The notes under the pieces: model-generated
What the model was told of the DNA's origin: nothing
The model's database searches: none
What the model saw: the letters and a program-made list of their open reading frames with translations, nothing else
Position numbers and translations under genes: made by a program
Source: Bdellovibrio sp.
GTDB taxonomy: Bacteria > Bdellovibrionota > Bdellovibrionia > Bdellovibrionales > Bdellovibrionaceae
Assembly: GCA_025359945.1 (NCBI GenBank)
Contig: JANYDD010000031.1
Span: 1 to 64,000 of the forward strand
DNA: 64,000 bases
Direction: 5' to 3'
Shown here: piece by piece, positions 1-64,000 of the stretch
Layout of the letters: each line of letters starts with the position of its first letter
Numbering within the stretch: position 1 is the stretch's first letter

Positions 1-979
1 GGACACCGGCGTTTCTAAGCTTTTGAAAAATCTGTTGCGCCAAGGTTGGAGTCTCTGCCAACAGGGGAAAACGCAAAAAAGTCGATTCGTGGAACCGAAT
101 TTGTTCTTTCGGCAACAATAAAAGTTCAAGAGGCGATCCTAGGGACATCTCATAAATTTGCAAAGCCCGGGTGCGTGCTGTCTCAACGGATTTTTGAAAC
201 AGGTTAAATCTATTTTGCAAAATTTCGACGGTTCCATTGCGAAGTAATTTTTGCTGCCCCTGGCAGGGCACAGATTCTTTTTTATTCCGTTCGAAAAAAC
301 TCTGCCCCCAGGTGGTCCCGCGAACTAATGCGGGATGCGATAAAATAAATTTTTGAAAGCCTACTACACTTTTCGCATAAAATGATTGAATCGGATTTTC
401 TGTTTCACAGGTTACATCAAAAATAATTTGCTCTTGATCCTTTCGGACCAGTAAACTTCCGCCGTAATAATCAACGCCTTTGCCCATTCCAAAGCTAAGC
501 AGCATCAAGTCTGCGAAGGTCACGTCGGCAGGACTACCCGCCGCTTGAGCAAAATCAAAAATCGAAAACACATCTGAAGGTTTTTCAGAAGGTAAACTTG
601 CGTTTTCTATCACGCCAAAATAGGGAGCATACAAAACAGCTAAAACTGTTTTTTGCAGAAGGCTCTCGATCGCGTTTTGAGACGGCGACAAGGAATTTTT
701 GCACAAGTCATAAAAATCAATCTGGAATCCGGCAGACTGGATCGTCGCGACAACAGATTCACAAATAAACGCAGGTAAAAGTATTTTGCTCTTTTGCGGG
801 TTTTTTTTCTTTTGCACCAAAAGCCAGCTATACAATCCTTGCCTAGCAGAGCCGAAAATTCTTTGCGCCCAATGCTTTGTCGAGTAGCCAAAAAGCTGAT
901 CGCCATTCGCCAAACTTAATATGGGTGATCTTGAATCCAAGGGTCGATATTTTTGAATATACAAAAAAGGCGAATTCAC
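1..979 (-). CDS. Divergent DegT/DnrJ/EryC1-fold PLP aminotransferase-like protein (3' end outside window)
   Basis: An open frame of 326 codons runs from a GTG at 979 to the window edge. The GTG overlaps the TGA of the upstream gene (GTGA), which indicates translational coupling. The fold assignment rests on weak but ordered motifs. A cofactor-loop-like FDFAQAAG (about residues 141-148) carries the Asp expected to contact the pyridine nitrogen. SFGMGKG (about 162-168) is followed by a GGS-LLV segment and matches the DegT pattern in which Lys (here 167) binds PLP. The normal N-terminal substrate region is poorly conserved. The gene closes a polysaccharide operon, so a sugar aminotransferase or a non-catalytic relative is inferred. 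The C-terminus is not visible. Confidence 0.72.
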   Translation of the reverse strand, partial: MNSPFLYIQKYRPLDSRSPILSLANGDQLFGYSTKHWAQRIFGSARQGLYSWLLVQKKKNPQKSKILLPAFICESVVATIQSAGFQIDFYDLCKNSLSPSQNAIESLLQKTVLAVLYAPYFGVIENASLPSEKPSDVFSIFDFAQAAGSPADVTFADLMLLSFGMGKGVDYYGGSLLVRKDQEQIIFDVTCETENPIQSFYAKSVVGFQKFILSHPALVRGTTWGQSFFERNKKESVPCQGQQKLLRNGTVEILQNRFNLFQKSVETARTRALQIYEMSLGSPLELLLLPKEQIRFHESTFLRFPLLAETPTLAQQIFQKLRNAGV

Positions 980-2040
980 CGAACCACCCACTTTGAAATT
1001 TCTTGGTAAATGGCCTTTGGAATTCTACGCAAGATTGGTTTTGACCAACTTTGAGGGGGTAAATTGTGGTCGGATTCGGCGCAACTTCCAAAGCTACTGC
1101 TTAGTATTTTAAATTGTTTTCCACATTGGCCTGACCGCCCTAACCATTTCCGTTTGTACTCCAACAAAGAAGTCTGAACGGGAGAATCGCTTCCGAAATC
1201 AAAAAAACGAATGTTGTCCTGTTTCATTTTTTCCAAACTTTTAAAGATCAAATAGTCCGTGGCTTTATAATTTGCGGCGTCCAACGAGGTGGCAGCAAAA
1301 GCATCGATGGCCCGCTCACCTTGTTTCAATAAAACCAAGGCCCCCAACATTTTATTTCCCAGCCAAACCGAAGCCATTGTAATCAAAGATTCTGGATAAT
1401 TTTTAAAGAAAGAAGAGAAAAGTTCAGGTCCATAGACCGGAACTCCCAGGCGGTGACGGGTTTCTAAAAATAAATTATAAAACTGGCCCATTTTTTCTTC
1501 TGAGGGCCGAGATTCCCACTGAATCAGTAACCCATGCTTTTCGGCTGCACGAATCTTTCCACGGGTCGCACTATCCAGCTGCTCCCAATAATCGGGAATC
1601 TGCAGATCAATTTCGGTCTTTATAAAATAACTATAGGGCTGTAAACCATCAAATTGGAAATCTTTCCAAAGAAAACCTTTCATTTTGTTTCTTTGAATTA
1701 TTTTTTTGGACGCTTCCACAAAAAAAGCAATGACTTCCTGCGAGCTGACCAAAGGACCGCCGCGATCCCGCCAAGGCACCGAATCCAATATTTGACCGTT
1801 TTTCCACTGAGGCAAAAATCCTAAAATCTGATTTTTCGAATCCAGGGCAATCATTGAAAAGTCGGGGTAGTTAAAATTTTCTTTAATCACCTGCGCGTAA
1901 GCTAAGTTGTGATAGGGCGTAGAGTTGGGATGTTCTTTAATAAATTTTTTAAGATTTGATCGAATACTGTCGGTCCATTGCGAAACGTCCAAAATAATAA
2001 ATTTAGAATTGGCGCTATCAAACTCCATTATGGCTTTCAA
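976..2040 (-). CDS. FemAB/CelD-like GNAT-fold acyl- or aminoacyl-transferase
   Basis: This 354-residue protein has the layout of FemAB-like transferases (two tandem GNAT-like folds). The second half contains the typical stretch with FYNLFLETRHRLGVPVYG near residue 190 and the FDFGSDS...YKRKWLG signature near 280-300. Relatives attach acyl or aminoacyl groups to cell-surface polymers, and a common subgroup sits in exopolysaccharide loci beside AsnB-type amidotransferases and NodB-like deacetylases, as here. The first ATG (2040) lies inside the end of the upstream deacetylase gene (stop at 2018), and an alternative ATG is at 2028. The product is probably cytosolic, with no signal peptide or membrane span. 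The donor and acceptor cannot be read from sequence. Confidence 0.8.
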   Translation of the reverse strand: MKAIMEFDSANSKFIILDVSQWTDSIRSNLKKFIKEHPNSTPYHNLAYAQVIKENFNYPDFSMIALDSKNQILGFLPQWKNGQILDSVPWRDRGGPLVSSQEVIAFFVEASKKIIQRNKMKGFLWKDFQFDGLQPYSYFIKTEIDLQIPDYWEQLDSATRGKIRAAEKHGLLIQWESRPSEEKMGQFYNLFLETRHRLGVPVYGPELFSSFFKNYPESLITMASVWLGNKMLGALVLLKQGERAIDAFAATSLDAANYKATDYLIFKSLEKMKQDNIRFFDFGSDSPVQTSLLEYKRKWLGRSGQCGKQFKILSSSFGSCAESDHNLPPQSWSKPILRRIPKAIYQEISKWVVR

Positions 2041-3127
2041 CAGATAGGCCCACGGCTTCGGTCAACGATCGAAACTCAAATCCTATCTTTGCGGCCCATT
2101 CTAAAATCCTAGCGTACGCTTCGTCCCAGCCATAGTCGGTATGGGCGGCACGATCGTGCCAGTTGATAGCCACTGTTCCGCGACGATCAAAAACTTGTTG
2201 CAGCTGAAGCTGGGCGCGTTCAAAGACTTGCCTGGAATTTAACTTCATATCATCAAACAGCGGGCCATCCATAAGAACCAGCGGGACTTCCCAAATTTTC
2301 TGATTGTCTTTCAAATCTATGCAAAATGGTCTGGCCATCCCTCCGCGAAATCCAGATCTGCCATTCCAACCCAAGCTACTATCGACGCACAAACCACTGT
2401 TTTTGATAACCTCAAACGGAGTATCGCCGCTTAAATTCAACCAGTGCTGGCGACCCACCACAATCGGCGACCTTGTGCTTTTAGAGATTTCATTTATTTC
2501 ACTTCCTAAAAGATTTTCTTGAATTGAGAAAAAACTGCCATGAACTCCAAGCTGGCAAGAAAAGGATTTCGCAAGTTTGACAAATTCGAAAAACAAATCT
2601 GTGTGCGGCAAATAAGAAGGATCAAGAACTTTTTGAAATAATCGATTTCGCAATTTTTTAGACTTCACGGGCAACGCAAAAAAGACTGTTGCCACTGGAC
2701 GCCCAATGGACTGCACCGACTGATCTAACTCCAAAAGTCGAGCGAAAGATTTTAAATAGCTAGAACCCATCCGAGTTTTTTTTCTATAACCAACAGCTCG
2801 CTTCAGCGCCAATTGCCACGTTGGCTTCAAATAGTCGATATCGTGAGTAAGGCATAAACCAGGTTTCTGGTTTTTTATTTTCGAATTCGAAAAGATCGAA
2901 CATTGCTTCAATATTTCCACCAGCCTGTCTTCTAGGTCGGGGCTCTCGCGCGTCTGAAAAAGTGAATATCCTCGGCGAGCACCGTAAATGTCCCTAGAAA
3001 AATCTTCAGTCCAAACCTTAATTTCAGAATTGCGTTTTTGAACGGCCCTGCTGAAAAGTTCAAAATCCATTGCCATATCTTCTTCTAAATAACCTTGGCT
3101 ACAGTAAAAAAAAGATTTTGATGTCAT
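2018..3127 (-). CDS. Polysaccharide deacetylase-like (NodB/CE4) family protein
   Basis: The 369-residue protein carries LTHDIDYL near residues 93-100, corresponding to the metal-binding HD pair of NodB-homology deacetylases. Further on it has a GVHGSF block (motif 2-like), a SSLGWNGRSGFRGG block and a C-terminal INWHDRAAH block with the late catalytic His. It should remove N- or O-acetyl groups from a glycan intermediate or polymer. No signal peptide is visible, so it may act on a cytosolic intermediate. The start ATG at 3127 abuts the TAA of asnB (3128-3130), giving a tight operon, and the 3' end overlaps the FemAB-like gene. The first 90 residues resemble no domain I recognise. Confidence 0.78.
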   Translation of the reverse strand: MTSKSFFYCSQGYLEEDMAMDFELFSRAVQKRNSEIKVWTEDFSRDIYGARRGYSLFQTRESPDLEDRLVEILKQCSIFSNSKIKNQKPGLCLTHDIDYLKPTWQLALKRAVGYRKKTRMGSSYLKSFARLLELDQSVQSIGRPVATVFFALPVKSKKLRNRLFQKVLDPSYLPHTDLFFEFVKLAKSFSCQLGVHGSFFSIQENLLGSEINEISKSTRSPIVVGRQHWLNLSGDTPFEVIKNSGLCVDSSLGWNGRSGFRGGMARPFCIDLKDNQKIWEVPLVLMDGPLFDDMKLNSRQVFERAQLQLQQVFDRRGTVAINWHDRAAHTDYGWDEAYARILEWAAKIGFEFRSLTEAVGLSVESHNGV

Positions 3128-4963
3128 TTAAATTGTTACTCGGTATTGACGAAACCACGACTCTAAACAAAGAAAAATCCAGATTCTGTGAGCCCTTTTT
3201 TCATCCCAAACAAAAGGCAAGGATCGTTTTTGGTGATCTTGAATCAAGTTTTCAATATAATTTTTCCCAAAAAGTTCACCGGCGTAAAGAGAAAAATAAC
3301 TTTGAGAGTTTAATAAACGCGATTGAACAAAAGGAGCTAAGGGACCCCTGAACCAGTGACGCAGCGGAGTTGGGAAGCCCCTTTTCGCAGCGGTCAAAAG
3401 AGAGCCTGGCAAAAGTTCTTTGGCCACTTGTCGAAGAAGAAACTTAGGTGTGCCCTTTTCCAGTTTAGAACTCCAGGGAATTTCAGAGGCCCAACGAAAA
3501 ATCTCTTGAGACCAAAGCGGAGTGCGTGTTTCCAACCCGTGAGCCATCGAAACTTTATCTTCAACCACAAGCAGTCCCGGAATATAAGTGGTTCGGTAAT
3601 AATCTTCCGCCGATGAAAGCAGGGCCGCCTTCCGATCAAAATGAAAGGCTGGGATCTGAGTGTGCTGATCTACTTTAAATATTTCAGGCGCAAAGGAAAT
3701 GGACTTTCGAAAAGTTTTTTGCTGAACTAAGTACGCTAACCAAGGAAACTCTTTGGGCGAAAACTGAATCGCTTGCCCCCAGGCTTTCATTGAAAACAAT
3801 CCCTTATCAATAACTTGTGCAGCTTTATGAATTGCGTAGCCTCCAAAAAGCTCATCGCCGCCGTGGCCCGACAAAGCCACCTTAAAAGATTTTGAGAACT
3901 CTTTGGCGACCATAAATTGCGAAAAGGAACCCATTCCCATTCTGGGTTCATCCAAATGCCAAATCAATGAATCAAACTGGTCTTCAAAATTCTGAGGAGT
4001 GATCAAAACTTCGTTTAATTTCAAGTTTAATTTCTGGGCCACTTGTCGAGCCAGACAGCGTTCGTCGAAATAGGGGTCAGCCGTATCGAAATACCCTGTG
4101 TAAGCCGCCAACTTTCGGCTGTGTTTGGCCGCAAACGCAGCAACCAATGAGCTATCAATACCACCCGAAAGATAGACCCCAACATCCACGTCACTTAACA
4201 AATGTTCAGCAACTGAAGTTTCAATTCGGTCTGCAATTCGGTCTGCAATCCGTTGCGACTTTGAGTTTTGGTTTTCCACGACCGGCTGATAGCTTATTCG
4301 AGATTCTGTTTTGTTCCAGACTCCATCATTGTTTTTAGAAAAGTGCAGAAGTTGCCCAGGCAGAAGCATTTGAATTCCATCAAACAAACTACTGTCTGCC
4401 GCATAATTTTCAAAACGAAGATAAGATTGTAGCGTTGCCAAATTGCAGGTGGTGTGTTGCTCGGACAATTGCAAGAGAGCCTTGATTTCGGAAGAAAAGA
4501 GAACCGTCGAATCTTTTAATGTCAAATAATGAAGCGGCTTTAATCCCATGGAATCGCGGAAGAGCAAAACCGAATCGCTTTTGACATCGTAAAAACCGCC
4601 AGCAAACATTCCCTGAAGGTGATTCAGAAACTTCGGCCCCTGCTGAACCAAGCCTCGAAGCAAAGTTTCAGTATCAGACGTTGAAGAAAATGGCTTGGCT
4701 ATTAAGCCTTGACGAAGCTTTCGATGGTTATAAATTTCTCCGTTGAAAGTCAAAATTGAATCTTGATCCCGCATGGGCTGCGCCGCTGCACCGCTTAGAT
4801 CCAAAATTGAAAGCCTCACGTGCCCAAAGATCAGGTCGCCCCTCAATGATTGCGCGACACCTTGGCCATCAGGACCTCGATGTTGAATCACTTTTATGGC
4901 CTGAAGCATTTTTTTTGAAATCTGCGCTGCCGAGGGTCCAAAAACCCCGACTACTCCGCACAT
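3128..4963 (-). CDS. asnB: Asparagine synthase (glutamine-hydrolysing) family amidotransferase
   Basis: At 611 residues this is a full-length class II glutamine amidotransferase plus synthetase. Met1-Cys2-Gly-Val starts the Ntn GATase2 domain with the nucleophile Cys2, and RHRGPDGQG-like and FNGEIYN motifs follow. The synthetase half has the PP-loop SGGIDSSL near residue 268 for ATP pyrophosphatase chemistry, then SGHGGDELFGGY. Classical AsnB makes asparagine. In polysaccharide loci the same family probably amidates sugar acids, which fits a pathway producing uronic acid sugars next door. The gene overlaps the GT2 gene upstream by 13 bases and abuts the deacetylase downstream, so it is part of the locus and not a stand-alone amino-acid gene. 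Confidence 0.9.
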   Translation of the reverse strand: MCGVVGVFGPSAAQISKKMLQAIKVIQHRGPDGQGVAQSLRGDLIFGHVRLSILDLSGAAAQPMRDQDSILTFNGEIYNHRKLRQGLIAKPFSSTSDTETLLRGLVQQGPKFLNHLQGMFAGGFYDVKSDSVLLFRDSMGLKPLHYLTLKDSTVLFSSEIKALLQLSEQHTTCNLATLQSYLRFENYAADSSLFDGIQMLLPGQLLHFSKNNDGVWNKTESRISYQPVVENQNSKSQRIADRIADRIETSVAEHLLSDVDVGVYLSGGIDSSLVAAFAAKHSRKLAAYTGYFDTADPYFDERCLARQVAQKLNLKLNEVLITPQNFEDQFDSLIWHLDEPRMGMGSFSQFMVAKEFSKSFKVALSGHGGDELFGGYAIHKAAQVIDKGLFSMKAWGQAIQFSPKEFPWLAYLVQQKTFRKSISFAPEIFKVDQHTQIPAFHFDRKAALLSSAEDYYRTTYIPGLLVVEDKVSMAHGLETRTPLWSQEIFRWASEIPWSSKLEKGTPKFLLRQVAKELLPGSLLTAAKRGFPTPLRHWFRGPLAPFVQSRLLNSQSYFSLYAGELFGKNYIENLIQDHQKRSLPFVWDEKRAHRIWIFLCLESWFRQYRVTI

Positions 4964-6036
4964 GCCGAAGTTCTTCTCTCGTCGTAGATAGCTAGAAGAA
5001 GTTTCAGGGACTCTTCCTGCTGCAGCTTAAGAACTTGAAACAGCGCTAGAAAACTGAGCGTCTGCAGTCCCAAAATTAATCCTAGGCCAGTGATGAAAAA
5101 ACTGTGAGGCGAGTGCGCAAATTCCGAAGCTAGAAAGAACCACAAGGATTGCCAAAAATCGCCCTGATAATGAAAATTTTTAAAAAAACTAACTGAGATA
5201 ACCGCCAATTCATAGAAACCTACCGAAACTAAAAACAATCCCACATAATACAGCAAAAAGGTGGGCTTAACCAATAATCCATAAAGCAAATGAGCCTTCG
5301 CGGCCTTGAAGACTTTTAAGTTGTTACTTCGACGACGAGTCTTTTTCCAAATCAAACGACCGGGAATTTCTAAAATTTTTGCACTTCGCAAATTAAATTT
5401 ACGCAAAATTTCTAAATGAAGCTCTTTACCGTTTTCAAACAACGGCAACGAACGAAGTAAGGGACCATTGTAACCACGAACGACACACGTGACTGTCGAA
5501 ATTTTATTATCAAAAAATCCTGATAAAATCCAATTTGCCATTCGAGAAATTAAAAGCCGGCCCCAAGTCACGTTTCTAACCGTACCACCCTTCATATACG
5601 GGCTAATGACCACTACATCAATTTTTGAATCTTTCTCGAACGCGGCGATGATTTCGCCGATGTGTTGCACATCGTATGTCAAATCCGCATCCAACACTAA
5701 AACACGATGTCCATGCGAAGCTTTGATCCCCGCTTTGATGGCGGCTCCGCGCCCTTGATTGACCCCAAAGTGAACAACTGAAACTTGAACGCCGATCTTT
5801 TTACTGACAAGGGAATCCAATATCGATCCCGTTTGATCTGTGCTTCCGTCGTTCACCAAAACTAATTCAAATCGGTATTTAGTTAAAAATGGTTGGACAT
5901 AATCCAAGATCAAACCAGAGTTGATTTTTATGGATTCTTCCTCGTTGAAACACGGAATAATTATGCTGACAAGAGGCCTATCCACAGTGAGATTTTCCAT
6001 GCCGTTCAAATTACCTAACGGGTTAATCTTGCACAA
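4951..6036 (-). CDS. Family 2 glycosyltransferase with C-terminal membrane helices
   Basis: This 361-residue GT-A enzyme starts with [11 protein letters not shown] (about 23-33), then VNDGSTD (61-67) and LDADLTYD (115-122), whose DAD supplies the metal-binding DxD. It resembles DPMS/GtrB-like polyprenyl-phosphate glycosyltransferases: two hydrophobic helices near residues 267-290 and 320-345 should anchor it in the inner membrane. It probably transfers a sugar from a nucleotide donor to a lipid carrier. The start may be the ATG at 6036 or an internal ATG at 6000; neither has a clear Shine-Dalgarno site. It heads the minus-strand polysaccharide operon, divergent from wbpA. Confidence 0.85.
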
Positions 6037-6092
6037 CAGTTCATTGGATTTATCAATTGCTTGACTCTAGTGGCCATGTTACCAATTTACGA

Positions 6093-7391
6093 ATGAACTT
6101 GTTTACTAAAATCCAAAAAAAATCTGCGATTGTTGGCGTCGTTGGTCTGGGTTACGTCGGACTTCCGCTGGCGTTGCGATTTGCCGAAGTTGGATTTCAA
6201 GTTGTCGGTATCGACATCGATGAAAAAAAAGTCAATCAGCTGAATCGGGGCGAAAGTTACATCGGAACAATTTCTTCGCATTCCCTAGCAAAAGCTGTTC
6301 CTCAAAAATTTAGTGCTACTACAGATTTTTCCGCGGCCAAGAATTTGGATGCTATCATCGTCTGCGTTCCGACCCCCTTGAACAAATACCGAGAACCTGA
6401 TTTAAGCTTCGTCCACGCAACGATTGATTCCCTTCTTCCCTTTCTTAAAAAGGGGCAACTTCTTTCACTTGAAAGCACTACTTATCCGGGCACTACCGAC
6501 GAAGAAGTTTTGCCGAAAATTCAGTCTGCCGGTTTTCATGTCGGGGAAGATTTTTATTTGGCCTTTTCTCCAGAAAGGGAAGATCCTGGTAATCCCCAGT
6601 TTTCTACCTTTACAACGCCAAGAATTTGTTCCGGCATTACAGCTTCTTGTCTTGAGGCCGCTCTGGCGCTTTACGGTCAAGCTATCGAAACCGTAGTTCC
6701 GGTCAGCTCGACTCGAGTTGCAGAAATGACCAAGCTTTTAGAAAATATCCATCGATCGGTGAACATTGGTTTGGTCAACGAAATGAAAATGGTGTGCGAC
6801 AAAATGGGAATTGATATCCACGAAGTCATTCGTGCGGCCGCCACCAAGCCCTTTGGTTTTGCATCCTACTTTCCAGGTCCTGGAGTCGGCGGGCATTGCA
6901 TTCCCATTGACCCATTTTATTTGACATGGAAGGCTCGCGAATTTGGCGTGCACACGCATTTTATTGAATTGGCGGGCGAGATCAACAGCCAAATGCCCGC
7001 CTGGGTCGTCGGCAAAATTTCCGAAGCACTGAACCAACAAGCTAAGTCCATCCACGGTTCGCAAATTTTAATTTTAGGAATTGCTTACAAAAAAAATGTC
7101 GACGACCTTCGCGAGTCCCCTTCAGTGGAAGTGATGGATCTCTTACAAGATCGCGGAGCTCAACTGGCCTACTCGGACCCACACATTCCTGTTTTTCCAA
7201 AAATGAGAAAGCACCACTTCGAGCTTGTCCACACCCCCCTTACCCAAATGCGTCTTGCGGAATTTGATTGTGTTGTCCTGCTGACAGATCACGATCAGTT
7301 TGATTACGATTTAATTTTAAAGAGTTCGAAGTTAATTGTGGACACTCGAGGCAAATTTATTCAGCCAAAGCCCCATATCGTGAGGGCCTAA
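6093..7391 (+). CDS. wbpA: UDP-N-acetyl-D-glucosamine 6-dehydrogenase (WbpA/WbpO type nucleotide-sugar dehydrogenase)
   Basis: The enzyme oxidises C6 of UDP-GlcNAc twice with NAD to give UDP-GlcNAcA, the first step towards UDP-ManNAc3NAcA. The Rossmann motif [11 protein letters not shown] comes directly after the start. The catalytic-Cys loop is visible as [13 protein letters not shown] around residue 270, together with the active-site Lys segment [17 protein letters not shown]. The C-terminal NAD-linked domain follows. I place the start at ATG 6093 (432 residues), because the TTG at 6057 adds 12 residues that are not family-like. It is divergent from the GT2 gene and heads the plus-strand operon. 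Family membership is certain; UDP-GlcNAc as substrate is inferred from the neighbouring wbpB-D-I genes. Confidence 0.9.
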
Positions 7392-7394
7392 ACA

Positions 7395-8435
7395 GTGCTT
7401 CGATTGGCTTTGATCGGTTGTGGACGCATTTCCAAGAATCATTTCGAGGCCATTAAATCCTTTGATCAAGAAGCGCAGATTGTCGGCGTCTGCGATTCAG
7501 ACCCTCAAACCCTGACCAGTGTTTCGGAATCTTTAAGTGTGCCCGGATATTCTAACTTTTCAGCTATGATCGATGAAACCTCTGCGGATTTAGTTTCGAT
7601 TTGCTCACCCAGCGGACTTCATGTCGAGCACGCGCTTGAAGTGCTTCGTCAAAACAAGCATGTATTGATTGAGAAACCTATGGCGCTGGATTTAGTCAGC
7701 GCTCAGAAATTGGTGCTGGCCGCGCAATCTAATTCTAAGAAAGTTTTCGTTGTTAAACAGAATCGACTTAATTCAACAATTCAGTTGCTTAAAACGGCTA
7801 TAGATCAAGGGCGATTTGGAAAAATTTATTTTGTCTCGATAAATGTTTTTTGGACCAGGCCCCAGTCTTATTACGACAGCGCCACATGGCGTTCAAAAAC
7901 CGGTGGCGGGGCCTTTCTCAATCAGGCAAGTCACTACGTTGATTTGCTAGATTGGTTGGTAGGTCCAGTAGATTCCTTACAATCCTATACGGCTACTTTA
8001 GCCAGAGAAATAGAAGACGAAGACACTGGGGCTGTATCGCTAAGATGGAAATCTGGGGCCTTGGGAAACTTAGGTGTGACCATGTTGACTCATCAGCAAA
8101 ACTTTGAAGGCTCGATGACGATTGTTGGGGAAAAAGGAACTGTTCGCATCGGCGGAGTTGCTGTTAATGAAATCCAAAAGTGGGAATTTGCAAATCCACA
8201 ACCCCAGGATAAACAAATAGAAATGGCCAACTACAAAACCACATCTGTTTATGGAAAAGGTCACAAACAATTTTACCGTCGGGTTTTTGATGTTTTGGCA
8301 GGACTGCGATTTGAAGTTTCGAATCAAATCGATGGCTATAGAAATGTCGAATTGCTATGCGCTATACAAGAGTCATCCAAAAAAAATGGACAACGAATTT
8401 TTATTGAAAATAAATTTTTCGCGGAGAATCGCTAA
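7395..8435 (+). CDS. wbpB: Gfo/Idh/MocA oxidoreductase, UDP-GlcNAcA 3-dehydrogenase (WbpB type)
   Basis: The 346-residue protein has an N-terminal NAD-binding fold ([17 protein letters not shown]) and the EKPMAL motif near residue 95, whose Lys is catalytic in the Gfo/Idh/MocA family. The [19 protein letters not shown] block (about 175-193) supplies the second-domain Asp and His. WbpB oxidises C3 of UDP-GlcNAcA to the 3-keto sugar, which the aminotransferase WbpE then aminates. It starts with GTG three bases after the wbpA stop, and its TAA overlaps the wbpD ATG by one base, so the genes are translationally linked. Confidence 0.88.
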
Positions 8436-9007
8436 TGAAATATTGGTCTCACTCAACTGCAATTATCGACGAAGGAGCTGAAATCGGAGAGTCCTCGAAA
8501 ATTTGGCATTGGACGCACGTCTGCGCAGGCGCCCGCTTAGGTCGTTCTGTCATCCTGGGACAGAATGTTTTTATCGGTAACGACGTCACCATCGGCAACA
8601 ACGTAAAGATTCAAAACAATGTATCGGTTTACGATAAAGTCATTCTTGAAGACGATGTTTTTTGTGGGCCCAGCATGGTGTTCACCAATGTCATCAATCC
8701 CAGATCGGCAATTGTTCGAAAAAATGAATTTCGTAAAACTCACGTCAAACAAGGCGCAACCTTGGGAGCCAACTGCACATTAATTTGCGGCGTGACGATC
8801 GGAAAATATGCCTTCGTCGCAGCGGGTGCCGTTGTGACAAAAGATGTTCCCGACTATTCCTTAGTGAAGGGCGTTCCAGCTCAGCATTCTGGTTGGATCG
8901 GAGAATTCGGCGAAGTTCTTATGGCCGGACAATTTGCTCACGAATGGATCTGCCATGGCACGCAAACTGTTTACGTCAAAGGACCGAAAGGCCTTTGTAA
9001 AAAATGA
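8435..9007 (+). CDS. wbpD: UDP-GlcNAc3NA N-acetyltransferase, left-handed beta-helix (WbpD/WlbB type)
   Basis: At 190 residues this is a hexapeptide-repeat acyltransferase. Successive repeats such as [21 protein letters not shown] and [25 protein letters not shown] build the left-handed beta-helix, and the NPRSAI segment with the following loop matches WbpD-like proteins. It acetylates the 3-amino group made by WbpE, using acetyl-CoA, to give UDP-GlcNAc(3NAc)A. It overlaps wbpB by one base and wbpI by four bases (ATGA). The substrate is inferred from the gene set. Confidence 0.9.
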
Positions 9008-10089
9008 AAAAAAAGATTTTGACGGTGGTCGGTGCCAGACCCCAGTTTGTCAAAGCAGCGGTGCTTTCTAGGTGTCTTCGAACCAGTTCAAAATTTTCCG
9101 AAGTGTTGGTTCATACGGGACAACATTACGACGCCAACCTTTCCGATATTTTTTTTGACGAATTAGGGATCCCAAAACCTGATTACTCGTTGAACATCAG
9201 CCAAAAGAATAAGAATCAACCTATGGGCCACGGCAAAATGACCGGGCAAATTTTAAGTGCCTGCGAGGAAGTGCTTCTTTTTGAGAAGCCCGATGCGGTG
9301 TTAGTTTACGGTGACACAAACTCAACCTTGGCCGGCGCCCTTGCTGCCAGTAAATTAAATATTCCAATTCTTCACGTTGAAGCTGGCTTAAGATCTTTTA
9401 ACCAAAAAATGCCTGAAGAAATTAATCGCGTTCTTACGGACCATGTCTCGGCGTTATTGTTTTGTCCTAATCAAAACTCCATGCAAAATTTAATTCGCGA
9501 AGGCCTTTCGCCTTTAAAAATTTTTAATGTGGGCGATGTCATGTATGATGCGACTCTTTTCTACGCAAGAAAATCATCCGTATCTTCCGGAAAGTACGTC
9601 TTAGCCACAATTCATCGGGCCGAAAACACCGACGACCCGATTTGCTTGCGAAATATATTTGCCGCTTTAAATGAATTTTCAAAACTGAAATGCCGGGTGA
9701 TCGTCCCATTGCATCCGCGAACTAAAGCAAAATTAAATGCATTGGGGATTTTAACTCATCTCACGCAACTAGAGATCATCAAACCGGTGGGTTATTTAGA
9801 AATGTTAAGTCTAGAGAAACACGCTGAGATGATCATCACCGATTCAGGTGGTGTCCAAAAAGAAGCTTATTTTTTCCGTGTCCCTTGCTTGACGTTAAGA
9901 AATGAAACCGAATGGATTGAGCTGGTTCAAGCAGGTTGGAACACTTTAGTGAAACCAGGCGGCGAAAAACAAATTCTGGAAGGCTTGATGGCTGCTCGCC
10001 GAACTCCCGACCCAAATGCCGCACAGTTATTTGGCACGGGAAAAGCGTGTGAAGCTATCGTCGAAGTTTTGGAGAGTCAACTTTGTTAA
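9004..10089 (+). CDS. wbpI: Non-hydrolysing UDP-sugar 2-epimerase (WbpI/WecB family)
   Basis: The 361-residue enzyme has the family start [13 protein letters not shown], then HTGQHYD near residue 35, [13 protein letters not shown] near 100, HVEAGLRS (catalytic His/Glu region) and the late [13 protein letters not shown]-binding motif. Members invert C2 of UDP-GlcNAc derivatives. Beside wbpA, wbpB and wbpD the best reading is UDP-GlcNAc(3NAc)A to UDP-ManNAc(3NAc)A, the final precursor step. WecB-type UDP-GlcNAc 2-epimerase is the alternative. The ATG overlaps the wbpD TGA. Confidence 0.88.
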
Positions 10090-12029
10090 AGAAATATTGG
10101 GAACACCTAGCCCTGGTAACTACCTATGGAATCTGGGTGGCCTATTCAAGCTTTCGATATATTTTTCATAACAACGATGTGATGCCGATGGAGTCTTTCA
10201 ACCCCATGGTTATTGTTAACTCGATGTTGCACCCCGAACTTTATACCCGAAGCCTTAATCCCGGATTCAAAGCCGTGGGTTGGTCAGTCATTTTCTTGGT
10301 CTACAAATGGATTGAACGCTTCTTTGGAATTCCGACAGATGCGCAAGTTTCTGCTGTGATTTTTTTAGAGGTCCTGACGTTAAGCTTGAGCGCAATCTTT
10401 TTTTTTCGCACACTGTTTCCAAAAAGCTCGGCCTGGGTCGCCTTACTTTTTGGTATTTGGTTGTGCAGCTCGACCGCAAGAGAAATTAATTTTTCCAATT
10501 TTTTTGGTAACAACTTTATTGGCCAGTATTATATATTTTCGGACGCCTTGATTTTTTTAGCCGCATCAATGTGTCTTAGACGAAAATTTTTTGTATCTGG
10601 CTTATTGATTGGGTTGTGCTTTTTGTTTCATCCTACCAAGGCAGTGTTTGCCGGTATTTTCATTTCTGGTTTTTTACTTTTCGATCCAGAGTTTCGGCGC
10701 AGGATAAACCCATGGCTAGGTCTTTCCAGCGCTTTAATTCTAGCTTTACCATGGATGTGGAACAACCTGAAAACTACCCAGGCCTCGACCGAGTTAATGA
10801 AGCCTGATGTCTGGTTGTTTGTCATGGGCCGTACGAGCTATCATTGGATGCAGTTTCAACAAGGTTTTATGGGTCCTATTCATTACCACCGCTTCCTTCC
10901 GTTTTTGTCATACAGCTTAATTTTAGTTTCCTACGTCAAAAGATATCCTCGTCTATGGGACAAAAGACTGACGGGTGGGTTTCTAGCCGTGGCTGCCCTG
11001 GTTGCCCTTGGCATTGCAGCCAGCGTTTTTCCCAATCCCACGTTGATTAAAATGGGATTTCATCGGTCGTTAGATTTTTTTATTTTGTGCTCTCTACCAG
11101 CAATGCTTCAAGCGTTTTACCTAGATATTACCGAGCAGCCGATATGGAGAAGCTTGCTGCCGGTGCTTGTGTTGGTGCTAGCCTTCTCAACAACTGCGAC
11201 TTTTTCAGCGGCTTTGGCTTTGTTTATTGGTATTGAACTCTTTTTTGTTAGTGGCTCTTCTAAAGATGAAATTGGTTTTTTTGTTCGATTCAGCCGCGAA
11301 TTTTACCTTTTGATATGTTTATTGTTAGCCTACTATTTCTGGAAAGGCTGGATGGACCCCTGGAATCGTGGTGTGTACACAGGTCATCTAGAGTTGGCTA
11401 AAATCATCTCAAACCAAATTCCATTATTTATAATTTTTTTATTTGTTTTCTCGGTTTCATTTGCAAAAAAGTACCTGCGAAATTTGCGAATCATTTCTGT
11501 GGTAGTTCTGTGTGCTTTTCTTTCTAGAGAATATTTTAATTCCATTGAATTTGTTTTGCCCGCTAAAATTATATCTGCAGACACAAAGCAGGCTCAACTA
11601 TGGGCCAGGGATAACACGAACGTCGATTCTTTATTTATGTCTGACCCGGCGTTTTCGTCGGGCTGGGAAGGGTATTCCCAACGCAGTCACTTTGGCGGCA
11701 CTTTCCAGTGGCTGTACAGCGCTTTAGCAAACACTTCTAGTCAGAAGGCCTTTGAAGATGGGAAATCGATTTTACGAGATCTGGAAATCGACGTTGATCA
11801 GTACCTTAAAGAAAACACAATGGGATTTATGAACACTCGGTTAAGTCAGATGTACAATTCGTTTGATGATTCAAAAAGAAATTTTTTAAAGCAAAAATAC
11901 GGAATCGATTACTTTATTTATTTGAAACCGTTTAAGAATTTTAAGACTTCTTTTCCTATAGCTTTTGAAAATGACAGCCTTGTGATTTTAAAGTCAGCCA
12001 CAAATTCTATCGACAGGTTGGCAAAGTAG
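10083..12029 (+). CDS. Polytopic inner-membrane protein of the polysaccharide locus, unknown family
   Basis: This 648-residue protein has roughly ten or more hydrophobic helices, spread from residue 5 to about 485, followed by a soluble tail of about 150 residues. The size and layout resemble GT-C-like or Wzy-like membrane enzymes (a large multi-span domain plus a C-terminal periplasmic domain), but I see no diagnostic motif. It starts with TTG at 10083, inside the end of wbpI, with a GGAGAG ribosome site about eight bases upstream, so it is coupled to wbpI. Context suggests a polymerase or a lipid-linked sugar transferase; this is inference only. Confidence 0.72.
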   Translation: MLKKYWEHLALVTTYGIWVAYSSFRYIFHNNDVMPMESFNPMVIVNSMLHPELYTRSLNPGFKAVGWSVIFLVYKWIERFFGIPTDAQVSAVIFLEVLTLSLSAIFFFRTLFPKSSAWVALLFGIWLCSSTAREINFSNFFGNNFIGQYYIFSDALIFLAASMCLRRKFFVSGLLIGLCFLFHPTKAVFAGIFISGFLLFDPEFRRRINPWLGLSSALILALPWMWNNLKTTQASTELMKPDVWLFVMGRTSYHWMQFQQGFMGPIHYHRFLPFLSYSLILVSYVKRYPRLWDKRLTGGFLAVAALVALGIAASVFPNPTLIKMGFHRSLDFFILCSLPAMLQAFYLDITEQPIWRSLLPVLVLVLAFSTTATFSAALALFIGIELFFVSGSSKDEIGFFVRFSREFYLLICLLLAYYFWKGWMDPWNRGVYTGHLELAKIISNQIPLFIIFLFVFSVSFAKKYLRNLRIISVVVLCAFLSREYFNSIEFVLPAKIISADTKQAQLWARDNTNVDSLFMSDPAFSSGWEGYSQRSHFGGTFQWLYSALANTSSQKAFEDGKSILRDLEIDVDQYLKENTMGFMNTRLSQMYNSFDDSKRNFLKQKYGIDYFIYLKPFKNFKTSFPIAFENDSLVILKSATNSIDRLAK

Positions 12030-12066
12030 TGATTTTCTTTAATCGAAAAAATCTTACGGGGACCTT

Positions 12067-12846
12067 ATGAAAAAACTGGAACTTCACTACGATAGAAAAA
12101 AGTTTTGGGAGAACTATTGGAAAGAGTTCCAGGTCGATCAGGAAGAATTTAAAGATCTTGAAATGTACCCTATTGCAATGTCACTGAAATATTGCCGGCC
12201 AAACGACAGAATTCTTGAGTGTGGATTTGGCGCTGGTCGAGTCGTTAGACACCTTCACAAATTTGGTTTTAATGTTGAAGGAATTGAAAATGATCGTTCG
12301 ATTGTCGATCTAGTTAAAACTACGGATCCACGTTTAAAAGTAGAATTCGGGGATATCTGTAAAATGAATTATCCCGCCGGAACTTTCGACGTAGCCTTAT
12401 GCTTTGGCGTGATCGGTGGACTGAATGAAAAAACCGATCCCGCTTTGCACGAGCTCACCCGGGTGGTGAAGCCCGGTGGCTATATTGTAGTCTCTGTCAT
12501 GTTAGACAACTGGGCACGGCGTCTTCAAAAGTTATTAAATCAATTCTCAAAAGAACCACTGGAATTTTATGCATGGATGAACAGTCCTTCGGATTGGGCG
12601 CACTATTTTTCGATTCAAAACTTAAAGGTCATTGATCGCGCCGAGATTATTAGTCGTTATAATGTTTATTATTGGACCCGGTGGCTTAGATCCGCGTTTA
12701 GCAATACCAACTTGAGCGATGCCCGAATTCAAGATGATCAGTATAAACTTAATTTCGTAGGTTTATGTTTTTGGTTTTTGCATAAATTTTTTCTTCGACA
12801 ACAGCTTGCCGCGGGCATGACTTTTACTCTGCAAAAACCCTTGTAA
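12067..12846 (+). CDS. Class I SAM-dependent methyltransferase
   Basis: The 259-residue protein contains the SAM-binding motif I ILECGFGAGRVVRHL near residue 50. An acidic residue after beta-2 (GIENDRS) and the post-motif DVALCFGVIGGL with HELTRVVKPGGYIVVS (about 125-145) are standard for Methyltransf_11-like enzymes. It lies 37 bases after the membrane protein and ends the plus-strand sugar operon. Methylation of the polysaccharide or a terminal cap on the chain is a plausible role; the acceptor is unknown. Confidence 0.85.
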   Translation: MKKLELHYDRKKFWENYWKEFQVDQEEFKDLEMYPIAMSLKYCRPNDRILECGFGAGRVVRHLHKFGFNVEGIENDRSIVDLVKTTDPRLKVEFGDICKMNYPAGTFDVALCFGVIGGLNEKTDPALHELTRVVKPGGYIVVSVMLDNWARRLQKLLNQFSKEPLEFYAWMNSPSDWAHYFSIQNLKVIDRAEIISRYNVYYWTRWLRSAFSNTNLSDARIQDDQYKLNFVGLCFWFLHKFFLRQQLAAGMTFTLQKPL

Positions 12847-13167
12847 CGCATTTGCGATCCAAACTTTTTAATAATGTTTTTTGAATTTGGGCTGGTTTTT
12901 TCTCCCAGCTTTGCGGAAACCTCCAGCCGGTCGTCCGATGCAAAAGAAAAGGTCGGGTCGGTCTGGCGGTCTCGGAGTTCTTCGACGCTGACATTATTAT
13001 TTTTACACTGCCGATCTGTACGTTTTTCGAAGACCCTAAGGCGAACGAGGCCCATTTCAATGTGTATCTTTTGTTCAGTTTTTGAAATTTCAAGATGGTC
13101 TATGATTTACACCGAAATTCCGCCTGCAAATTGGTATAACTCTGAATTTCCTAAATAGGAGTTCCTC
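12847..13167 (+). other. Intergenic region without convincing gene
   Basis: The 321 bases between the methyltransferase and the repeat protein hold short open frames on both strands, but none has a ribosome site or recognisable protein. Its end carries TATAAC at 13135-13140, a possible -10 box without a good -35, and AGGAG at 13157-13161, the ribosome site of the next gene. Confidence 0.5.
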
Positions 13168-13170
13168 TTG
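13157..13170 (+). promoter_or_regulatory. Ribosome binding site fixing a TTG start
   Basis: AGGAG at 13157-13161 sits six bases before TTG at 13168. It supports this TTG as the start of the repeat protein, whose first residues then form a clean signal peptide. Confidence 0.7.
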
Positions 13171-13869
13171 AGATTTCACAATTTTTGGCGATGCGTTTTA
13201 TTTTTCGCTTTTTTTGGATTTTTCCCAAATGCTTTTTCGGCTCCAAAAGATATCAGAGTTCGCGCCGAGGGGGACTGGTACCAAGGCAAAGCGAACTCAT
13301 ATTTCAAAGGGATTCGAATTAGTTTTGTGGAGCAGGGCGTGCTAGATCCGGTGACAGGTAGGCCAACTTCAAAAAATAGTCCGGTGATTTCTGTTCCTCC
13401 TGCTGGCTATTTGAGAGCGACAAAGCCCAAGGCTTTATCTTCTTTCATTGATCCTTACGCTTTATCAGCTATGCTTGAGGAGGCTTTACAAAGCGGCTCT
13501 CTCACTCTTCATCAATCGTTGGATCTAGTTCGCAGTGACAACTGGATGTTAAAGACAATGAATTATAAAAACTCAAAGCTTCTAAAACCACCTAAGAATT
13601 ATCGGGCCCAGTTTCAAAGCAATCTTTCATCAGGTGTCGGGACAAACAAAGACTTCACTTTAGTCATTACTGGTCCTGGAATTATGGACCCGCAAACGCG
13701 ACGTCCAGCGGCCTTGATCAGCGTGCCGATCTATGACTTCCAAGTTGTCAGCGCACGGAAACAGGGATCTGTTAGCCCTTATGTTTTGGCTGCACTTATC
13801 GAACAGGCTTTGCAGTCGGAATCGATAACCGCTAGACAAGTCTCGAAAATTATTTCTCGGCCTGAATAG
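13168..13869 (+). CDS. Secreted repeat protein, first two repeats, ends at an in-frame amber codon
   Basis: The TTG start gives a signal peptide (hydrophobic core residues about 8-22, cleavage after AFSA), then two copies of a domain of about 95 residues. Each copy has a strand-rich part with (V/I)xxPG(V/I)(M/L)DPxTxRP, then DPYALSAMLEEALQSGSLT or a close match, and ends with a helix. Repeat 1 closes with SDNW. At the equivalent place repeat 2 reads RPE followed by TAG, and the same frame continues at once with a third repeat at 13870. TAG therefore stands where the repeat has Trp (TGG). The domain family is unknown to me; the export signal suggests the periplasm or outside. Confidence 0.75.
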   Translation: MRFHNFWRCVLFFAFFGFFPNAFSAPKDIRVRAEGDWYQGKANSYFKGIRISFVEQGVLDPVTGRPTSKNSPVISVPPAGYLRATKPKALSSFIDPYALSAMLEEALQSGSLTLHQSLDLVRSDNWMLKTMNYKNSKLLKPPKNYRAQFQSNLSSGVGTNKDFTLVITGPGIMDPQTRRPAALISVPIYDFQVVSARKQGSVSPYVLAALIEQALQSESITARQVSKIISRPE

Positions 13870-14277
13870 TTGACCCACTTTTCTCAATATGTTTTTAAAT
13901 CTCCAAGGCAGAATCCCCGGGAATTTCGCGCCACCTATGAACTTGCCGATGCCGTCACTGAACAAAATGGGACAAAATACGGTCAGATTGTGATCACCGG
14001 TCCTGAATTGGTCGACACCGATTTCAAAAGCCATCCAATTGAAATTCCGCAGATTGGATTTGTTAATTCGCCTGTTGCCCAAGAAAAGACTTACATAGAT
14101 CCGCAAGCGCTAGCATTTATGATCGAAAAAGCACTTCGCCAAAAAACATTGACCATCGAGCAAGTCATCGCGTTTCTTTCCGAAAACGATTGGCATCGAA
14201 ATTTAAAGTCTGGGTCTGAATTCTATAAAAAACTGACTAAAGAAAACACTGCGGTCAAAGTCTGCAAAGGACGATAA
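13870..14277 (+). pseudogene. Third repeat of the interrupted secreted protein, downstream of the amber codon
   Basis: This segment is in the same frame as the preceding gene and begins directly after its TAG. It has the same domain again: VITGPELVD near residue 45, then YIDPQALAFMIEKALRQKTLT and SENDW. The 23-residue linker between the Trp or stop and the next repeat is identical in length to the linker after repeat 1. No ribosome site precedes the TTG at 13870 and no signal peptide follows it, so it is unlikely to be an independent gene. Together the parts make a protein of about 369 residues. A recent nonsense mutation, programmed readthrough or a sequence error could each explain the break. 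Confidence 0.65.
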
Positions 14278-14317
14278 CGAGTCGCCGATGGTTGGTTGAT
14301 TTTTCAAAATCAGGCGA

Positions 14318-17020
14318 TCAATGAGCTTGCTCCCAATTTGGCCCTATACCGACGCTGACTTTCAGCGGAACTTTTAACTTCATAACATTTTCCATAATGT
14401 GGACAATTTGTTGCTGCGACTTCAGCAATTTCTCTTCGGTATCTTCGAACAAAAGCTCATCGTGGATTTGCAAAACCATGGGGACGTCAATCTGTTGATC
14501 TAAAAGAATCATAGATTTTTTCACCAGGTCAGCGGCGGTCCCTTGAATGGGGGCGTTGATGGCCGCGCGTTCACCTGCCTTGCGAACAGCACCGTTCTGA
14601 GATTTTAATTCTTTGATGTAACGGCGACGCCCAAACAAAGTCTCGGCGTAACCCTTTTCGTGCGCATCTTGAATTGTTTTTTGCATATAATTTTGAACGC
14701 CTTTAAAACGCTCAAAATACTTGGTGATAATCGCTTGACCCTCGGATCTAGAAATAGAGAGCGTGTCACTTAGGCCAAAGGCACCCTGGCCGTAGGCGAT
14801 GCCAAAGTTCACAGCCTTTGCCGTTCGCCGCATCTCGGGGGTGATAGTAGAGATTGGTGTCGAAAATATTTCGCTGGCAGTGATCGAATGAATATCTAAA
14901 TCATTTAAAAAAGCTTGAATCATATTTTCATCGTCGGCAATATGAGCTAGAATCCGAAGCTCGATTTGGCTGTAATCGATGCTCATAATTTTTTTACCTT
15001 CGGCCGCAGTGAAAGCTCGTCGAATGCGTGTTCCCCGGGCAGATCTGATAGGGATATTCTGCAAATTGGGCTCAGTGCTGGAAAGTCTACCGGTCGAAGT
15101 TAATGCTTGGTGAAAAGTGGTGTGTAGTCGTCCGTCCGCTCCTACCCACTGGCCCAAAGCATCGACGTAAGTGGATTTTAGTTTTGAACATTCGCGGAAT
15201 TCCAGCATCAGTTTGGCGATGGGATAATCTTTCTGCAGTTTTTCAAGAACTTCGGTGTCGGTTGAAAATCCCGTTTTAGTTTTTTTCCCGGTTGGGATTT
15301 TCATCTTTTCGAACATGATTTGCGCCAGCTGTTTAGGGCTAGCCACATTAAAAGTTTCACCAGTAATTTCAAAAATCTGTTTTTCGATTTGTTGGATCTC
15401 GCCTTGCAGTTCGAGGCTTTGAATTTTTAATAAATTCTGATCGACTTGTACTCCCCGCCTTTCCATCCTTAGCAAAACATCAACTAAAGGCAAATCTAGA
15501 TCCTTGAAAACGCTTTTCAATTGCCTATCTTGAATCAGCGACGAAATTTTTACTTCCAATGCTTTTATCTGGCTCAAAAATTCAGAAGGAGATTTCGCCG
15601 GACCAGACAAAGTTGTCCCCGCCAAATAACGTCCCGAGAGATTTTCAATACTTAAATTTTCTCCGGGATCCAAAACATACGCAGCAAGCTCTAAATCAAA
15701 AAGCACTGCACTTTTTTCTAACCATTGAATTTGATCCGCCGATGGCACTTCTGCTACGCCAACGTCAGTTGATTCTAAATTCATTTCCAATTGAGGCGCA
15801 GGTTGCAGGCCAACATTCAAAACTTTATGCAGCATTTTTTTAATTTGATAACCCTTTATTCCAAACGAATTGCCATGCTGAGCAGAAGTCTCCGAAGTCT
15901 TATGGGCGGCCAGTGACATATAAAGTTTGGATTCAAAATCAAAAATCCAAACAGGTTGCCCTAAATTCTTCCACTCATCGAGTGTTTTTAGGCTGAAGTT
16001 TTCGAATTTCTCGTCAATTTTCTCGATGACTTTTTCGATGACTTTTTCAATTGAATTTCCGTTTGAGATTTCGTTGGAACTGTCATTTGAATCGATTTCT
16101 TTTGGCGGTCCTGTGAAATCGGGTGGCCTGATCAAATTGACATTTGAATTTGATTTATACTCAAATGGCGACGCAGTTTCGATCTGTTTTTCTAAACTTT
16201 TAAAGTTGAGCTCGCGCAGAAGCTCCAGCATTTCTTGTTTTTTAAAGGGGCGCATTTCGTAGTGCGATAATTCTTGGTCTATCGGCACATCAATTTTGAT
16301 CCGGCATAATTGTTTCGACAGAAATGCGTTTGCTTTTCCGTTCATTAGTTTTTCACGCAGTTTTTTGTTTTCTACTTGGTCAATGCCATCAAATAATTTT
16401 TCTAAAGTACCAAATTGTTCCAAAAGCTTGATGGCACCTTTGGGTCCAATTCCGTGAACTCCGGGGACGTTGTCAGAAGTGTCGCCGACTAGGCTTAGAT
16501 AATCCAAGAAAGATTCCGGAAGAATTCCCCATTTTTCTTTCACTTTTGGTGGATCGTAAACCACCTCTTTCATCGTGTCGTAAAGAAACACGTGATTTTG
16601 GATCAACTGTCCAAAATCTTTATCGCCCGAGACAATATAGACTTCGCAATTATTTTTTTTTCCAATTTCGACCAAGGTGCCGATCAAATCATCCGCTTCA
16701 AAAAGATCTTTTTCCACCGCCGGAATTCCCATAAAGTCGGCGATTTTTTTTAAGTAAGGAAATTGCGGCACCAAATCTTCGGGGACTTCGGAACGATGAG
16801 CTTTGTATTCAGAATAAATTTCTTTTCGAAACGACGGCGTGGGCAAATCGTGGCAAAACACGATCAAGTCCGGCTTCTGTTCCCGGATTAGCTTTAAAAT
16901 CATGCTTAAAAAACCATACAACGCGTTGGTCGGCATGCCGGTCGGCGAACTCAAAGATCGAATCGCGAAAAAAGCTCTAAAGAAAAGCGAACTCACGTCG
17001 ACAAGATATAATTTCTTCAT
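14318..17020 (-). CDS. polA: DNA polymerase I
   Basis: The 900-residue protein has the full three-domain layout. The 5'-nuclease domain (about 1-290) has the acidic cluster around FEADDLIGT and the HhH region GVHGIGPKGAIKLL. The middle 3'-5' exonuclease-like domain keeps DFE as motif I, but the motif II Asp appears replaced in the IKGYQIKKML segment and no motif III YxxxD is present, so proofreading is probably lost. The polymerase domain is intact, with DYSQIELR near 680 (motif A), RRTAKAVNFGIAYG (O helix) and IHDELLFE near 855 (motif C). A Ser/Asn/Glu-rich low-complexity linker of about 50 residues lies between the first two domains. It is the last gene of the eno-ftsB-HTH-polA run. Confidence 0.97.
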   Translation of the reverse strand: MKKLYLVDVSSLFFRAFFAIRSLSSPTGMPTNALYGFLSMILKLIREQKPDLIVFCHDLPTPSFRKEIYSEYKAHRSEVPEDLVPQFPYLKKIADFMGIPAVEKDLFEADDLIGTLVEIGKKNNCEVYIVSGDKDFGQLIQNHVFLYDTMKEVVYDPPKVKEKWGILPESFLDYLSLVGDTSDNVPGVHGIGPKGAIKLLEQFGTLEKLFDGIDQVENKKLREKLMNGKANAFLSKQLCRIKIDVPIDQELSHYEMRPFKKQEMLELLRELNFKSLEKQIETASPFEYKSNSNVNLIRPPDFTGPPKEIDSNDSSNEISNGNSIEKVIEKVIEKIDEKFENFSLKTLDEWKNLGQPVWIFDFESKLYMSLAAHKTSETSAQHGNSFGIKGYQIKKMLHKVLNVGLQPAPQLEMNLESTDVGVAEVPSADQIQWLEKSAVLFDLELAAYVLDPGENLSIENLSGRYLAGTTLSGPAKSPSEFLSQIKALEVKISSLIQDRQLKSVFKDLDLPLVDVLLRMERRGVQVDQNLLKIQSLELQGEIQQIEKQIFEITGETFNVASPKQLAQIMFEKMKIPTGKKTKTGFSTDTEVLEKLQKDYPIAKLMLEFRECSKLKSTYVDALGQWVGADGRLHTTFHQALTSTGRLSSTEPNLQNIPIRSARGTRIRRAFTAAEGKKIMSIDYSQIELRILAHIADDENMIQAFLNDLDIHSITASEIFSTPISTITPEMRRTAKAVNFGIAYGQGAFGLSDTLSISRSEGQAIITKYFERFKGVQNYMQKTIQDAHEKGYAETLFGRRRYIKELKSQNGAVRKAGERAAINAPIQGTAADLVKKSMILLDQQIDVPMVLQIHDELLFEDTEEKLLKSQQQIVHIMENVMKLKVPLKVSVGIGPNWEQAH

Positions 17021-17078
17021 TTAAAAGTTTTATGTTTTTATTGCACAAGCAGGCAAGAACGAAACTACCGTCGACGGC

Positions 17079-17369
17079 TTAATTATTTTCAGAAAATCTT
17101 TTTTTGACTGTCGCTAAATCTGTTTGTCCTAAATGATTTTCATCCAAGAATTTTTCTACCCGTGGATTTTGCAACACTTCATCAGCTTGGAATTCAGCTT
17201 GCTTTTCTAAAAGCTCTAGGACGTGGAGGTGTTTTGCGGCCGGGGACAAACTGCCAGATTCAAGATCTTTGATAAAGTCACAATCGCAGTTCAAATGCCT
17301 AGCCAAATCGGATTGACTCCATCCCAAACGAAGTCGCAAATCTTTGATCTTGATCGAATTCCATTCCAT
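17079..17369 (-). CDS. Small XRE-type helix-turn-helix protein
   Basis: The 96-residue protein has an N-terminal XRE/Cro HTH: IKDLRLRLGWSQSDLARHL (about 8-26), then CDFIKDLESGSLSP for the recognition helix and the following turn. The C-terminal 40 residues are acidic and helical and have no domain I recognise. It is probably a DNA-binding protein of the RodZ-HTH or simple repressor kind, but there is no membrane span as in RodZ. It lies between ftsB and polA in the same direction, 58 bases from polA. Confidence 0.75.
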   Translation of the reverse strand: MEWNSIKIKDLRLRLGWSQSDLARHLNCDCDFIKDLESGSLSPAAKHLHVLELLEKQAEFQADEVLQNPRVEKFLDENHLGQTDLATVKKRFSENN

Positions 17370-17435
17370 CTAGTGATTTTGAATGGATTCGTCTAAAAAA
17401 GCAAGACGGTGAGTAAAATCTCCCAACGTTCGAGC

Positions 17436-17726
17436 TTAGGTTTCCGGGTCTTCGCCGTCGGGAAAAACAAACAGAAGATCATTCTCGCCGACCAAATCAA
17501 AGTGATCGACGGCCTGTCGCTCTAGGTAGCTGGGGTCTTTTACAAGTTCGATCTGTTGCTCGATTTTTTTAATATCTAGAAGGTCCTGCTGGCGCATTTC
17601 TGCCAAGTGCTGCTGTCCCTTGATTAGACTGTAAAGATTAGTGACTGTGTCGTAAAAAGCCAAATGGCAGACCAAATAGATCAAGCAACAAACAAAGATT
17701 TTCTTGGGCTGATTTAACCACTGCAT
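17436..17726 (-). CDS. ftsB: FtsB/DivIC-like septum formation initiator protein
   Basis: This is a bitopic protein of 96 residues with a short cytoplasmic N-terminus, one membrane helix (about 10-26) and a periplasmic coiled coil (about 30-65). The C-terminal pattern DPSYLERQAVDHFDLVGENDLLFVFP matches the septum-initiator family. FtsB bridges FtsL and FtsQ in the divisome. It lies directly downstream of eno, a gene pair common in Proteobacteria, which supports the call. Confidence 0.82.
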   Translation of the reverse strand: MQWLNQPKKIFVCCLIYLVCHLAFYDTVTNLYSLIKGQQHLAEMRQQDLLDIKKIEQQIELVKDPSYLERQAVDHFDLVGENDLLFVFPDGEDPET

Positions 17727-17761
17727 ACAGTTTCGATGTTAAAAGATTCACGACCGTCAAA

Positions 17762-19042
<1,281 letters not shown>

Positions 19043-20155
19043 TTACTCGCTTGTTTTATTTGCATGCTCTGCGTGGCTGGTATTTTGTGAATTCAAAACT
19101 TCCATAAACTCAAAGCCAGATAATTTTAAATTGGGTAACTGCTGTTCGCCCGCCAAAGTGGAATTCGTGGAAGTCGGTGAAAGCGACGACGTCGCAGCCG
19201 AAAGCATCGAAGGGCGTGATACAAGCGGATCATGAATGTTTTTCTTTTGAAAAATTTGATAACACTCTTGAACAGAAGCCGGAAATGTTTTGGTGACATA
19301 CTCCCAATCCACTCGGCGCAAAATCTCTTTGGCCATGGGATTTGTTTTTGTCATCGCCGTTAGTAAAGAAATCACCTGTTGCGCTCGAACCAAATAATCC
19401 GAAAGCCTTGAAACTTGGTTTTTTAATCTTACAAAATCTTCTAAATCATTGGGTGCCTGATCGTACGTCGCAGGGACCTGAACTTGCTTGCTTCGCTCTT
19501 GCAATTCTTTATTCTTTTGCTGAAGTTCTTGCTGGGTTTTCTCTAAGGTTGCCATCACTGTTCGCAAAAGATCAGGGCTGATTTGGTGGCCGGGGTCTAT
19601 CCCTGAAAAAATCGAAACTTCAGAATTCCACAAAATTTGAACGTGGATGCCGGACCAACGACATTCAGCCAAACCTTGACCCACAAAAAGGGGCAAAGTT
19701 TCGAAAGCGCGCGATAAATGATGCGTGGTCAGCGGGTAAAGGTCCGAGGAAATCGGAAGGTCAAACTGTATTCCACCGGAAGATTTAATTAAATTCGCCA
19801 GAGGAGGCTCAGGTGAAATAAAATAGCCTAAAAAACGTTCGGGTTGCGACAGAATCTCTTGAGGTTCGGGCATCATCCTAAGCACCGAATCTAGCAAACC
19901 CCAAGATCGAAGCTCTGGAACTTGGTGACCAATTTTTTCCAGAAGATCGACGTCGTAGTTACCCTGATAAAGCCTTACAACCTGCGAAAGAAAGTGTTCC
20001 ATTTCTTGGGCCTTCAGCCAGTAGGATGTGTCTTTCAGGAACTCTTCGGGCAACGTAGAGGTCTCGATCAGGGGACTTAGGTCATCGCCCGAGGCCTCTA
20101 AAAAACTTAAAACTGAGTTCGTGATCTTACAACTAAAGTTCATTTTGTTTATCAT
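19043..20155 (-). CDS. Hypothetical protein with AraC-N-terminal-like region and coiled coil
   Basis: This 370-residue protein has no signal peptide. Residues about 1-190 read like a compact alpha/beta sensor fold; the sequence recalls the ligand-binding part of some AraC-type regulators and guanylate-cyclase-associated sensors, but no DNA-binding domain follows. A Gln/Glu-rich coiled coil spans about 195-225, then a helical part and a Ser/Thr-rich tail. A second start is possible at ATG 20143. It is co-directional with eno. Function unknown; a signalling adaptor is a guess. Confidence 0.65.
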   Translation of the reverse strand: MINKMNFSCKITNSVLSFLEASGDDLSPLIETSTLPEEFLKDTSYWLKAQEMEHFLSQVVRLYQGNYDVDLLEKIGHQVPELRSWGLLDSVLRMMPEPQEILSQPERFLGYFISPEPPLANLIKSSGGIQFDLPISSDLYPLTTHHLSRAFETLPLFVGQGLAECRWSGIHVQILWNSEVSIFSGIDPGHQISPDLLRTVMATLEKTQQELQQKNKELQERSKQVQVPATYDQAPNDLEDFVRLKNQVSRLSDYLVRAQQVISLLTAMTKTNPMAKEILRRVDWEYVTKTFPASVQECYQIFQKKNIHDPLVSRPSMLSAATSSLSPTSTNSTLAGEQQLPNLKLSGFEFMEVLNSQNTSHAEHANKTSE

Positions 20156-20251
20156 TAATCAAATGAGTACCTTATGACAAATCTAAATCACGAAACTTGT
20201 GCTTAAAATTTGGGCGGTCTCTCTAACAAAAATGATGTGAAACCAGTTTGA

Positions 20252-20674
20252 TCACTTTGCAGTCGTAGCTGGAACGATACTCTCAGAAGCAAGAGCTTCA
20301 GTGTAGAAGATGCCTTTGATGCTGGCGGTGCCTTGGCCGTAGTTCATCATATTCATTCCGGTCTTGGTAACTGAGTCCACCAAAATCGCGTCGGCACCGC
20401 AACTTCAGGCCTCGGGCTTGGCGATATCAATCGCGTGCTGAATGGATTTGTCGGCAAAAAGCGTGGTTCCCTTAGAGGATCCCAAAACGCAAGCCACTTC
20501 GTACTTTCGTTTGATTGTCGATGCTTCGGAGTAAACGTCAAGTTGGCAGTCCTCGGCCTTTGGAGGAAGCTTTTTAATCGTAGCAATGTCAATGCTGGCG
20601 CACGAAGAAAGTCCAAGAACCGTAGCAACGATCAACGAACCACTGATCAAAATGGGCACGACTTTTCCAATCAC
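20252..20674 (-). pseudogene. Small lipoprotein gene interrupted by an in-frame TGA
   Basis: The ATG at 20674 opens a lipoprotein signal peptide with the lipobox LSSC (Cys about 25). The frame continues to a TGA at 20405-20407, after 89 residues. Beyond it the same frame goes on for 50 codons without a break to a TGA at 20252, reading SCGADAILVDSV and TGMNMMNYGQG, which looks like real coding sequence. Small lipoproteins with a GADAI(L/V) block near the end are common, so the TGA seems to have split one gene of about 140 codons. Either the truncated lipoprotein is made or the gene is dead. Confidence 0.62.
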
Positions 20675-21016
20675 AGGGCCTCCGCAGAAAAAAGTGGTCG
20701 AAAGGCGGTGAAAATAAACTATTTTCTTTCAAAAGCAATGGACTTTATGGCTTTAGAGATTTTCAAGAAAAGTTTTCCAGGGCACTTCTCACCGGCACTG
20801 CACCGCTATCAGATGCCAAAGAGAGAGAGCTCATTCAATAATTTCGTTTGAAAGACCCAAATTACTGTAAAAAAATATGACACTTGAGTTCTTTTTTTCC
20901 TCGCACCTTACGATTCAACCAGACTGGGGAAATAATCTATCCTAATATTCTTTAGTTTGATACATGCCTTGGGATCGTTCGACGCCATCACTTTTCAAAA
21001 CATTTAAGAGGTCTTT
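20675..21016. other. Divergent intergenic region
   Basis: These 342 bases separate the minus-strand lipoprotein from the plus-strand barrel protein and should carry both promoters. I see no unambiguous -35/-10 pair and no hairpin. A plus-strand open frame crossing this region (20435-20851) lies mostly antisense to the lipoprotein and shows no protein features. Confidence 0.4.
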
Positions 21017-21679
21017 ATGAAACACGCTTTGAAATCGACACTTCTAGTTCTTTTTGCATCCACTTCCGCTTGGAGCGCAGAAGTTCCCACTGCGGCAACA
21101 ACCGAACCGATGGTGCGCGCGGAATTTAAGCCTAAGGAAAATAAATTTTCTCTTCGTATAGACCCCCTGATGCTCTTGTTGGGTGAGGTCAATGCCGATT
21201 TCCAAATTCGTTTGACCGATCACTTAAGCTTGGGGCCCACCGTCGGGTACATGGGAAGCGGCGACGGGGTTTACTACGGCTCGTTAGTCTCTCGACGAGT
21301 TTTCTTTAATGATAAAACTGATCGCCGGTCGATCGGCGCCAAAGCCGTTTACTATTTTAACGGTTTTAGCCGCCATTCTCCTTATGCCGGAGTTTCTGCC
21401 AAAAGCAGTCGCAGCATCGTCACCGGAGAATCTAGATCCACCCTTTTTGATCCTGGGTTGACTTCGAAAGGTGAATTTTCCGAGACTCTTGGAGCTGCAA
21501 TTGGCGGGTATCAGTGGGTTTGGCAATCTTTTGTTCTAAATGCCGGAGCCGGGTTTGGTTACTATTCTCACGCGGAAAAATTTGCGCTCAACTATTCCGA
21601 CGGGGCATTCTCCACGTACAGCATTTCTGGGCCACCTTTAAGTTTCTTGATGGATGTGGGGATGGGTTTTACTTTTTAA
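21017..21679 (+). CDS. Outer-membrane beta-barrel protein, unknown family
   Basis: The 220-residue protein has a signal peptide (MKHALKSTLLVLFASTSAWSA, about 21 residues) followed by a short Ala/Thr/Pro stretch. The rest is a string of amphipathic strands with many Gly, Tyr and Phe (ADFQIRLTDHLSLGPTVGYMG and similar), ending in an aromatic residue (MGFTF), the usual assembly signal of outer-membrane barrels. The size suggests an 8-strand barrel of the OmpW/OmpA-like type. GAGG-type ribosome sequence precedes the ATG. The stop overlaps the stop of the CpaF-like gene on the other strand. Confidence 0.75.
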   Translation: MKHALKSTLLVLFASTSAWSAEVPTAATTEPMVRAEFKPKENKFSLRIDPLMLLLGEVNADFQIRLTDHLSLGPTVGYMGSGDGVYYGSLVSRRVFFNDKTDRRSIGAKAVYYFNGFSRHSPYAGVSAKSSRSIVTGESRSTLFDPGLTSKGEFSETLGAAIGGYQWVWQSFVLNAGAGFGYYSHAEKFALNYSDGAFSTYSISGPPLSFLMDVGMGFTF

Positions 21680-22788
21680 GAAGATTTTCTTAGAGCAAAG
21701 CTTTCTTCGGTAAACGGTAGGCCGTTGTCTTTGATCTCTTCCATAAAAGACGGAAGTTGCCCGCTAGTCTCGATGTGGCCAGACAACTGGCCGTCCGCTT
21801 TTCGAATCATACGCGACATTTGAAAAATCGGTCGCACATCGTAAGTATTGTCGGGGTTAGAACCCAACACTTCCGAGATCGCCGAGATTCTTCTTGATCC
21901 ATCAGAAAAACGACTGACCTGAACAATCAGATCGATCGCTGATCCCACTTGATGGCGAAGCGCTCGCTCGCTGATCTGGCTGTCACCGCCTTGGGCAAGG
22001 GCCTCTAGACGAACGATTGCATCTTCCGCGGAATTGGCGTGAACGGTACCAAGGCACCCCTTGTGACCAGTGTTCATCGCATTAATAAGCTCAAGAGCTT
22101 CGCTGCCGCGGACCTCGCCGACGATAATTCGATCCGGTCGCAATCGCAGCGAACTTTTCAAAAGATCTCGGATGGTGACCTCGCCTTTTCCTAATTGGTC
22201 AGCCATTCGAGTTTCAAAACTAACAACGTGTTCGTACTTGATATTTAATTCCGAAGAATCTTCGATGACGATCACGCGCTGACCTTTTGGAATTCGCGAG
22301 CAAAGCAGCGACAACAAGGTGGTCTTGCCCGACCCTGTTCCCCCGCTGACTAAAATATTTTTTCCTAAAAACATGCAAGCATCTAAAAACTGAGCCCCCT
22401 GGGGCGTCAAAGATCCAAGCTTCACATAGTCCTTTAATGAAATTGAGCTTTGAGTAAATTTTCGAATGCTGACCGTAGTGCCGTTCCGCGCGCACGGTGG
22501 GATCACCACCGCGATCCTAGAACCATCGGGCAATCGCGCGTCCAAGCGGGGTTCTTCGGTGCTTATTCGACGACCCACACTTTGAGCAATGTTATTCACA
22601 GCCGCTTTCAGCGCATCTTCATCAGTAAAGGCAGCGGTGGTTTTGGTGAGCTTTCCTTTTTGCTCAACAAAAATATCTTTTGGGCCGTTGATCAAAATTT
22701 CAGTCACCGAGGGGTCTTCAAGAAAAACTAAAATGGGCGACAAAAAACTGCGGATGGCGGACTTGGCGGCGCTATCATCCTGAGCCAT
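21676..22788 (-). CDS. CpaF/TadA-family secretion ATPase (orphan)
   Basis: The 370-residue ATPase has the N-terminal domain typical of CpaF (PSVTEILINGP, RLDARLPDGSR). It has Walker A GGTGSGKTT at 149-157, the Asp box RPDRIIVGEVRG, and TGHKGCLGTVHANS with the His box, followed by a Walker-B-like acidic region. CpaF/TadA ATPases drive Tad pilus assembly or related secretion. No TadB, TadC, pilin, secretin or prepilin peptidase gene is visible in this window. Two small genes directly upstream (3-base gap, then an overlap) form its only operon. Confidence 0.88.
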   Translation of the reverse strand: MAQDDSAAKSAIRSFLSPILVFLEDPSVTEILINGPKDIFVEQKGKLTKTTAAFTDEDALKAAVNNIAQSVGRRISTEEPRLDARLPDGSRIAVVIPPCARNGTTVSIRKFTQSSISLKDYVKLGSLTPQGAQFLDACMFLGKNILVSGGTGSGKTTLLSLLCSRIPKGQRVIVIEDSSELNIKYEHVVSFETRMADQLGKGEVTIRDLLKSSLRLRPDRIIVGEVRGSEALELINAMNTGHKGCLGTVHANSAEDAIVRLEALAQGGDSQISERALRHQVGSAIDLIVQVSRFSDGSRRISAISEVLGSNPDNTYDVRPIFQMSRMIRKADGQLSGHIETSGQLPSFMEEIKDNGLPFTEESFALRKSS

Positions 22789-22791
22789 GGA

Positions 22792-23304
22792 TTATTTCTC
22801 CGACGGCGATGACGCTGCCGAGCGAAGCTCTGGCCCTTGAGATTCGCCAGTAACAATAAATTCGCCCTTAAAATTATTTTCTGGCGAAATAAATGAGTAA
22901 ATGCCCTCGCGCTGAGGCCGAAGAATAAAGTTTTTAAGTTCGCCGTAATAGGTCGAGTGATTTTCCGAAAATGAGTCTAGAACAAAGCTAATGTTTTTTT
23001 CTTTGGTGTTTAAATTCACGACATGAATTTTATAGCTTTTTCCTTTTTGCATGCTGATGCGATTGGGAATAAAGCCGGTCTCGGTGTTTATAATAATAAT
23101 TGTTTTCTCAGGCTCTAGTTGCCCTGCAATTTCAGTAAAATTTAAAGACGATGATTCTTTGGGCTTTAATTCGTTGGGCGTTTTCGTTTTAACCAACTGC
23201 TTCATCTCGGGTTGACGTCGAGTCAAATCAAGCTCCCACGCATGAACCGTGACTTGAATGCAGGAAAAAATAATAAATAAAAAAAATTTAGTGAAGTGTT
23301 TCAC
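22792..23304 (-). CDS. Exported cupredoxin-like domain protein
   Basis: I start this at GTG 23304, which gives a signal peptide (KHFTKFFLFIIFSCIQVTVHA); the longer frame to 23361 would put 19 non-signal residues in front. The mature part has a cupredoxin-like strand pattern (TGFIPNRISMQKGKSYKIHVVN, then FILRPQREGIYSFI and GEFIV), as in periplasmic Cupredoxin_1 proteins. The expected copper ligands (a Cys and two His near the C-terminal end) are not evident, so metal binding is doubtful. The C-terminal tail is Ser-rich. It lies three bases from the CpaF-like ATPase and overlaps the gene before it. Confidence 0.65.
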   Translation of the reverse strand: MKHFTKFFLFIIFSCIQVTVHAWELDLTRRQPEMKQLVKTKTPNELKPKESSSLNFTEIAGQLEPEKTIIIINTETGFIPNRISMQKGKSYKIHVVNLNTKEKNISFVLDSFSENHSTYYGELKNFILRPQREGIYSFISPENNFKGEFIVTGESQGPELRSAASSPSEK

Positions 23305-23566
23305 GATCGGTAAACTCAGCCAGTTCACGAGCCACCTCCATTGCCAATAAGTAGACGACATTTTGATCCATTTTCGACAGCGTCATCACCATCAAATCAC
23401 GATCACCCCGACACGAATTAATTTCGCGAATCACACATTCCATCTGAAACGGATTTTTTTTCACCTGTTCGTGCAGAACATGCCAATCCATTTTTAACAT
23501 CGGGTCGACAGCCCCAACCTCGTAAAGTGCATCGAACACAGATTGCAAATCGCCTTGTAGTAACAT
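23288..23566 (-). CDS. Small conserved-looking hypothetical protein
   Basis: A 92-residue acidic protein, all-helical in appearance, with a single Cys pair (MECVIREINSCRGD) and many Met and Val residues. It has no signal peptide or membrane span. It is the first gene of the three-gene run that ends with the CpaF-like ATPase, and overlaps the cupredoxin-like gene by 17 bases. I do not recognise the family. Confidence 0.6.
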   Translation of the reverse strand: MLLQGDLQSVFDALYEVGAVDPMLKMDWHVLHEQVKKNPFQMECVIREINSCRGDRDLMVMTLSKMDQNVVYLLAMEVARELAEFTDRETLH

Positions 23567-23703
23567 CGAAGCCTCCCCTCCAAAATCCTTTTGGAATCAC
23601 AATTCCTTTCGGAGAGATTGCGCGCGGACTTGAGTCAAAATGAATCAAACTGGACGAAGATACGGGGGCCGGCGTATCTTCAGCTACATTTTTTTTCGCC
23701 CCT

Positions 23704-24441
23704 TTAGTTGCTAGCCACTCCTGCTTGCGACACTAAGTACGAGTACAAGTCGCGGTATTCCTTCATCACTCGTGTGGCATAAAGCCTAGGGGTTTGAGCT
23801 TTCTTGTACAGTCGGTTCACATTGGTTGGGCCCATATTGTAGGCTGAAACATATTTGGTGGCATGGCCCGAAAATTTTTCGCGCAAGTAGCTGATGTAAC
23901 GCACTCCTAATTTGATATTGTAAACGGGGTTTCGAAGGGTCTTTGGACCTTGGTACAAATAACCCCCTTTGCCGGCAATATAGCGGGCGGTTTCGGGCAT
24001 CAGCTGCATCAGACCAATTTCGCCCTTTGATCCTTTGGCGTTGGGGTTAAAGCGACTTTCAGTTTTGATGATCGAGAACACAAAAGCGGGATCCATTTCA
24101 TATTTTTGTGATTCTTTAAGAATGGTTTGGGTGATCATTTGAGCTCGGTTGCGATACTGGGCCGGAAGCTCGTTTTGCACGGCTTTAAATAACAAGTCTT
24201 GGTAGTTTTTTAGCTTCAGCGTTTCCTCAACCTGTGATTTTTTATATTTTGATCCCAAAAGTTCGGTCGCGTGTGAGCGTCGGATTTCGGTCGAGACTTT
24301 CTTAAATTTAAGTTCGGTCAAATGCCCGAAAACATCCTGTGTGGGCTTCATATTTTGGAAAATGATGAACGTGGGCAGTAATGCGATCATCCCTGTCACG
24401 GCTTGAATGAAACCTCTTGAAATTACAATTGAACTTTTCAT
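23704..24441 (-). CDS. Lytic transglycosylase, SLT domain
   Basis: The 245-residue protein has an N-terminal hydrophobic segment (about 8-28) acting as signal or anchor and a helical spacer. An SLT domain follows from about residue 110: IIKTESRFNPNA with the catalytic Glu at 128, then GEIGLMQLMPETA, NIKLGVRYI and VSAYNMGPTNV. It cleaves the glycan strand of peptidoglycan to leave 1,6-anhydro ends. The lipobox of MltC-like enzymes is absent. It stands alone, 137 bases upstream of the small-protein operon in the same direction. Confidence 0.92.
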   Translation of the reverse strand: MKSSIVISRGFIQAVTGMIALLPTFIIFQNMKPTQDVFGHLTELKFKKVSTEIRRSHATELLGSKYKKSQVEETLKLKNYQDLLFKAVQNELPAQYRNRAQMITQTILKESQKYEMDPAFVFSIIKTESRFNPNAKGSKGEIGLMQLMPETARYIAGKGGYLYQGPKTLRNPVYNIKLGVRYISYLREKFSGHATKYVSAYNMGPTNVNRLYKKAQTPRLYATRVMKEYRDLYSYLVSQAGVASN

Positions 24442-24714
24442 GGCACAGACCCCTTTTTAAATAACGTTTCAATTGTTAAGACTTCAAATATCGGGCCTCT
24501 CAAAATGAGAATTCGAGCCTCTTTTATCATAATGAAACGCGCCAATTGCATTAGATCGGCGCAAAACGAGACAGCCATTTTTTGTTCGACACGGGTTCAT
24601 AGCAGGTTATTGGCAGAAGAAAAAACATTTCATTCTGAGACTCTTTTTAAAGGCGAAGGCAGCCATTGGAAATCGTACATTGTTCTAATAGGGAACAAAT
24701 GATAGGTTGCTTTG
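24442..24714. other. Divergent intergenic region
   Basis: About 270 bases between the transglycosylase and the CPBP gene. It should contain both promoters; I see no clear box pair and no conserved RNA fold. Confidence 0.35.
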
Positions 24715-25614
24715 ATGCTTTCGAATTCTTTTGCGGATTTTGTTCCGTATCTATTTCTGACAATTGCGGTCTTTTTAATCCTGCTGGCACCGCAATTCGC
24801 AAAGCTTATGAAAGCCAGCCGATTTTGTGCATTCCTTGCAATAGCTGCGACCTTGTGGAATCTGCAGATGAACCCTTTGGGCATGGTTTGGTTAGCGATC
24901 GCCATTGCTGTCCTTCTGCTATGCCAGAGCCCAAGTTTTTCAAAGGCTTTAAGAATTGGTCTGATGTTTTGCTTTCTTTTTTTCGCGTTTGAATTGGGCG
25001 CGCATTTGGTTCCTGCATTTCATCGATTGACCATTTTTGATCAGATAAAATTCTCGGAACGCTCCTCGCCTTTTTCCATGGAATTTTGTTTGGATCAAAT
25101 TCTGGTGGGCTTAGTCATCTGGTATTTTTATCTACCCCTGCGCGAGAAAGCCTTTGCCGCCAATACATCGATAGCCAAATCTTTTACGATCACCGGCCAA
25201 AACCTTTTGATACTGTCAGGACTGTTGATCTCTGCCGGACTATTATCCGGGTATATCGCATGGGATCCCAAGTGGCCGCAGGGTTTAGGCCTGTGGTCGC
25301 TAAATAATTTCTTCTTTGTTTGCTTTGCCGAGGAAGCTTTTTTCCGTGGCTTGCTGATGAATTTTTTAAAAAATCTCTTCGGTGAGAGCGCTTCGAAATC
25401 GGCGCTTTGGTTTGCACTTTTAGTGTCTTCTTTGCTATTCGGAGTCGCCCATTGGGCTGGGGGCACCACCTATATGGGTTTAGCTACCGTGGCTGGTTTA
25501 TTCTATGGATGGACTTATTTGCGAACCGGTGATCTGCGATTTTCAATGTTGATTCATTTTAGTTTAAATTTAATCCATTTGCTTTTTTTCACCTATCCAT
25601 CGATTCAGCTTTAG
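24715..25614 (+). CDS. CPBP-family intramembrane glutamic protease (CAAX-like)
   Basis: The 299-residue protein has about eight hydrophobic helices. The catalytic signature EExxxR appears as AEEAFFRG near residue 207, followed by the second motif FGVAHW (about 245) and a later His in LIHFSLNLIH, which together make up the Abi/CPBP active site. Members cleave prenylated or other membrane proteins, or serve in bacteriocin self-immunity. I use ATG 24715 because the TTG at 24712 adds only one residue. The next gene follows after eleven bases. Confidence 0.87.
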   Translation: MLSNSFADFVPYLFLTIAVFLILLAPQFAKLMKASRFCAFLAIAATLWNLQMNPLGMVWLAIAIAVLLLCQSPSFSKALRIGLMFCFLFFAFELGAHLVPAFHRLTIFDQIKFSERSSPFSMEFCLDQILVGLVIWYFYLPLREKAFAANTSIAKSFTITGQNLLILSGLLISAGLLSGYIAWDPKWPQGLGLWSLNNFFFVCFAEEAFFRGLLMNFLKNLFGESASKSALWFALLVSSLLFGVAHWAGGTTYMGLATVAGLFYGWTYLRTGDLRFSMLIHFSLNLIHLLFFTYPSIQL

Positions 25615-25625
25615 GAGGTTCTTTC

Positions 25626-26384
25626 GTGTTTGTTATTCTTTTAATTTCTTTTTTATTGATCGCAGCTTTAGGTCTTCTTCTTAAAAAAAGATTTTTAAGT
25701 TTTACGTTTTTATTTTTAACTTTGATCTGGATTTTTGCCGTGGGCTGCGGATTTGTGCCATCACTTTTAGTAGATCAATTGCAAACCCATTCGCCCTTGC
25801 AAAAACCATTATGGAAAGATCGCAATGCCATTGTGGTTTTGGGCCTAGGAACTGTTCGATGGCCAGATACAAATTCTTTTCGAAGCCACGCTTTTGGATA
25901 TTCGCGATTATTTGAAGGCGCCAGACTCTACTTCGACTGCAAAAACAATAATAAAAATTGCGCGCTAGTTCTGACGGGTGGAGACCCCATAAAAATGGGC
26001 CAAGCTGAAAGCCAAGTCGCCGCCGCAGAATTAAAAAATCTAGGCGTTTTACAATCTGATCTTTTGATCGAATCCAAAAGCAACAACACATTTCAAAACG
26101 CCCAATTCACCAGCGAAATTTTAAACACAAAAGATTTCGAACAAGTTCTATTGGTAACCTCGGGAACACATATGATCCGCGCCCAATTGTATTTTTCGCA
26201 CTTTGGAATTTCATCGTTCGCGGCCCCAGCGGACCACATCATCCCAGAGTATTCGCTAACACCAAAAGCCTTGAACTTTGCTGTGGCAGACTTAGCGTGG
26301 CGCGAAATCATGGGTTTAGCCAGGTACTGGATCTATCAAAAACTAGGCTGGAACGCGACCTCGACAAAGTCTCGAGGGTTGTAA
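25626..26384 (+). CDS. YdcF/ElyC/SanA-family (DUF218) membrane protein
   Basis: A GTG start preceded by AGGAGG gives 252 residues. Two N-terminal hydrophobic helices (about 3-20 and 28-48) are followed by the DUF218 domain: NAIVVLGLGTVRW, LVLTGGDP, IESKSNNTFQNA and VTSGTHMIRA are the family motifs. Homologues act in the periplasm on envelope precursors or murein. The distance of only eleven bases to the CPBP protease suggests one transcript. Confidence 0.87.
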   Translation: MFVILLISFLLIAALGLLLKKRFLSFTFLFLTLIWIFAVGCGFVPSLLVDQLQTHSPLQKPLWKDRNAIVVLGLGTVRWPDTNSFRSHAFGYSRLFEGARLYFDCKNNNKNCALVLTGGDPIKMGQAESQVAAAELKNLGVLQSDLLIESKSNNTFQNAQFTSEILNTKDFEQVLLVTSGTHMIRAQLYFSHFGISSFAAPADHIIPEYSLTPKALNFAVADLAWREIMGLARYWIYQKLGWNATSTKSRGL

Positions 26385-26500
26385 CTCAATCTACTGCCCG
26401 TCCTCAAGAAAACCTTTCGTAGACAAAACGCTGGCACTAAAAAAAGTGTATACACCCAATGTGGAAAGAACTTCTTTACCCACCAAACAATTTGAATTGT

Positions 26501-27136
26501 TCAATGAGAAGGACCTGGCGATATCCCGGCAGGTTCAGCGGCGAGCTCTGGAGCGGCGGTAGGATTTTCGGTCAGAATTTGTGCGGCTAGGGTTTTAAGA
26601 TCTGGGGTTTCTTGCATCATGTGCATCGTGCGTTCGCGTTTTAATTCTTCTGAGAGTAAAATTTTCGAGTTTTTGATTTTTTCGAAAATCGATTTTTCGA
26701 AACCGGACTGCACCTGGGGATGAAGCTCGGCCATTAGATTTTGCAGAAACACATAGTAGGAGTTCTGGACTTTGGGCTGGAAATTTTTGGGGTTACTAAG
26801 GGCCCCGATGGATTCTTGAGTCAACGAACTGATCGAACGCTCCCAGGCCTTCATTTTTTGGAGTTCGTTTTTAACTGGCGGCAGGACCCTTGAAATCAAG
26901 CCATCGGTATCGGGTCGACATAAAATGGTCTGCAGAGCTTCTTTTAAGGGCACGAAACGATCACCCCGGGCCTTTTTGGCTTCGATCATTTTTTCGTCGA
27001 CGATTTTATTCATCGCCGCCAGATCTTTGCTGGCTAAAGTATTTGAGGTGTACAAAAGTCCAGCCTTCGAAAAAAGTCCAAAGCCCAGCAGCAGAATGAA
27101 AAAAGTGAATCTAGAAAAGTGGTTTGTTGAAATCAT
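26501..27136 (-). CDS. Secreted hypothetical protein
   Basis: Starting at ATG 27136 gives a 211-residue protein with a clear signal peptide (STNHFSRFTFFILLLGFGLFSKAG). The longer ATG at 27172 would place 12 polar residues in front and is less likely. The mature part is helical with many Lys and Glu, and the tail is Ala/Pro/Glu-rich (AAPELAAEPAGISPG). I recognise no domain. It is transcribed divergently from the DsbA-like gene. Confidence 0.6.
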   Translation of the reverse strand: MISTNHFSRFTFFILLLGFGLFSKAGLLYTSNTLASKDLAAMNKIVDEKMIEAKKARGDRFVPLKEALQTILCRPDTDGLISRVLPPVKNELQKMKAWERSISSLTQESIGALSNPKNFQPKVQNSYYVFLQNLMAELHPQVQSGFEKSIFEKIKNSKILLSEELKRERTMHMMQETPDLKTLAAQILTENPTAAPELAAEPAGISPGPSH

Positions 27137-27267
27137 ATAGAAATTAGAAAGGGCCTTAGGTCCGAAGTCCAATCAATTTTATGAGGCATGTCATTTAAGG
27201 AAGAGATGATTTATTAATCCCAACCTTTATGAGATCTTAAATCAACATTTTCACTTCGGAGGTTTTT

Positions 27268-28062
27268 TTGAAAAATTCTTTTCTGTCGGTGTCTACCGGA
27301 CTAATTGCGCTAGGTTTTCTGTTCGCTGGTTGCACGCCAAGCTCCAAGCAACTTAAAGAGGCCATTGAAAAAGATCCTACGATCGTTTTTTCTGCCATTG
27401 AAAAAGATCCCGAAGGTTTTTTCAAGGTCGTAATGCAAGCTCAAAAGCAAGCGCAAGAAGGCGGTGCCCAAAAGCAAGCTCAGGAAGAACAAAAAAAGCG
27501 TGATGAAGAATTTAATAATCCTTTAAAGCCAGAAATCGAAGCCAATCGCGCTGTTAAGGGCAATAAAGACGCGCCTATTACTGTTGTTGAATACTCGGAT
27601 TTTGAATGTCCCTTCTGTAAACGTGGCGCTGAAAACGTTAAAAAAGTTTTAGACATGTATCCAAATCAAATTCGATTTGTATATAAACATTTGCCGCTGG
27701 ATTTCCATCCTAAAGCAATGCCTGCTGCCAAATATTTTGAAGCCGTGGTTCGACAAAGCCATGAAAAGGCATACAAGTTTCATGACTATGTTTTTGAAAA
27801 TCAAGAAGCTTTGAAAAAAGATGGCGAGAAATTCTTAAAAGACGCTGCCAAAAAAGTCGGCGCTAACTTAAGCCAACTGGATAAAGATCTTAAAGACCCT
27901 AAGTTAATGGACCGGATTACTGCAGATATGGAAGAAGCCAAAAAATTTAACTTCTCAGGTACTCCTGGTTATTTAGTTAACGGAGTCTCCATCCGCGGTG
28001 CCTTCCCACCTGAAGAATTCAAAGTGATTATCGATCGACATCTGGCGAACGTAAAAAAGTAA
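27268..28062 (+). CDS. DsbA-like thioredoxin-fold lipoprotein
   Basis: TTG start five bases after GGAGG (27258-27262). The signal peptide ends in a lipobox with Cys22 (FLFAGC), so the protein is lipid-anchored. A Gln/Lys/Glu-rich spacer (about 55-85) leads to the thioredoxin fold with VVEYSDFECPFCKRG: the CPFC centre is Cys114-Cys117 and the cis-Pro loop is GTPGYLVNG. It should make or shuffle disulfides of envelope proteins. The domain resembles the DsbA/DsbG-like Thioredoxin_4 group. A strong terminator follows. Confidence 0.92.
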   Translation: MKNSFLSVSTGLIALGFLFAGCTPSSKQLKEAIEKDPTIVFSAIEKDPEGFFKVVMQAQKQAQEGGAQKQAQEEQKKRDEEFNNPLKPEIEANRAVKGNKDAPITVVEYSDFECPFCKRGAENVKKVLDMYPNQIRFVYKHLPLDFHPKAMPAAKYFEAVVRQSHEKAYKFHDYVFENQEALKKDGEKFLKDAAKKVGANLSQLDKDLKDPKLMDRITADMEEAKKFNFSGTPGYLVNGVSIRGAFPPEEFKVIIDRHLANVKK

Positions 28063-28096
28063 TTTACAGATCGGAAATCCGCTCTGTAAGCCCAAA

Positions 28097-28127
28097 AAAC
28101 CCGCAAAACTTCTTTGCGGGTTTTTTT
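28097..28127 (+). terminator. Rho-independent terminator of the DsbA-like gene
   Basis: An 11-bp stem (28097-28107 with 28113-28123, core ACCCGCAAA) closes a 5-base loop and is followed by a run of seven T. It lies 35 bases after the stop codon. Confidence 0.92.
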
Positions 28128-28222
28128 ATCTTATTTGAAACTCATCCAGCACTAGCAATGGCAAGCATTTGGTGTTACAATGCTCCTCTTTCCGATTAAC
28201 TGCCGCCAGACCATTGGATGCT

Positions 28223-31200
28223 ATGAACCTGTTTCGATACAAGTATCTCTTTCCACAAATCATCATTAACCGTGGTCAAGATTACTTCGACCAAGGCTTG
28301 GTCAAAATCACCGGGGACAACGAACAATTTTCTAGTATAGAAGTTCGCGGCGATCAAAAATACAAAGTGATCGTCACCAAAAAATTCACCCGCCGAGAAG
28401 ACAGCCTAAAATGCAGCTGCCCTTACTTTACCAATGGTTCATTCTGTAAACATATTTGGGCCGGTCTGCTTGAACTAGAAAGATTTGAATCACAACCTTT
28501 CCGAGAACCTATCGTCGCCACACCCTCTGAAATGACCCCTGTCACCAAAAAGACTGCCGCCACTAAAATTGCAGAGAAGCCAGTCACCGGTTGGCGAAAA
28601 ATTTTTCAGACGGCGCTGAAACCCGCGTTGCCAGCAGAAACGCACTTGCCCATTTTAAAAAGCACCAAAAAATATGAATTGCGTGTGGCACTTGATCTGG
28701 ACGATTCAGAAGTCACGCAAAATTTTGTCTTTGGTTTGTTTCGTAAAGACCCTCTTAAGCCGCATTTGGGTTTCCGGCCATTTGCTTTTAAACTGGACGA
28801 TCTTGAAGACTTTCATCTGCCTGAAGATCAAGAAATTCTAAAAACTCTTTTTGGTACTTCATTAGCTTTCGAGAATTCTTATTTCTCGCATCAAAGTACG
28901 ACGTCGAAGTTAAAGCTCTTGCCTAAAAATCTGTATCCTTTTTTGGATTTATTAACGCAAAAGAAAAAGCTTTTTTCGGTAGCGACCAATGAATCCCCCA
29001 CGATTGTCGACGGCGTGGAATTTAAGCCTTTAAATTTGGCGGATAAAAAATATGAATTTAATTTGGTTTTAGAAGAATTTGAATCGCATTCCTTAGTTAA
29101 AGCCGCCTTGAAGGCTGAAGACGCAGAAATTTTATTTCTTCAACCGGGCGATAGGTTAATTCAAGACTGTTTGATTCGCCAACAGCATCTCTATTTCACC
29201 AACTTAAGTACTTATCCTCAGTGGTTGAATGCTTTTGGAAAAAGATTTTTGACCGATATCCCTAAAGAAGAACTTCCTGAATTTTTGTCATTGGCCTTGA
29301 ATCAAGCATCGGCGCCCGACCTTGTACTGCCGGAATCAATGAAGTTTAAAACATTAAGCGATGTACAGCCAAAACCTTTGCTAAAACTGAAAAGTGATCT
29401 TCAAAACCAGTCGTATGAAGTTTACTTGGATTTTCTTTATGGCGACACCACGTTTTCCTCCGATTGGTCGGCACCAGCAAAGAAAAAGTATCATTACCAG
29501 CTGGACACTAAAACCAGGGTAGAAAGAAATTTGAACTTCGAGGCCGAGAAAATCAAATTGGTTCAAAGCTTTCCGCTTTCAACGCAAAAAAACGGATACG
29601 CCATTCGCAGAGATTGCTACGGCTTTATTAAAAAGCGACTGCTTAAAGAATTTTTAGTGGTTTTTTCAGGTGTGGGTTTTGAAATTTTCTTAGAGGGAAA
29701 TTCCTTGCAGTCCGCGACTAGTTATCACTTCGATATGAAATCAAAAAGTGATTGGTTTGAATTAAGTCTGGATCTAGAATTCGGAAAATTTAAAATTTCT
29801 TATCCGCAGCTCTTAGAAAACTTGCGAAAGAATGACCCCTTGATTCGCCTGGGGCAAAATGAAATCGGCTTGATTCCCGATGATTGGTTTACCAAATTCA
29901 GCCATTTAGAAAATTTTTATTCCAATAAAAAAATGACTTTGACTCCGGTGCAGGCGCTGTTTTTTTACGCAAGCCTTGACCCCAAAGAGAATATTTTAAC
30001 CGATTCGCAGTTTGAAAAAATAAAAGATTTTATCCAAAAATTAAATAATTTAAAAGAGGCTGAACCCACCCCACACTTTAAGGGCACTCTTCGGCAGTAT
30101 CAAAATAAAGGCTTGGCCTGGTTAGAACATTTAGTTGATTTTCAATTCGGTGGGATTCTGGCCGACGAAATGGGTCTAGGAAAAACAATTCAGATTTTGT
30201 CGCTTTTAGATAAGCGCCGCAAATCGACCAGTCTGATTGTGGCGCCAAAAACATTGATCTTTAATTGGATCAAAGAAGTTCAAAAATTTACACCGCATTT
30301 GACTGTATTGAATTTTACAGGGCAAGAACGTGTGAAATACAAGGACGATTTTAATAAATTTGATGTGGTTTTGACTACATATCAAACGTTGTTGCGCGAG
30401 ATCGAGTTTTTTAACAAAAAAGAATTTCAGTTTTTTATTATGGATGAAGCCCATAATATTAAAAATCGAAAATCTCAGATCCACAAGGCTTGCGAATTAA
30501 TTCACGCTGAAAATAAATTGGCGCTGACCGGAACGCCCGTCGAGAATTCTCTATCTGATTTATTTTCGATTTTAAGCACTGTAAATCCAGGCTTAGTGTC
30601 GAATGAATTGACTGAAAACTGGCAGAATCAAAAAGATCCAGAGCAACTTAAAAAATTATCAAAAGCTTTGCAGCCCTTTTTGCTTCGCCGAACTAAATCC
30701 GAAGTGATCAAAGATCTTCCAGAAAAATCGGTCGAAGTCCTTTACAGCGAGCTTAATTCCGACGAGCAAAAAAAATATTCCGAGCTGAAGGCCTTTTATT
30801 GGTCGCAATTGTCGAAGAAATTTTCTGAAAAAGGCTTTGATCGCTCGAAGATTGAAATTTTAGAAGCTTTATTACGACTGCGGCAGGCGTCCTGTCATTT
30901 GGGTCTTTTGGATGAAAGCCATGTGAATAAACCCAGCTCGAAGTTTGAGATGCTTTTAGAACAACTGGATATTATTTTTCAAGAGGGCCACAAGGCCTTG
31001 GTGTTCTCGCAATTCACTAGCCTACTAGCACTCTTCCGACGCGCTTTAGATCACCGAAAGATTAAATACGCCTACCTTGACGGCAAAACCAAAAACCGCG
31101 AGGCGCCCGTCGAGGAATTTCAGACCGATCCCAAAACACAGCTTTTCTTGATCAGCTTAAAGGCCGGTGGAACGGGATTAAATTTGACCGAGGCCGACTA

Positions 31201-31441
31201 CGTTTATATTTTAGATCCTTGGTGGAATCCCGCCGTAGAAAACCAAGCCATTGATCGAGCCCACCGTATTGGGCAAAAAAACAAAGTGTTCGCCTACAAG
31301 ATGATCTCAAAAGGCACGATCGAAGAAAAAATTCTGGATTTGCAAAGATCGAAAACAGATCTTTTCAATCAAATTCTAACCAACGAAAACAGTCTGGTGA
31401 AAAGCTTAGACTTTGAAGACTTGAAAGCGCTGCTGACTTAA
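28223..31441 (+). CDS. SNF2-family DEAD/DEAH helicase with SWIM zinc finger
   Basis: The start at ATG 28223 removes 18 residues that precede the conserved N-terminus. A SWIM finger CSC...CKH lies near residues 62-75. A long, poorly conserved middle region leads to the Swi2/Snf2 motor: ADEMGLGKTIQ near 645 (Walker A), MDEAHNIKN near 740 (DEAH box), ALTGTPVENSLSDLFSI, and the C-terminal helicase half with SLKAGGTGLNLTEADYV and DRAHRIGQ. Such proteins remodel nucleoprotein or act on RNA polymerase. At 1072 residues it is the normal size for bacterial SWIM-SNF2 proteins. Monocistronic. Confidence 0.93.
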   Translation: MNLFRYKYLFPQIIINRGQDYFDQGLVKITGDNEQFSSIEVRGDQKYKVIVTKKFTRREDSLKCSCPYFTNGSFCKHIWAGLLELERFESQPFREPIVATPSEMTPVTKKTAATKIAEKPVTGWRKIFQTALKPALPAETHLPILKSTKKYELRVALDLDDSEVTQNFVFGLFRKDPLKPHLGFRPFAFKLDDLEDFHLPEDQEILKTLFGTSLAFENSYFSHQSTTSKLKLLPKNLYPFLDLLTQKKKLFSVATNESPTIVDGVEFKPLNLADKKYEFNLVLEEFESHSLVKAALKAEDAEILFLQPGDRLIQDCLIRQQHLYFTNLSTYPQWLNAFGKRFLTDIPKEELPEFLSLALNQASAPDLVLPESMKFKTLSDVQPKPLLKLKSDLQNQSYEVYLDFLYGDTTFSSDWSAPAKKKYHYQLDTKTRVERNLNFEAEKIKLVQSFPLSTQKNGYAIRRDCYGFIKKRLLKEFLVVFSGVGFEIFLEGNSLQSATSYHFDMKSKSDWFELSLDLEFGKFKISYPQLLENLRKNDPLIRLGQNEIGLIPDDWFTKFSHLENFYSNKKMTLTPVQALFFYASLDPKENILTDSQFEKIKDFIQKLNNLKEAEPTPHFKGTLRQYQNKGLAWLEHLVDFQFGGILADEMGLGKTIQILSLLDKRRKSTSLIVAPKTLIFNWIKEVQKFTPHLTVLNFTGQERVKYKDDFNKFDVVLTTYQTLLREIEFFNKKEFQFFIMDEAHNIKNRKSQIHKACELIHAENKLALTGTPVENSLSDLFSILSTVNPGLVSNELTENWQNQKDPEQLKKLSKALQPFLLRRTKSEVIKDLPEKSVEVLYSELNSDEQKKYSELKAFYWSQLSKKFSEKGFDRSKIEILEALLRLRQASCHLGLLDESHVNKPSSKFEMLLEQLDIIFQEGHKALVFSQFTSLLALFRRALDHRKIKYAYLDGKTKNREAPVEEFQTDPKTQLFLISLKAGGTGLNLTEADYVYILDPWWNPAVENQAIDRAHRIGQKNKVFAYKMISKGTIEEKILDLQRSKTDLFNQILTNENSLVKSLDFEDLKALLT

Positions 31442-31451
31442 AAGCGTATTC

Positions 31452-32072
31452 CTAAAACTGAACCTGGCAGCGCAGATCGACCGACTTATCTTCTGCAAAC
31501 CAGTGCGTGACTGTGGAATAAAAGGAATTGGCTACATTTGGGTAGATGTAAACTTGCGCTAAAGTCGTCGGCCGATAATAAGAACCAGCTTCAATTTCAA
31601 ACAGATTGTATTCCAGCTCCGAGGGGCCGGGTCCACAATCCGCGCACCATCCTAGCCAACCTTTCACTGATGTTGATGCCATAGCAAAACTTTCCTTTGA
31701 GCGAAGCCAAGGCAATGGCGCGCTCACACGACTTCCAATGCCATTCTCGGATTTTAAATCTTCGAAAAATTCATAGGACGCCTTCTGCCAATGGCTTTCG
31801 TCAAAAAACTTTTGACCATAGGTTTGCCTTATCGTTAGTTCGGCCAACTGGTCGTCATAACGGGCCATGCAGACTTTTGAGGTTTCGTTGCTGGTCCGGC
31901 AGTCATCTAAGAAATCATTTTTTGAAGCGACAAACTGATCAAGACGCCAGGAAGAAACCTGGCATTGTGAAACTGTCACTGGAAGTCTAATTCCGGGCTC
32001 AGCGAAGGCCTTTGTGGCGCCTAGGTCAAAGACAAAAAGAGAGATGAGAACGAACCGAAAAGCTAACGTCAT
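31452..32072 (-). CDS. Secreted hypothetical protein
   Basis: The 206-residue protein has a signal peptide (LAFRFVLISLFVFDLGATKAFA). The mature chain has six Cys residues, including a WCADC segment near 140 and a C-terminal LRCQVQF, so disulfides are likely. I recognise no family. Its end is ten bases from the end of the SNF2 gene on the opposite strand, and it is divergent from proB. Confidence 0.6.
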   Translation of the reverse strand: MTLAFRFVLISLFVFDLGATKAFAEPGIRLPVTVSQCQVSSWRLDQFVASKNDFLDDCRTSNETSKVCMARYDDQLAELTIRQTYGQKFFDESHWQKASYEFFEDLKSENGIGSRVSAPLPWLRSKESFAMASTSVKGWLGWCADCGPGPSELEYNLFEIEAGSYYRPTTLAQVYIYPNVANSFYSTVTHWFAEDKSVDLRCQVQF

Positions 32073-32232
32073 GTTGGCCCCTTTAAGAAACTTTGTTAAT
32101 GGCCGCGATCCATCCCGGCCAGAACTAAATGCTAAAGAGATTCCAAATTGAGGTCAAGGAGCGTTCAACTGTAGTGCCTTTTTGGCGTTCTCTCGCAGTG
32201 ACAAATTCACTACTGCAGTTCATAATCAGCGG

Positions 32233-33009
32233 ATGAGAAAAGCTAAAGAGCTGTGGGTTGTTAAAATTGGTAGCCAAACCATTGTCGAACAAGGACCGCT
32301 TTTTATTCGAAGCCTTTGTAAGGATATTGCCGCTTTAAAGAAAAAATACCGCTTGCACGTTTTGGTTGTGACTTCGGGCGCGATTGCGACGGCTCGACAG
32401 CGCTTAGGAAAAAGTTGGAGTTCGTTGTCTCAAAAACAAGCATTAAGCGCGATCGGGCAGCCTTTGGTGATGGATATTTATAATATTGCTTTGCAATCTC
32501 AGGGCCTGCTGGCCGCGCAAGTTCTTTTGACCTATTCGGATTTTCAGCAAAAACAACGGCGCAAATTATTTCGTCAAACTTTACGCACACTTTTGGATTG
32601 GGATATTGTTCCGATCTTGAATGAAAATGATGCCGTTGCCACTGAAGAAATCCAGTTTGGTGACAATGATATGCTTTCGGCTTTGATCGCTAGCGATTTA
32701 AAAGCAAAGCGGCTGATTCTGATGACCAACGTCGATGGGATTTATGATCGCGATCCCAAGTTAAAAGGGGCAAAGCTTTTGGGCATGATTCCAAAAATTA
32801 CAGCGCAAGTCATTCAGGCGCAGTCTCAGAACGGAAAATCAAAATGGGGTCGAGGCGGTGTGCGCTCGAAACTAACTGCTGCCCAAAAAGCTGCGAAAGG
32901 CGGAGTTTCGACTTCCGTGGTGAATGCTAGACTTCCCGATGTGCTTCGTAAAATTGCCGATGGTGAAAGCGTCGGGACATTAATTCCAAAAGAAACTGGG
33001 CGCGCATGA
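32233..33009 (+). CDS. proB: Glutamate 5-kinase (no PUA domain)
   Basis: It makes gamma-glutamyl phosphate, the first step of proline synthesis. The amino-acid kinase fold is visible: VVKIGSQTI, VTSGAIATARQRLG, PILNENDAVATEEIQFGDND, ILMTNVDGIYDRDP and the GRGGVRSKLTAAQKA loop. I place the start at ATG 32233 (258 residues); a TTG 51 bases upstream is in frame but not family-like. The PUA domain of E. coli ProB is missing, as in many shorter bacterial forms. The proA ATG overlaps the proB stop. Confidence 0.95.
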   Translation: MRKAKELWVVKIGSQTIVEQGPLFIRSLCKDIAALKKKYRLHVLVVTSGAIATARQRLGKSWSSLSQKQALSAIGQPLVMDIYNIALQSQGLLAAQVLLTYSDFQQKQRRKLFRQTLRTLLDWDIVPILNENDAVATEEIQFGDNDMLSALIASDLKAKRLILMTNVDGIYDRDPKLKGAKLLGMIPKITAQVIQAQSQNGKSKWGRGGVRSKLTAAQKAAKGGVSTSVVNARLPDVLRKIADGESVGTLIPKETGRA

Positions 33010-34268
33010 ATTCACGAAGTTTACTTTTGCACTTGCAAATGTCTAAAAAAAAATGGAACCGTCGGCACGAGCTAACGACACTAAAAAAAAATTCAGTTCT
33101 AGAGTCGTTAGCGCAAGTGTTGAAAAAAAATCAGCAGCAAATTCTTTTGGCTAACCAAAAAGATCTTTTAGAATTTAGAAAAAATCCCAAGGCCACCAAA
33201 GCTTTGATGGACCGATTGGAATTAACCCCCGCGCGATTGCAAGGGATGATCCAAGTTCTTCACGTGATTCGGGATCAGGAAGATCCCGTTGGGAAAATAA
33301 TTTCAGAAAAAACTTTGCCCAATGGGCTGACCATGCGCCAGATCCAAGATTCTTTGGGACTGATTCTGTTTATTTTCGAAGCCCGCCCGAATGTGATCAC
33401 CGAAGCCTTTGCGCTGGCCTTCAAGAGCGGAAATATTTTGATCGCGAAGAACGGCAAAGAAGCGGCCAACACCTCAAAAGTGATTTATCAACTTATTTTG
33501 GCGAGCTTGAAAAAAAATAATTTGTCTGCAGATTATTTTCTGGGCTTTGCACAAATGTCTCGTCAGCAATCCCACTGGCTGATGAAGCAAGATCGATGGA
33601 TTGATTTATTAATTCCGCGAGGAGGCGATCAGCTGATCGAATTTGTAAAAGAAAATTCTCGAATTCCAGTGATTCAAAACGATCGCGGCCTTTGTCATGT
33701 CTACGTCGACCAAGATGCCGATTTACAGATGGCTTTAAAGATTTTGATCAATGCGAAAGTGCAACGGCCAGGCGTTTGTAATTCGATGGAAACTCTTTTG
33801 GTTCACAAAAAAATAGCTAAAGAATTTTTGTCGCAGGCAATTCCACGGACCACTGATTTAGGCCTGATCTGCCATGTTTGCCCGGTCAGCTGGCGATGGT
33901 TTTCCAAATTCAAAAACGTTTTCAAGATTTCCAAGAATTCGTACGACACCGAATACTTGGATTTAGAAATGAATGTCCGGATGGTCGAATCGCTGGAAGA
34001 CGCGATCGAGCACATTTCAAACCACGGCTCTCACCACTCAGAGTGCATCGTCACCGAGAATGCTAACGCCGCCAAAACCTTCCAAACTCAAATCGACGCG
34101 GCCGTCGTTTACTGGAACGCATCGACCCGATTTACCGACGGTTACGAATTTGGTCTAGGAGGAGAAATGGGAATCAGCACGCAAAAACTACATGTGCGCG
34201 GCCCCGTCGGCCTCAGCCAACTGACCAGCGCTAGATGGCTCGTAAAAGGAAACGGCACCACCCGCTGA
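33006..34268 (+). CDS. proA: Glutamate-5-semialdehyde dehydrogenase (gamma-glutamyl phosphate reductase)
   Basis: The 420-residue ALDH-superfamily enzyme reduces gamma-glutamyl phosphate with NADPH. Family signs are LGLILFIFEARPNVITEAFALAFKSGN, LLIPRGGDQLIEFVKENSRIPVI, and the catalytic Cys in RPGVCNSMETLLVH near residue 258. The C-terminal FGLGGEMGISTQKLHVRGPVGL is diagnostic for ProA. It overlaps proB by four bases (ATGA), so kinase and reductase are coupled, as expected for channelling of the labile intermediate. Confidence 0.97.
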   Translation: MNSRSLLLHLQMSKKKWNRRHELTTLKKNSVLESLAQVLKKNQQQILLANQKDLLEFRKNPKATKALMDRLELTPARLQGMIQVLHVIRDQEDPVGKIISEKTLPNGLTMRQIQDSLGLILFIFEARPNVITEAFALAFKSGNILIAKNGKEAANTSKVIYQLILASLKKNNLSADYFLGFAQMSRQQSHWLMKQDRWIDLLIPRGGDQLIEFVKENSRIPVIQNDRGLCHVYVDQDADLQMALKILINAKVQRPGVCNSMETLLVHKKIAKEFLSQAIPRTTDLGLICHVCPVSWRWFSKFKNVFKISKNSYDTEYLDLEMNVRMVESLEDAIEHISNHGSHHSECIVTENANAAKTFQTQIDAAVVYWNASTRFTDGYEFGLGGEMGISTQKLHVRGPVGLSQLTSARWLVKGNGTTR

Positions 34269-34290
34269 TTCAACATCCGTCGAAAACCCT

Positions 34291-35010
34291 TCAGCCCGCT
34301 TTGGCAAGAATTGGCAGTTCGCAGGTAAAGGTTATTCCTTTGGAGTGGACTTCGAATTGGAGGGCGCGGATTTTTACGCCTTTAGCTTGGGCTTGACGCA
34401 GGATTTTTCCGTATTCGGGGTCAATATCGTCGGCAGAACTAACGTGGAGGACGTCGGTGCGTTGAACGACAAAAAGAATTTCGGTCGTTGTGTTTTTTAC
34501 TTTTTGAAGCTCCATGAGTTCAATCAAGTGTTTTTGCCCTCGCTCGGTGACGGCGTCGGGAAAAAGCGCGCTTTCGCCCTGCTTAAAAGTGACGTTTTTG
34601 ACTTCGACGAAATGGGAATGAATAGCTCCCTGCGCATCAACACGCGAAAAGCAAAAATCCAGGCGGGTTCCTTGCGAGGTTTTGACTTCCTTTTGCAAAG
34701 CCTCAAAAACCTGCCAATCAGGGATTTTTTTTTCCTTGAAAACCTCTTCGACCAGGATCGACGGCCACTGGGTATTGACGCCGATCCAAACCTTTTCTGG
34801 TTTGATCGCTTGCAAAGACCACTTTAGTTTTCGCTCGGGGTTCGTGGATCTTGTTACCAAACAAGGGGCATTTTCTGCCAAACAGGATTTCAGCGAGCCC
34901 GTGTTGGCCACATGAGCGACTTCAACCTGCCCGTTGATTTCAACGTCAGCAAAAAAACGTTTGTAGCGGCGAAGAAAGCGGGCCTCGACCAGAGGTGGAT
35001 TCCAATTCAT
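34291..35010 (-). CDS. sfsA: SfsA family protein
   Basis: The 239-residue protein matches SfsA throughout: RFLRRYKRFFADVEING, AHVANTGSLKSCL, VWIGVNTQWPS, HSHFVEVKNVTF and the GQKHLIELMEL block with acidic residues in the nuclease-like fold. SfsA was described as a sugar-fermentation stimulation protein that binds DNA; its biochemical role is still unclear. It is convergent with proA and divergent from lipA. Confidence 0.93.
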   Translation of the reverse strand: MNWNPPLVEARFLRRYKRFFADVEINGQVEVAHVANTGSLKSCLAENAPCLVTRSTNPERKLKWSLQAIKPEKVWIGVNTQWPSILVEEVFKEKKIPDWQVFEALQKEVKTSQGTRLDFCFSRVDAQGAIHSHFVEVKNVTFKQGESALFPDAVTERGQKHLIELMELQKVKNTTTEILFVVQRTDVLHVSSADDIDPEYGKILRQAQAKGVKIRALQFEVHSKGITFTCELPILAKAG

Positions 35011-35105
35011 AAATCTCCCAAATGTTGATCTCGAGTGTCATCAGTCAAACTTCAAAAAAATCACAATTCGGTGACAAAAAATGATCCTCGGTTTAAATTT
35101 AACCG

Positions 35106-36038
35106 ATGTCTACAACCGGATCCCAAAAAATACTTAGAAAACCTGACTGGCTGAAAGTGAAAGCTCCGGCCGGTGAGAATTATCAACGCATTAAAAATAT
35201 GCTGGGCGATTTAAAATTAGCCACTGTTTGCCAAGAAGCTCGATGCCCCAATATGGCCGAATGCTGGGGTGGCGGCACCGCTACCATTATGCTCATGGGC
35301 GACGTCTGCACTAGGGGTTGTAAATTCTGCCACGTAAAAACCGGTAGTCCCAAAGGTCAGCTAGATCCCCTTGAGCCCGAAAAAGTCGCCCATTCCATTG
35401 CGCAAATGCAGTTAGAGTATATTGTGATTACTAGTGTGGATCGCGATGATTTGCCCGATCAAGGCTCATTTCATTTTGCACGAACGATTCGCACAATCAA
35501 AAAGCTGGATCAACACGTTTTGATTGAAATTTTGACCCCCGATTTTCGAGGGGTCGTCGAATGCATTGAAACGATCGTGGATGCCAAGCCAGATGTTTTC
35601 GCCCACAACGTTGAAACGGTCGAGCGCTTGCAAAAGAAAGTTCGCGACCCGCGCGCCAACTATCAGCAGTCTTTGTTTGTTTTAGATGCGGTGAAAAAAA
35701 TAAATCCGATAATGCACACCAAAACGTCTTTAATGCTAGGACTTGGAGAAACCGACGATGAAATCCTTCAGACGCTCAAAGATCTGCGCGCCATCGATTG
35801 CGACGTCATTACTTTTGGTCAGTACTTGCAACCCACCCAACGCCATTTAAAAGTGGAAGAATTCGTGAAACCAGAAAAGTTTCAGCACTGGCAAAAAGTG
35901 TCCGAGGACCTTGGGTTTTTGTACGTGGCGTCGGGCCCTTTAGTTCGCAGCTCTTACCGTGCGGGCGAATTTTTTATGAAGGGGCTTTTACAAAAAAAGG
36001 CCGCTGTTGCTTTGGAAGTAAATCAACCCGTAGTTTAA
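35106..36038 (+). CDS. lipA: Lipoyl synthase
   Basis: This radical-SAM enzyme inserts two sulfurs into protein-bound octanoyl groups. The 310-residue sequence has the auxiliary-cluster cysteines C42, C47 and C53 (VCQEARCPNMAEC) and the radical-SAM CxxxCxxC at C68, C72 and C75 (CTRGCKFC). RSSYRAGEFF near the end supplies the Ser ligand of the auxiliary cluster. It is the first gene of the lipoate and 2-oxoacid dehydrogenase run; the E2 gene follows 23 bases later. Confidence 0.97.
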   Translation: MSTTGSQKILRKPDWLKVKAPAGENYQRIKNMLGDLKLATVCQEARCPNMAECWGGGTATIMLMGDVCTRGCKFCHVKTGSPKGQLDPLEPEKVAHSIAQMQLEYIVITSVDRDDLPDQGSFHFARTIRTIKKLDQHVLIEILTPDFRGVVECIETIVDAKPDVFAHNVETVERLQKKVRDPRANYQQSLFVLDAVKKINPIMHTKTSLMLGLGETDDEILQTLKDLRAIDCDVITFGQYLQPTQRHLKVEEFVKPEKFQHWQKVSEDLGFLYVASGPLVRSSYRAGEFFMKGLLQKKAAVALEVNQPVV

Positions 36039-36061
36039 ACTGAAATTTAAAAGGAGTTAAT

Positions 36062-37333
36062 GTGAACATTGAAATAAAGCTTCCTGAACTGGGCGAAGGT
36101 GTGTCCGAAGGGGAACTCATAAAATGGCTAGTCAAACCTGGAGATTCAGTCAAACAAGATCAAGCCATCGCCGAGGTCATGACAGATAAAGCGACCGTCG
36201 AAGTACCAACGCCAAAAGCTGGGACAATTAAAGAATTAAAATATAAAATCGGGGATGTCATCAAGGTCGAGACCACGATGATTCTTCTCGAAACGTCAGG
36301 CACAGCCTCAGCTCCTGAAAAAACTGCTGCAGCAGCGCCCGCGCCCGCACCACAAAAATCGGCACCTGCGCCGATGGAATCGCGCCAAGCTTCTGTAGGT
36401 GGCGCAAGCTTTTCTAGCCTTCCAGCGGCTGAACTTCACGTACTTGCCACACCTTCAACGCGAAGATTGGCGCGAGAAATGAACGTCGATATTAGTCAAT
36501 TATCGGGCACGGGATTGGCAGGCCGAGTGACTCGCGAAGATATCGTGAAATCAAATGGGTCAACATTGTCACCAAATTTATCACCGATGTCGGCGCCCGC
36601 TCAAGGGCCAAGAATCACCAGCGTTGCCGGTGACGAACGGGTTCCCTTGCGCGGAGTCCGCAAAAAAATCGCCGAAAATTTGCAAATGGCGAAACAAATT
36701 ATCCCTCACTTTACATTGATGGATGAAGTGGAAGTGTCGGAACTTATTCAGGTGCGCGAGGGTGTAAAAGCCAGCGCCGAAAAAATGGGAGTGAAAGTCA
36801 CTTACCTTCCTTTTGTGATCAAGGCCTTAATCGCCACATGCAGAAAATTTCCGCAATTCAATGCCAGCATCGATGATGCCGCGGGCGAAATCGTTTACAA
36901 AAAACATTTCAATATCGGATTTGCCGCCGATACACCGCAAGGGCTTTTGGTCCCGGTGATTAAAGACGCCGATCAAAAAACAATTCTGCAACTTAGCCAA
37001 GAGATTTTATCTTTGTCTCAAAAGGCCAGGGACGGAAAGTTAAAGCCCGACGAAATGAAAGGCGCCACAATCACCATTACGAATATTGGTTCTGTCGGTG
37101 GAATTTTGGCGACGCCAATTATTAATCACCCCGAAGTGGCGATCCTAGGCATGTACAAAATCCGCGACCATTTATCTTTAGAGGCCGACGGCAAAATTAA
37201 AGTGAACAAGATGATGAGTTTCACCATCACCGCCGACCATCGCCTGATAGATGGTGCCGTGGCGGCCAATTTCTTGAAGGACTTGTTGGCCAAAATTCAA
37301 AGTCCTGGTCGCTTGATGCTTGAAATGATTTAA
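36062..37333 (+). CDS. 2-oxoacid dehydrogenase E2, dihydrolipoamide acyltransferase
   Basis: GTG start with AAGGAG upstream gives 423 residues. One lipoyl domain occupies about 1-78, with the lipoylated Lys43 in TDKAT. An Ala/Pro-rich linker follows, then the peripheral-subunit-binding domain (about 120-160, ATPSTRRLAREMNVDI...GRVTREDI). The catalytic domain ends with ITADHRLIDGAVAANFL, whose His and Asp are the active site. The organisation fits branched-chain or generic E2 better than the three-lipoyl pyruvate form. The E1 subunits are not in this window. Confidence 0.93.
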   Translation: MNIEIKLPELGEGVSEGELIKWLVKPGDSVKQDQAIAEVMTDKATVEVPTPKAGTIKELKYKIGDVIKVETTMILLETSGTASAPEKTAAAAPAPAPQKSAPAPMESRQASVGGASFSSLPAAELHVLATPSTRRLAREMNVDISQLSGTGLAGRVTREDIVKSNGSTLSPNLSPMSAPAQGPRITSVAGDERVPLRGVRKKIAENLQMAKQIIPHFTLMDEVEVSELIQVREGVKASAEKMGVKVTYLPFVIKALIATCRKFPQFNASIDDAAGEIVYKKHFNIGFAADTPQGLLVPVIKDADQKTILQLSQEILSLSQKARDGKLKPDEMKGATITITNIGSVGGILATPIINHPEVAILGMYKIRDHLSLEADGKIKVNKMMSFTITADHRLIDGAVAANFLKDLLAKIQSPGRLMLEMI

Positions 37334-37357
37334 GTTTTTTTTAACGAGGAATTTATT

Positions 37358-38797
37358 ATGGCGCAAAATTTTGATGTTGTGGTGATTGGTGCTGGACCCG
37401 GTGGTTACGTAGCCGCGATACGCGCGGCACAGCTAGGAATGAAGACAGCGATCATCGAGCGGGAATTTCTAGGGGGGGTTTGCTTGAACGTTGGGTGCAT
37501 CCCTTCGAAAGCAATGATTTCAGCGGCGCATTTTCTGCAAAAAGCCCAACACGACGCCGAAAAAATGGGAATTTCGTTTTCGGGCGTCAAAGTTGATTTT
37601 TCAAAAACATTGAACTGGAAAAAAAGTGTCAGCGAAAAAATGGCCGGCGGAGTGGCACAGCTTTTAAAAGGCAATAATATCACGGTGATGATGGGAGAAG
37701 CCACTTTTCAAAATCCGCAAGAATTGAAAGTTCAGTCCACGGAAAAATCAGAAATCGTGACTGCGAAAAAATTTATTATCGCCAGTGGGTCCCGACCTAT
37801 TGAAATTCCGGGCTTTGCTTTTGATGAAAAAAATATTCTAAGCTCGACAGGCGCCTTGGCGTTAGAAAAAGTTCCACAAAGTTTGGTGGTGATTGGTGGC
37901 GGATATATTGGATTGGAAATCAGCGGCTACTTAAGTAAGTTCGGAAGCAACGTGATTGTCGTCGAGGCCTCACCGCAGGTGTTAAATGGCGTTGTTGATC
38001 CCGATTGCGCCCAGATTGTTTCCAGAAAATTGCAAAAACAAGGTGTTGAAATTCTGTTGAAAGCAAAAGCCCTGTCGCAAAAAAAAGTGGGCAGTCAGTT
38101 CGAAGTTGTCATTGAAATTGATGGCAAACCAAAAACTTTAAAGGCTGATAAAATTTTGGTCACTGTCGGTCGTAGACCCAATAGCGATCAACTTGGACTT
38201 AAAACTTTGGGTTTACAAATTGATCAACGCGGTTTTGTCGTTACCAATTCGCAAAGACAAACCTCGGTTCCGCATATTTACTGTATTGGTGATATGTCCG
38301 GTCAGCCAATGTTGGCGCACAAAGCTTCGCACGAAGGCGTTTTGGTTGCGGAAGTGATCGCCGGGCACCCAAGGGCTTATGACGTTAAAACTGTCCCGGC
38401 AGTTGTGTTTACCGATCCCGAAATAGCGTCCGCGGGTATGATGGAGTCCGAAGCGATTGCAAAAGGGTATAAAGGTTTAATGATTTCCAAATTTCCGTTC
38501 GCTGCTAACGGGCGAGCGGTTTCGATTTTAGAAACAGATGGTTTTGTTAAAATGATTGCCGATTCCAAAACACATATTTTGCTGGGTGTTCATATCGTGG
38601 GTCCCGAGGCTTCGAACCTGATCAGCGAAGCTGCTTTAGCCATCGAGATGGGTGCCCGGCTTGAAGATTTGGCGTTAACTATTCACCCGCACCCCACCCT
38701 AGGTGAAACGCTGATGGAAGCCGCCGAGGCCACCCTGGGTCACGCCATTCATTTAATTCAAAAGCCGTTAGGGAGATCTCGCGAGGCCACTCATTAA
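37358..38797 (+). CDS. lpdA: Dihydrolipoyl dehydrogenase (E3)
   Basis: The 479-residue flavoprotein reoxidises dihydrolipoyl groups with NAD. It has the FAD-binding VVVIGAGPGGYVAAIRAAQ, the redox disulfide Cys42-Cys47 in GGVCLNVGCIPSK and the NAD-binding GGGYIGLEISGYL. The GDMSGQPMLAHKASHEG block and the C-terminal HPHPTLGETLMEAA, with the catalytic His-Glu pair, complete the family pattern. It follows the E2 gene after 24 bases, so E2 and E3 are probably co-expressed. Its stop codon overlaps the proposed start of lipB. Confidence 0.97.
   Translation: MAQNFDVVVIGAGPGGYVAAIRAAQLGMKTAIIEREFLGGVCLNVGCIPSKAMISAAHFLQKAQHDAEKMGISFSGVKVDFSKTLNWKKSVSEKMAGGVAQLLKGNNITVMMGEATFQNPQELKVQSTEKSEIVTAKKFIIASGSRPIEIPGFAFDEKNILSSTGALALEKVPQSLVVIGGGYIGLEISGYLSKFGSNVIVVEASPQVLNGVVDPDCAQIVSRKLQKQGVEILLKAKALSQKKVGSQFEVVIEIDGKPKTLKADKILVTVGRRPNSDQLGLKTLGLQIDQRGFVVTNSQRQTSVPHIYCIGDMSGQPMLAHKASHEGVLVAEVIAGHPRAYDVKTVPAVVFTDPEIASAGMMESEAIAKGYKGLMISKFPFAANGRAVSILETDGFVKMIADSKTHILLGVHIVGPEASNLISEAALAIEMGARLEDLALTIHPHPTLGETLMEAAEATLGHAIHLIQKPLGRSREATH
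38783..38795 (+). promoter_or_regulatory. Ribosome site for a probable ATT start of lipB
   Basis: GAGG at 38783-38786 is six bases ahead of ATT at 38793. ATT overlaps the lpdA TAA (ATTAA), the same geometry as the ATGA and TAATG couplings elsewhere in this window. No ATG, GTG or TTG exists in frame between the upstream stop (38769) and the conserved N-terminal residues. Confidence 0.6.
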
Positions 38798-39476
38798 ATT
38801 TGTTGAGCTTGGTCTTATTGAATACGACCGCGCTCTGGAATTGCAGTTGCAAGCCGTTGATGAAGTATCTTCTACTCAGTTGTCCGATAAGTCCGTTGGA
38901 ATCATCTATTTCTGCACTCACCCCGAGATTGTTACTTTGGGTCGAAAGACAAAACCCGAAGATCTTTTTGCATGGAGCGGAAAAGCTTTAAAGGTCTCGC
39001 GCGGCGGACGGGCCACTTATCATGGGCCCAGCCAATTGGTGGTCTACCCTATTATCAACCTTAAAAAATTGTCGCCGGCCCAAGATGTGGGATTTTTTAT
39101 TCGGAATCTTGAAAATATTTTTGTGGAATTAATCCGTGGCTTTGGCCTGCCTGCAGTTGGAAAAAGTTTTCAAAAATCAGAACCCACTTCAGAGGAACCT
39201 GCCACGGGGGTTTGGGTGAACGATAAAAAAGTGGCGTCGCTAGGATTGGCGATTAAAAATTGGACAACCTATCACGGTGTAGCGCTAAATCTTGAGGCTG
39301 ATGCAAATGCCTTCAAAGGACTTAACCCCTGCGGTTACCAAAGCACGGTAATGACTAATCTTCAAGATTTGCTCGCTAAAAAATCTGAATCCAAAATGCC
39401 CAACCGAACCTTGATAATAAATCAGTTGAAAATACTTTTTGAAAAGTATTTTCGATATGGCATAAGTCCCCAATGA
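38793..39476 (+). CDS. lipB: Octanoyltransferase LipB (probable ATT start)
   Basis: LipB moves octanoate from acyl carrier protein to lipoyl domains, supplying LipA. The core is clear: VTLGRKTKPEDL, GGRATYHGPSQLVVYPI, VASLGLAI with the active-site Lys, and LNPCGYQ with the nucleophile Cys. The family's N-terminal pattern (LGLIEYDRALELQ) is encoded upstream of the first usual start, a TTG at 38841. The frame opens after a TAG at 38769 and has no ATG, GTG or TTG before 38841. ATT at 38793, behind GAGG, fits a product of 227 residues. The TTG product (211 residues) would lack the conserved start. The stop overlaps the next ATG (ATGA). Confidence 0.88.
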   Translation: MKFVELGLIEYDRALELQLQAVDEVSSTQLSDKSVGIIYFCTHPEIVTLGRKTKPEDLFAWSGKALKVSRGGRATYHGPSQLVVYPIINLKKLSPAQDVGFFIRNLENIFVELIRGFGLPAVGKSFQKSEPTSEEPATGVWVNDKKVASLGLAIKNWTTYHGVALNLEADANAFKGLNPCGYQSTVMTNLQDLLAKKSESKMPNRTLIINQLKILFEKYFRYGISPQ

Positions 39477-40819
39477 ATAAAATAAAATATGATTTAGGTT
39501 TAAATGTTTCCTACTGCCTTCCAATGAAGGACGGCGATTCGCGAATTGACGAAAATATTTTTATTGGGATTGTGGATGGCAAAATCGCACGAGTTTCAAA
39601 TTTTAAAAAATCTTATCAACAGCAATGCAAAAAATGGATCGATGGGACCGATAAAGTGGCTCTGCCTGGGTTAATCAATGGCCATGCGCACTTGCCGATG
39701 ACTTTATTTCGAGGCATTGCGGACGATGTTCCATTAAAAGAATGGTTAAACGATGTGATTTTTCCATTGGAGAAACAATTTGTTCGTCCGGATTTTGTCC
39801 GCTGCGGGACACAGCTAGCAGCCCTGGAATGTATTCGCTTTGGCACGACTACGGTCAATGATATGTACTACTTTCCAAAAGAAAGTGCCTATGTCTGGGA
39901 CCGCGCGGGCCTGCGCGGAATTTTTTCTCAAACAATTATTGGCTTTCCGACCCCTGAAGACACTTACGATCGCCCCCAAAATGGTGCTGATAAAAAAGCC
40001 AAGTTCACAAAGCTCTTAGAATTCTACAAAGACCATCCGCGAATTCAGCTGGGCCTTGCGCCCCATTCACCGTACACGGTGGATTCAAAATTGTTGGTCG
40101 AAACCTTTCAGTGGGCCGAAGAAGTCGACGTGCCTTATCATATTCATGTCGCGGAAACTTTAGAGGAATATAAAAATTCGTTAGAAATTTTTAAACAAAC
40201 TCCTGTGCAAAGATTGGCGGATCTTGGCGTGCTAGGCCCGCGCACGAGATGTGCGCATATGGTCCATCTGGATGAAAAAGATTTTGCGATTTTGAAAAAT
40301 TCAAAAGCCAGTGTGATTTACAATCCGGACTCAAACCTAAAACTGGCATCAGGCGTGGCACCGATCTCTAGGTTTTTACAAGAGGGCATCCCGGTTTCTA
40401 TCGGGACTGACGGAGCCGCCAGCAAAAATGACTTAAGTCTTTTCGGTGCACTTAATGTGGGAACAAAAATTCAACGTCTTTTCGGTGCGCCCGAATCCAA
40501 AATGACCGCCGATCAAGCCTTAAAAATGGCGACGTGGGCAGGCGCCAAGGCGTTGGGGTTAGGATCAGCCATCGGCAGTCTTGAAGAAGGTAAAAACGCC
40601 GACATCATTTTAATTGATCTGGATTTTCCTCACTTAAAGCCCGTTCATAATTTAGTTTCGCAGTTGATTTATTCGGCCAATGGTTTGGAAGTGGACGTGG
40701 TCATCTGTCACGGTCAGGTTTTGCTAAAAAATAAAAAGTGGACCAAATTAAAGACTACTGACGTCTATCGACGTATTGAATCTTTTAGAAAAAAAATTAA
40801 ATTATTTCACAGTAAGTAG
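39473..40819 (+). CDS. mtaD: Amidohydrolase, 5'-methylthioadenosine/S-adenosylhomocysteine deaminase type
   Basis: The 448-residue protein is of the MtaD/SsnA amidohydrolase group. GLINGHAHLPMTLFRG has the HxH metal pair, LAPHSPYTV and YHIHVAE contain further His ligands, and VSIGTDGAASKNDL carries the catalytic Asp. The family deaminates MTA or SAH, or guanine-like substrates; MtaD is the best match by the LPMTLFRGIADD segment. LipA uses S-adenosylmethionine, which may explain its position right behind lipB (ATGA overlap), though that link is a guess. Confidence 0.87.
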   Translation: MNKIKYDLGLNVSYCLPMKDGDSRIDENIFIGIVDGKIARVSNFKKSYQQQCKKWIDGTDKVALPGLINGHAHLPMTLFRGIADDVPLKEWLNDVIFPLEKQFVRPDFVRCGTQLAALECIRFGTTTVNDMYYFPKESAYVWDRAGLRGIFSQTIIGFPTPEDTYDRPQNGADKKAKFTKLLEFYKDHPRIQLGLAPHSPYTVDSKLLVETFQWAEEVDVPYHIHVAETLEEYKNSLEIFKQTPVQRLADLGVLGPRTRCAHMVHLDEKDFAILKNSKASVIYNPDSNLKLASGVAPISRFLQEGIPVSIGTDGAASKNDLSLFGALNVGTKIQRLFGAPESKMTADQALKMATWAGAKALGLGSAIGSLEEGKNADIILIDLDFPHLKPVHNLVSQLIYSANGLEVDVVICHGQVLLKNKKWTKLKTTDVYRRIESFRKKIKLFHSK

Positions 40820-40837
40820 GGCTATAAGAAATAGCGA

Positions 40838-41263
40838 CTATGTCTGCGGACTTGCTTTGATATTGTCGGCGATCATGATTAGCGCTTCACCCTTTGTGCA
40901 AAGTACTCCATTTTGATTTGTGACTGTAGTGTCGCAAGTTGCGATTCCTTTAGTGTCACGCATGCTTTTCACAGTAACTTCAATTTTTACTGTGTCGCCT
41001 AAATAAACCGGGTGCAGGAATTTCAAGTTTTGCGAAAGATAAATGCCACCACTGCCAAGCTTCATTCCCAACACCCTTGAGATCAGTGCCCCGGAAATCA
41101 TTCCATGGGCAATTCGCCTTCCAAATCTAGTGGTCTTGGCATAGGCGTCGTCAAAGTGCATTGGATTCATGTCGCCGGACATCTCTCCAAAAAGTTGAAC
41201 CATGCGATCCGTAATTTCAACGGTGTCGCTTACAGTATTGCCTACTCTGAATGGTGTATTCAT
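40838..41263 (-). CDS. MaoC-like (R)-specific enoyl-CoA hydratase
   Basis: The 141-residue hot-dog-fold protein has the hydratase signature GDMNPMHFDDAYAKTTRFGRRIAHGMISG, where Asp and His of the NPxHxD region are catalytic. It should hydrate enoyl-CoA or enoyl-ACP in fatty-acid or polyhydroxyalkanoate metabolism. It is downstream of the PhoH-like gene on the minus strand (23 bases) and convergent with mtaD. Confidence 0.88.
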   Translation of the reverse strand: MNTPFRVGNTVSDTVEITDRMVQLFGEMSGDMNPMHFDDAYAKTTRFGRRIAHGMISGALISRVLGMKLGSGGIYLSQNLKFLHPVYLGDTVKIEVTVKSMRDTKGIATCDTTVTNQNGVLCTKGEALIMIADNIKASPQT

Positions 41264-41286
41264 CTGGTTGAAACCTCTTTCAAAAA

Positions 41287-42621
41287 CTATAAAATATTGG
41301 CAGCTAATTCTGCAAGTTCCGAGCGCTCACCTTGGGTCAAGGTGACGTGCGCAGCAATCGCGTGTCCCTTGAAACGATCCACAGCATAAGTTAGCCCCGA
41401 GTTCGCAGAATCAACATACGGATTATCAATCTGATAAATATCCCCGGTCAAAATAACTTTAGTGCCGGTCCCCGCTCGAGTCACAATCGTTTTGATTTCA
41501 TGCGGAGTCAGATTTTGAGCCTCGTCGACTATCAAGTACTGCTTGGGGATACTGCGACCACGAATGTAAGTTAAGGGTTCGATATTTAACATCCCTTGAT
41601 TAATTAATTCTTGCGCACGCCCCGCTGCTTTTTTATCGGCACCCATCAAGAATTCAACGTTATCAAAGATCGGTTGCATCCAAGGATTTAATTTTTGTTC
41701 GATATCACCAGGTAGGTAACCGATGTCTCGGCCCATAGGAAAGATCGGTCGACTGACTAACAATCGTTGAAAGCGGCCTTCGTCCAAAGTTTTATGCAGA
41801 CCCGCCGCGATCGCTAGCAAAGTTTTTCCGGTCCCGGCTTTTCCTACCAATGAAACAAATAAAATTTCATCATTAAGCAAACAATCTAGAGCAAACGACT
41901 GTTCCACATTTCGCCCCTGAATTCCCCAAACTCCATTGCTGACATTGAAAAGCGGAACCACCGCTTGATCTTTTAAAGAATATCTTCCCACTGCACTGTG
42001 ATTGGGATTTGACGGGTCTTTCATAATTAAATATTGGTTGGCGACCAACTTCAGATCTTTTGGAACCCATTTTTTCTCTCGATAAAAGAGATCAATATCT
42101 TGTGCCGTGACCGCGGCCTCGAAATACCCCTCATAAAGATCTTCTTGCGAGGCATTGTCGGGTTCATAGTCGCGCGCAAAAACTCCGACGACGTCGGCCT
42201 TAATGCGCAAATTAATATCTTTAGAAATCAGTTCGACTTTGGCTTCAGGATTTTGTTTTTGTAAAGCTAGCGCAGTTCCCAAAATACGATTGTCGGCCTT
42301 GGTGGAATCAAATTCTGATGGCAAGCCAGTGACTTGAAAATCCGTATTGATAAAAACGAACGAATGGGAATTATCCAAAAGGACGCCTTTGGATAAAGTT
42401 CCTTTTTCTCGCAACATATCCACAAACCGACTGAACTGCCGGGCATTGCGGCCATTTTCTCCGGCGTCGCGCTTAAAGCGATCGACTTCTTCGATAACTG
42501 AAATTGGAATATGAATATCTGAATCATGGAATTTGGTGATCGCTAAAGCATCAAACAAAATCACGTTGGTATCGATGACGATTTTACGACGTTTGGTTCC
42601 AGATTCGGATTCTTTAGCCAA
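41287..42621 (-). CDS. PIN-PhoH fusion protein (PhoH2/YlaK type)
   Basis: The 444-residue protein combines an N-terminal PIN ribonuclease domain (about 10-150; KIVIDTNVILFD start, ADNRILGTAL acidic region) with a C-terminal PhoH ATPase. Walker A GKAGTGKTLLA lies near 265, VDEAQNLTPHE is Walker B, and VILTGDIYQIDNP follows. Proteins of this type are RNA helicase/RNase enzymes linked to stress and toxin-antitoxin systems. No antitoxin gene is visible upstream, so it may be the housekeeping YlaK type. The MaoC gene follows. Confidence 0.92.
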   Translation of the reverse strand: MAKESESGTKRRKIVIDTNVILFDALAITKFHDSDIHIPISVIEEVDRFKRDAGENGRNARQFSRFVDMLREKGTLSKGVLLDNSHSFVFINTDFQVTGLPSEFDSTKADNRILGTALALQKQNPEAKVELISKDINLRIKADVVGVFARDYEPDNASQEDLYEGYFEAAVTAQDIDLFYREKKWVPKDLKLVANQYLIMKDPSNPNHSAVGRYSLKDQAVVPLFNVSNGVWGIQGRNVEQSFALDCLLNDEILFVSLVGKAGTGKTLLAIAAGLHKTLDEGRFQRLLVSRPIFPMGRDIGYLPGDIEQKLNPWMQPIFDNVEFLMGADKKAAGRAQELINQGMLNIEPLTYIRGRSIPKQYLIVDEAQNLTPHEIKTIVTRAGTGTKVILTGDIYQIDNPYVDSANSGLTYAVDRFKGHAIAAHVTLTQGERSELAELAANIL

Positions 42622-42732
42622 CTAAACCCCCAATTTAAGAAAACATTTCCTAAAACATTAGACACACTAGTTTTATGAAATGGTACGTTGGCAGAGATGT
42701 CACTTGCTGATTAGGTATTTAACACACCGTGA

Positions 42733-43245
42733 TTATGAATTGATTCGAGTGATCGTTAAATCGCCCGAGTCTTTGCGAAAATGAGTTGTCACTGATTCTA
42801 AAAATCCGACAAAATATTTGAGCGCCTGATTGTTGATCGAATCTTTGGCAAATTCGCAACCGTGACGATACACGCCCTCGTCCTCGATTTTTTTGATGTA
42901 GGCCACTTGAGTTGTGATTGGAAAATAAGTTTGATGATTTAAATAAATTCGAAGCTCAATTTGGTCAGTGACGTTGTACTTGCCCTTGGCCTCTTCTAAA
43001 TCAAAAGATAAACCTCGGTCGTTGATGTCAAATAAGGTCACTCTTAAAAGTCCGTAGCCGGGAATGACCGCATGAAGTGAAATAAATTCAGTCAGTACGG
43101 TTCGGCGGACTTCGCGACGGTCTTCGCTGATCTGAAGGGCTCGGGCCGATGAAATATCTACGACTTCAGCGGCCTGGTTTTCAACAACGGGTATGGAAGT
43201 TCCAGCTTTAAGAAGTCGCGCCATCAAATCAATCACTTGTCCCAT
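42733..43245 (-). CDS. PilZ-domain protein
   Basis: The 170-residue protein begins with a short helical region, then a PilZ-like beta barrel: EDRREVRRTVLTEF supplies the RxxxR c-di-GMP motif. FDINDRGLSFDL stands where (D/N)xSxxG is usual, with Asn-Asp in place of the Ser position. C-di-GMP binding is likely but not sure because of this change. The start at 43245 is the only good one. A c-di-GMP receptor fits a genome that also has a diguanylate cyclase about 9 kb away. Confidence 0.75.
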   Translation of the reverse strand: MGQVIDLMARLLKAGTSIPVVENQAAEVVDISSARALQISEDRREVRRTVLTEFISLHAVIPGYGLLRVTLFDINDRGLSFDLEEAKGKYNVTDQIELRIYLNHQTYFPITTQVAYIKKIEDEGVYRHGCEFAKDSINNQALKYFVGFLESVTTHFRKDSGDLTITRINS

Positions 43246-43402
43246 AAATTAGATCACCTTTAGGGGTTGTTTTCCCTTAAAGCTTACGGATCGGCATAAA
43301 AGTGTAGTTTCTTTATTCAGTCCCAAAAAATTTCCATGGAAATTATTTTTGCCTTGCGAATTGCAGGACAACAGGCCGTGGTTCTAGTACTATCGAACCA
43401 TT

Positions 43403-44284
43403 ATGCGAGCCCACTCACTGTTTTACAGTTTAGTTTTGCACGGTCTACTGGTCCTGGGCTTTTGGCTAATTCCTGCTCTTCAGAAAACACCACCTCGGTT
43501 AACTGAGTTTGAAATTCTAGACGATTCAAAAGTGATTGCCGATATAGACAACCAAGACAAACTTCAGGACTTGGCCATCCAAGATCCCCTAAAATCACTG
43601 AAAGATCAGGTGTATCTGCTGTCTGAAAAGGCGCTGCGGTTTCGGCAGCAATCACAGCAAAGTCAAAAAACTAAAAGTTGGACCCACCGCATGGGCCAGC
43701 TGGAAAAAAAGTTTTTACCTCAGAGCAAACTCAGCTTTAGCGAATCTAATATAGAAAAAAAGTTGGCCGAAGAACTAAATCTGCCGACCTCTTCCCAACC
43801 AATGCCTAGCCTTCATTCTGAATTAGCGCACAACCTACCCCAAGGACAAATGGCCGAGATTTTTCCCAATATCGCCGAGGGCGGATTTACAATACTTAAC
43901 GTTGATCCCGTCAAGTATTCAGGATTTTTTAGGCGGCTTGGAGATTTGGTGCGCGACCCTTGGATCGGCCGAGTCAGTGACGTAGTCAATCAAACTTACC
44001 CCAGTCATTTTACAAATGTGTTGATCAATCGCTGGACCACTTTGGTTGAACTGGTGTTACTAGAAGACGGCCGAGTGCTAGATGCAGTTCTGCTTAAAAA
44101 ATCTGGGCAAGAGGGTTTTGACCGTTCGGCTTTGGCGGCCTTACGCGAGACCCTTGTCATTCCCAACCCTCCAAGATCTTTACTTCAAGAAGATGGATTG
44201 TTTCATTTGAAAATCAGTTTCAATGTTTTTATCGAGCCTAAAATTTTGGCTAAAGACCCTGCACAGAAAAATCAAACTCAGTAA
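43403..44284 (+). CDS. TonB-like energy transducer
   Basis: The 293-residue protein has one N-terminal membrane helix (SLFYSLVLHGLLVLGFWLIPAL, about 5-26) and a long, Gln/Lys/Ser-rich periplasmic spacer. The C-terminal domain has the TonB_2/AgmX-like pattern (WTTLVELVLLEDGRVLDAVLLKKSGQEGFDRSALAALRE). It would couple the inner-membrane proton gradient to an outer-membrane protein. ExbB and ExbD are not in the window. It is followed by a barrel protein and an envelope protease gene. Confidence 0.8.
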   Translation: MRAHSLFYSLVLHGLLVLGFWLIPALQKTPPRLTEFEILDDSKVIADIDNQDKLQDLAIQDPLKSLKDQVYLLSEKALRFRQQSQQSQKTKSWTHRMGQLEKKFLPQSKLSFSESNIEKKLAEELNLPTSSQPMPSLHSELAHNLPQGQMAEIFPNIAEGGFTILNVDPVKYSGFFRRLGDLVRDPWIGRVSDVVNQTYPSHFTNVLINRWTTLVELVLLEDGRVLDAVLLKKSGQEGFDRSALAALRETLVIPNPPRSLLQEDGLFHLKISFNVFIEPKILAKDPAQKNQTQ

Positions 44285-44515
44285 CCGCTGGGGAATTAAA
44301 ATTTTTGTGTTGTCCAACGCTTTAAAAAACCACTAATGTTGAAATAACTTAGCTGAAGCGCCCCGGGGGTAAATTTGAAATTAAGTATTGAGCTTTGCGA
44401 AAAATACATATTGAAGGTTTTTAAGGTTTGCAAAATAAATTCTTCTCCATTTAAAACTGGATTCAAAACTAGGTCGAGCGACTTTAAAAAAGTAATTTTT
44501 GCCCGCATTAACTTT

Positions 44516-45082
44516 ATGGTCGCGTTTTTCTTTGTCATAGTGACTGCACTTAGCTTTTCCGCGAAAGCTTTCTACACCGAGCTTGGATTTAATTTTAATT
44601 ATAAAAAAACCATTGTGGATAATCTCAACAATATCGAACAGCAAGGTTTAACCGGAAGTGTCTCGCTGTACTTTTGGGATCAGATTGCGACCGAAATAAG
44701 TTACACAAATAGTTTATACGTTAAACGCGAGAAAGCAGATTCTTTGCCATCAACCACTGCGCAAAGAATCACAACTCAGTACGCTGATATTTACGGGGTC
44801 GATTTGATTTATGTTTTCACCGGCAAAAAAGAAGTGTTTCAGCCCTACATAAAAGGGGGCGTCGCCTACATTAAAAAAAAACAAACCTCGCAACAAGATA
44901 ACTCTCAATGGGAAACTCCAACCGCTACTGGCTGGGGACCTAGCTACGGCGTGGGTTTTAAATTTTTTCTCACAGAAGCTTTCGCCATCCGAGTGGGGTA
45001 TGACGTGGTCAAAACGCCAATTGATAGTTCGTCGAGCGCCGACGACATCAGCAGCCGCATCGGATTGTCATGGATGTTCTGA
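44516..45082 (+). CDS. Outer-membrane barrel protein of OmpA/OmpW-like size
   Basis: I take the ATG at 44516 because it gives a signal peptide (VAFFFVIVTALSFSAKA) with cleavage before FYTEL. The TTG at 44375 would add 47 residues of charged sequence in front. The mature part of about 170 residues alternates Gly/Tyr/Phe strands (PYIKGGVAYIKKK, SYGVGFKFFLTEAFAIRVGYD) and ends with aromatic Phe (LSWMF), the mark of an outer-membrane barrel. Its end overlaps the start of the next gene by 13 bases. Confidence 0.72.
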   Translation: MVAFFFVIVTALSFSAKAFYTELGFNFNYKKTIVDNLNNIEQQGLTGSVSLYFWDQIATEISYTNSLYVKREKADSLPSTTAQRITTQYADIYGVDLIYVFTGKKEVFQPYIKGGVAYIKKKQTSQQDNSQWETPTATGWGPSYGVGFKFFLTEAFAIRVGYDVVKTPIDSSSSADDISSRIGLSWMF

Positions 45083-46134
45083 TTCGCCGGTTTCGGGGAA
45101 TCTTGATCTTGGCGATTTTGTTTTTTTGCGGCGGGTGCCAAATCTTGTATTTGACCGAGCAACTGGGTGGTCAAATTAAAATTCTTAACGCCCGCATTCC
45201 GGTTAAAAAGGCACTTCAAGAAAAAAATTTACCCGCAGAAGATCGAAAGAAAATTGAACTTATTCTAGCGACTAAAAAATTTGCTATTGAAAATCTGTCG
45301 TTAACTCCCAAAGATAACTACACCCAGTTTGTACCGCTGAAACATCCGTATCCCACTTACGTGGTGAATGCTTCACCAAAATGGGAGCTCAAAAACCAAA
45401 CCTGGTGGTTTCCGATCGTCGGAAGCCTTCCTTATATTGGGTATTTCAATCCAGAATCCGCCCAAGAGAAAGAAAAGGAACTTCAAGATCAGGGCCTGGA
45501 TACGTATCTTCGTGGGGTGGTGGCGTTTAGTTATTTAGGTTACTTGAGCGATCCAATATTTTCTTCGTTACTAACCTATTCTGATATCGACTTAGTGGAT
45601 ACAATAATTCACGAAAGTGTCCACGCGACTTTCTTTATAAAAAATTCTGCAGAATTTAATGAACGAATGGCTGTTTTTATTGCTAGGCATGGGACCCAGC
45701 AGTTTTTCGTGCACCAGCACGGGCCAAAAGCTCCCCAACTCTTAGAAATTCAAAAAAACCAGGACGATGAAATTATTTTTTCTGATTTTATGGCTGAGGA
45801 AATTAAAAGTTTAAAACATTGGTATTCTCAAAACCCTGTTCAAGATTTAGAGGTGCGGCAAAAAAGGCTTGCTGAAATACAAAAGCATTTTATCGATCAA
45901 ATTAAACCCAAACTTAAAACCGATGCCTACAATCAGTTTGAAAAGCGAAGGTTGAACAATGCTTATCTAATGCTGCATTCGACGTACATGGAGGATTTGT
46001 CGGACTTTGAAAATGTTTTTGTATCGTGCCAGAAGGATCTAGTGCGCACCTTGGATAGATTAAAGTCGCTGCAAAGCTCGAAAGATCCTAAATCTGAGCT
46101 GAAATCCTTGCGATGTAGTCCTAGCGGCACCTAG
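45070..46134 (+). CDS. Lipoprotein aminopeptidase of the Aminopep family (HExxH)
   Basis: The 354-residue protein has a lipobox (FFCGGC, Cys about 23) and the zinc motif HESVH near residue 185, inside DTIIHESVHATFFIKNSAEFNERMA, which is the core of the predicted Aminopep metallopeptidases. The Glu of FNERM is the likely third ligand. C-terminal helices (about 270-340) are Lys/Glu-rich. The family is predicted, not well studied. It follows the barrel gene with an overlap, so the two are linked. Confidence 0.8.
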   Translation: MDVLIRRFRGILILAILFFCGGCQILYLTEQLGGQIKILNARIPVKKALQEKNLPAEDRKKIELILATKKFAIENLSLTPKDNYTQFVPLKHPYPTYVVNASPKWELKNQTWWFPIVGSLPYIGYFNPESAQEKEKELQDQGLDTYLRGVVAFSYLGYLSDPIFSSLLTYSDIDLVDTIIHESVHATFFIKNSAEFNERMAVFIARHGTQQFFVHQHGPKAPQLLEIQKNQDDEIIFSDFMAEEIKSLKHWYSQNPVQDLEVRQKRLAEIQKHFIDQIKPKLKTDAYNQFEKRRLNNAYLMLHSTYMEDLSDFENVFVSCQKDLVRTLDRLKSLQSSKDPKSELKSLRCSPSGT

Positions 46135-46207
46135 TCGAGACCAAGACTCTGACCTAGAAACTTTTGTTTTTTTCCGGTATAGGGGAGATCAAGGCGGGGG
46201 TGGTCTT

Positions 46208-48940
46208 ATGATTTCCAATTTTAAAGGATTGTTATTTTGTGCGCTGTTTGCAGTTATGGTAACATTCACGATATCGCCCCTGACCGGCTGCACGGGCAGT
46301 AAAGAAAAAAAAAACGAAGAGACTCAAAACTCGGCACCGGCCCCTGGCAACAGCGGTTCCGCTCCCCCGCCTGAATCTTTGGATAAAGTTTTGTCTCAAG
46401 CGCAAGTGATCGCTTTTCAAAATTGGAAAGATCAAATTGTTAAAAGTTGTGACGCCGAAGAGATTCTGACAAAAAAAACCGACACAAATATAGGAACCAT
46501 CGGCTTTGACTTCAAAGCCTTGCTTCGAAAGAATCACGGATCAAAACTTATCGAACTTGAAACCAATCATTTCGCCGTCCTGGCATCTGGAAAAAATTTT
46601 TTTAAAGATTCGATTTCTCGAATTGTAAAGACTGATCCTAAAACTGGGGAATTGAATTCGCTTCGTTTCGACAGGTCCAAAGAAAATTGCACCGTCTCTC
46701 TGAACGATGAAATTTTATATTCCACAGAAGTTTATCAGAACTTGGTGGTGTGGGGGGATTTTAATCTTAATAAAAGAATAGCTCCGGTTGAAGAATCGCT
46801 TCTTAGTCTCAACCGCGCTCGGTCGATCAGTGAAAAGACTGGATTGGTGAAGCTGAATGCCTACAGCCTAAAAACTGTTGTCGATGATTTTTTAAAACCT
46901 AACGATGTCTTGTATCGTCGATTGGCAACTTATCTAGGTCTTCCGTTTGAACAAACCCGTTTTTCGATTCTGCCTTTCAAAAAAGAATATGTTGAAGAAA
47001 ACAGGTTTGAAAATAGAAACTATTTTATAAAGACTCTTGGGCCTTGGCCGTCCGTCGATTTTGCAACGGATGGGTTGTTCTCGAGTGACGATTTTTTTAT
47101 TCCGCTAAAACCCTTTTCGGATCTTTCGAATCAGAAAAGTTATCCGGTGAAGTTCAGAATGCAGTTTCAACCGAAAGATGATCTTAATATCGTCCGCGCA
47201 TTTGATTTCGAAACTCAGATGAATCCTGCGCAAAACTGGGATCAAAATTCGACACTCAATTTAAATTCAGTGACCTACCAGGGAAATCTTCAACCCACGG
47301 TCAGCGATTTTGTGATGTGCCTTAATTTGCGATTTGAAAATCAATTTCATTCGAATGATTCGTGGGCCGAGGTCGTTCAGCCTTCGCCGGAAAACTTATC
47401 CCACAGCTGCGAAATCTATCAAGGGCCCTGGGACAGTAGAATCACCGACCAGGCCTTTGGCCCTCTCTTCTTTAAAGTGTTAACCGGGACGGATTTGTCA
47501 TTGATCCAATCTTTTAACCAATGGGACGCCTATTTTTTAGCGGCATACAACCAAGCCAGGAGTCTGGGAAAAACGCTGGCTGAATATTTTCAAGCGGTGG
47601 GATCCACTGCCAATTGGGTTAAGAAATCCGATGACCTGACCGCCGTCCTCGATCGTTTTCAGTCAGCACCAGGGCAGCTGCCGGCCGATGTTCGCGAGTT
47701 ACCGGTGTTTGCAACACTTTCCGGGTATGAGATTAAACCCGAAACTTTGCAGCAGATTTTGACCGCTTATTCTAAATACGGGTCAAGCCAAACCATGAAA
47801 TATTTTTTTGAGGCCGTTTTTAAAGATTTTCGCCGTGGAAAAATAATTTCCGCAAAAGATCTTCAGTTTATCAATAGCATCGACACCGAATACTTGGAAA
47901 TATTTCAGATTGTATCCGAAAACGGAGCCAAACTGAGCTACCCGCTTTTAAATGCAGCTGATGTTTTTCTGCGCGATAAATTATGGAGCAAAGATCAGCT
48001 TAAAGACTTGAATCGAATTCTCATGACTCTGGTTGACCTTTACAAGACGGACGTAGTGATATCAAAGGCTTCGGTAAAAGTGAATGAAATGACCTTAAAC
48101 CTGTATGAGACTTTTGGATTATCTTTTGTTCAGCGCACACTTAAAAGTCTTCACCTTTTGAGTTTTGTTTTTGAGGGCAGTTTGGAAAATTTTATCGTCG
48201 CTACTGGCACTGGCCGAGCTTACGACCCAAAATTAACCGAGTACTTGGAAAATCTGTTCTTAGATAACCAACGGGGTTTCAATGAACTTAAATCATTGTA
48301 TACAAATAATGAGTCCCTTGAACTGCCTTGGTTCTCAAGTTTTTTCATACCGAATATTTTGCCAACGATGCCTTCGATGACGGAACTTCAAAAGTACACG
48401 CTTTTGTCGTTGTCATTGCTGGATTTCAAACGTCGCGACAAGAAAAAATCAACATCGCTAATTAGCACTTTTGAATCGGATTTTTCGGTGATATCTAGAA
48501 AATTTTACGAGATATTAGCCGTGGATCAAGAGGTCTCGGATTTCGAATCTATGTCAGAACTTATTTTCTTTTCACCCAAGTGCAGTTCTCCGGGACTTTT
48601 TGAAAGTGCGTCCTCAAAATATAAATGTTTGCAGACCGTTTTCTATAGAGAACAAGGCGGATTATTTAACCCTCAGATCAGGCCCCTGATCACGGGCTTA
48701 ACTCAAAATCTCATTCGGATTTTTAAAGAAAATAATAATCCCTTTCAATCCAACTGGCGGCAAAAATTTCTTGATTTTTATTTCTCAAAAAATTGGTTGG
48801 CGTGCTCGAAAGATTTCATGGAAAAACAAGGCTTAAAAATCCAAAGCAGCTTGCAGGCATTTAGCCAGCGGCCTAACTCAGATCAAAGAACAATCGAGAT
48901 GGAACAATTTTTGGATTCCTTACAAACCTGTGGCAACTAA
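46208..48940 (+). CDS. Large lipoprotein of unknown function
   Basis: A 910-residue protein with a type II signal peptide (lipobox LTGC, Cys about 28) and a Glu/Asn/Pro/Ser-rich linker after it. The rest has no repeats or domain I recognise. It contains a scattering of Trp and Phe and an elongated helical C-terminal half with several Cys (CSSPGLFESASSKYKCLQ and a final CGN). Its length and lack of close family suggest a lineage-specific envelope protein. A MITE-like insertion begins three bases after its TAA. Confidence 0.7.
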   Translation: MISNFKGLLFCALFAVMVTFTISPLTGCTGSKEKKNEETQNSAPAPGNSGSAPPPESLDKVLSQAQVIAFQNWKDQIVKSCDAEEILTKKTDTNIGTIGFDFKALLRKNHGSKLIELETNHFAVLASGKNFFKDSISRIVKTDPKTGELNSLRFDRSKENCTVSLNDEILYSTEVYQNLVVWGDFNLNKRIAPVEESLLSLNRARSISEKTGLVKLNAYSLKTVVDDFLKPNDVLYRRLATYLGLPFEQTRFSILPFKKEYVEENRFENRNYFIKTLGPWPSVDFATDGLFSSDDFFIPLKPFSDLSNQKSYPVKFRMQFQPKDDLNIVRAFDFETQMNPAQNWDQNSTLNLNSVTYQGNLQPTVSDFVMCLNLRFENQFHSNDSWAEVVQPSPENLSHSCEIYQGPWDSRITDQAFGPLFFKVLTGTDLSLIQSFNQWDAYFLAAYNQARSLGKTLAEYFQAVGSTANWVKKSDDLTAVLDRFQSAPGQLPADVRELPVFATLSGYEIKPETLQQILTAYSKYGSSQTMKYFFEAVFKDFRRGKIISAKDLQFINSIDTEYLEIFQIVSENGAKLSYPLLNAADVFLRDKLWSKDQLKDLNRILMTLVDLYKTDVVISKASVKVNEMTLNLYETFGLSFVQRTLKSLHLLSFVFEGSLENFIVATGTGRAYDPKLTEYLENLFLDNQRGFNELKSLYTNNESLELPWFSSFFIPNILPTMPSMTELQKYTLLSLSLLDFKRRDKKKSTSLISTFESDFSVISRKFYEILAVDQEVSDFESMSELIFFSPKCSSPGLFESASSKYKCLQTVFYREQGGLFNPQIRPLITGLTQNLIRIFKENNNPFQSNWRQKFLDFYFSKNWLACSKDFMEKQGLKIQSSLQAFSQRPNSDQRTIEMEQFLDSLQTCGN

Positions 48941-48943
48941 AGA
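48936..48943. repeat. Left 8-bp target-site duplication
   Basis: ACTAAAGA at 48936-48943 is repeated exactly at 49050-49057, flanking the MITE-like element. The left copy contains the TAA stop of the upstream gene. Confidence 0.72.
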
Positions 48944-49049
48944 CTTACATATGCACATGACGCCACCTACCTGTCGTGTTCGACTGGAGCGCATTCAAGT
49001 CGACAATATTCGACAAGGCGAATTTGCTGGCGTCATGTGCATAGGTAGG
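48944..49049. mobile_element. MITE-like element, 106 bp, 22-bp terminal inverted repeats
   Basis: The ends match as inverted repeats in 20 of 22 positions: 48944-48965 and the reverse complement of 49028-49049 share TATGCACATGACGCCA. An 8-bp direct repeat (ACTAAAGA) borders it exactly on both sides. The inside holds a second, imperfect stem (ACCTGTCG with CGACAAGG) and a short inner stem, so the whole element can fold as a hairpin. It has no coding capacity, so transposition would need a transposase in trans. Which transposon family supplies the ends is not clear. Confidence 0.75.
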
Positions 49050-49057
49050 ACTAAAGA
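49050..49057. repeat. Right 8-bp target-site duplication
   Basis: The second exact copy of ACTAAAGA at the element's right border, identical to 48936-48943. Confidence 0.72.
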
Positions 49058-49086
49058 TCATCTAGTTTGAAATGTAAATTCAGGCC

Positions 49087-49193
49087 GGGGAGTTGGTCTG
49101 CTGGCTTGATTAACCAACTTCAAAGGTTGGTCGTCAAATCCGGGTATTGGAATTCCCTCATCAAAGCATCAACCTTTCAGTCAATGCTTTGAT
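49087..49193. other. Structured intergenic segment with competing hairpins
   Basis: AGTTGGT (49091-49097) can pair with ACCAACT (49113-49119), and ACCAAC can pair instead with GTTGGT (49126-49131); the two folds exclude each other. A separate 10-bp perfect stem ATCAAAGCAT/ATGCTTTGAT lies at 49160-49193. This sits between convergent genes. It could end the sigma-factor transcript or be an unannotated RNA; no family match was recognised. Confidence 0.4.
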
Positions 49194-49234
49194 AAGCGCC
49201 CCTGAAACTTCTTCAGATTAATTTTCGATTGGGA

Positions 49235-49435
49235 CTATTTGGAATCTTTCCAAGGTATGTCATTTCGCCAGTACCACTTGTCTTTGTTTTTGGGGTTCTG
49301 CACGTCTGATTTAATTTGGGTCATTACCTTCGCGTGAAATCGGGACAAAAAATCCTGCTGAATTTGCGGGTCATCGGCATTGCGTTTGACGATTCGCCAG
49401 GCCCAAATTAATTCTTTTTCTTGGTCTTGATTCAT
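49235..49435 (-). CDS. Small protein encoded behind the ECF sigma factor
   Basis: A 66-residue charged protein (WAWRIVKRNADDPQIQQDFLSRFHAKV) without a membrane span or Cys. Its ATG overlaps the sigma-factor TAA by one base (TAATG), which suggests coupled expression. Position suggests an anti-sigma or accessory protein, but the usual zinc anti-sigma motif HxxxCxxC is absent. Function unknown. Confidence 0.6.
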   Translation of the reverse strand: MNQDQEKELIWAWRIVKRNADDPQIQQDFLSRFHAKVMTQIKSDVQNPKNKDKWYWRNDIPWKDSK

Positions 49436-50082
49436 TATGCCTCCCGCATACTTTTAAATTGGACAGTTTTGTTCATGTCATATTCGTCAGTAGGGATTTC
49501 GCTTGCAAAGCCCTCTAAATCTTTTTTTATTTTTAAAAGACCATGCCTGTAGTTGGCTTTGGCTGTGTCGTAAGGGCACTCCATGATATCGGCAATCTCT
49601 TGAAACGACAGATCTTCAAAGATTCGCAAGACTAGGGCTTCCTTTTGGCGTTCAGGCAGTTTTTCAATCAGCTCGTGGACTCGGGCTTTGAAATCCTCTT
49701 GAACAATTTTTTTGTCTGCCCACGCTGAAACTGAATAATGAACTTGGTCTAAATCCAAAAAATCTGATTTTTTGCTGCGTAGAGAATTTCGTGCTGTGTT
49801 TAACGCGATCTGGAACAACCAGCTCTTGAAGCTGGCTCGCTCTTCGAAAGTATCTAATTTTTCAAAGGCTTTTATAAAGGCCTCCTGGGCAATATCTTCA
49901 GCGCGGGCCAAGTCCTTTACAAAGCGCACACAGGTTCTTATCAAAGCTCGTTGATGCCGGGTCACAAGTTGCGAGAAGGCCGAAAGATCTCCGGCCTTTG
50001 TCATCTGTACGAGCTCCAAGTCAGTGAGATCTCCATCTTTCTGTAGCATAGGACGCTCCTTTTTTGCGTTTCGGTTAGTCAC
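49435..50082 (-). CDS. ECF-type RNA polymerase sigma factor (sigma-70 family)
   Basis: The 215-residue protein has region 2 (LVTRHQRALIRTCVRFVKDLARAEDIAQEAFIKAFEKLDTFEERASFKSWLFQIALNTARN) and region 4 (LPERQKEALVLRIFEDLSFQEIADIMECPYDTAKANYRHGLLKIKK) with its helix-turn-helix. Regions 1 and 3 are missing, which makes it an ECF factor. A tail of about 25 residues follows. It is the first gene of a two-gene operon with the 66-residue protein; the upstream region may hold its own target promoter. Confidence 0.93.
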   Translation of the reverse strand: MTNRNAKKERPMLQKDGDLTDLELVQMTKAGDLSAFSQLVTRHQRALIRTCVRFVKDLARAEDIAQEAFIKAFEKLDTFEERASFKSWLFQIALNTARNSLRSKKSDFLDLDQVHYSVSAWADKKIVQEDFKARVHELIEKLPERQKEALVLRIFEDLSFQEIADIMECPYDTAKANYRHGLLKIKKDLEGFASEIPTDEYDMNKTVQFKSMREA

Positions 50083-50375
50083 GAGGGATCTTCCTGATCC
50101 TCGTCGTTACTGAAATAGAGTTATTGCAAGGCCCAGACCGCTGTGCGACGTGAAGAACAGAGTCCTTTTGTCCCCAGACCCTTTGCCGAAAGGGCTTTCC
50201 ATCGCTTTAAGGGAAATGCTTGGATGAACAATTCAAGAATGTTTTGAAGTGCGAAATAAATATTTATTGGTCTAGTGATTTTTTGGCTCTAGCTGCGAAT
50301 GAAGATTCTGATTTTTTTTGAGAGCAGAAATTTCAGGTCCGACTAAAGTTTTGCCAGCGGGGGTGAAGGATTCCC
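50083..50375. other. Intergenic region upstream of the sigma-factor gene
   Basis: It should hold the sigma-factor promoter. A short hairpin CCCTTTGCCGAAAGGG lies at about 50179-50194. No gene is supported here. Confidence 0.35.
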
Positions 50376-50450
50376 GCCAGGCACTGCATCCCTTTTTACG
50401 TAACGGGCCGCCAAACGCGCGGTTACGTAAAAAGGGATGCGGTACCTGGC
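50376..50450. repeat. Long palindrome: 29-bp arms with 27 matches and a 17-base loop
   Basis: Left arm 50376-50404 and right arm 50422-50450 are inverted copies (GCCAGG, then CATCCCTTTTTACGTAAC), differing at two positions. The loop is GC-rich. It ends five bases before the stop codon region of the ABC permease gene. It lacks a T tract for termination. GATTC occurs at both sides (50369-50373 and 50451-50455) and could be a short target duplication, although it is offset by two bases on the left. Confidence 0.75.
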
Positions 50451-50455
50451 GATTC

Positions 50456-51235
50456 TTATGACCAGCGAGCGAAGGATCCCTTACGAAGGCTCCACAAAGC
50501 AACCCAATAAAAAACAAATACGGAAAAACTAACTACTGCGATGGAAGTTCCAATATCGACGTCAGAGACCCCGATCACCGCGTGTCGGGCGCCATTAATA
50601 ATATAAAACAAAGGGTTCATTCGAGTGAATATTTGCAAGATAGGATGCAAATGTTCGATAGAGATAAAAACCCCGCCCAAATAGGTCAGCGGCAAAAGGA
50701 TAAACGCATTGACGGCCCCCAGCTGATCAAATGACTTTGCCCAGAAAGCTGCGGCCAGCCCAAGAAAGCCAAAAACTAAACCACTAAATATCATGAAAAA
50801 GATCAGCTCGAAAGGATGGGCGACTCCCAACACAAATCCTTTTTGAAAATAAAAAAAGATCGACCCCACCAAAAAAGTAATCGTGGCTACGAATGTGCCG
50901 CGAACGACAGCGCCAAATCCCAAGGCCCACAAGATCGCCTGGGAAGACAAAGGGACCACGCGCAGATCTTCAAGCTCTCCAGTAAATTTTGAGGTCACTA
51001 TGGACGACGAAGAATTCTGAAACGAATTATTGATCAACGTCATCATCATCAAACCAGGAATTAAAAAAGCTAGATAAGTATAGCCCGCGTTGATCTGAAC
51101 TTTATCCCCCAGCGAGACTCCAAAAATAAATAAATATAAACAGCTGCTGACCAGAGGGGTCACAATTGTTTGGACAATCACGCGCAAAAATCTGCGGATT
51201 TCTCGGTTCAGCAAACTCAAAAATGGAACCATCAT
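50456..51235 (-). CDS. ABC-2 type transporter permease
   Basis: The 259-residue protein has six hydrophobic helices in the ABC2_membrane arrangement, with the family signature FILLPLTYLGGVFISIEHLHPILQIFTRMNPLFYIINGARHAVIG near the C-terminus. It forms an exporter with the ATPase encoded upstream (ATG overlaps that gene's stop by four bases). Substrates in this family range from drugs to lipids and polysaccharides. A strong palindrome lies just behind its stop. Confidence 0.9.
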   Translation of the reverse strand: MMVPFLSLLNREIRRFLRVIVQTIVTPLVSSCLYLFIFGVSLGDKVQINAGYTYLAFLIPGLMMMTLINNSFQNSSSSIVTSKFTGELEDLRVVPLSSQAILWALGFGAVVRGTFVATITFLVGSIFFYFQKGFVLGVAHPFELIFFMIFSGLVFGFLGLAAAFWAKSFDQLGAVNAFILLPLTYLGGVFISIEHLHPILQIFTRMNPLFYIINGARHAVIGVSDVDIGTSIAVVSFSVFVFYWVALWSLRKGSFARWS

Positions 51236-52200
51236 AAGGCCGCCTGAGGAGATTTATTTTTACCTTCCAACACTGCCAAGAAGGCGTCCTCAAGGTTTCC
51301 CTCTTGTGTTTTGATATCCATTATATCCGCCAACTGAAGATTTAGGTGGAATAAAAAATCACCCAATGAAAGTTGAGAATCAACAACCGCAAATAATTTA
51401 TTGGATTTCATTTCGACAGAAATAATATGACCGCTACTGGCTTTTGCCAATCCGCTCAAGTCGGCCCCCGTGTAAGCAGACTTAAGCTCCACTTCAAATT
51501 TTTTACGAGTTAACTCGCGAATAATATTTCCGGTGGGCCCTTGAAATTTAATCTTTCCTTTGTCGATGATCGCGACACGATCGCAAAGTTCTTCGGCCTC
51601 GGCCAAATAGTGGGTTGTTAATAAAATGGCAACGCCTTCTTTGCGCAATTCTTTCACGAACTCCCACATCGAAGTTCGAAGTTGAATGTCCACGCCAGCC
51701 GTGGGCTCGTCCAAAAGAATTAATCCCGGTTTATGCAAAAGCGCTTTGGCGATCATAAATCGGCGCTTCATTCCACCAGAAAGTTGCTTCACCATTTTAT
51801 TTTGATGAGAATCCAATCCCAACTTTTTAAGCAGAAACTGAATTCGATCTTGATTGTTCCAAATTCCGTAGTAACCGCTGTGAAAAGTTAAAACTTCTTT
51901 TAAGCTAAAAAATCCGTGGGAAACAATTTCCTGAGGAACAACTCCCAATTTTTGTTTGGCCTTCAAAGTCGCCGTTTTCAGCGAATGTCCAAAGACTTGG
52001 ATTTCACCCTGATCAATGGATTCTAGCGAAGTAATCATACTGATCACTGTAGTTTTTCCAGCACCGTTGGGACCTAAAAGTCCCAAAATTTCTCCGGGGT
52101 GGATTTCAAGACTGACATCTTTGACCGCATGAACCAAACTTCCGTTCTTGACGGTATAAGTTTTACAGACATTTTCAACTTTAAGTGGAAGCGGATTCAC
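51232..52200 (-). CDS. ABC transporter ATP-binding protein
   Basis: It has the nucleotide-binding fold: Walker A GPNGAGKTT, Q-loop VPQEI, signature LSGGMKRR, Walker B GLILLDEPTAG and switch His in LLTTHYLAEAEEL. The C-terminal 80 residues resemble the DrrA-type extension. I place the start at GTG 52200, eleven bases after the cyclase gene stop. An ATG at 52266 would add 22 residues overlapping the cyclase gene and unlike the family. It powers the permease encoded directly downstream. Confidence 0.92.
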   Translation of the reverse strand: MNPLPLKVENVCKTYTVKNGSLVHAVKDVSLEIHPGEILGLLGPNGAGKTTVISMITSLESIDQGEIQVFGHSLKTATLKAKQKLGVVPQEIVSHGFFSLKEVLTFHSGYYGIWNNQDRIQFLLKKLGLDSHQNKMVKQLSGGMKRRFMIAKALLHKPGLILLDEPTAGVDIQLRTSMWEFVKELRKEGVAILLTTHYLAEAEELCDRVAIIDKGKIKFQGPTGNIIRELTRKKFEVELKSAYTGADLSGLAKASSGHIISVEMKSNKLFAVVDSQLSLGDFLFHLNLQLADIMDIKTQEGNLEDAFLAVLEGKNKSPQAAL

Positions 52201-52210
52201 AGATTTAAAC

Positions 52211-53134
52211 TCACTGAAACGACACGCGATTTCGGCCACCCTGTTTGGACTGATACAGGGCTTCATCCGCGCGCTTAAATAAAACTTCCCATTCGGTCTC
52301 GTCCTTTTTTCGATGGGTCAAGCCGATTGAAATAGTCACGGGGATTTTTTTAGTTTCATATTCAAAATCGGTGGTCTCGATAGTAGAACGAATTCTTTCA
52401 GCGACCTCTCTAGCATTTTTCATTGGCGAGCCTATTAAAATAACCACGAACTCTTCGCCGCCATATCGAGCAAAAAAATCATTCGACCGTACAAGCTTTT
52501 TACCAATAATCTGGGAAAGAGTTTTCAACACAAAATCACCGGCGGGATGGCCGTGCTGATCATTAATTTTTTTAAAATGATCAATATCAAAAACCATCAC
52601 AGCCAAATCTTCGTTCAAAAACTCGGACCGTTTCATCACTTCGGGACCTTTTTCTTGAAGCGCCAATCGATTGTACGCGCCGGTCAAAGGATCTCGCTGC
52701 ATTTTTTCATTCAGCTGCTGATTGGCGATGGCTTCAAGATTGCCCCTCTCCAAATATTTAAAAATAACATTTCCTACTTTGATCTGATCGTTATTGTTCA
52801 GCGTATAAGGATTCATCGGTGAGAGCGTCGTGCCATTGACCAAAGTTTTGTTCGCCGAGCCCAAATCCGACAACACAATCTCGGTGCCTCTAATGTTAAT
52901 TTTAGCGTGATTTCGACTAACGCTGCGATCATCCAAAAATATCGAACAATCAACGGCTCGACCAATCACGTATTCGGGCTGGGTCAATAACCACTGCTTG
53001 CCCACAAAACCCACTGGCCCAATCAACACCACCAATGCTGGCGGCGTATCGTCTGCTCCCTTAAGCCGACCAGAGAGCGTTTCGCCGGTGACAATATTCG
53101 TTTTTTCAGAAACATCTTCGCGTCGAGATTTCAT
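52211..53134 (-). CDS. FHA-GGDEF diguanylate cyclase (DgcB-like)
   Basis: The 307-residue protein begins with a Thr-containing N-terminal tail (EKTNIVTGETLSGR). An FHA domain follows (about 55-130; VIGRAVDCSIFLDD, SVSRNHAKI, LGSANKTLVNG), then a GGDEF domain. The active site reads RYGGEEF near residue 223, and RSND five residues before it is an I-site RxxD for c-di-GMP feedback. The domain order matches Bdellovibrio DgcB (Bd0742), known to be needed for prey entry. The FHA domain should bind phospho-threonine, possibly in its own tail. The ABC ATPase follows. Confidence 0.93.
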   Translation of the reverse strand: MKSRREDVSEKTNIVTGETLSGRLKGADDTPPALVVLIGPVGFVGKQWLLTQPEYVIGRAVDCSIFLDDRSVSRNHAKINIRGTEIVLSDLGSANKTLVNGTTLSPMNPYTLNNNDQIKVGNVIFKYLERGNLEAIANQQLNEKMQRDPLTGAYNRLALQEKGPEVMKRSEFLNEDLAVMVFDIDHFKKINDQHGHPAGDFVLKTLSQIIGKKLVRSNDFFARYGGEEFVVILIGSPMKNAREVAERIRSTIETTDFEYETKKIPVTISIGLTHRKKDETEWEVLFKRADEALYQSKQGGRNRVSFQ

Positions 53135-53182
53135 GTGTCTCCAATATAAAATGAAGATTTCAGAGACTCAAACAAAAGGATT

Positions 53183-54283
53183 CTAAGACACTGCAACATC
53201 TTCATCAATCCGGTGAAAACCCTTCCACTCTTTTAATTTGCCCCTAGGTCTAGACCCAGTTTCAGGATAATCGATCGAGACATAGGTCAGTTTAGTAATT
53301 TTCCCCAACGAAACAATGTCCAGTGAAGTCAATTCGGTCCAGGTTCCGGTATTAAAGTATTCTTTTTCTTGACCCCACTGTCGATATTTATAGACGTGGG
53401 AATGCCCAAAGATGACGGTGTGAACACGATCATCTTGCAAAACACTTTGGGCAGAACTTTCAAGATCCGGAAAAATCGTGCTTTCTAAAAATATCGACAA
53501 TAGCTTTTTGAAACTCATCTGACGACGTGGGTCCTGGACAAAGACCGATCGAAATAAATAACCCACCAACTGGATCAAAGACGTAAACAACATCCAAGTT
53601 TCATTCCAAAACGACCAACGAATCATCCGCGAAAACGGTCGAATTTTATTTATAAAGGGATATTTTTCCTTGATCTTCAAAACAAAGTCGACACAAAAAT
53701 GCGAACCAAAAGGCAAATTCAATATGGGCTCGGCCAAGTTTTTTTTCAAAAAAAATCGTTTGGGATCCAGTCGATTCGCAGCTTCGTGCATATGCCCGTG
53801 CTCGATATGGACGCCGTCAAAAAAATAAACAATATTTTTATATCGCAATGAAAAACCCACAACTTCATTCAAGTAATCGCGACACGCGGGCCACAGCATG
53901 GCTTGGTCGTGATTTCCAACGACGTAAGTGATTTCTCTTAACGGTTGAGATAAAAAATCCTTCATCGCTTTAAAAACCGATCGGTGTCCTTCGACGATGC
54001 TTTTTAAAATCTCTACGCAAATGGGCTCGGTCAACACGGTCATAAAATGTCCGCGATAATCCACCTGCAGGAAATCCAAAAAATCGCCATTAATGATCAG
54101 TTCAATTTCATAATCTTTAAATTGTGGTGAAGAATAATAGTTAAAAAATTCGACTAATTTTTCGCCGTAATAAAATTCTTCTAAAGGGTTGTGTCCCCCG
54201 CCGCCCATTGATCGGCCTTTTCCCAAATGCAGATCGCTAATCACTAATTTTAATTTCTGGGGTGGTTTTGCTTCGGCGGCCAT
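53183..54283 (-). CDS. Calcineurin-like metallophosphoesterase (LpxH-like)
   Basis: The 366-residue protein has the metallophosphoesterase metal motifs LVISDLHLG (DxH), INGDFLDFL (GDxxD), VVGNHDQAM (GNHD) and the late FGHSHV. The long insert and HGHMHEAANRLDP resemble UDP-2,3-diacylglucosamine hydrolase relatives, but the substrate cannot be deduced. Two basic or hydrophobic stretches near 210-260 may contact the membrane. It is between the coiled-coil gene (two bases upstream) and the diguanylate cyclase gene. Confidence 0.87.
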   Translation of the reverse strand: MAAEAKPPQKLKLVISDLHLGKGRSMGGGGHNPLEEFYYGEKLVEFFNYYSSPQFKDYEIELIINGDFLDFLQVDYRGHFMTVLTEPICVEILKSIVEGHRSVFKAMKDFLSQPLREITYVVGNHDQAMLWPACRDYLNEVVGFSLRYKNIVYFFDGVHIEHGHMHEAANRLDPKRFFLKKNLAEPILNLPFGSHFCVDFVLKIKEKYPFINKIRPFSRMIRWSFWNETWMLFTSLIQLVGYLFRSVFVQDPRRQMSFKKLLSIFLESTIFPDLESSAQSVLQDDRVHTVIFGHSHVYKYRQWGQEKEYFNTGTWTELTSLDIVSLGKITKLTYVSIDYPETGSRPRGKLKEWKGFHRIDEDVAVS

Positions 54284-54285
54284 AA

Positions 54286-55248
54286 CTATTCAGCTTTTTT
54301 CAATGGAACAAGGGTCAAGTCTGTGGATTCATTCGTGGCATGAGCTTCTAGGTTGGTCAAGGCCAGCCTCAGGGCGCGGACAGTTCGCCCCATTTGGTCT
54401 TGGTTGTCGTCGATTTTTTGTTGAAGCTCACGATTTTTTCGTCGCGCCAGCTCTAATCCCTGCTGTGCCTGATCGATTTTCAGCTTCAAGTCTAAAATAT
54501 GATCGTCTTTGGATTTAACCAATGTGGCTTTTTCAAGTTTTGAGATCTCCAATCGGTTTTCCAATTCGCGTTCGCGGACGCGGATTTTTTTAAGGTCCGA
54601 AGCCAGTCGCCCTTCAAGATCGTCGATCTGACGGCGATATTTACGAACCTCGGAATCTTTTTCTGCTAAAGTTTCTTTATAAATATGGATCTCGGATAAA
54701 TAATTTTGCGCTTGCTCTGATCTTTGTTTTTCGATCTGACTGATTTTTATGCTTAATTCTTCTGATTTTTGGCGCGAGATTTCCGATGCGGAATAAAGCA
54801 ATTCGTTTTCTTTTCTGATTTTTTCCGCTTCTCGCTCAAGCTCGTTAATTCGACTCTGCGCCATTTTTAGATTTTCAGCCTGAATCATCTGCATTTCGCT
54901 AGCGCTTGCGATCGGATTTGACGGACGAGTTTGCATTCCAGAACTTTGTGGGTTTCGTGCTACTCCAAAAGAAGTTTTGGCTTCTTCTGGGTTAAGTCCA
55001 GACGGCGATGGCGAACGCTGAACAATTAAAGTTTTATCAACAGTGGCAGTGTTTGAATCCTGAGGTGGCACCATGGATACTTGCGAATCTGGCGCCTGCG
55101 ATAAAATCGCCGTCGCATCCGAAGAAGATTCCGATGCCGATTCCAAAGATGATGCCGACGAAACCGATCGCGTCGCATTGGGTGAACGCAAATCATCCAT
55201 GACAGAATCGATCAGCTCTTCTGCGGGAGTTCTCTTTTTTTTCGTCAT
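54286..55248 (-). CDS. Coiled-coil protein of unknown function
   Basis: The 320-residue protein has a low-complexity N-terminal third rich in Ser, Ala and Pro and a long coiled coil from about 125 to 300 with regular heptads (Leu/Ile with Glu/Lys/Arg, e.g. KEIRKENELLYSASEI-type patterns). No signal or membrane helix. It looks like a filament or scaffold protein and is two bases upstream of the phosphoesterase gene. The function is unknown. Confidence 0.72.
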   Translation of the reverse strand: MTKKKRTPAEELIDSVMDDLRSPNATRSVSSASSLESASESSSDATAILSQAPDSQVSMVPPQDSNTATVDKTLIVQRSPSPSGLNPEEAKTSFGVARNPQSSGMQTRPSNPIASASEMQMIQAENLKMAQSRINELEREAEKIRKENELLYSASEISRQKSEELSIKISQIEKQRSEQAQNYLSEIHIYKETLAEKDSEVRKYRRQIDDLEGRLASDLKKIRVRERELENRLEISKLEKATLVKSKDDHILDLKLKIDQAQQGLELARRKNRELQQKIDDNQDQMGRTVRALRLALTNLEAHATNESTDLTLVPLKKAE

Positions 55249-55365
55249 TGAACGTCCATCCTGAAGTCTCGAGAAGACTTTCAGAATGACAATCGGAAAA
55301 AAACTGTCTTTTCTTGAGAAAAAGATTGCGAGACTAGACCAAAATTGACCGCAGCCAATCCGAAA

Positions 55366-56274
55366 TTAAATCTGAACCAACTTGTGATATATTACCATTT
55401 GGGTTTCAACGTCTTCAGGTGTGGTTCGGGCGATGGCAGCAACTCCAAATTCCTGAATCGTAAAACTTGCCAGCACAGTGCCTCGCACACAGGCAGCCTT
55501 GACGTCAGTCCAGTTGGGCTTGCGTCCCAAGCTAGCTAAATATCCAAAAAATCCACCCGCAAAAGTATCCCCAGCGCCCGTAGGATCCACTACTTTTTCC
55601 ACAGGATACGCGGGCCAAATAAAAAACCCTTCACTTCGAGAAAATAAAACAAACCCGTACTCGCCTCGCTTGATCACGACATAATCGGGTCCAAGCTCGC
55701 AGACTTTTTTTGCCGCTGAAATCGCATTGGACGACCCGGTCAATTGCATCGATTCTTTTTCATTGATCAAAACCACATCCACTTTAGCTAAAACTTTTTT
55801 CAATGCTTCAACCCGCGATTGAATCCAAAAATTCATTGTGTCCATTCCAACAAATACTGGCTTTTCCACCTGCGAAAGAACCTGCGTCTGCAGTTCAGGA
55901 GCTATGTTAGCTAAAAAAACAAACTCAGAACTTCGGTACTTCACCGGCAGTTCAGGATTAAAATGTTCAAAAACATTTAGCTCTGTCGCATGAGTTATGG
56001 CTTCGTTCATGTCGCCCTCGTAAGACCCGGCCCAATGAAAGGTTTTCCCTTTCTGAACTTGCAAGCCTTCAAGATCAATTTTTCGCTTTTGCAAAAGCGC
56101 TTTGTCTTCAGAACGATAGTCTTCGCCGACAACTCCTACGACTCGAACCGGTGCAAATAAAGATGCTGCCAAAGAAAAATAATTGGCCGATCCGCCCAAA
56201 GTTTTATCCACTTTTCCTGTAGGAGTTTGGATCGAGTCATAAGCCAAACTTCCCACCACTAATATATCAGACAT
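55366..56274 (-). CDS. PfkB-family carbohydrate or nucleoside kinase
   Basis: The 302-residue protein has both PfkB signatures: GGSANYFSLAASLFAPVRVVGVVGED at the N-terminus, and DPTGAGDTFAGGFFGYL near 245, whose Asp is the catalytic base. NEKESMQLTG is the mid-domain motif. The group includes ribokinase, adenosine and fructose kinases. The substrate is not clear from the neighbours. It stands alone between the coiled-coil gene and the next hypothetical. Confidence 0.9.
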   Translation of the reverse strand: MSDILVVGSLAYDSIQTPTGKVDKTLGGSANYFSLAASLFAPVRVVGVVGEDYRSEDKALLQKRKIDLEGLQVQKGKTFHWAGSYEGDMNEAITHATELNVFEHFNPELPVKYRSSEFVFLANIAPELQTQVLSQVEKPVFVGMDTMNFWIQSRVEALKKVLAKVDVVLINEKESMQLTGSSNAISAAKKVCELGPDYVVIKRGEYGFVLFSRSEGFFIWPAYPVEKVVDPTGAGDTFAGGFFGYLASLGRKPNWTDVKAACVRGTVLASFTIQEFGVAAIARTTPEDVETQMVIYHKLVQI

Positions 56275-56356
56275 GTCAGACCTCCAATTTTTCTATTACT
56301 AATCACGAAGCCATAGAAAATGGAACGAGGTGATCGGGTACCCAACACTGCAGCAA

Positions 56357-57949
56357 TCAGTTCACCAACCAAATAAAATCAAGGTAACCTAGGACCCAGG
56401 CTCGATAACGAATGACTTTAGCCAACCTTGGTTCAAAATCCGCAGCACCAGATCGCAAGACCAATATTTTATTAGAGCGATCTCTTGGCATCTCGGCTCG
56501 CGTTCTGATTCCACTTGTGCTTTTAAACCAAGTCCTCAAGCTCGCGAAAAAAGATTTAACATGACTTCGATTGGCTGGAAAAAGTTCGAGGCTAACAATA
56601 CTATCAGTAGTTTGTGTTTGAATTCCAATCGGTTTTGATTCAAATCTATCGCCAAATTTACTTTGTAACGGTGACAAAAAATGGGCTTCGAAAGAAATTT
56701 CGTCACTTGCCCGAATTCTACCAGTTTTAAAAGCCCCGTTGCCTTGACTTCCTACTTGAAATTCTAGAGGGACTATACCAGTTCTAATCTGGGGATCTTT
56801 CGGCAGAATAATCGTAGTTGCCACGCTATCAAAAGTTTGAGACGGCTCAAGAATTTCGTTTAAACCATGGTCAAATAGCCACTGATCCAAATATTCAACA
56901 AGCGATTTTGAATAACGGCCGGCTTTTAGCGGATCATACCTGTTACTATTTAATTCACTTAAAAAATAAGTTGCACCCTCGATGTTCTTCGCAAGGACCC
57001 CCAGCTGAACTAAATCAATATCGAAGCGCGCCTTAAGAATTCCCAGCCAACGCTTTAAAGTTTCGATTTGAGAAGGCGTCAATGGGACCGAATCTTTTGA
57101 AAATTTTAATAAGCTCGGACTCAATGATTGAAGAGCGGTTAAAGACTCCAATTGGCTTTCCATTGACTCCGCAAAACTTGAATTCAACCGCCAGAAATTT
57201 GACAAACTCTCGATTCCTCGAATTAAAGAATTTGCCAATTGCCCCTGCAATGGTCGAATGTCCTCGGCGACAATAAACATCATTTCAGACGAGATCTCGT
57301 CATTCCCTTTCCAACTTTCATTGTTTTGTAAAAACAAAAAGTCATTGGGAAGCAGCCTAAATTTAGTTTTGCCGTTAGAAATATCGTCCTCGCGTCTAAA
57401 GTCACGAAGCACGATTCCTTCAACCCAAAATTCAGCAGGATCGCCAGAAGTTGGCGAATCCACTATTATCACTTTCGAAACTTTTATAGCCATTAGACTG
57501 TGCGGACTAAAAATTGTTTTTCCAACCAAACTCTGCGAATTTTCGATCGCAAAATTTAAGTCGATGACCAAAATATTTTTAAGAGATTCCGGGTCGATAC
57601 TTTTGGGCACGTTGATCTCAATCCCCTCATCTGTAACTCGAAATCGATCACTCATTTTTGCATTGGGCATCACGCCGTTTCCAAAACCAATGACTTGGAC
57701 ACTGCCAGGGATTAACGACGGTAACGCCGATGGCGGAATACGAAAGATTTTAGGAGCTTCTCTTTTACTTGGAGCTGGCTTGTAATCTCTGTCGTTCGAA
57801 CCTTTCATTCTCAGTTCTATAACTGAAGGCGCGTTAGAAACGTTAGATTTCCCACCGCAGCTTGAAACCGCAATAGACAATTCGGAGTTGAGAGTTACGA
57901 AAAAAAGGCCAGCTAGAAATAAATTTCGCTGATGGACACATCCCTTCAT
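56357..57949 (-). CDS. Secreted hypothetical protein
   Basis: The 530-residue protein has an N-terminal hydrophobic segment (about 8-30) consistent with a signal peptide, though the cleavage site is not obvious. It has a Cys near 31. The mature part is Ser/Pro-rich early, then mixed alpha/beta. I recognise no domain. The ATG overlaps the TGA of the upstream ETHE1-like gene by four bases (ATGA), so the two are co-translated. Confidence 0.62.
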   Translation of the reverse strand: MKGCVHQRNLFLAGLFFVTLNSELSIAVSSCGGKSNVSNAPSVIELRMKGSNDRDYKPAPSKREAPKIFRIPPSALPSLIPGSVQVIGFGNGVMPNAKMSDRFRVTDEGIEINVPKSIDPESLKNILVIDLNFAIENSQSLVGKTIFSPHSLMAIKVSKVIIVDSPTSGDPAEFWVEGIVLRDFRREDDISNGKTKFRLLPNDFLFLQNNESWKGNDEISSEMMFIVAEDIRPLQGQLANSLIRGIESLSNFWRLNSSFAESMESQLESLTALQSLSPSLLKFSKDSVPLTPSQIETLKRWLGILKARFDIDLVQLGVLAKNIEGATYFLSELNSNRYDPLKAGRYSKSLVEYLDQWLFDHGLNEILEPSQTFDSVATTIILPKDPQIRTGIVPLEFQVGSQGNGAFKTGRIRASDEISFEAHFLSPLQSKFGDRFESKPIGIQTQTTDSIVSLELFPANRSHVKSFFASLRTWFKSTSGIRTRAEMPRDRSNKILVLRSGAADFEPRLAKVIRYRAWVLGYLDFIWLVN

Positions 57950-58701
57950 TCAGACCTCCTGATTTTTTCACCGCAGGCCAAGTTCGCAGGCAAAGATTCT
58001 TTGATTTTTTTTGGCGGGGGTAATTGCAGACCGTTCATTATTTTTTCAAATTCTGTAAATAAAATTTTTAAGCCCACCCGAGGATTGAATTTTTTCTCTA
58101 GACTAATCGTTGAATGCGTCTGCCCTTGGTAATCGTGGGCCGGATAAACTAAAGTCTCATCAGGCAATTTAAATAGTTTTTCACGAACACTTTCAAAAAG
58201 CTTTTCCGACGATCCCCCCTGAAAATCGGTTCTTCCTGTGCCTCGAATCATTAAACAGTCCCCAGTAAAAACTCGGTCGCCGACGACAAAACTAAGACAA
58301 GATTCTGTGTGCCCAGGAGTCGATAGAACTGAAATTTTTTGAGATCCAAAATAAAATTCATCACCATCTTCTAAATTCAGATCGGCGCAATCCACGCCTG
58401 AAGACTTTGCAACGCCCGTTTGAACTCGCGAAGTCTTTCGACGATCACGAGATCGAATTTCTCCGGCTGCGGTAATATGATCCGCATGAACATGTGTATC
58501 AAAAACGTATTTCAGATTTAATTCTAGTTGCTTCACCCACCCCAAATCACGTTCGATATTTTCTAAAACGGGATCGATCAGCACAGCTTCAGCGGTTGTC
58601 GAATCCCCCAATAAATAGGTGAACGTACAGGATTCAGGATCCAAAAATTGGTAAAAGACCAACGAAGAGGGCAACAAATTCGAAGACGTTTCTAGTTTCA
58701 T
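57946..58701 (-). CDS. Metallo-beta-lactamase-fold hydrolase, ETHE1/persulfide dioxygenase type
   Basis: Starting at ATG 58701 (251 residues) removes 11 residues from the longer frame (58734) that do not fit. The zinc or iron motif THVHADHITAAGEIRS (HxHxDH), the TPGHTESCLSFV block and PAHDYQGQTHST with the late His match the ETHE1-like glyoxalase-II relatives, which oxidise glutathione persulfide. FTGDCLMIRGTGRTDFQGG is typical of that group. A sulfur-detoxification role is inferred from these motifs. Confidence 0.87.
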   Translation of the reverse strand: MKLETSSNLLPSSLVFYQFLDPESCTFTYLLGDSTTAEAVLIDPVLENIERDLGWVKQLELNLKYVFDTHVHADHITAAGEIRSRDRRKTSRVQTGVAKSSGVDCADLNLEDGDEFYFGSQKISVLSTPGHTESCLSFVVGDRVFTGDCLMIRGTGRTDFQGGSSEKLFESVREKLFKLPDETLVYPAHDYQGQTHSTISLEKKFNPRVGLKILFTEFEKIMNGLQLPPPKKIKESLPANLACGEKIRRSE

Positions 58702-58837
58702 AGAGGAGGCACAGTATACCAGGATTAATGTCAAAAATCCAAAGAACCCTGCAAGAAACTCGCGTTTACAGGTTTTCGATTAGGGGCGACCATTATTTAG
58801 GGTCACCAAGTAGCGTGAAGAGAATAGCGGCAAATCG

Positions 58838-59386
58838 TTATTTTCCTGCAAATTCTAGATAACTTTTAGTCACTCGCGAAATATTTTCGCGCATTTTCTC
58901 ATTGGAAACACCGCCATCGGCTCCCAAAATCTCGTGCACCTTGGGAATGCCAACCATTTCAGGAAAAACGTGACATCCCAAAGCCTCGAACGGGACCCGT
59001 GTGTGCCATAAGGCCCTGATTCCGCCCAGTGCCCCAGGTGAAGCGCCCAGCAATAAAAGATGTTTTCCCTTCAGCGGAAGCGGCACTTTTCGCGAAACCC
59101 AATCCAGCGCGTTTTTCAAACCGCCAGGGATTGAACCATTGTACTCGGGGGTCGAAACAATCATTGCTTGGCATCTTTCAATAGCTTGGCAAAAGCTTTC
59201 AACGACCGTCGGCATCCCATTTTGTTTTTCAAAATCTTCGTCAAATATGGGAAAGCCCGCAAACGAGTCTTGCAAATACTCCACTTCCGCCCACTTATTT
59301 TTTTCAATCTCGGCTTTAAGAAATCCGCAGATTTTTTTATTAAATGATTCTTTTCGCAGCGACCCGGCAAAAATTAAAACTTTCAT
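58838..59386 (-). CDS. NADPH-dependent FMN reductase
   Basis: The 182-residue protein has the flavodoxin-like FMN-binding start VLIFAGSLRKESFNKK and the VSTPEYNGSIPGGLKNALDWVSR block, with the FMN loop and dimer contact. The C-terminal end is short. Members reduce FMN or quinones with NADPH. The ATG overlaps the stop of the upstream hypothetical gene by four bases. Confidence 0.92.
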   Translation of the reverse strand: MKVLIFAGSLRKESFNKKICGFLKAEIEKNKWAEVEYLQDSFAGFPIFDEDFEKQNGMPTVVESFCQAIERCQAMIVSTPEYNGSIPGGLKNALDWVSRKVPLPLKGKHLLLLGASPGALGGIRALWHTRVPFEALGCHVFPEMVGIPKVHEILGADGGVSNEKMRENISRVTKSYLEFAGK

Positions 59387-60030
59387 TCTGGCTCCTTGTT
59401 TTGGTTTTCAGAATTCTTTCGATGATTTTTCCACGCGAAATAAAACAAAGACAACATTGAAAACAAAATCGCCCCAAAAACATAAAATTTATTATTGGGA
59501 TGGGCTACGTCTTCGGTTTGCAAACCGAAATATAAAATCACCACCTTCATGACTAACAAGGCCTGTATTGCTGTCCAAATATACGGAATCACGCTTTCTT
59601 TCTTTTTTTCGGGCGATTTTTTGGGCGTCAGTGTTTTCTTAATTCCGGCTTCAAGTCCCCAGCAGTGGCTTCGATGAAAATCTTCGACCACCACTTTCCA
59701 AGCCGCCGCGTAGCTTTTTTCAAACCCAGATTTTTTTTGAACCCGCAACTGTTGCGCAAATTCATCCACCGCCTTCTGAGTTAAAAACAAAATTTGTTTT
59801 TCAGAAAATGAAAATCCTGGGACGGGCGTTAGATCCAACAAGTAATTTTTAAAAAGTTCCCCGGCAAAAATTTGCAGATCTGAAACCAGTTCGATTTCAG
59901 CCGTCTTTTTTGTAATCTCAGAAATGAAGGTTTGTTCCTGCCAAGGCAATTGCCAATCTCCTATTTTTTTGGTGTTTTCCGTCTCATTTCTTCTGGTCGC
60001 CTGGTTTTTGTCAATGAAAGTGGCTTTCAA
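59383..60030 (-). CDS. Hypothetical protein with two C-terminal membrane helices
   Basis: The 215-residue protein has a soluble N-terminal part (about 1-145) and two hydrophobic helices (about 150-172 and 183-202) followed by a charged tail (NHRKNSENQNKEPE). This could be a membrane-anchored regulator. No domain is recognised. It overlaps the start of the FMN reductase gene by four bases and is divergent from wbpE. Confidence 0.65.
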   Translation of the reverse strand: MKATFIDKNQATRRNETENTKKIGDWQLPWQEQTFISEITKKTAEIELVSDLQIFAGELFKNYLLDLTPVPGFSFSEKQILFLTQKAVDEFAQQLRVQKKSGFEKSYAAAWKVVVEDFHRSHCWGLEAGIKKTLTPKKSPEKKKESVIPYIWTAIQALLVMKVVILYFGLQTEDVAHPNNKFYVFGAILFSMLSLFYFAWKNHRKNSENQNKEPE

Positions 60031-60117
60031 GATACAGTCCTTACAGCGGGTTTCTCACCAATGCGGAAGATTTCACGTGGACCAAATAGCCTTGGCTGTG
60101 AGAGGTTTAAATGCATC

Positions 60118-60131
60118 AGGAGGTTTTTGTG
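60118..60131 (+). promoter_or_regulatory. Ribosome binding site deciding the wbpE start
   Basis: AGGAGG (60118-60123) lies five bases before GTG at 60129. An ATG at 60111 would place this site inside the coding region, so GTG is the probable start. Confidence 0.8.
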
Positions 60132-61247
60132 AACATACCCTTTGTTGATTTGAAAACGCAGTACCAGGCCCTTAAAAAAAATATTGATGATCGCATTCAC
60201 AAAGTTCTGGATCACGGCGCTTACATCAATGGGCCCGAGGTTGTCGAATTTGAAAAAAAACTTTCCGAGTTTGTTGGATGTCCATATGCGCTGACTTGTG
60301 CCAGCGGAACCGACGCCCTGATGATTCCGATGATGGCCTTGGGAATTGGACCGGGGGACGAAGTCATCACGACGGCGTTTTCATTTATTGCTACCGCTGA
60401 AACTATTCATTTGGTTGGGGCCACTCCGGTTTACGTGGATATTAATCCTGTCACTTTCAATATCGATCCCAAAGAAATTGAAAAGCGAATCACTTCAAAA
60501 ACTAAAGCTATTGTTCCAGTTTCTTTATTTGGTCAAATTGCCGATATCGACGCGATCAATGCCCTTGCAAAAAAACACGGCCTTAACGTGATCGAGGACT
60601 CGGCGCAAAGTTTTGGCGCCACCTACAAAGGAAAAAAAAGCGGCAATCTGTCACTTCTTTCTGGCACTAGTTTTTTTCCGGCAAAGCCTTTGGGAGCCTA
60701 CGGAGACGGCGGCGCCATTTTTACCAGCGACGAAAAACTTTTCACATTGATGAAAGAGATTCGCGAACATGGTTCTGAAAAAAGGTACTACCACACACGC
60801 TTAGGTTTGAACGGCCGCTTGGACACTCTTCAATGTGCGATTTTGCTGGCCAAGTTAGACAGATATCCATGGGAATTTCAGCAGCGGCAAAAAGTGGCCC
60901 AACGTTACGATCAGGGCTTTTCAGGCTTGAAAAAAGCGGGATTTGCAACTCCGCAGATTGCGGCCGGACATCAAAGCGCTTGGGCCCAATACACCCTACG
61001 AATTCAGAAACGCTCGGAATTCCAGAAGCAACTTCAAGAATTTGGCATTCCCACTTCTGTTCATTACCCGATGATTATGCCAGAGCAACCTTGGTACAAA
61101 GCGCAGCTGAAATCCCCGTCTTCAGACTGGAGTCACGCACGGTTAGCTAGTGAAACCGTTGTCAGTCTTCCGATGTCACCTGATTTAGCAGCCTCTACTC
61201 AAGACTTTATAATTGAAAAAGTGATTAAGGTGGTCCATCAACTATGA
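60129..61247 (+). CDS. wbpE: UDP-3-oxo-sugar aminotransferase (WbpE type, DegT/DnrJ/EryC1)
   Basis: The 372-residue PLP enzyme starts at GTG 60129, behind AGGAGG. Motifs are FVDLKTQYQ, GAYINGPEVVEFE, CASGTDALMIPMMALGIGPGDEVIT, VIEDSAQSFGA and SGTSFFPAKPLGAYGDGGAIF, with PLP Lys in the PAKPLG segment, then GLNGRLDTLQCAILL. These match WbpE closely along the whole length. WbpE aminates the 3-keto sugar made by WbpB to give UDP-GlcNAc(3NH2)A, which WbpD acetylates. The wbpA, B, D and I homologues lie about 50 kb upstream. It overlaps kdsA by four bases. Confidence 0.93.
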   Translation: MNIPFVDLKTQYQALKKNIDDRIHKVLDHGAYINGPEVVEFEKKLSEFVGCPYALTCASGTDALMIPMMALGIGPGDEVITTAFSFIATAETIHLVGATPVYVDINPVTFNIDPKEIEKRITSKTKAIVPVSLFGQIADIDAINALAKKHGLNVIEDSAQSFGATYKGKKSGNLSLLSGTSFFPAKPLGAYGDGGAIFTSDEKLFTLMKEIREHGSEKRYYHTRLGLNGRLDTLQCAILLAKLDRYPWEFQQRQKVAQRYDQGFSGLKKAGFATPQIAAGHQSAWAQYTLRIQKRSEFQKQLQEFGIPTSVHYPMIMPEQPWYKAQLKSPSSDWSHARLASETVVSLPMSPDLAASTQDFIIEKVIKVVHQL

Positions 61248-62089
61248 CGGAATTTAAACCCCTCGCCAAATTTGTAGAAATGAATGCGCCCAGTGGAAAA
61301 ATCGTCTGGGGTGACTGTAAGTCATTTGTTTTGTTTGCTGGTCCTGACATTATTGAAGACGACGGAATGGTTCTGGAAACTGCTTTAGAAATCAAAAAAA
61401 TAACGCAAGAATTATCCATTCCTTGGATTTTAAAATGTTCATTTGATAAAGCAAATCGCCAAAGTGCCAAAAGTTTCCGAGGTCCCGGAGTTCGCTCTGC
61501 TTTAAATTCGTTGGCAAAAATAAAATCCCAAGTTGCAGTGCCGCTGATTACCGACGTTCACGAAACCGATCAGATCTCAGCCGTTGCTGAAGTCGCCGAC
61601 GTGATTCAAATTCCCGCCTTTTTGTCTCGACAAACGGATCTCTTAGTCGAAGCCGCAAAAACTCAAAAAGTTTTACATATTAAAAAGGGCCAGTTTTTAG
61701 CACCCTGGGATATGAAGTCGATCGCGCAAAAAGCGGTGGATGCCGGAAACTCAAAACTTTTATTGTGTGAACGGGGTACTACGTTTGGCTACAATCGATT
61801 GATCAATGATATGACCGGCCTGGTTGAGATGCGGCGATTGGGTTTTCCAGTGATAATGGACTGCACTCATTCGACTCAATTGCCCGGAGCCACTGGTGAA
61901 AGCTCGGGCGGCCGACGAGACATGGTTTTTCCGTTAGCTCGAGCCGCAATGGCAGTGGGGGTCGACGGAATTTTTCTCGAGACCCATCCGAATCCCGATC
62001 AGGCACTTTGTGATGGCCCCACTTCCTTGCCACTTAAAGATTTAAAAAATTTTCTGCAAACAGTAAAAAAAATATTAGCTATTCACTAG
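61244..62089 (+). CDS. kdsA: 3-deoxy-8-phosphooctulonate synthase (KDO-8-phosphate synthase)
   Basis: The 281-residue enzyme condenses phosphoenolpyruvate and arabinose-5-phosphate to KDO-8-phosphate for the lipopolysaccharide core. Recognisable segments are FVLFAGPDIIEDDGMVLETA, SFDKANRQSAKSFRGPG, TDVHETDQ, PAFLSRQTDLLVEAA, CERGTTFGYNRLINDM, and the C-terminal THSTQLPGATGESSGGRRD and FLETHPNPDQALCDGPTSL. Its ATG overlaps the wbpE stop (ATGA), so an LPS-core gene and an O-antigen-sugar gene share one transcript. Confidence 0.97.
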   Translation: MTEFKPLAKFVEMNAPSGKIVWGDCKSFVLFAGPDIIEDDGMVLETALEIKKITQELSIPWILKCSFDKANRQSAKSFRGPGVRSALNSLAKIKSQVAVPLITDVHETDQISAVAEVADVIQIPAFLSRQTDLLVEAAKTQKVLHIKKGQFLAPWDMKSIAQKAVDAGNSKLLLCERGTTFGYNRLINDMTGLVEMRRLGFPVIMDCTHSTQLPGATGESSGGRRDMVFPLARAAMAVGVDGIFLETHPNPDQALCDGPTSLPLKDLKNFLQTVKKILAIH

Positions 62090-62105
62090 TTCGAAGGAGC
62101 AAACA

Positions 62106-63146
62106 ATGGAATCAAAATGCATGGCGGCTTTTTCAGCCGACGGAATCATTAAACATCATACCATTCAACGCCGGGACCCTAAGAGCGATGACGTCGTTAT
62201 AAAAATTGAATTTTGTGGCGTCTGCCACTCGGATATTCACACTGTAAAGTCTGAATGGGGTCCAACCATGTACCCGTGCGTTCCGGGCCACGAAATCGTT
62301 GGGCATGTCGTCGCTGTCGGAAAAAAAGTGAAGCGCTTTAAAGTCGGCGAAGCTGTCGGCGTTGGTTGCATGGTGGATTCTTGCGGAAAGTGTGCCTCTT
62401 GCAAAAATCACGAAGAACAATTTTGTGAACGTAAAACTGTGTTCACCTACAACAGCACCGAACTTGACTATAAAACTCAAACCTACGGCGGTTATGCCTC
62501 TAGTCTGGTCGTCAAAGATAAATTTGTTTTAAAAATTAAAAAGAATTTACCCTTGGAAAAAGTCGCACCACTTTTGTGCGCAGGGATTACGACTTATTCG
62601 CCGTTAAAGAGATTTAAAGTTTCAAAAGGAAAAAAAGTTGGCGTCGTCGGATTGGGTGGACTAGGCCATATGGCGGTAAAAATAGCTAAAGCCATGGGCG
62701 CAGAGGTCACCGTTTTTAGCACCTCATCTGGAAAAGAAAGTGACGCGAAAAGATTGGGTGCAAAGCATTTTTTAATGACCAAGGATCCTCAGGCTTTTTT
62801 GACGGCCGCTGGAAAATTAGATCTAATCATCAGTACGGTTTCGGTTCAGCATGATATGACCCCGTACTTATCAACGCTTAAAAAAGGCGGTACATTAGTT
62901 TTGGTTGGTGTTGCGCCCGAACCAAACCATGTTCACGCATTTGGTGTTATCGGTGGACGCAAAAGTCTAACGGGATCATTAATTGGCGGGCTAAAAGAAA
63001 CTCAAGAGATGCTTGATTTTTGCGCAAAGAAAAAAGTTTTTTCAGACATCGAACTGATCCAGCCCAGCCAAATCAACGAAGCCTATTCAAGAACAATTAA
63101 GGGAGACGTGAAATACCGTTTTGTTGTGGATTTAAAATCGATTTGA
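62106..63146 (+). CDS. Zinc-dependent alcohol dehydrogenase (CAD/YahK-like)
   Basis: The 346-residue protein has the catalytic zinc site CGVCHSDIHTVKSEWG and GHEIVGHVVAVG. The four structural Cys lie near 95-109 (SCGKCASCKNHEEQFC), and VGVVGLGGLGHMAVKIAKAMG is the NADP fold. It resembles cinnamyl-alcohol-dehydrogenase-like enzymes such as YahK, which reduce broad aldehydes. The gene follows kdsA after 16 bases with a GGAG ribosome site. There is no clear link to LPS synthesis. Confidence 0.93.
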   Translation: MESKCMAAFSADGIIKHHTIQRRDPKSDDVVIKIEFCGVCHSDIHTVKSEWGPTMYPCVPGHEIVGHVVAVGKKVKRFKVGEAVGVGCMVDSCGKCASCKNHEEQFCERKTVFTYNSTELDYKTQTYGGYASSLVVKDKFVLKIKKNLPLEKVAPLLCAGITTYSPLKRFKVSKGKKVGVVGLGGLGHMAVKIAKAMGAEVTVFSTSSGKESDAKRLGAKHFLMTKDPQAFLTAAGKLDLIISTVSVQHDMTPYLSTLKKGGTLVLVGVAPEPNHVHAFGVIGGRKSLTGSLIGGLKETQEMLDFCAKKKVFSDIELIQPSQINEAYSRTIKGDVKYRFVVDLKSI

Positions 63147-63152
63147 TTTCAA

Positions 63153-64000
63153 TTAAAACTGGTTGGAAAATTTCGACCAGTGGCAATCAACGATCAATTT
63201 AAAAGAATTTCCCCAACTTTTAACTTCCTGATATTTCGCAGCTGATCCATTATAAAGGTAATTTTTCGAAATTCCGCTCAGGAAACCCGCTTGCATGTCA
63301 GAAACTTGATCGCCAATAAAAAGGCATTTTTGAAGATTTAAGTTAAAATCTTCTGCTGCTTTTTTAAACATTCCAGGTCTGGGCTTTCGCTGTTGAAGTT
63401 GAACCTGATAGAATGGGTCCGCCGAGGTTTCGTGACTTCCAGAATAATATGTCCGATCCAAAAAAGCATTCAAAGCGGACAGCCTAGATTGCAGCGCAGA
63501 TTCAAAACGCAGGTATTGGTCTATTGAAAATTTTTGGCGGGCTAACCCCGACTGATTGCTAATCACGATAATAAAAAAATCTTTTTCGCGAGCTTTACGA
63601 ATCCAACTTAAAGCTTCAGGATTAATCTCAATTTTTTCTGGATTGAAATTGTAATCATAGTTTTTTATTAAGACACCATCACGATCCAAAAACAAAGCCC
63701 GATTCAAGCCGGGCTTTGCGGGCGCCGCTAAGAACGGGCCAAACTTAGAAAAGTTTTTTCCCAAAAATAAAATGGCTTCGCTCCACTGCCCGGCGGTCAT
63801 TTTTTGATCCACTAATCCCGCCGGAAAATCGCGCGAAGAGACCACTAGCACTTCGCAGCGGCAGGTTCGAACGACCCGGAATAAATCTGAAATTTCGACG
63901 TCTGCTAAAATCAGTAAATCCCATTCATTTAGTATTTGAATTTGCCGCCAAAAATGTAGATTCAAGTGGGTGACCAAATGTGAGGGCGAAACAAACTGCG
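63153..64000 (-). CDS. GmhB-like HAD phosphatase with N-terminal extension, partial at window end
   Basis: The frame is open to the window edge; a TTG at 63977 is a possible but unproven start. Residues after about 93 form a HAD/HisB-GmhB-type phosphatase: ALFLDRDGVLIKNYDYN (nucleophile Asp), VISNQSGLARQ, RKPRPGMFKKA and CLFIGDQVSDMQAG. GmhB removes the 7-phosphate of heptose-1,7-bisphosphate for LPS core. The zinc loop, normally with Cys and His residues before RKPxPGM, is replaced here by YYSGSHETSADPFYQVQLQQ, without Cys. The N-terminal part matches no family I know and probably belongs to a longer protein. Confidence 0.78.
   Translation of the reverse strand, partial: QFVSPSHLVTHLNLHFWRQIQILNEWDLLILADVEISDLFRVVRTCRCEVLVVSSRDFPAGLVDQKMTAGQWSEAILFLGKNFSKFGPFLAAPAKPGLNRALFLDRDGVLIKNYDYNFNPEKIEINPEALSWIRKAREKDFFIIVISNQSGLARQKFSIDQYLRFESALQSRLSALNAFLDRTYYSGSHETSADPFYQVQLQQRKPRPGMFKKAAEDFNLNLQKCLFIGDQVSDMQAGFLSGISKNYLYNGSAAKYQEVKSWGNSFKLIVDCHWSKFSNQF

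Follow-up and report, generated by a model that had tools for sequence, protein, structure and literature searches.

The 106-bp segment at positions 48944-49049 of the window, the whole stretch of 64,000 nucleotides that was analysed, is best explained as a miniature inverted-repeat transposable element (MITE) that is non-autonomous, is moved in trans by a transposase of the IS1595 family, has recently expanded and, in the window, sits where a lipoprotein gene has its stop codon. We give this reading as a whole a probability of about 0.92. The window belongs to a Bdellovibrio-like draft genome (G000; 2.74 Mb, 106 contigs, 96% complete), in which the element is a real and recently active MITE. 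This identity, proposed in a preliminary description of the DNA, is borne out by 41 full copies and the varied sequences of their 8-bp duplications, by an empty-site counterpart for the copy in a type-II NADH dehydrogenase (NDH-2) gene and by an insertion sequence (IS) that encodes a transposase and has closely similar ends. The copies, the ends and the duplications of the MITE are seen directly, and its mobilisation by an IS1595-family transposase is, from sequence comparison, very probable.

At the window locus, positions 48936-49057 have the layout ACTAAAGA-106 bp-ACTAAAGA. The exact 8-bp target duplication ACTAAAGA occupies 48936-48943 on the left and 49050-49057 on the right. Between the two copies, on the forward strand, lie the left terminal inverted repeat CTTACATATGCACATGACGCCA (48944-48965; family consensus CTTACG...), the 62-bp interior (48966-49027) and the right terminal inverted repeat (49028-49049; reverse complement CCTACCTATGCACATGACGCCA). 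The 22-bp repeats match at 20 of 22 positions. The coordinates, the repeat match and the duplication had all been given in the preliminary description and were reproduced to the base. Its contention that coinciding borders of repeat and duplication are hard to obtain by chance is in keeping with a scan of the window, in which 1451 spans of 60-600 bp had exact 8-bp direct repeats immediately at their borders; the element scored 20/22 inverted-repeat matches and the next best span 12/22. The interior forms smaller stems on folding and displays no transposase and no visible likeness to the interior of the IS, and the longest frame in the element has 35 codons. Being shorter than 500 bp, bounded by terminal inverted repeats and without a gene for a transposase, the element fits the definition of a prokaryotic MITE.

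A search of the genome for further copies, which had been recommended as a check, recovered 41 full-length copies over about 30 contigs, plus 5 broken ones; the outcome that would have spoken against mobility, no other copy, did not arise. The full-length copies show 0-7 differences from the window copy and a mean pairwise difference of 1.9%. They fall into 15 haplotypes, the commonest of which is present in 14 copies and differs from the window copy by a single base, at position 6. An exact 8-bp duplication flanks 35 of the 41 copies, with 35 distinct sequences. The remaining six comprise one copy with a duplication of 7 bp, one in which the two 8-bp sequences mismatch and four that lack a duplication. 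Three of the last four are located near contig ends, and one of the three is broken by a nested insertion. The target duplications display a weak palindromic A-A-A-T-T-T (AAA/TTT) preference. Many dispersed copies, with duplications that are constant in length and differ in sequence, are what is expected of a MITE, and the family has recently expanded in G000 to at least 41 full copies.

The preliminary description had also advised looking for empty sites, and a counterpart of one was found for the NDH-2 gene (G000:C69:49445-50805), which is split by the copy at C69:50306-50411. When the flanks were joined computationally, keeping a single copy of the 7-bp duplication, the resulting ORF matched Pyr_redox_2 and NDH2_C. 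At the insertion point the gene is continuous in 36 relatives from the same family, and in G000 it matches as two pieces (residues 1-132 and 129-416). The window copy itself has just a distant paralogue for comparison. Another copy interrupts the ORF of an IS3-type integrase-core transposase.

The distribution of the copies relative to genes was analysed by counting as in-gene those within a simple-call ORF of at least 100 codons. Because about half of the assessable copies were in genes (18 of about 37), against 89% expected from the coding fraction of the window, insertions in genes are purged or avoided; the expectation is unchanged by the target preference. The host gene is truncated by 12 of the 18 in-gene copies, and six (L004, L006, L012, L027, L052 and L056) are passed through in frame, one of them inside a DUF4423 domain. 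The element together with its duplication measures 106 + 8 = 114 bp, that is, 38 codons, and of its six frames one (LRMHMTPPTCRVRLERIQVDNIRQGEFAGVMCIGR) stays open throughout the 41 copies (0/41 with a stop in frame +1). It could be argued from this 38-codon unit, from the pass-through insertions and from a further case in a 289-aa gene (L082) that an element of MITE origin has undergone partial domestication into a coding insert, in the manner of the Rickettsia palindromic elements. This is improbable. With an insert of the Rickettsia type, most in-gene copies would be expected to keep the frame of the host, and here 6/18 do so, the other insertions being truncating. The in-frame enrichment over the expectation of 0.162 is not strong (6/18, P = 0.058; 7/19 with L082, P = 0.025), and the comparison was post hoc, chosen after seeing the data. 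Further, the MITE family is so young that its frame should still be intact even if nothing selects for it. It is just as improbable that the 114-bp open-frame footprint has been selected for tolerance in coding genes, which would turn an IS1595-type MITE into a transposable insert of 38 residues for the proteins of a Bdellovibrio-like bacterium; if true, it would have arisen independently of the Rickettsia palindromic elements and be equivalent to them.

The case for a non-autonomous MITE served by an IS1595 transposase comes in part from an IS that was found by searching relatives with the MITE. This 952-bp IS (G029:C94:111-1062) has the ends CCTACCTATGCAC[C/T]TGACGCCG, 20/22 identical to the right end of the MITE, and encodes an intact 291-aa transposase with matches to DDE_Tnp_IS1595 (3.4e-19), Zn_ribbon_IS1595 (5.2e-9) and NF033547 IS1595 transposase (3.1e-34). 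A transposase with closely matching ends, for which the preliminary description had suggested looking, is present in a relative. No recognisable 8-bp duplication accompanies the 952-bp IS, and a broken relative of it is present in another genome (G010). In G000, IS1595 ends with the sequence CCAACCTATGCACTTGACGCAA were identified at contig breaks, three of them right ends (C20, C47 and C69) and one a left end (C34), and the C-terminus of the resident IS1595 is 94% identical over 36 aa to the transposase of G029. The resident ends agree with those of the MITE at 19/22 positions on the right and 17/22 on the left (3 and 5 differences). An element driven by IS1595 is expected to share its ends and to make 8-bp duplications; at the right end the MITE shares 19/22 positions with the resident IS and 20/22 with that of G029, and its duplications are of this length. 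Duplications of 8 bp are usual for IS1595 elements, to which the Merlin elements of eukaryotes are related (PMC8101967). In the proposed mechanism, an IS1595-family DDE transposase would recognise in trans the 22-bp ends, which have the core TATGCACNTGACGC in common, and would move the 106-bp unit; the unit would be joined to staggered positions in the target and the 8-bp duplication would arise when the gaps are repaired, a transposition step that we infer from the family.

No complete IS1595 copy is assembled in G000, where just ends at contig breaks were found, and an autonomous copy in this genome was accordingly rejected. The contigs end about 141 bases into the IS, probably reflecting the behaviour of a k=141 assembly at a multi-copy repeat. 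In contig C127 of the metagenome-assembled genome (MAG) G126 a left IS end follows GTAAAAAT, and in contig C47 of G000 a right IS end is followed by GTAAAAAT; if both contigs are from one organism, this suggests that GTAAAAAT might be the IS's own 8-bp duplication. Given this incomplete assembly and the 3 (right) to 5 (left) mismatches between the visible IS1595 ends and those of the MITE, a different IS, unassembled or lost, may in fact be the driver.

The 8-bp duplications could also come from a transposase of a different family, the likeness to IS1595 ends being coincidental. The IS66 and ISL3 groups are examples of families that make duplications of this length. Such a driver is improbable; it would fit with the fact that no assembled IS of G000 has ends identical to those of the MITE. 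However, the six MITE and IS1595 ends that were compared have 16/22 terminal positions in common, all in a single register counted from the outermost base, and among the 66 family genomes exact matches to CCTACCTATGCACNTGACGCC beyond the MITE copies were found solely in G029 and G010. There are four such ends; three adjoin an IS1595 transposase ORF, and the one on contig C116 of G010 does not. Both findings argue against this alternative.

The gene next to the window copy encodes a predicted lipoprotein of 910 aa (46208-48940, forward strand) and terminates at the TAA at 48938-48940, inside the left duplication copy. The description of the insertion as lying at this TAA was correct, and the claim that it recreated the stop needs amendment, as the left duplication copy strictly keeps the stop in place. 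The MITE landed across the stop codon, left the protein and its end unaltered and added a predicted hairpin to the 3′ untranslated region. The window copy has no direct empty site because the search for orthologs of the host gene gave just a paralogue and weak N-terminal matches. This paralogue (G000:C95:7029-9809; 27-34% identity) could be aligned through the last residue and is without an element after its stop. The 910-aa lipoprotein has hardly any match among other genomes of the taxonomic family.

Folding of the window element as RNA gave a minimum free energy of -50.3 kcal/mol (z = -7.3; 0/200 shuffles), and the hairpin is located between the lipoprotein gene and a convergent ORF (49435-50082). 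The earlier suggestion that the element may add a hairpin or terminator holds for the predicted hairpin only; an intrinsic terminator was rejected, since 0 terminator-like sites (a G+C-rich hairpin followed by a T-run) were detected in 48700-49500. A role of the predicted hairpin in transcript stability is possible. Alternatively, the family might be immobile and conserved for a function, either as a structured RNA or as a regulatory palindrome of the REP/BIME or attenuator type. This would agree with the strong hairpin, the high copy number and the depletion from genes, but it is hardly credible given the 35 different duplications in 35/41 copies, which exclude it as sole explanation, the copies inside conserved genes and inside the IS3-type transposase ORF, the lack of any credible match in Rfam, for which a structured RNA family was rejected, and the absence of related sequences from 62/66 family genomes.

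Outside G000, the full MITE was found in just two contigs of the MAG JANXMF (G089 = G126), from the same order and another family, and no further copy was detected among 141 genomes of the order, G000 included. The JANXMF copies have the duplications GTCGCTAG and TGGGCGAA and are identical to G000 haplotypes. The G+C content of the MITE-bearing contigs is 44-45%, against 53% in most other sampled contigs of the bin, and their tetranucleotide profile is closer to that of G000. They may be mis-binned and derive from the same or a related organism; with mis-binning the simpler reading of this composition, horizontal transfer across families was set aside. Three JANXMF contigs of 44-45% G+C (G126:C7, C237 and C127; L119-L121) hold two MITE copies and one IS1595 end. 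The 289-aa gene of L082 (1060-1929, reverse strand) is located near an efflux-pump gene and carries the MITE in frame just before a stretch reading IIATPTDGDALIHVHP; this region was not found in G000.

The kind of element is already known, since an IS1595-type MITE with 8-bp duplications is on record in Haloquadratum walsbyi, where the ISHwa6-related MITE has 165 bp, 7 copies, IR 25 and DR 8 (PMC3852290). Both MITEs belong with the IS1595 family and have 8-bp duplications, inverted repeats of 22-25 bp and a short interior free of transposase. The G000 MITE differs from this archaeal element in sequence, in length (106 bp) and in copy number (at least 41). Rickettsia palindromic elements and QMITE2 of Coxiella can add residues in frame to host proteins, and QMITE2 has about 50 copies with 7-11-nt duplications (PMC10969869, PMC5896051). 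The G000 MITE is likewise a small palindromic repeat able to add in-frame residues; unlike those elements, it is in frame in about a third of its in-gene copies and its partner transposase family can be identified. MITEAba12 of Acinetobacter is also a non-autonomous IS-derived MITE (PMC6382973), with 1-22 copies per genome (PMC10969869) compared with at least 41 in G000. Within the literature searched, no paper combined 'Bdellovibrio' and 'miniature inverted-repeat'. In this Bdellovibrio-like lineage a minimal transposon has clearly undergone a recent burst. Its many copies have fixed ends and clean duplications, and their insertions in genes include truncating as well as in-frame ones, which provides a natural experiment on MITE spread and the survival of insertions.

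Some copies in G000 depart from the usual structure. In one of them (L038:741-846; G000:C13) the outer ends are exchanged, with CCTACC on the left and CGTAAG on the right, and the same copy has the paired stem changes A17G/T90C, a pattern that inversion or conversion of the stem might leave. At C20, C41 and C57 there are longer sequences that share the right end of the MITE; they were rejected as its parent and look like another IS inserted at one TA of MITE copies. Four MITE copies (C20:42400, C41:2865 and C57:7953, corresponding to L040, L041 and L042, and C96:65, L016) are broken by another element with the ends TAGTAGGTAAC.., the short readable piece of which gave no family match. It was inserted at TA, three times at the same TA of CAGGTAGG, and from this target our guess is that the element is IS630-like.
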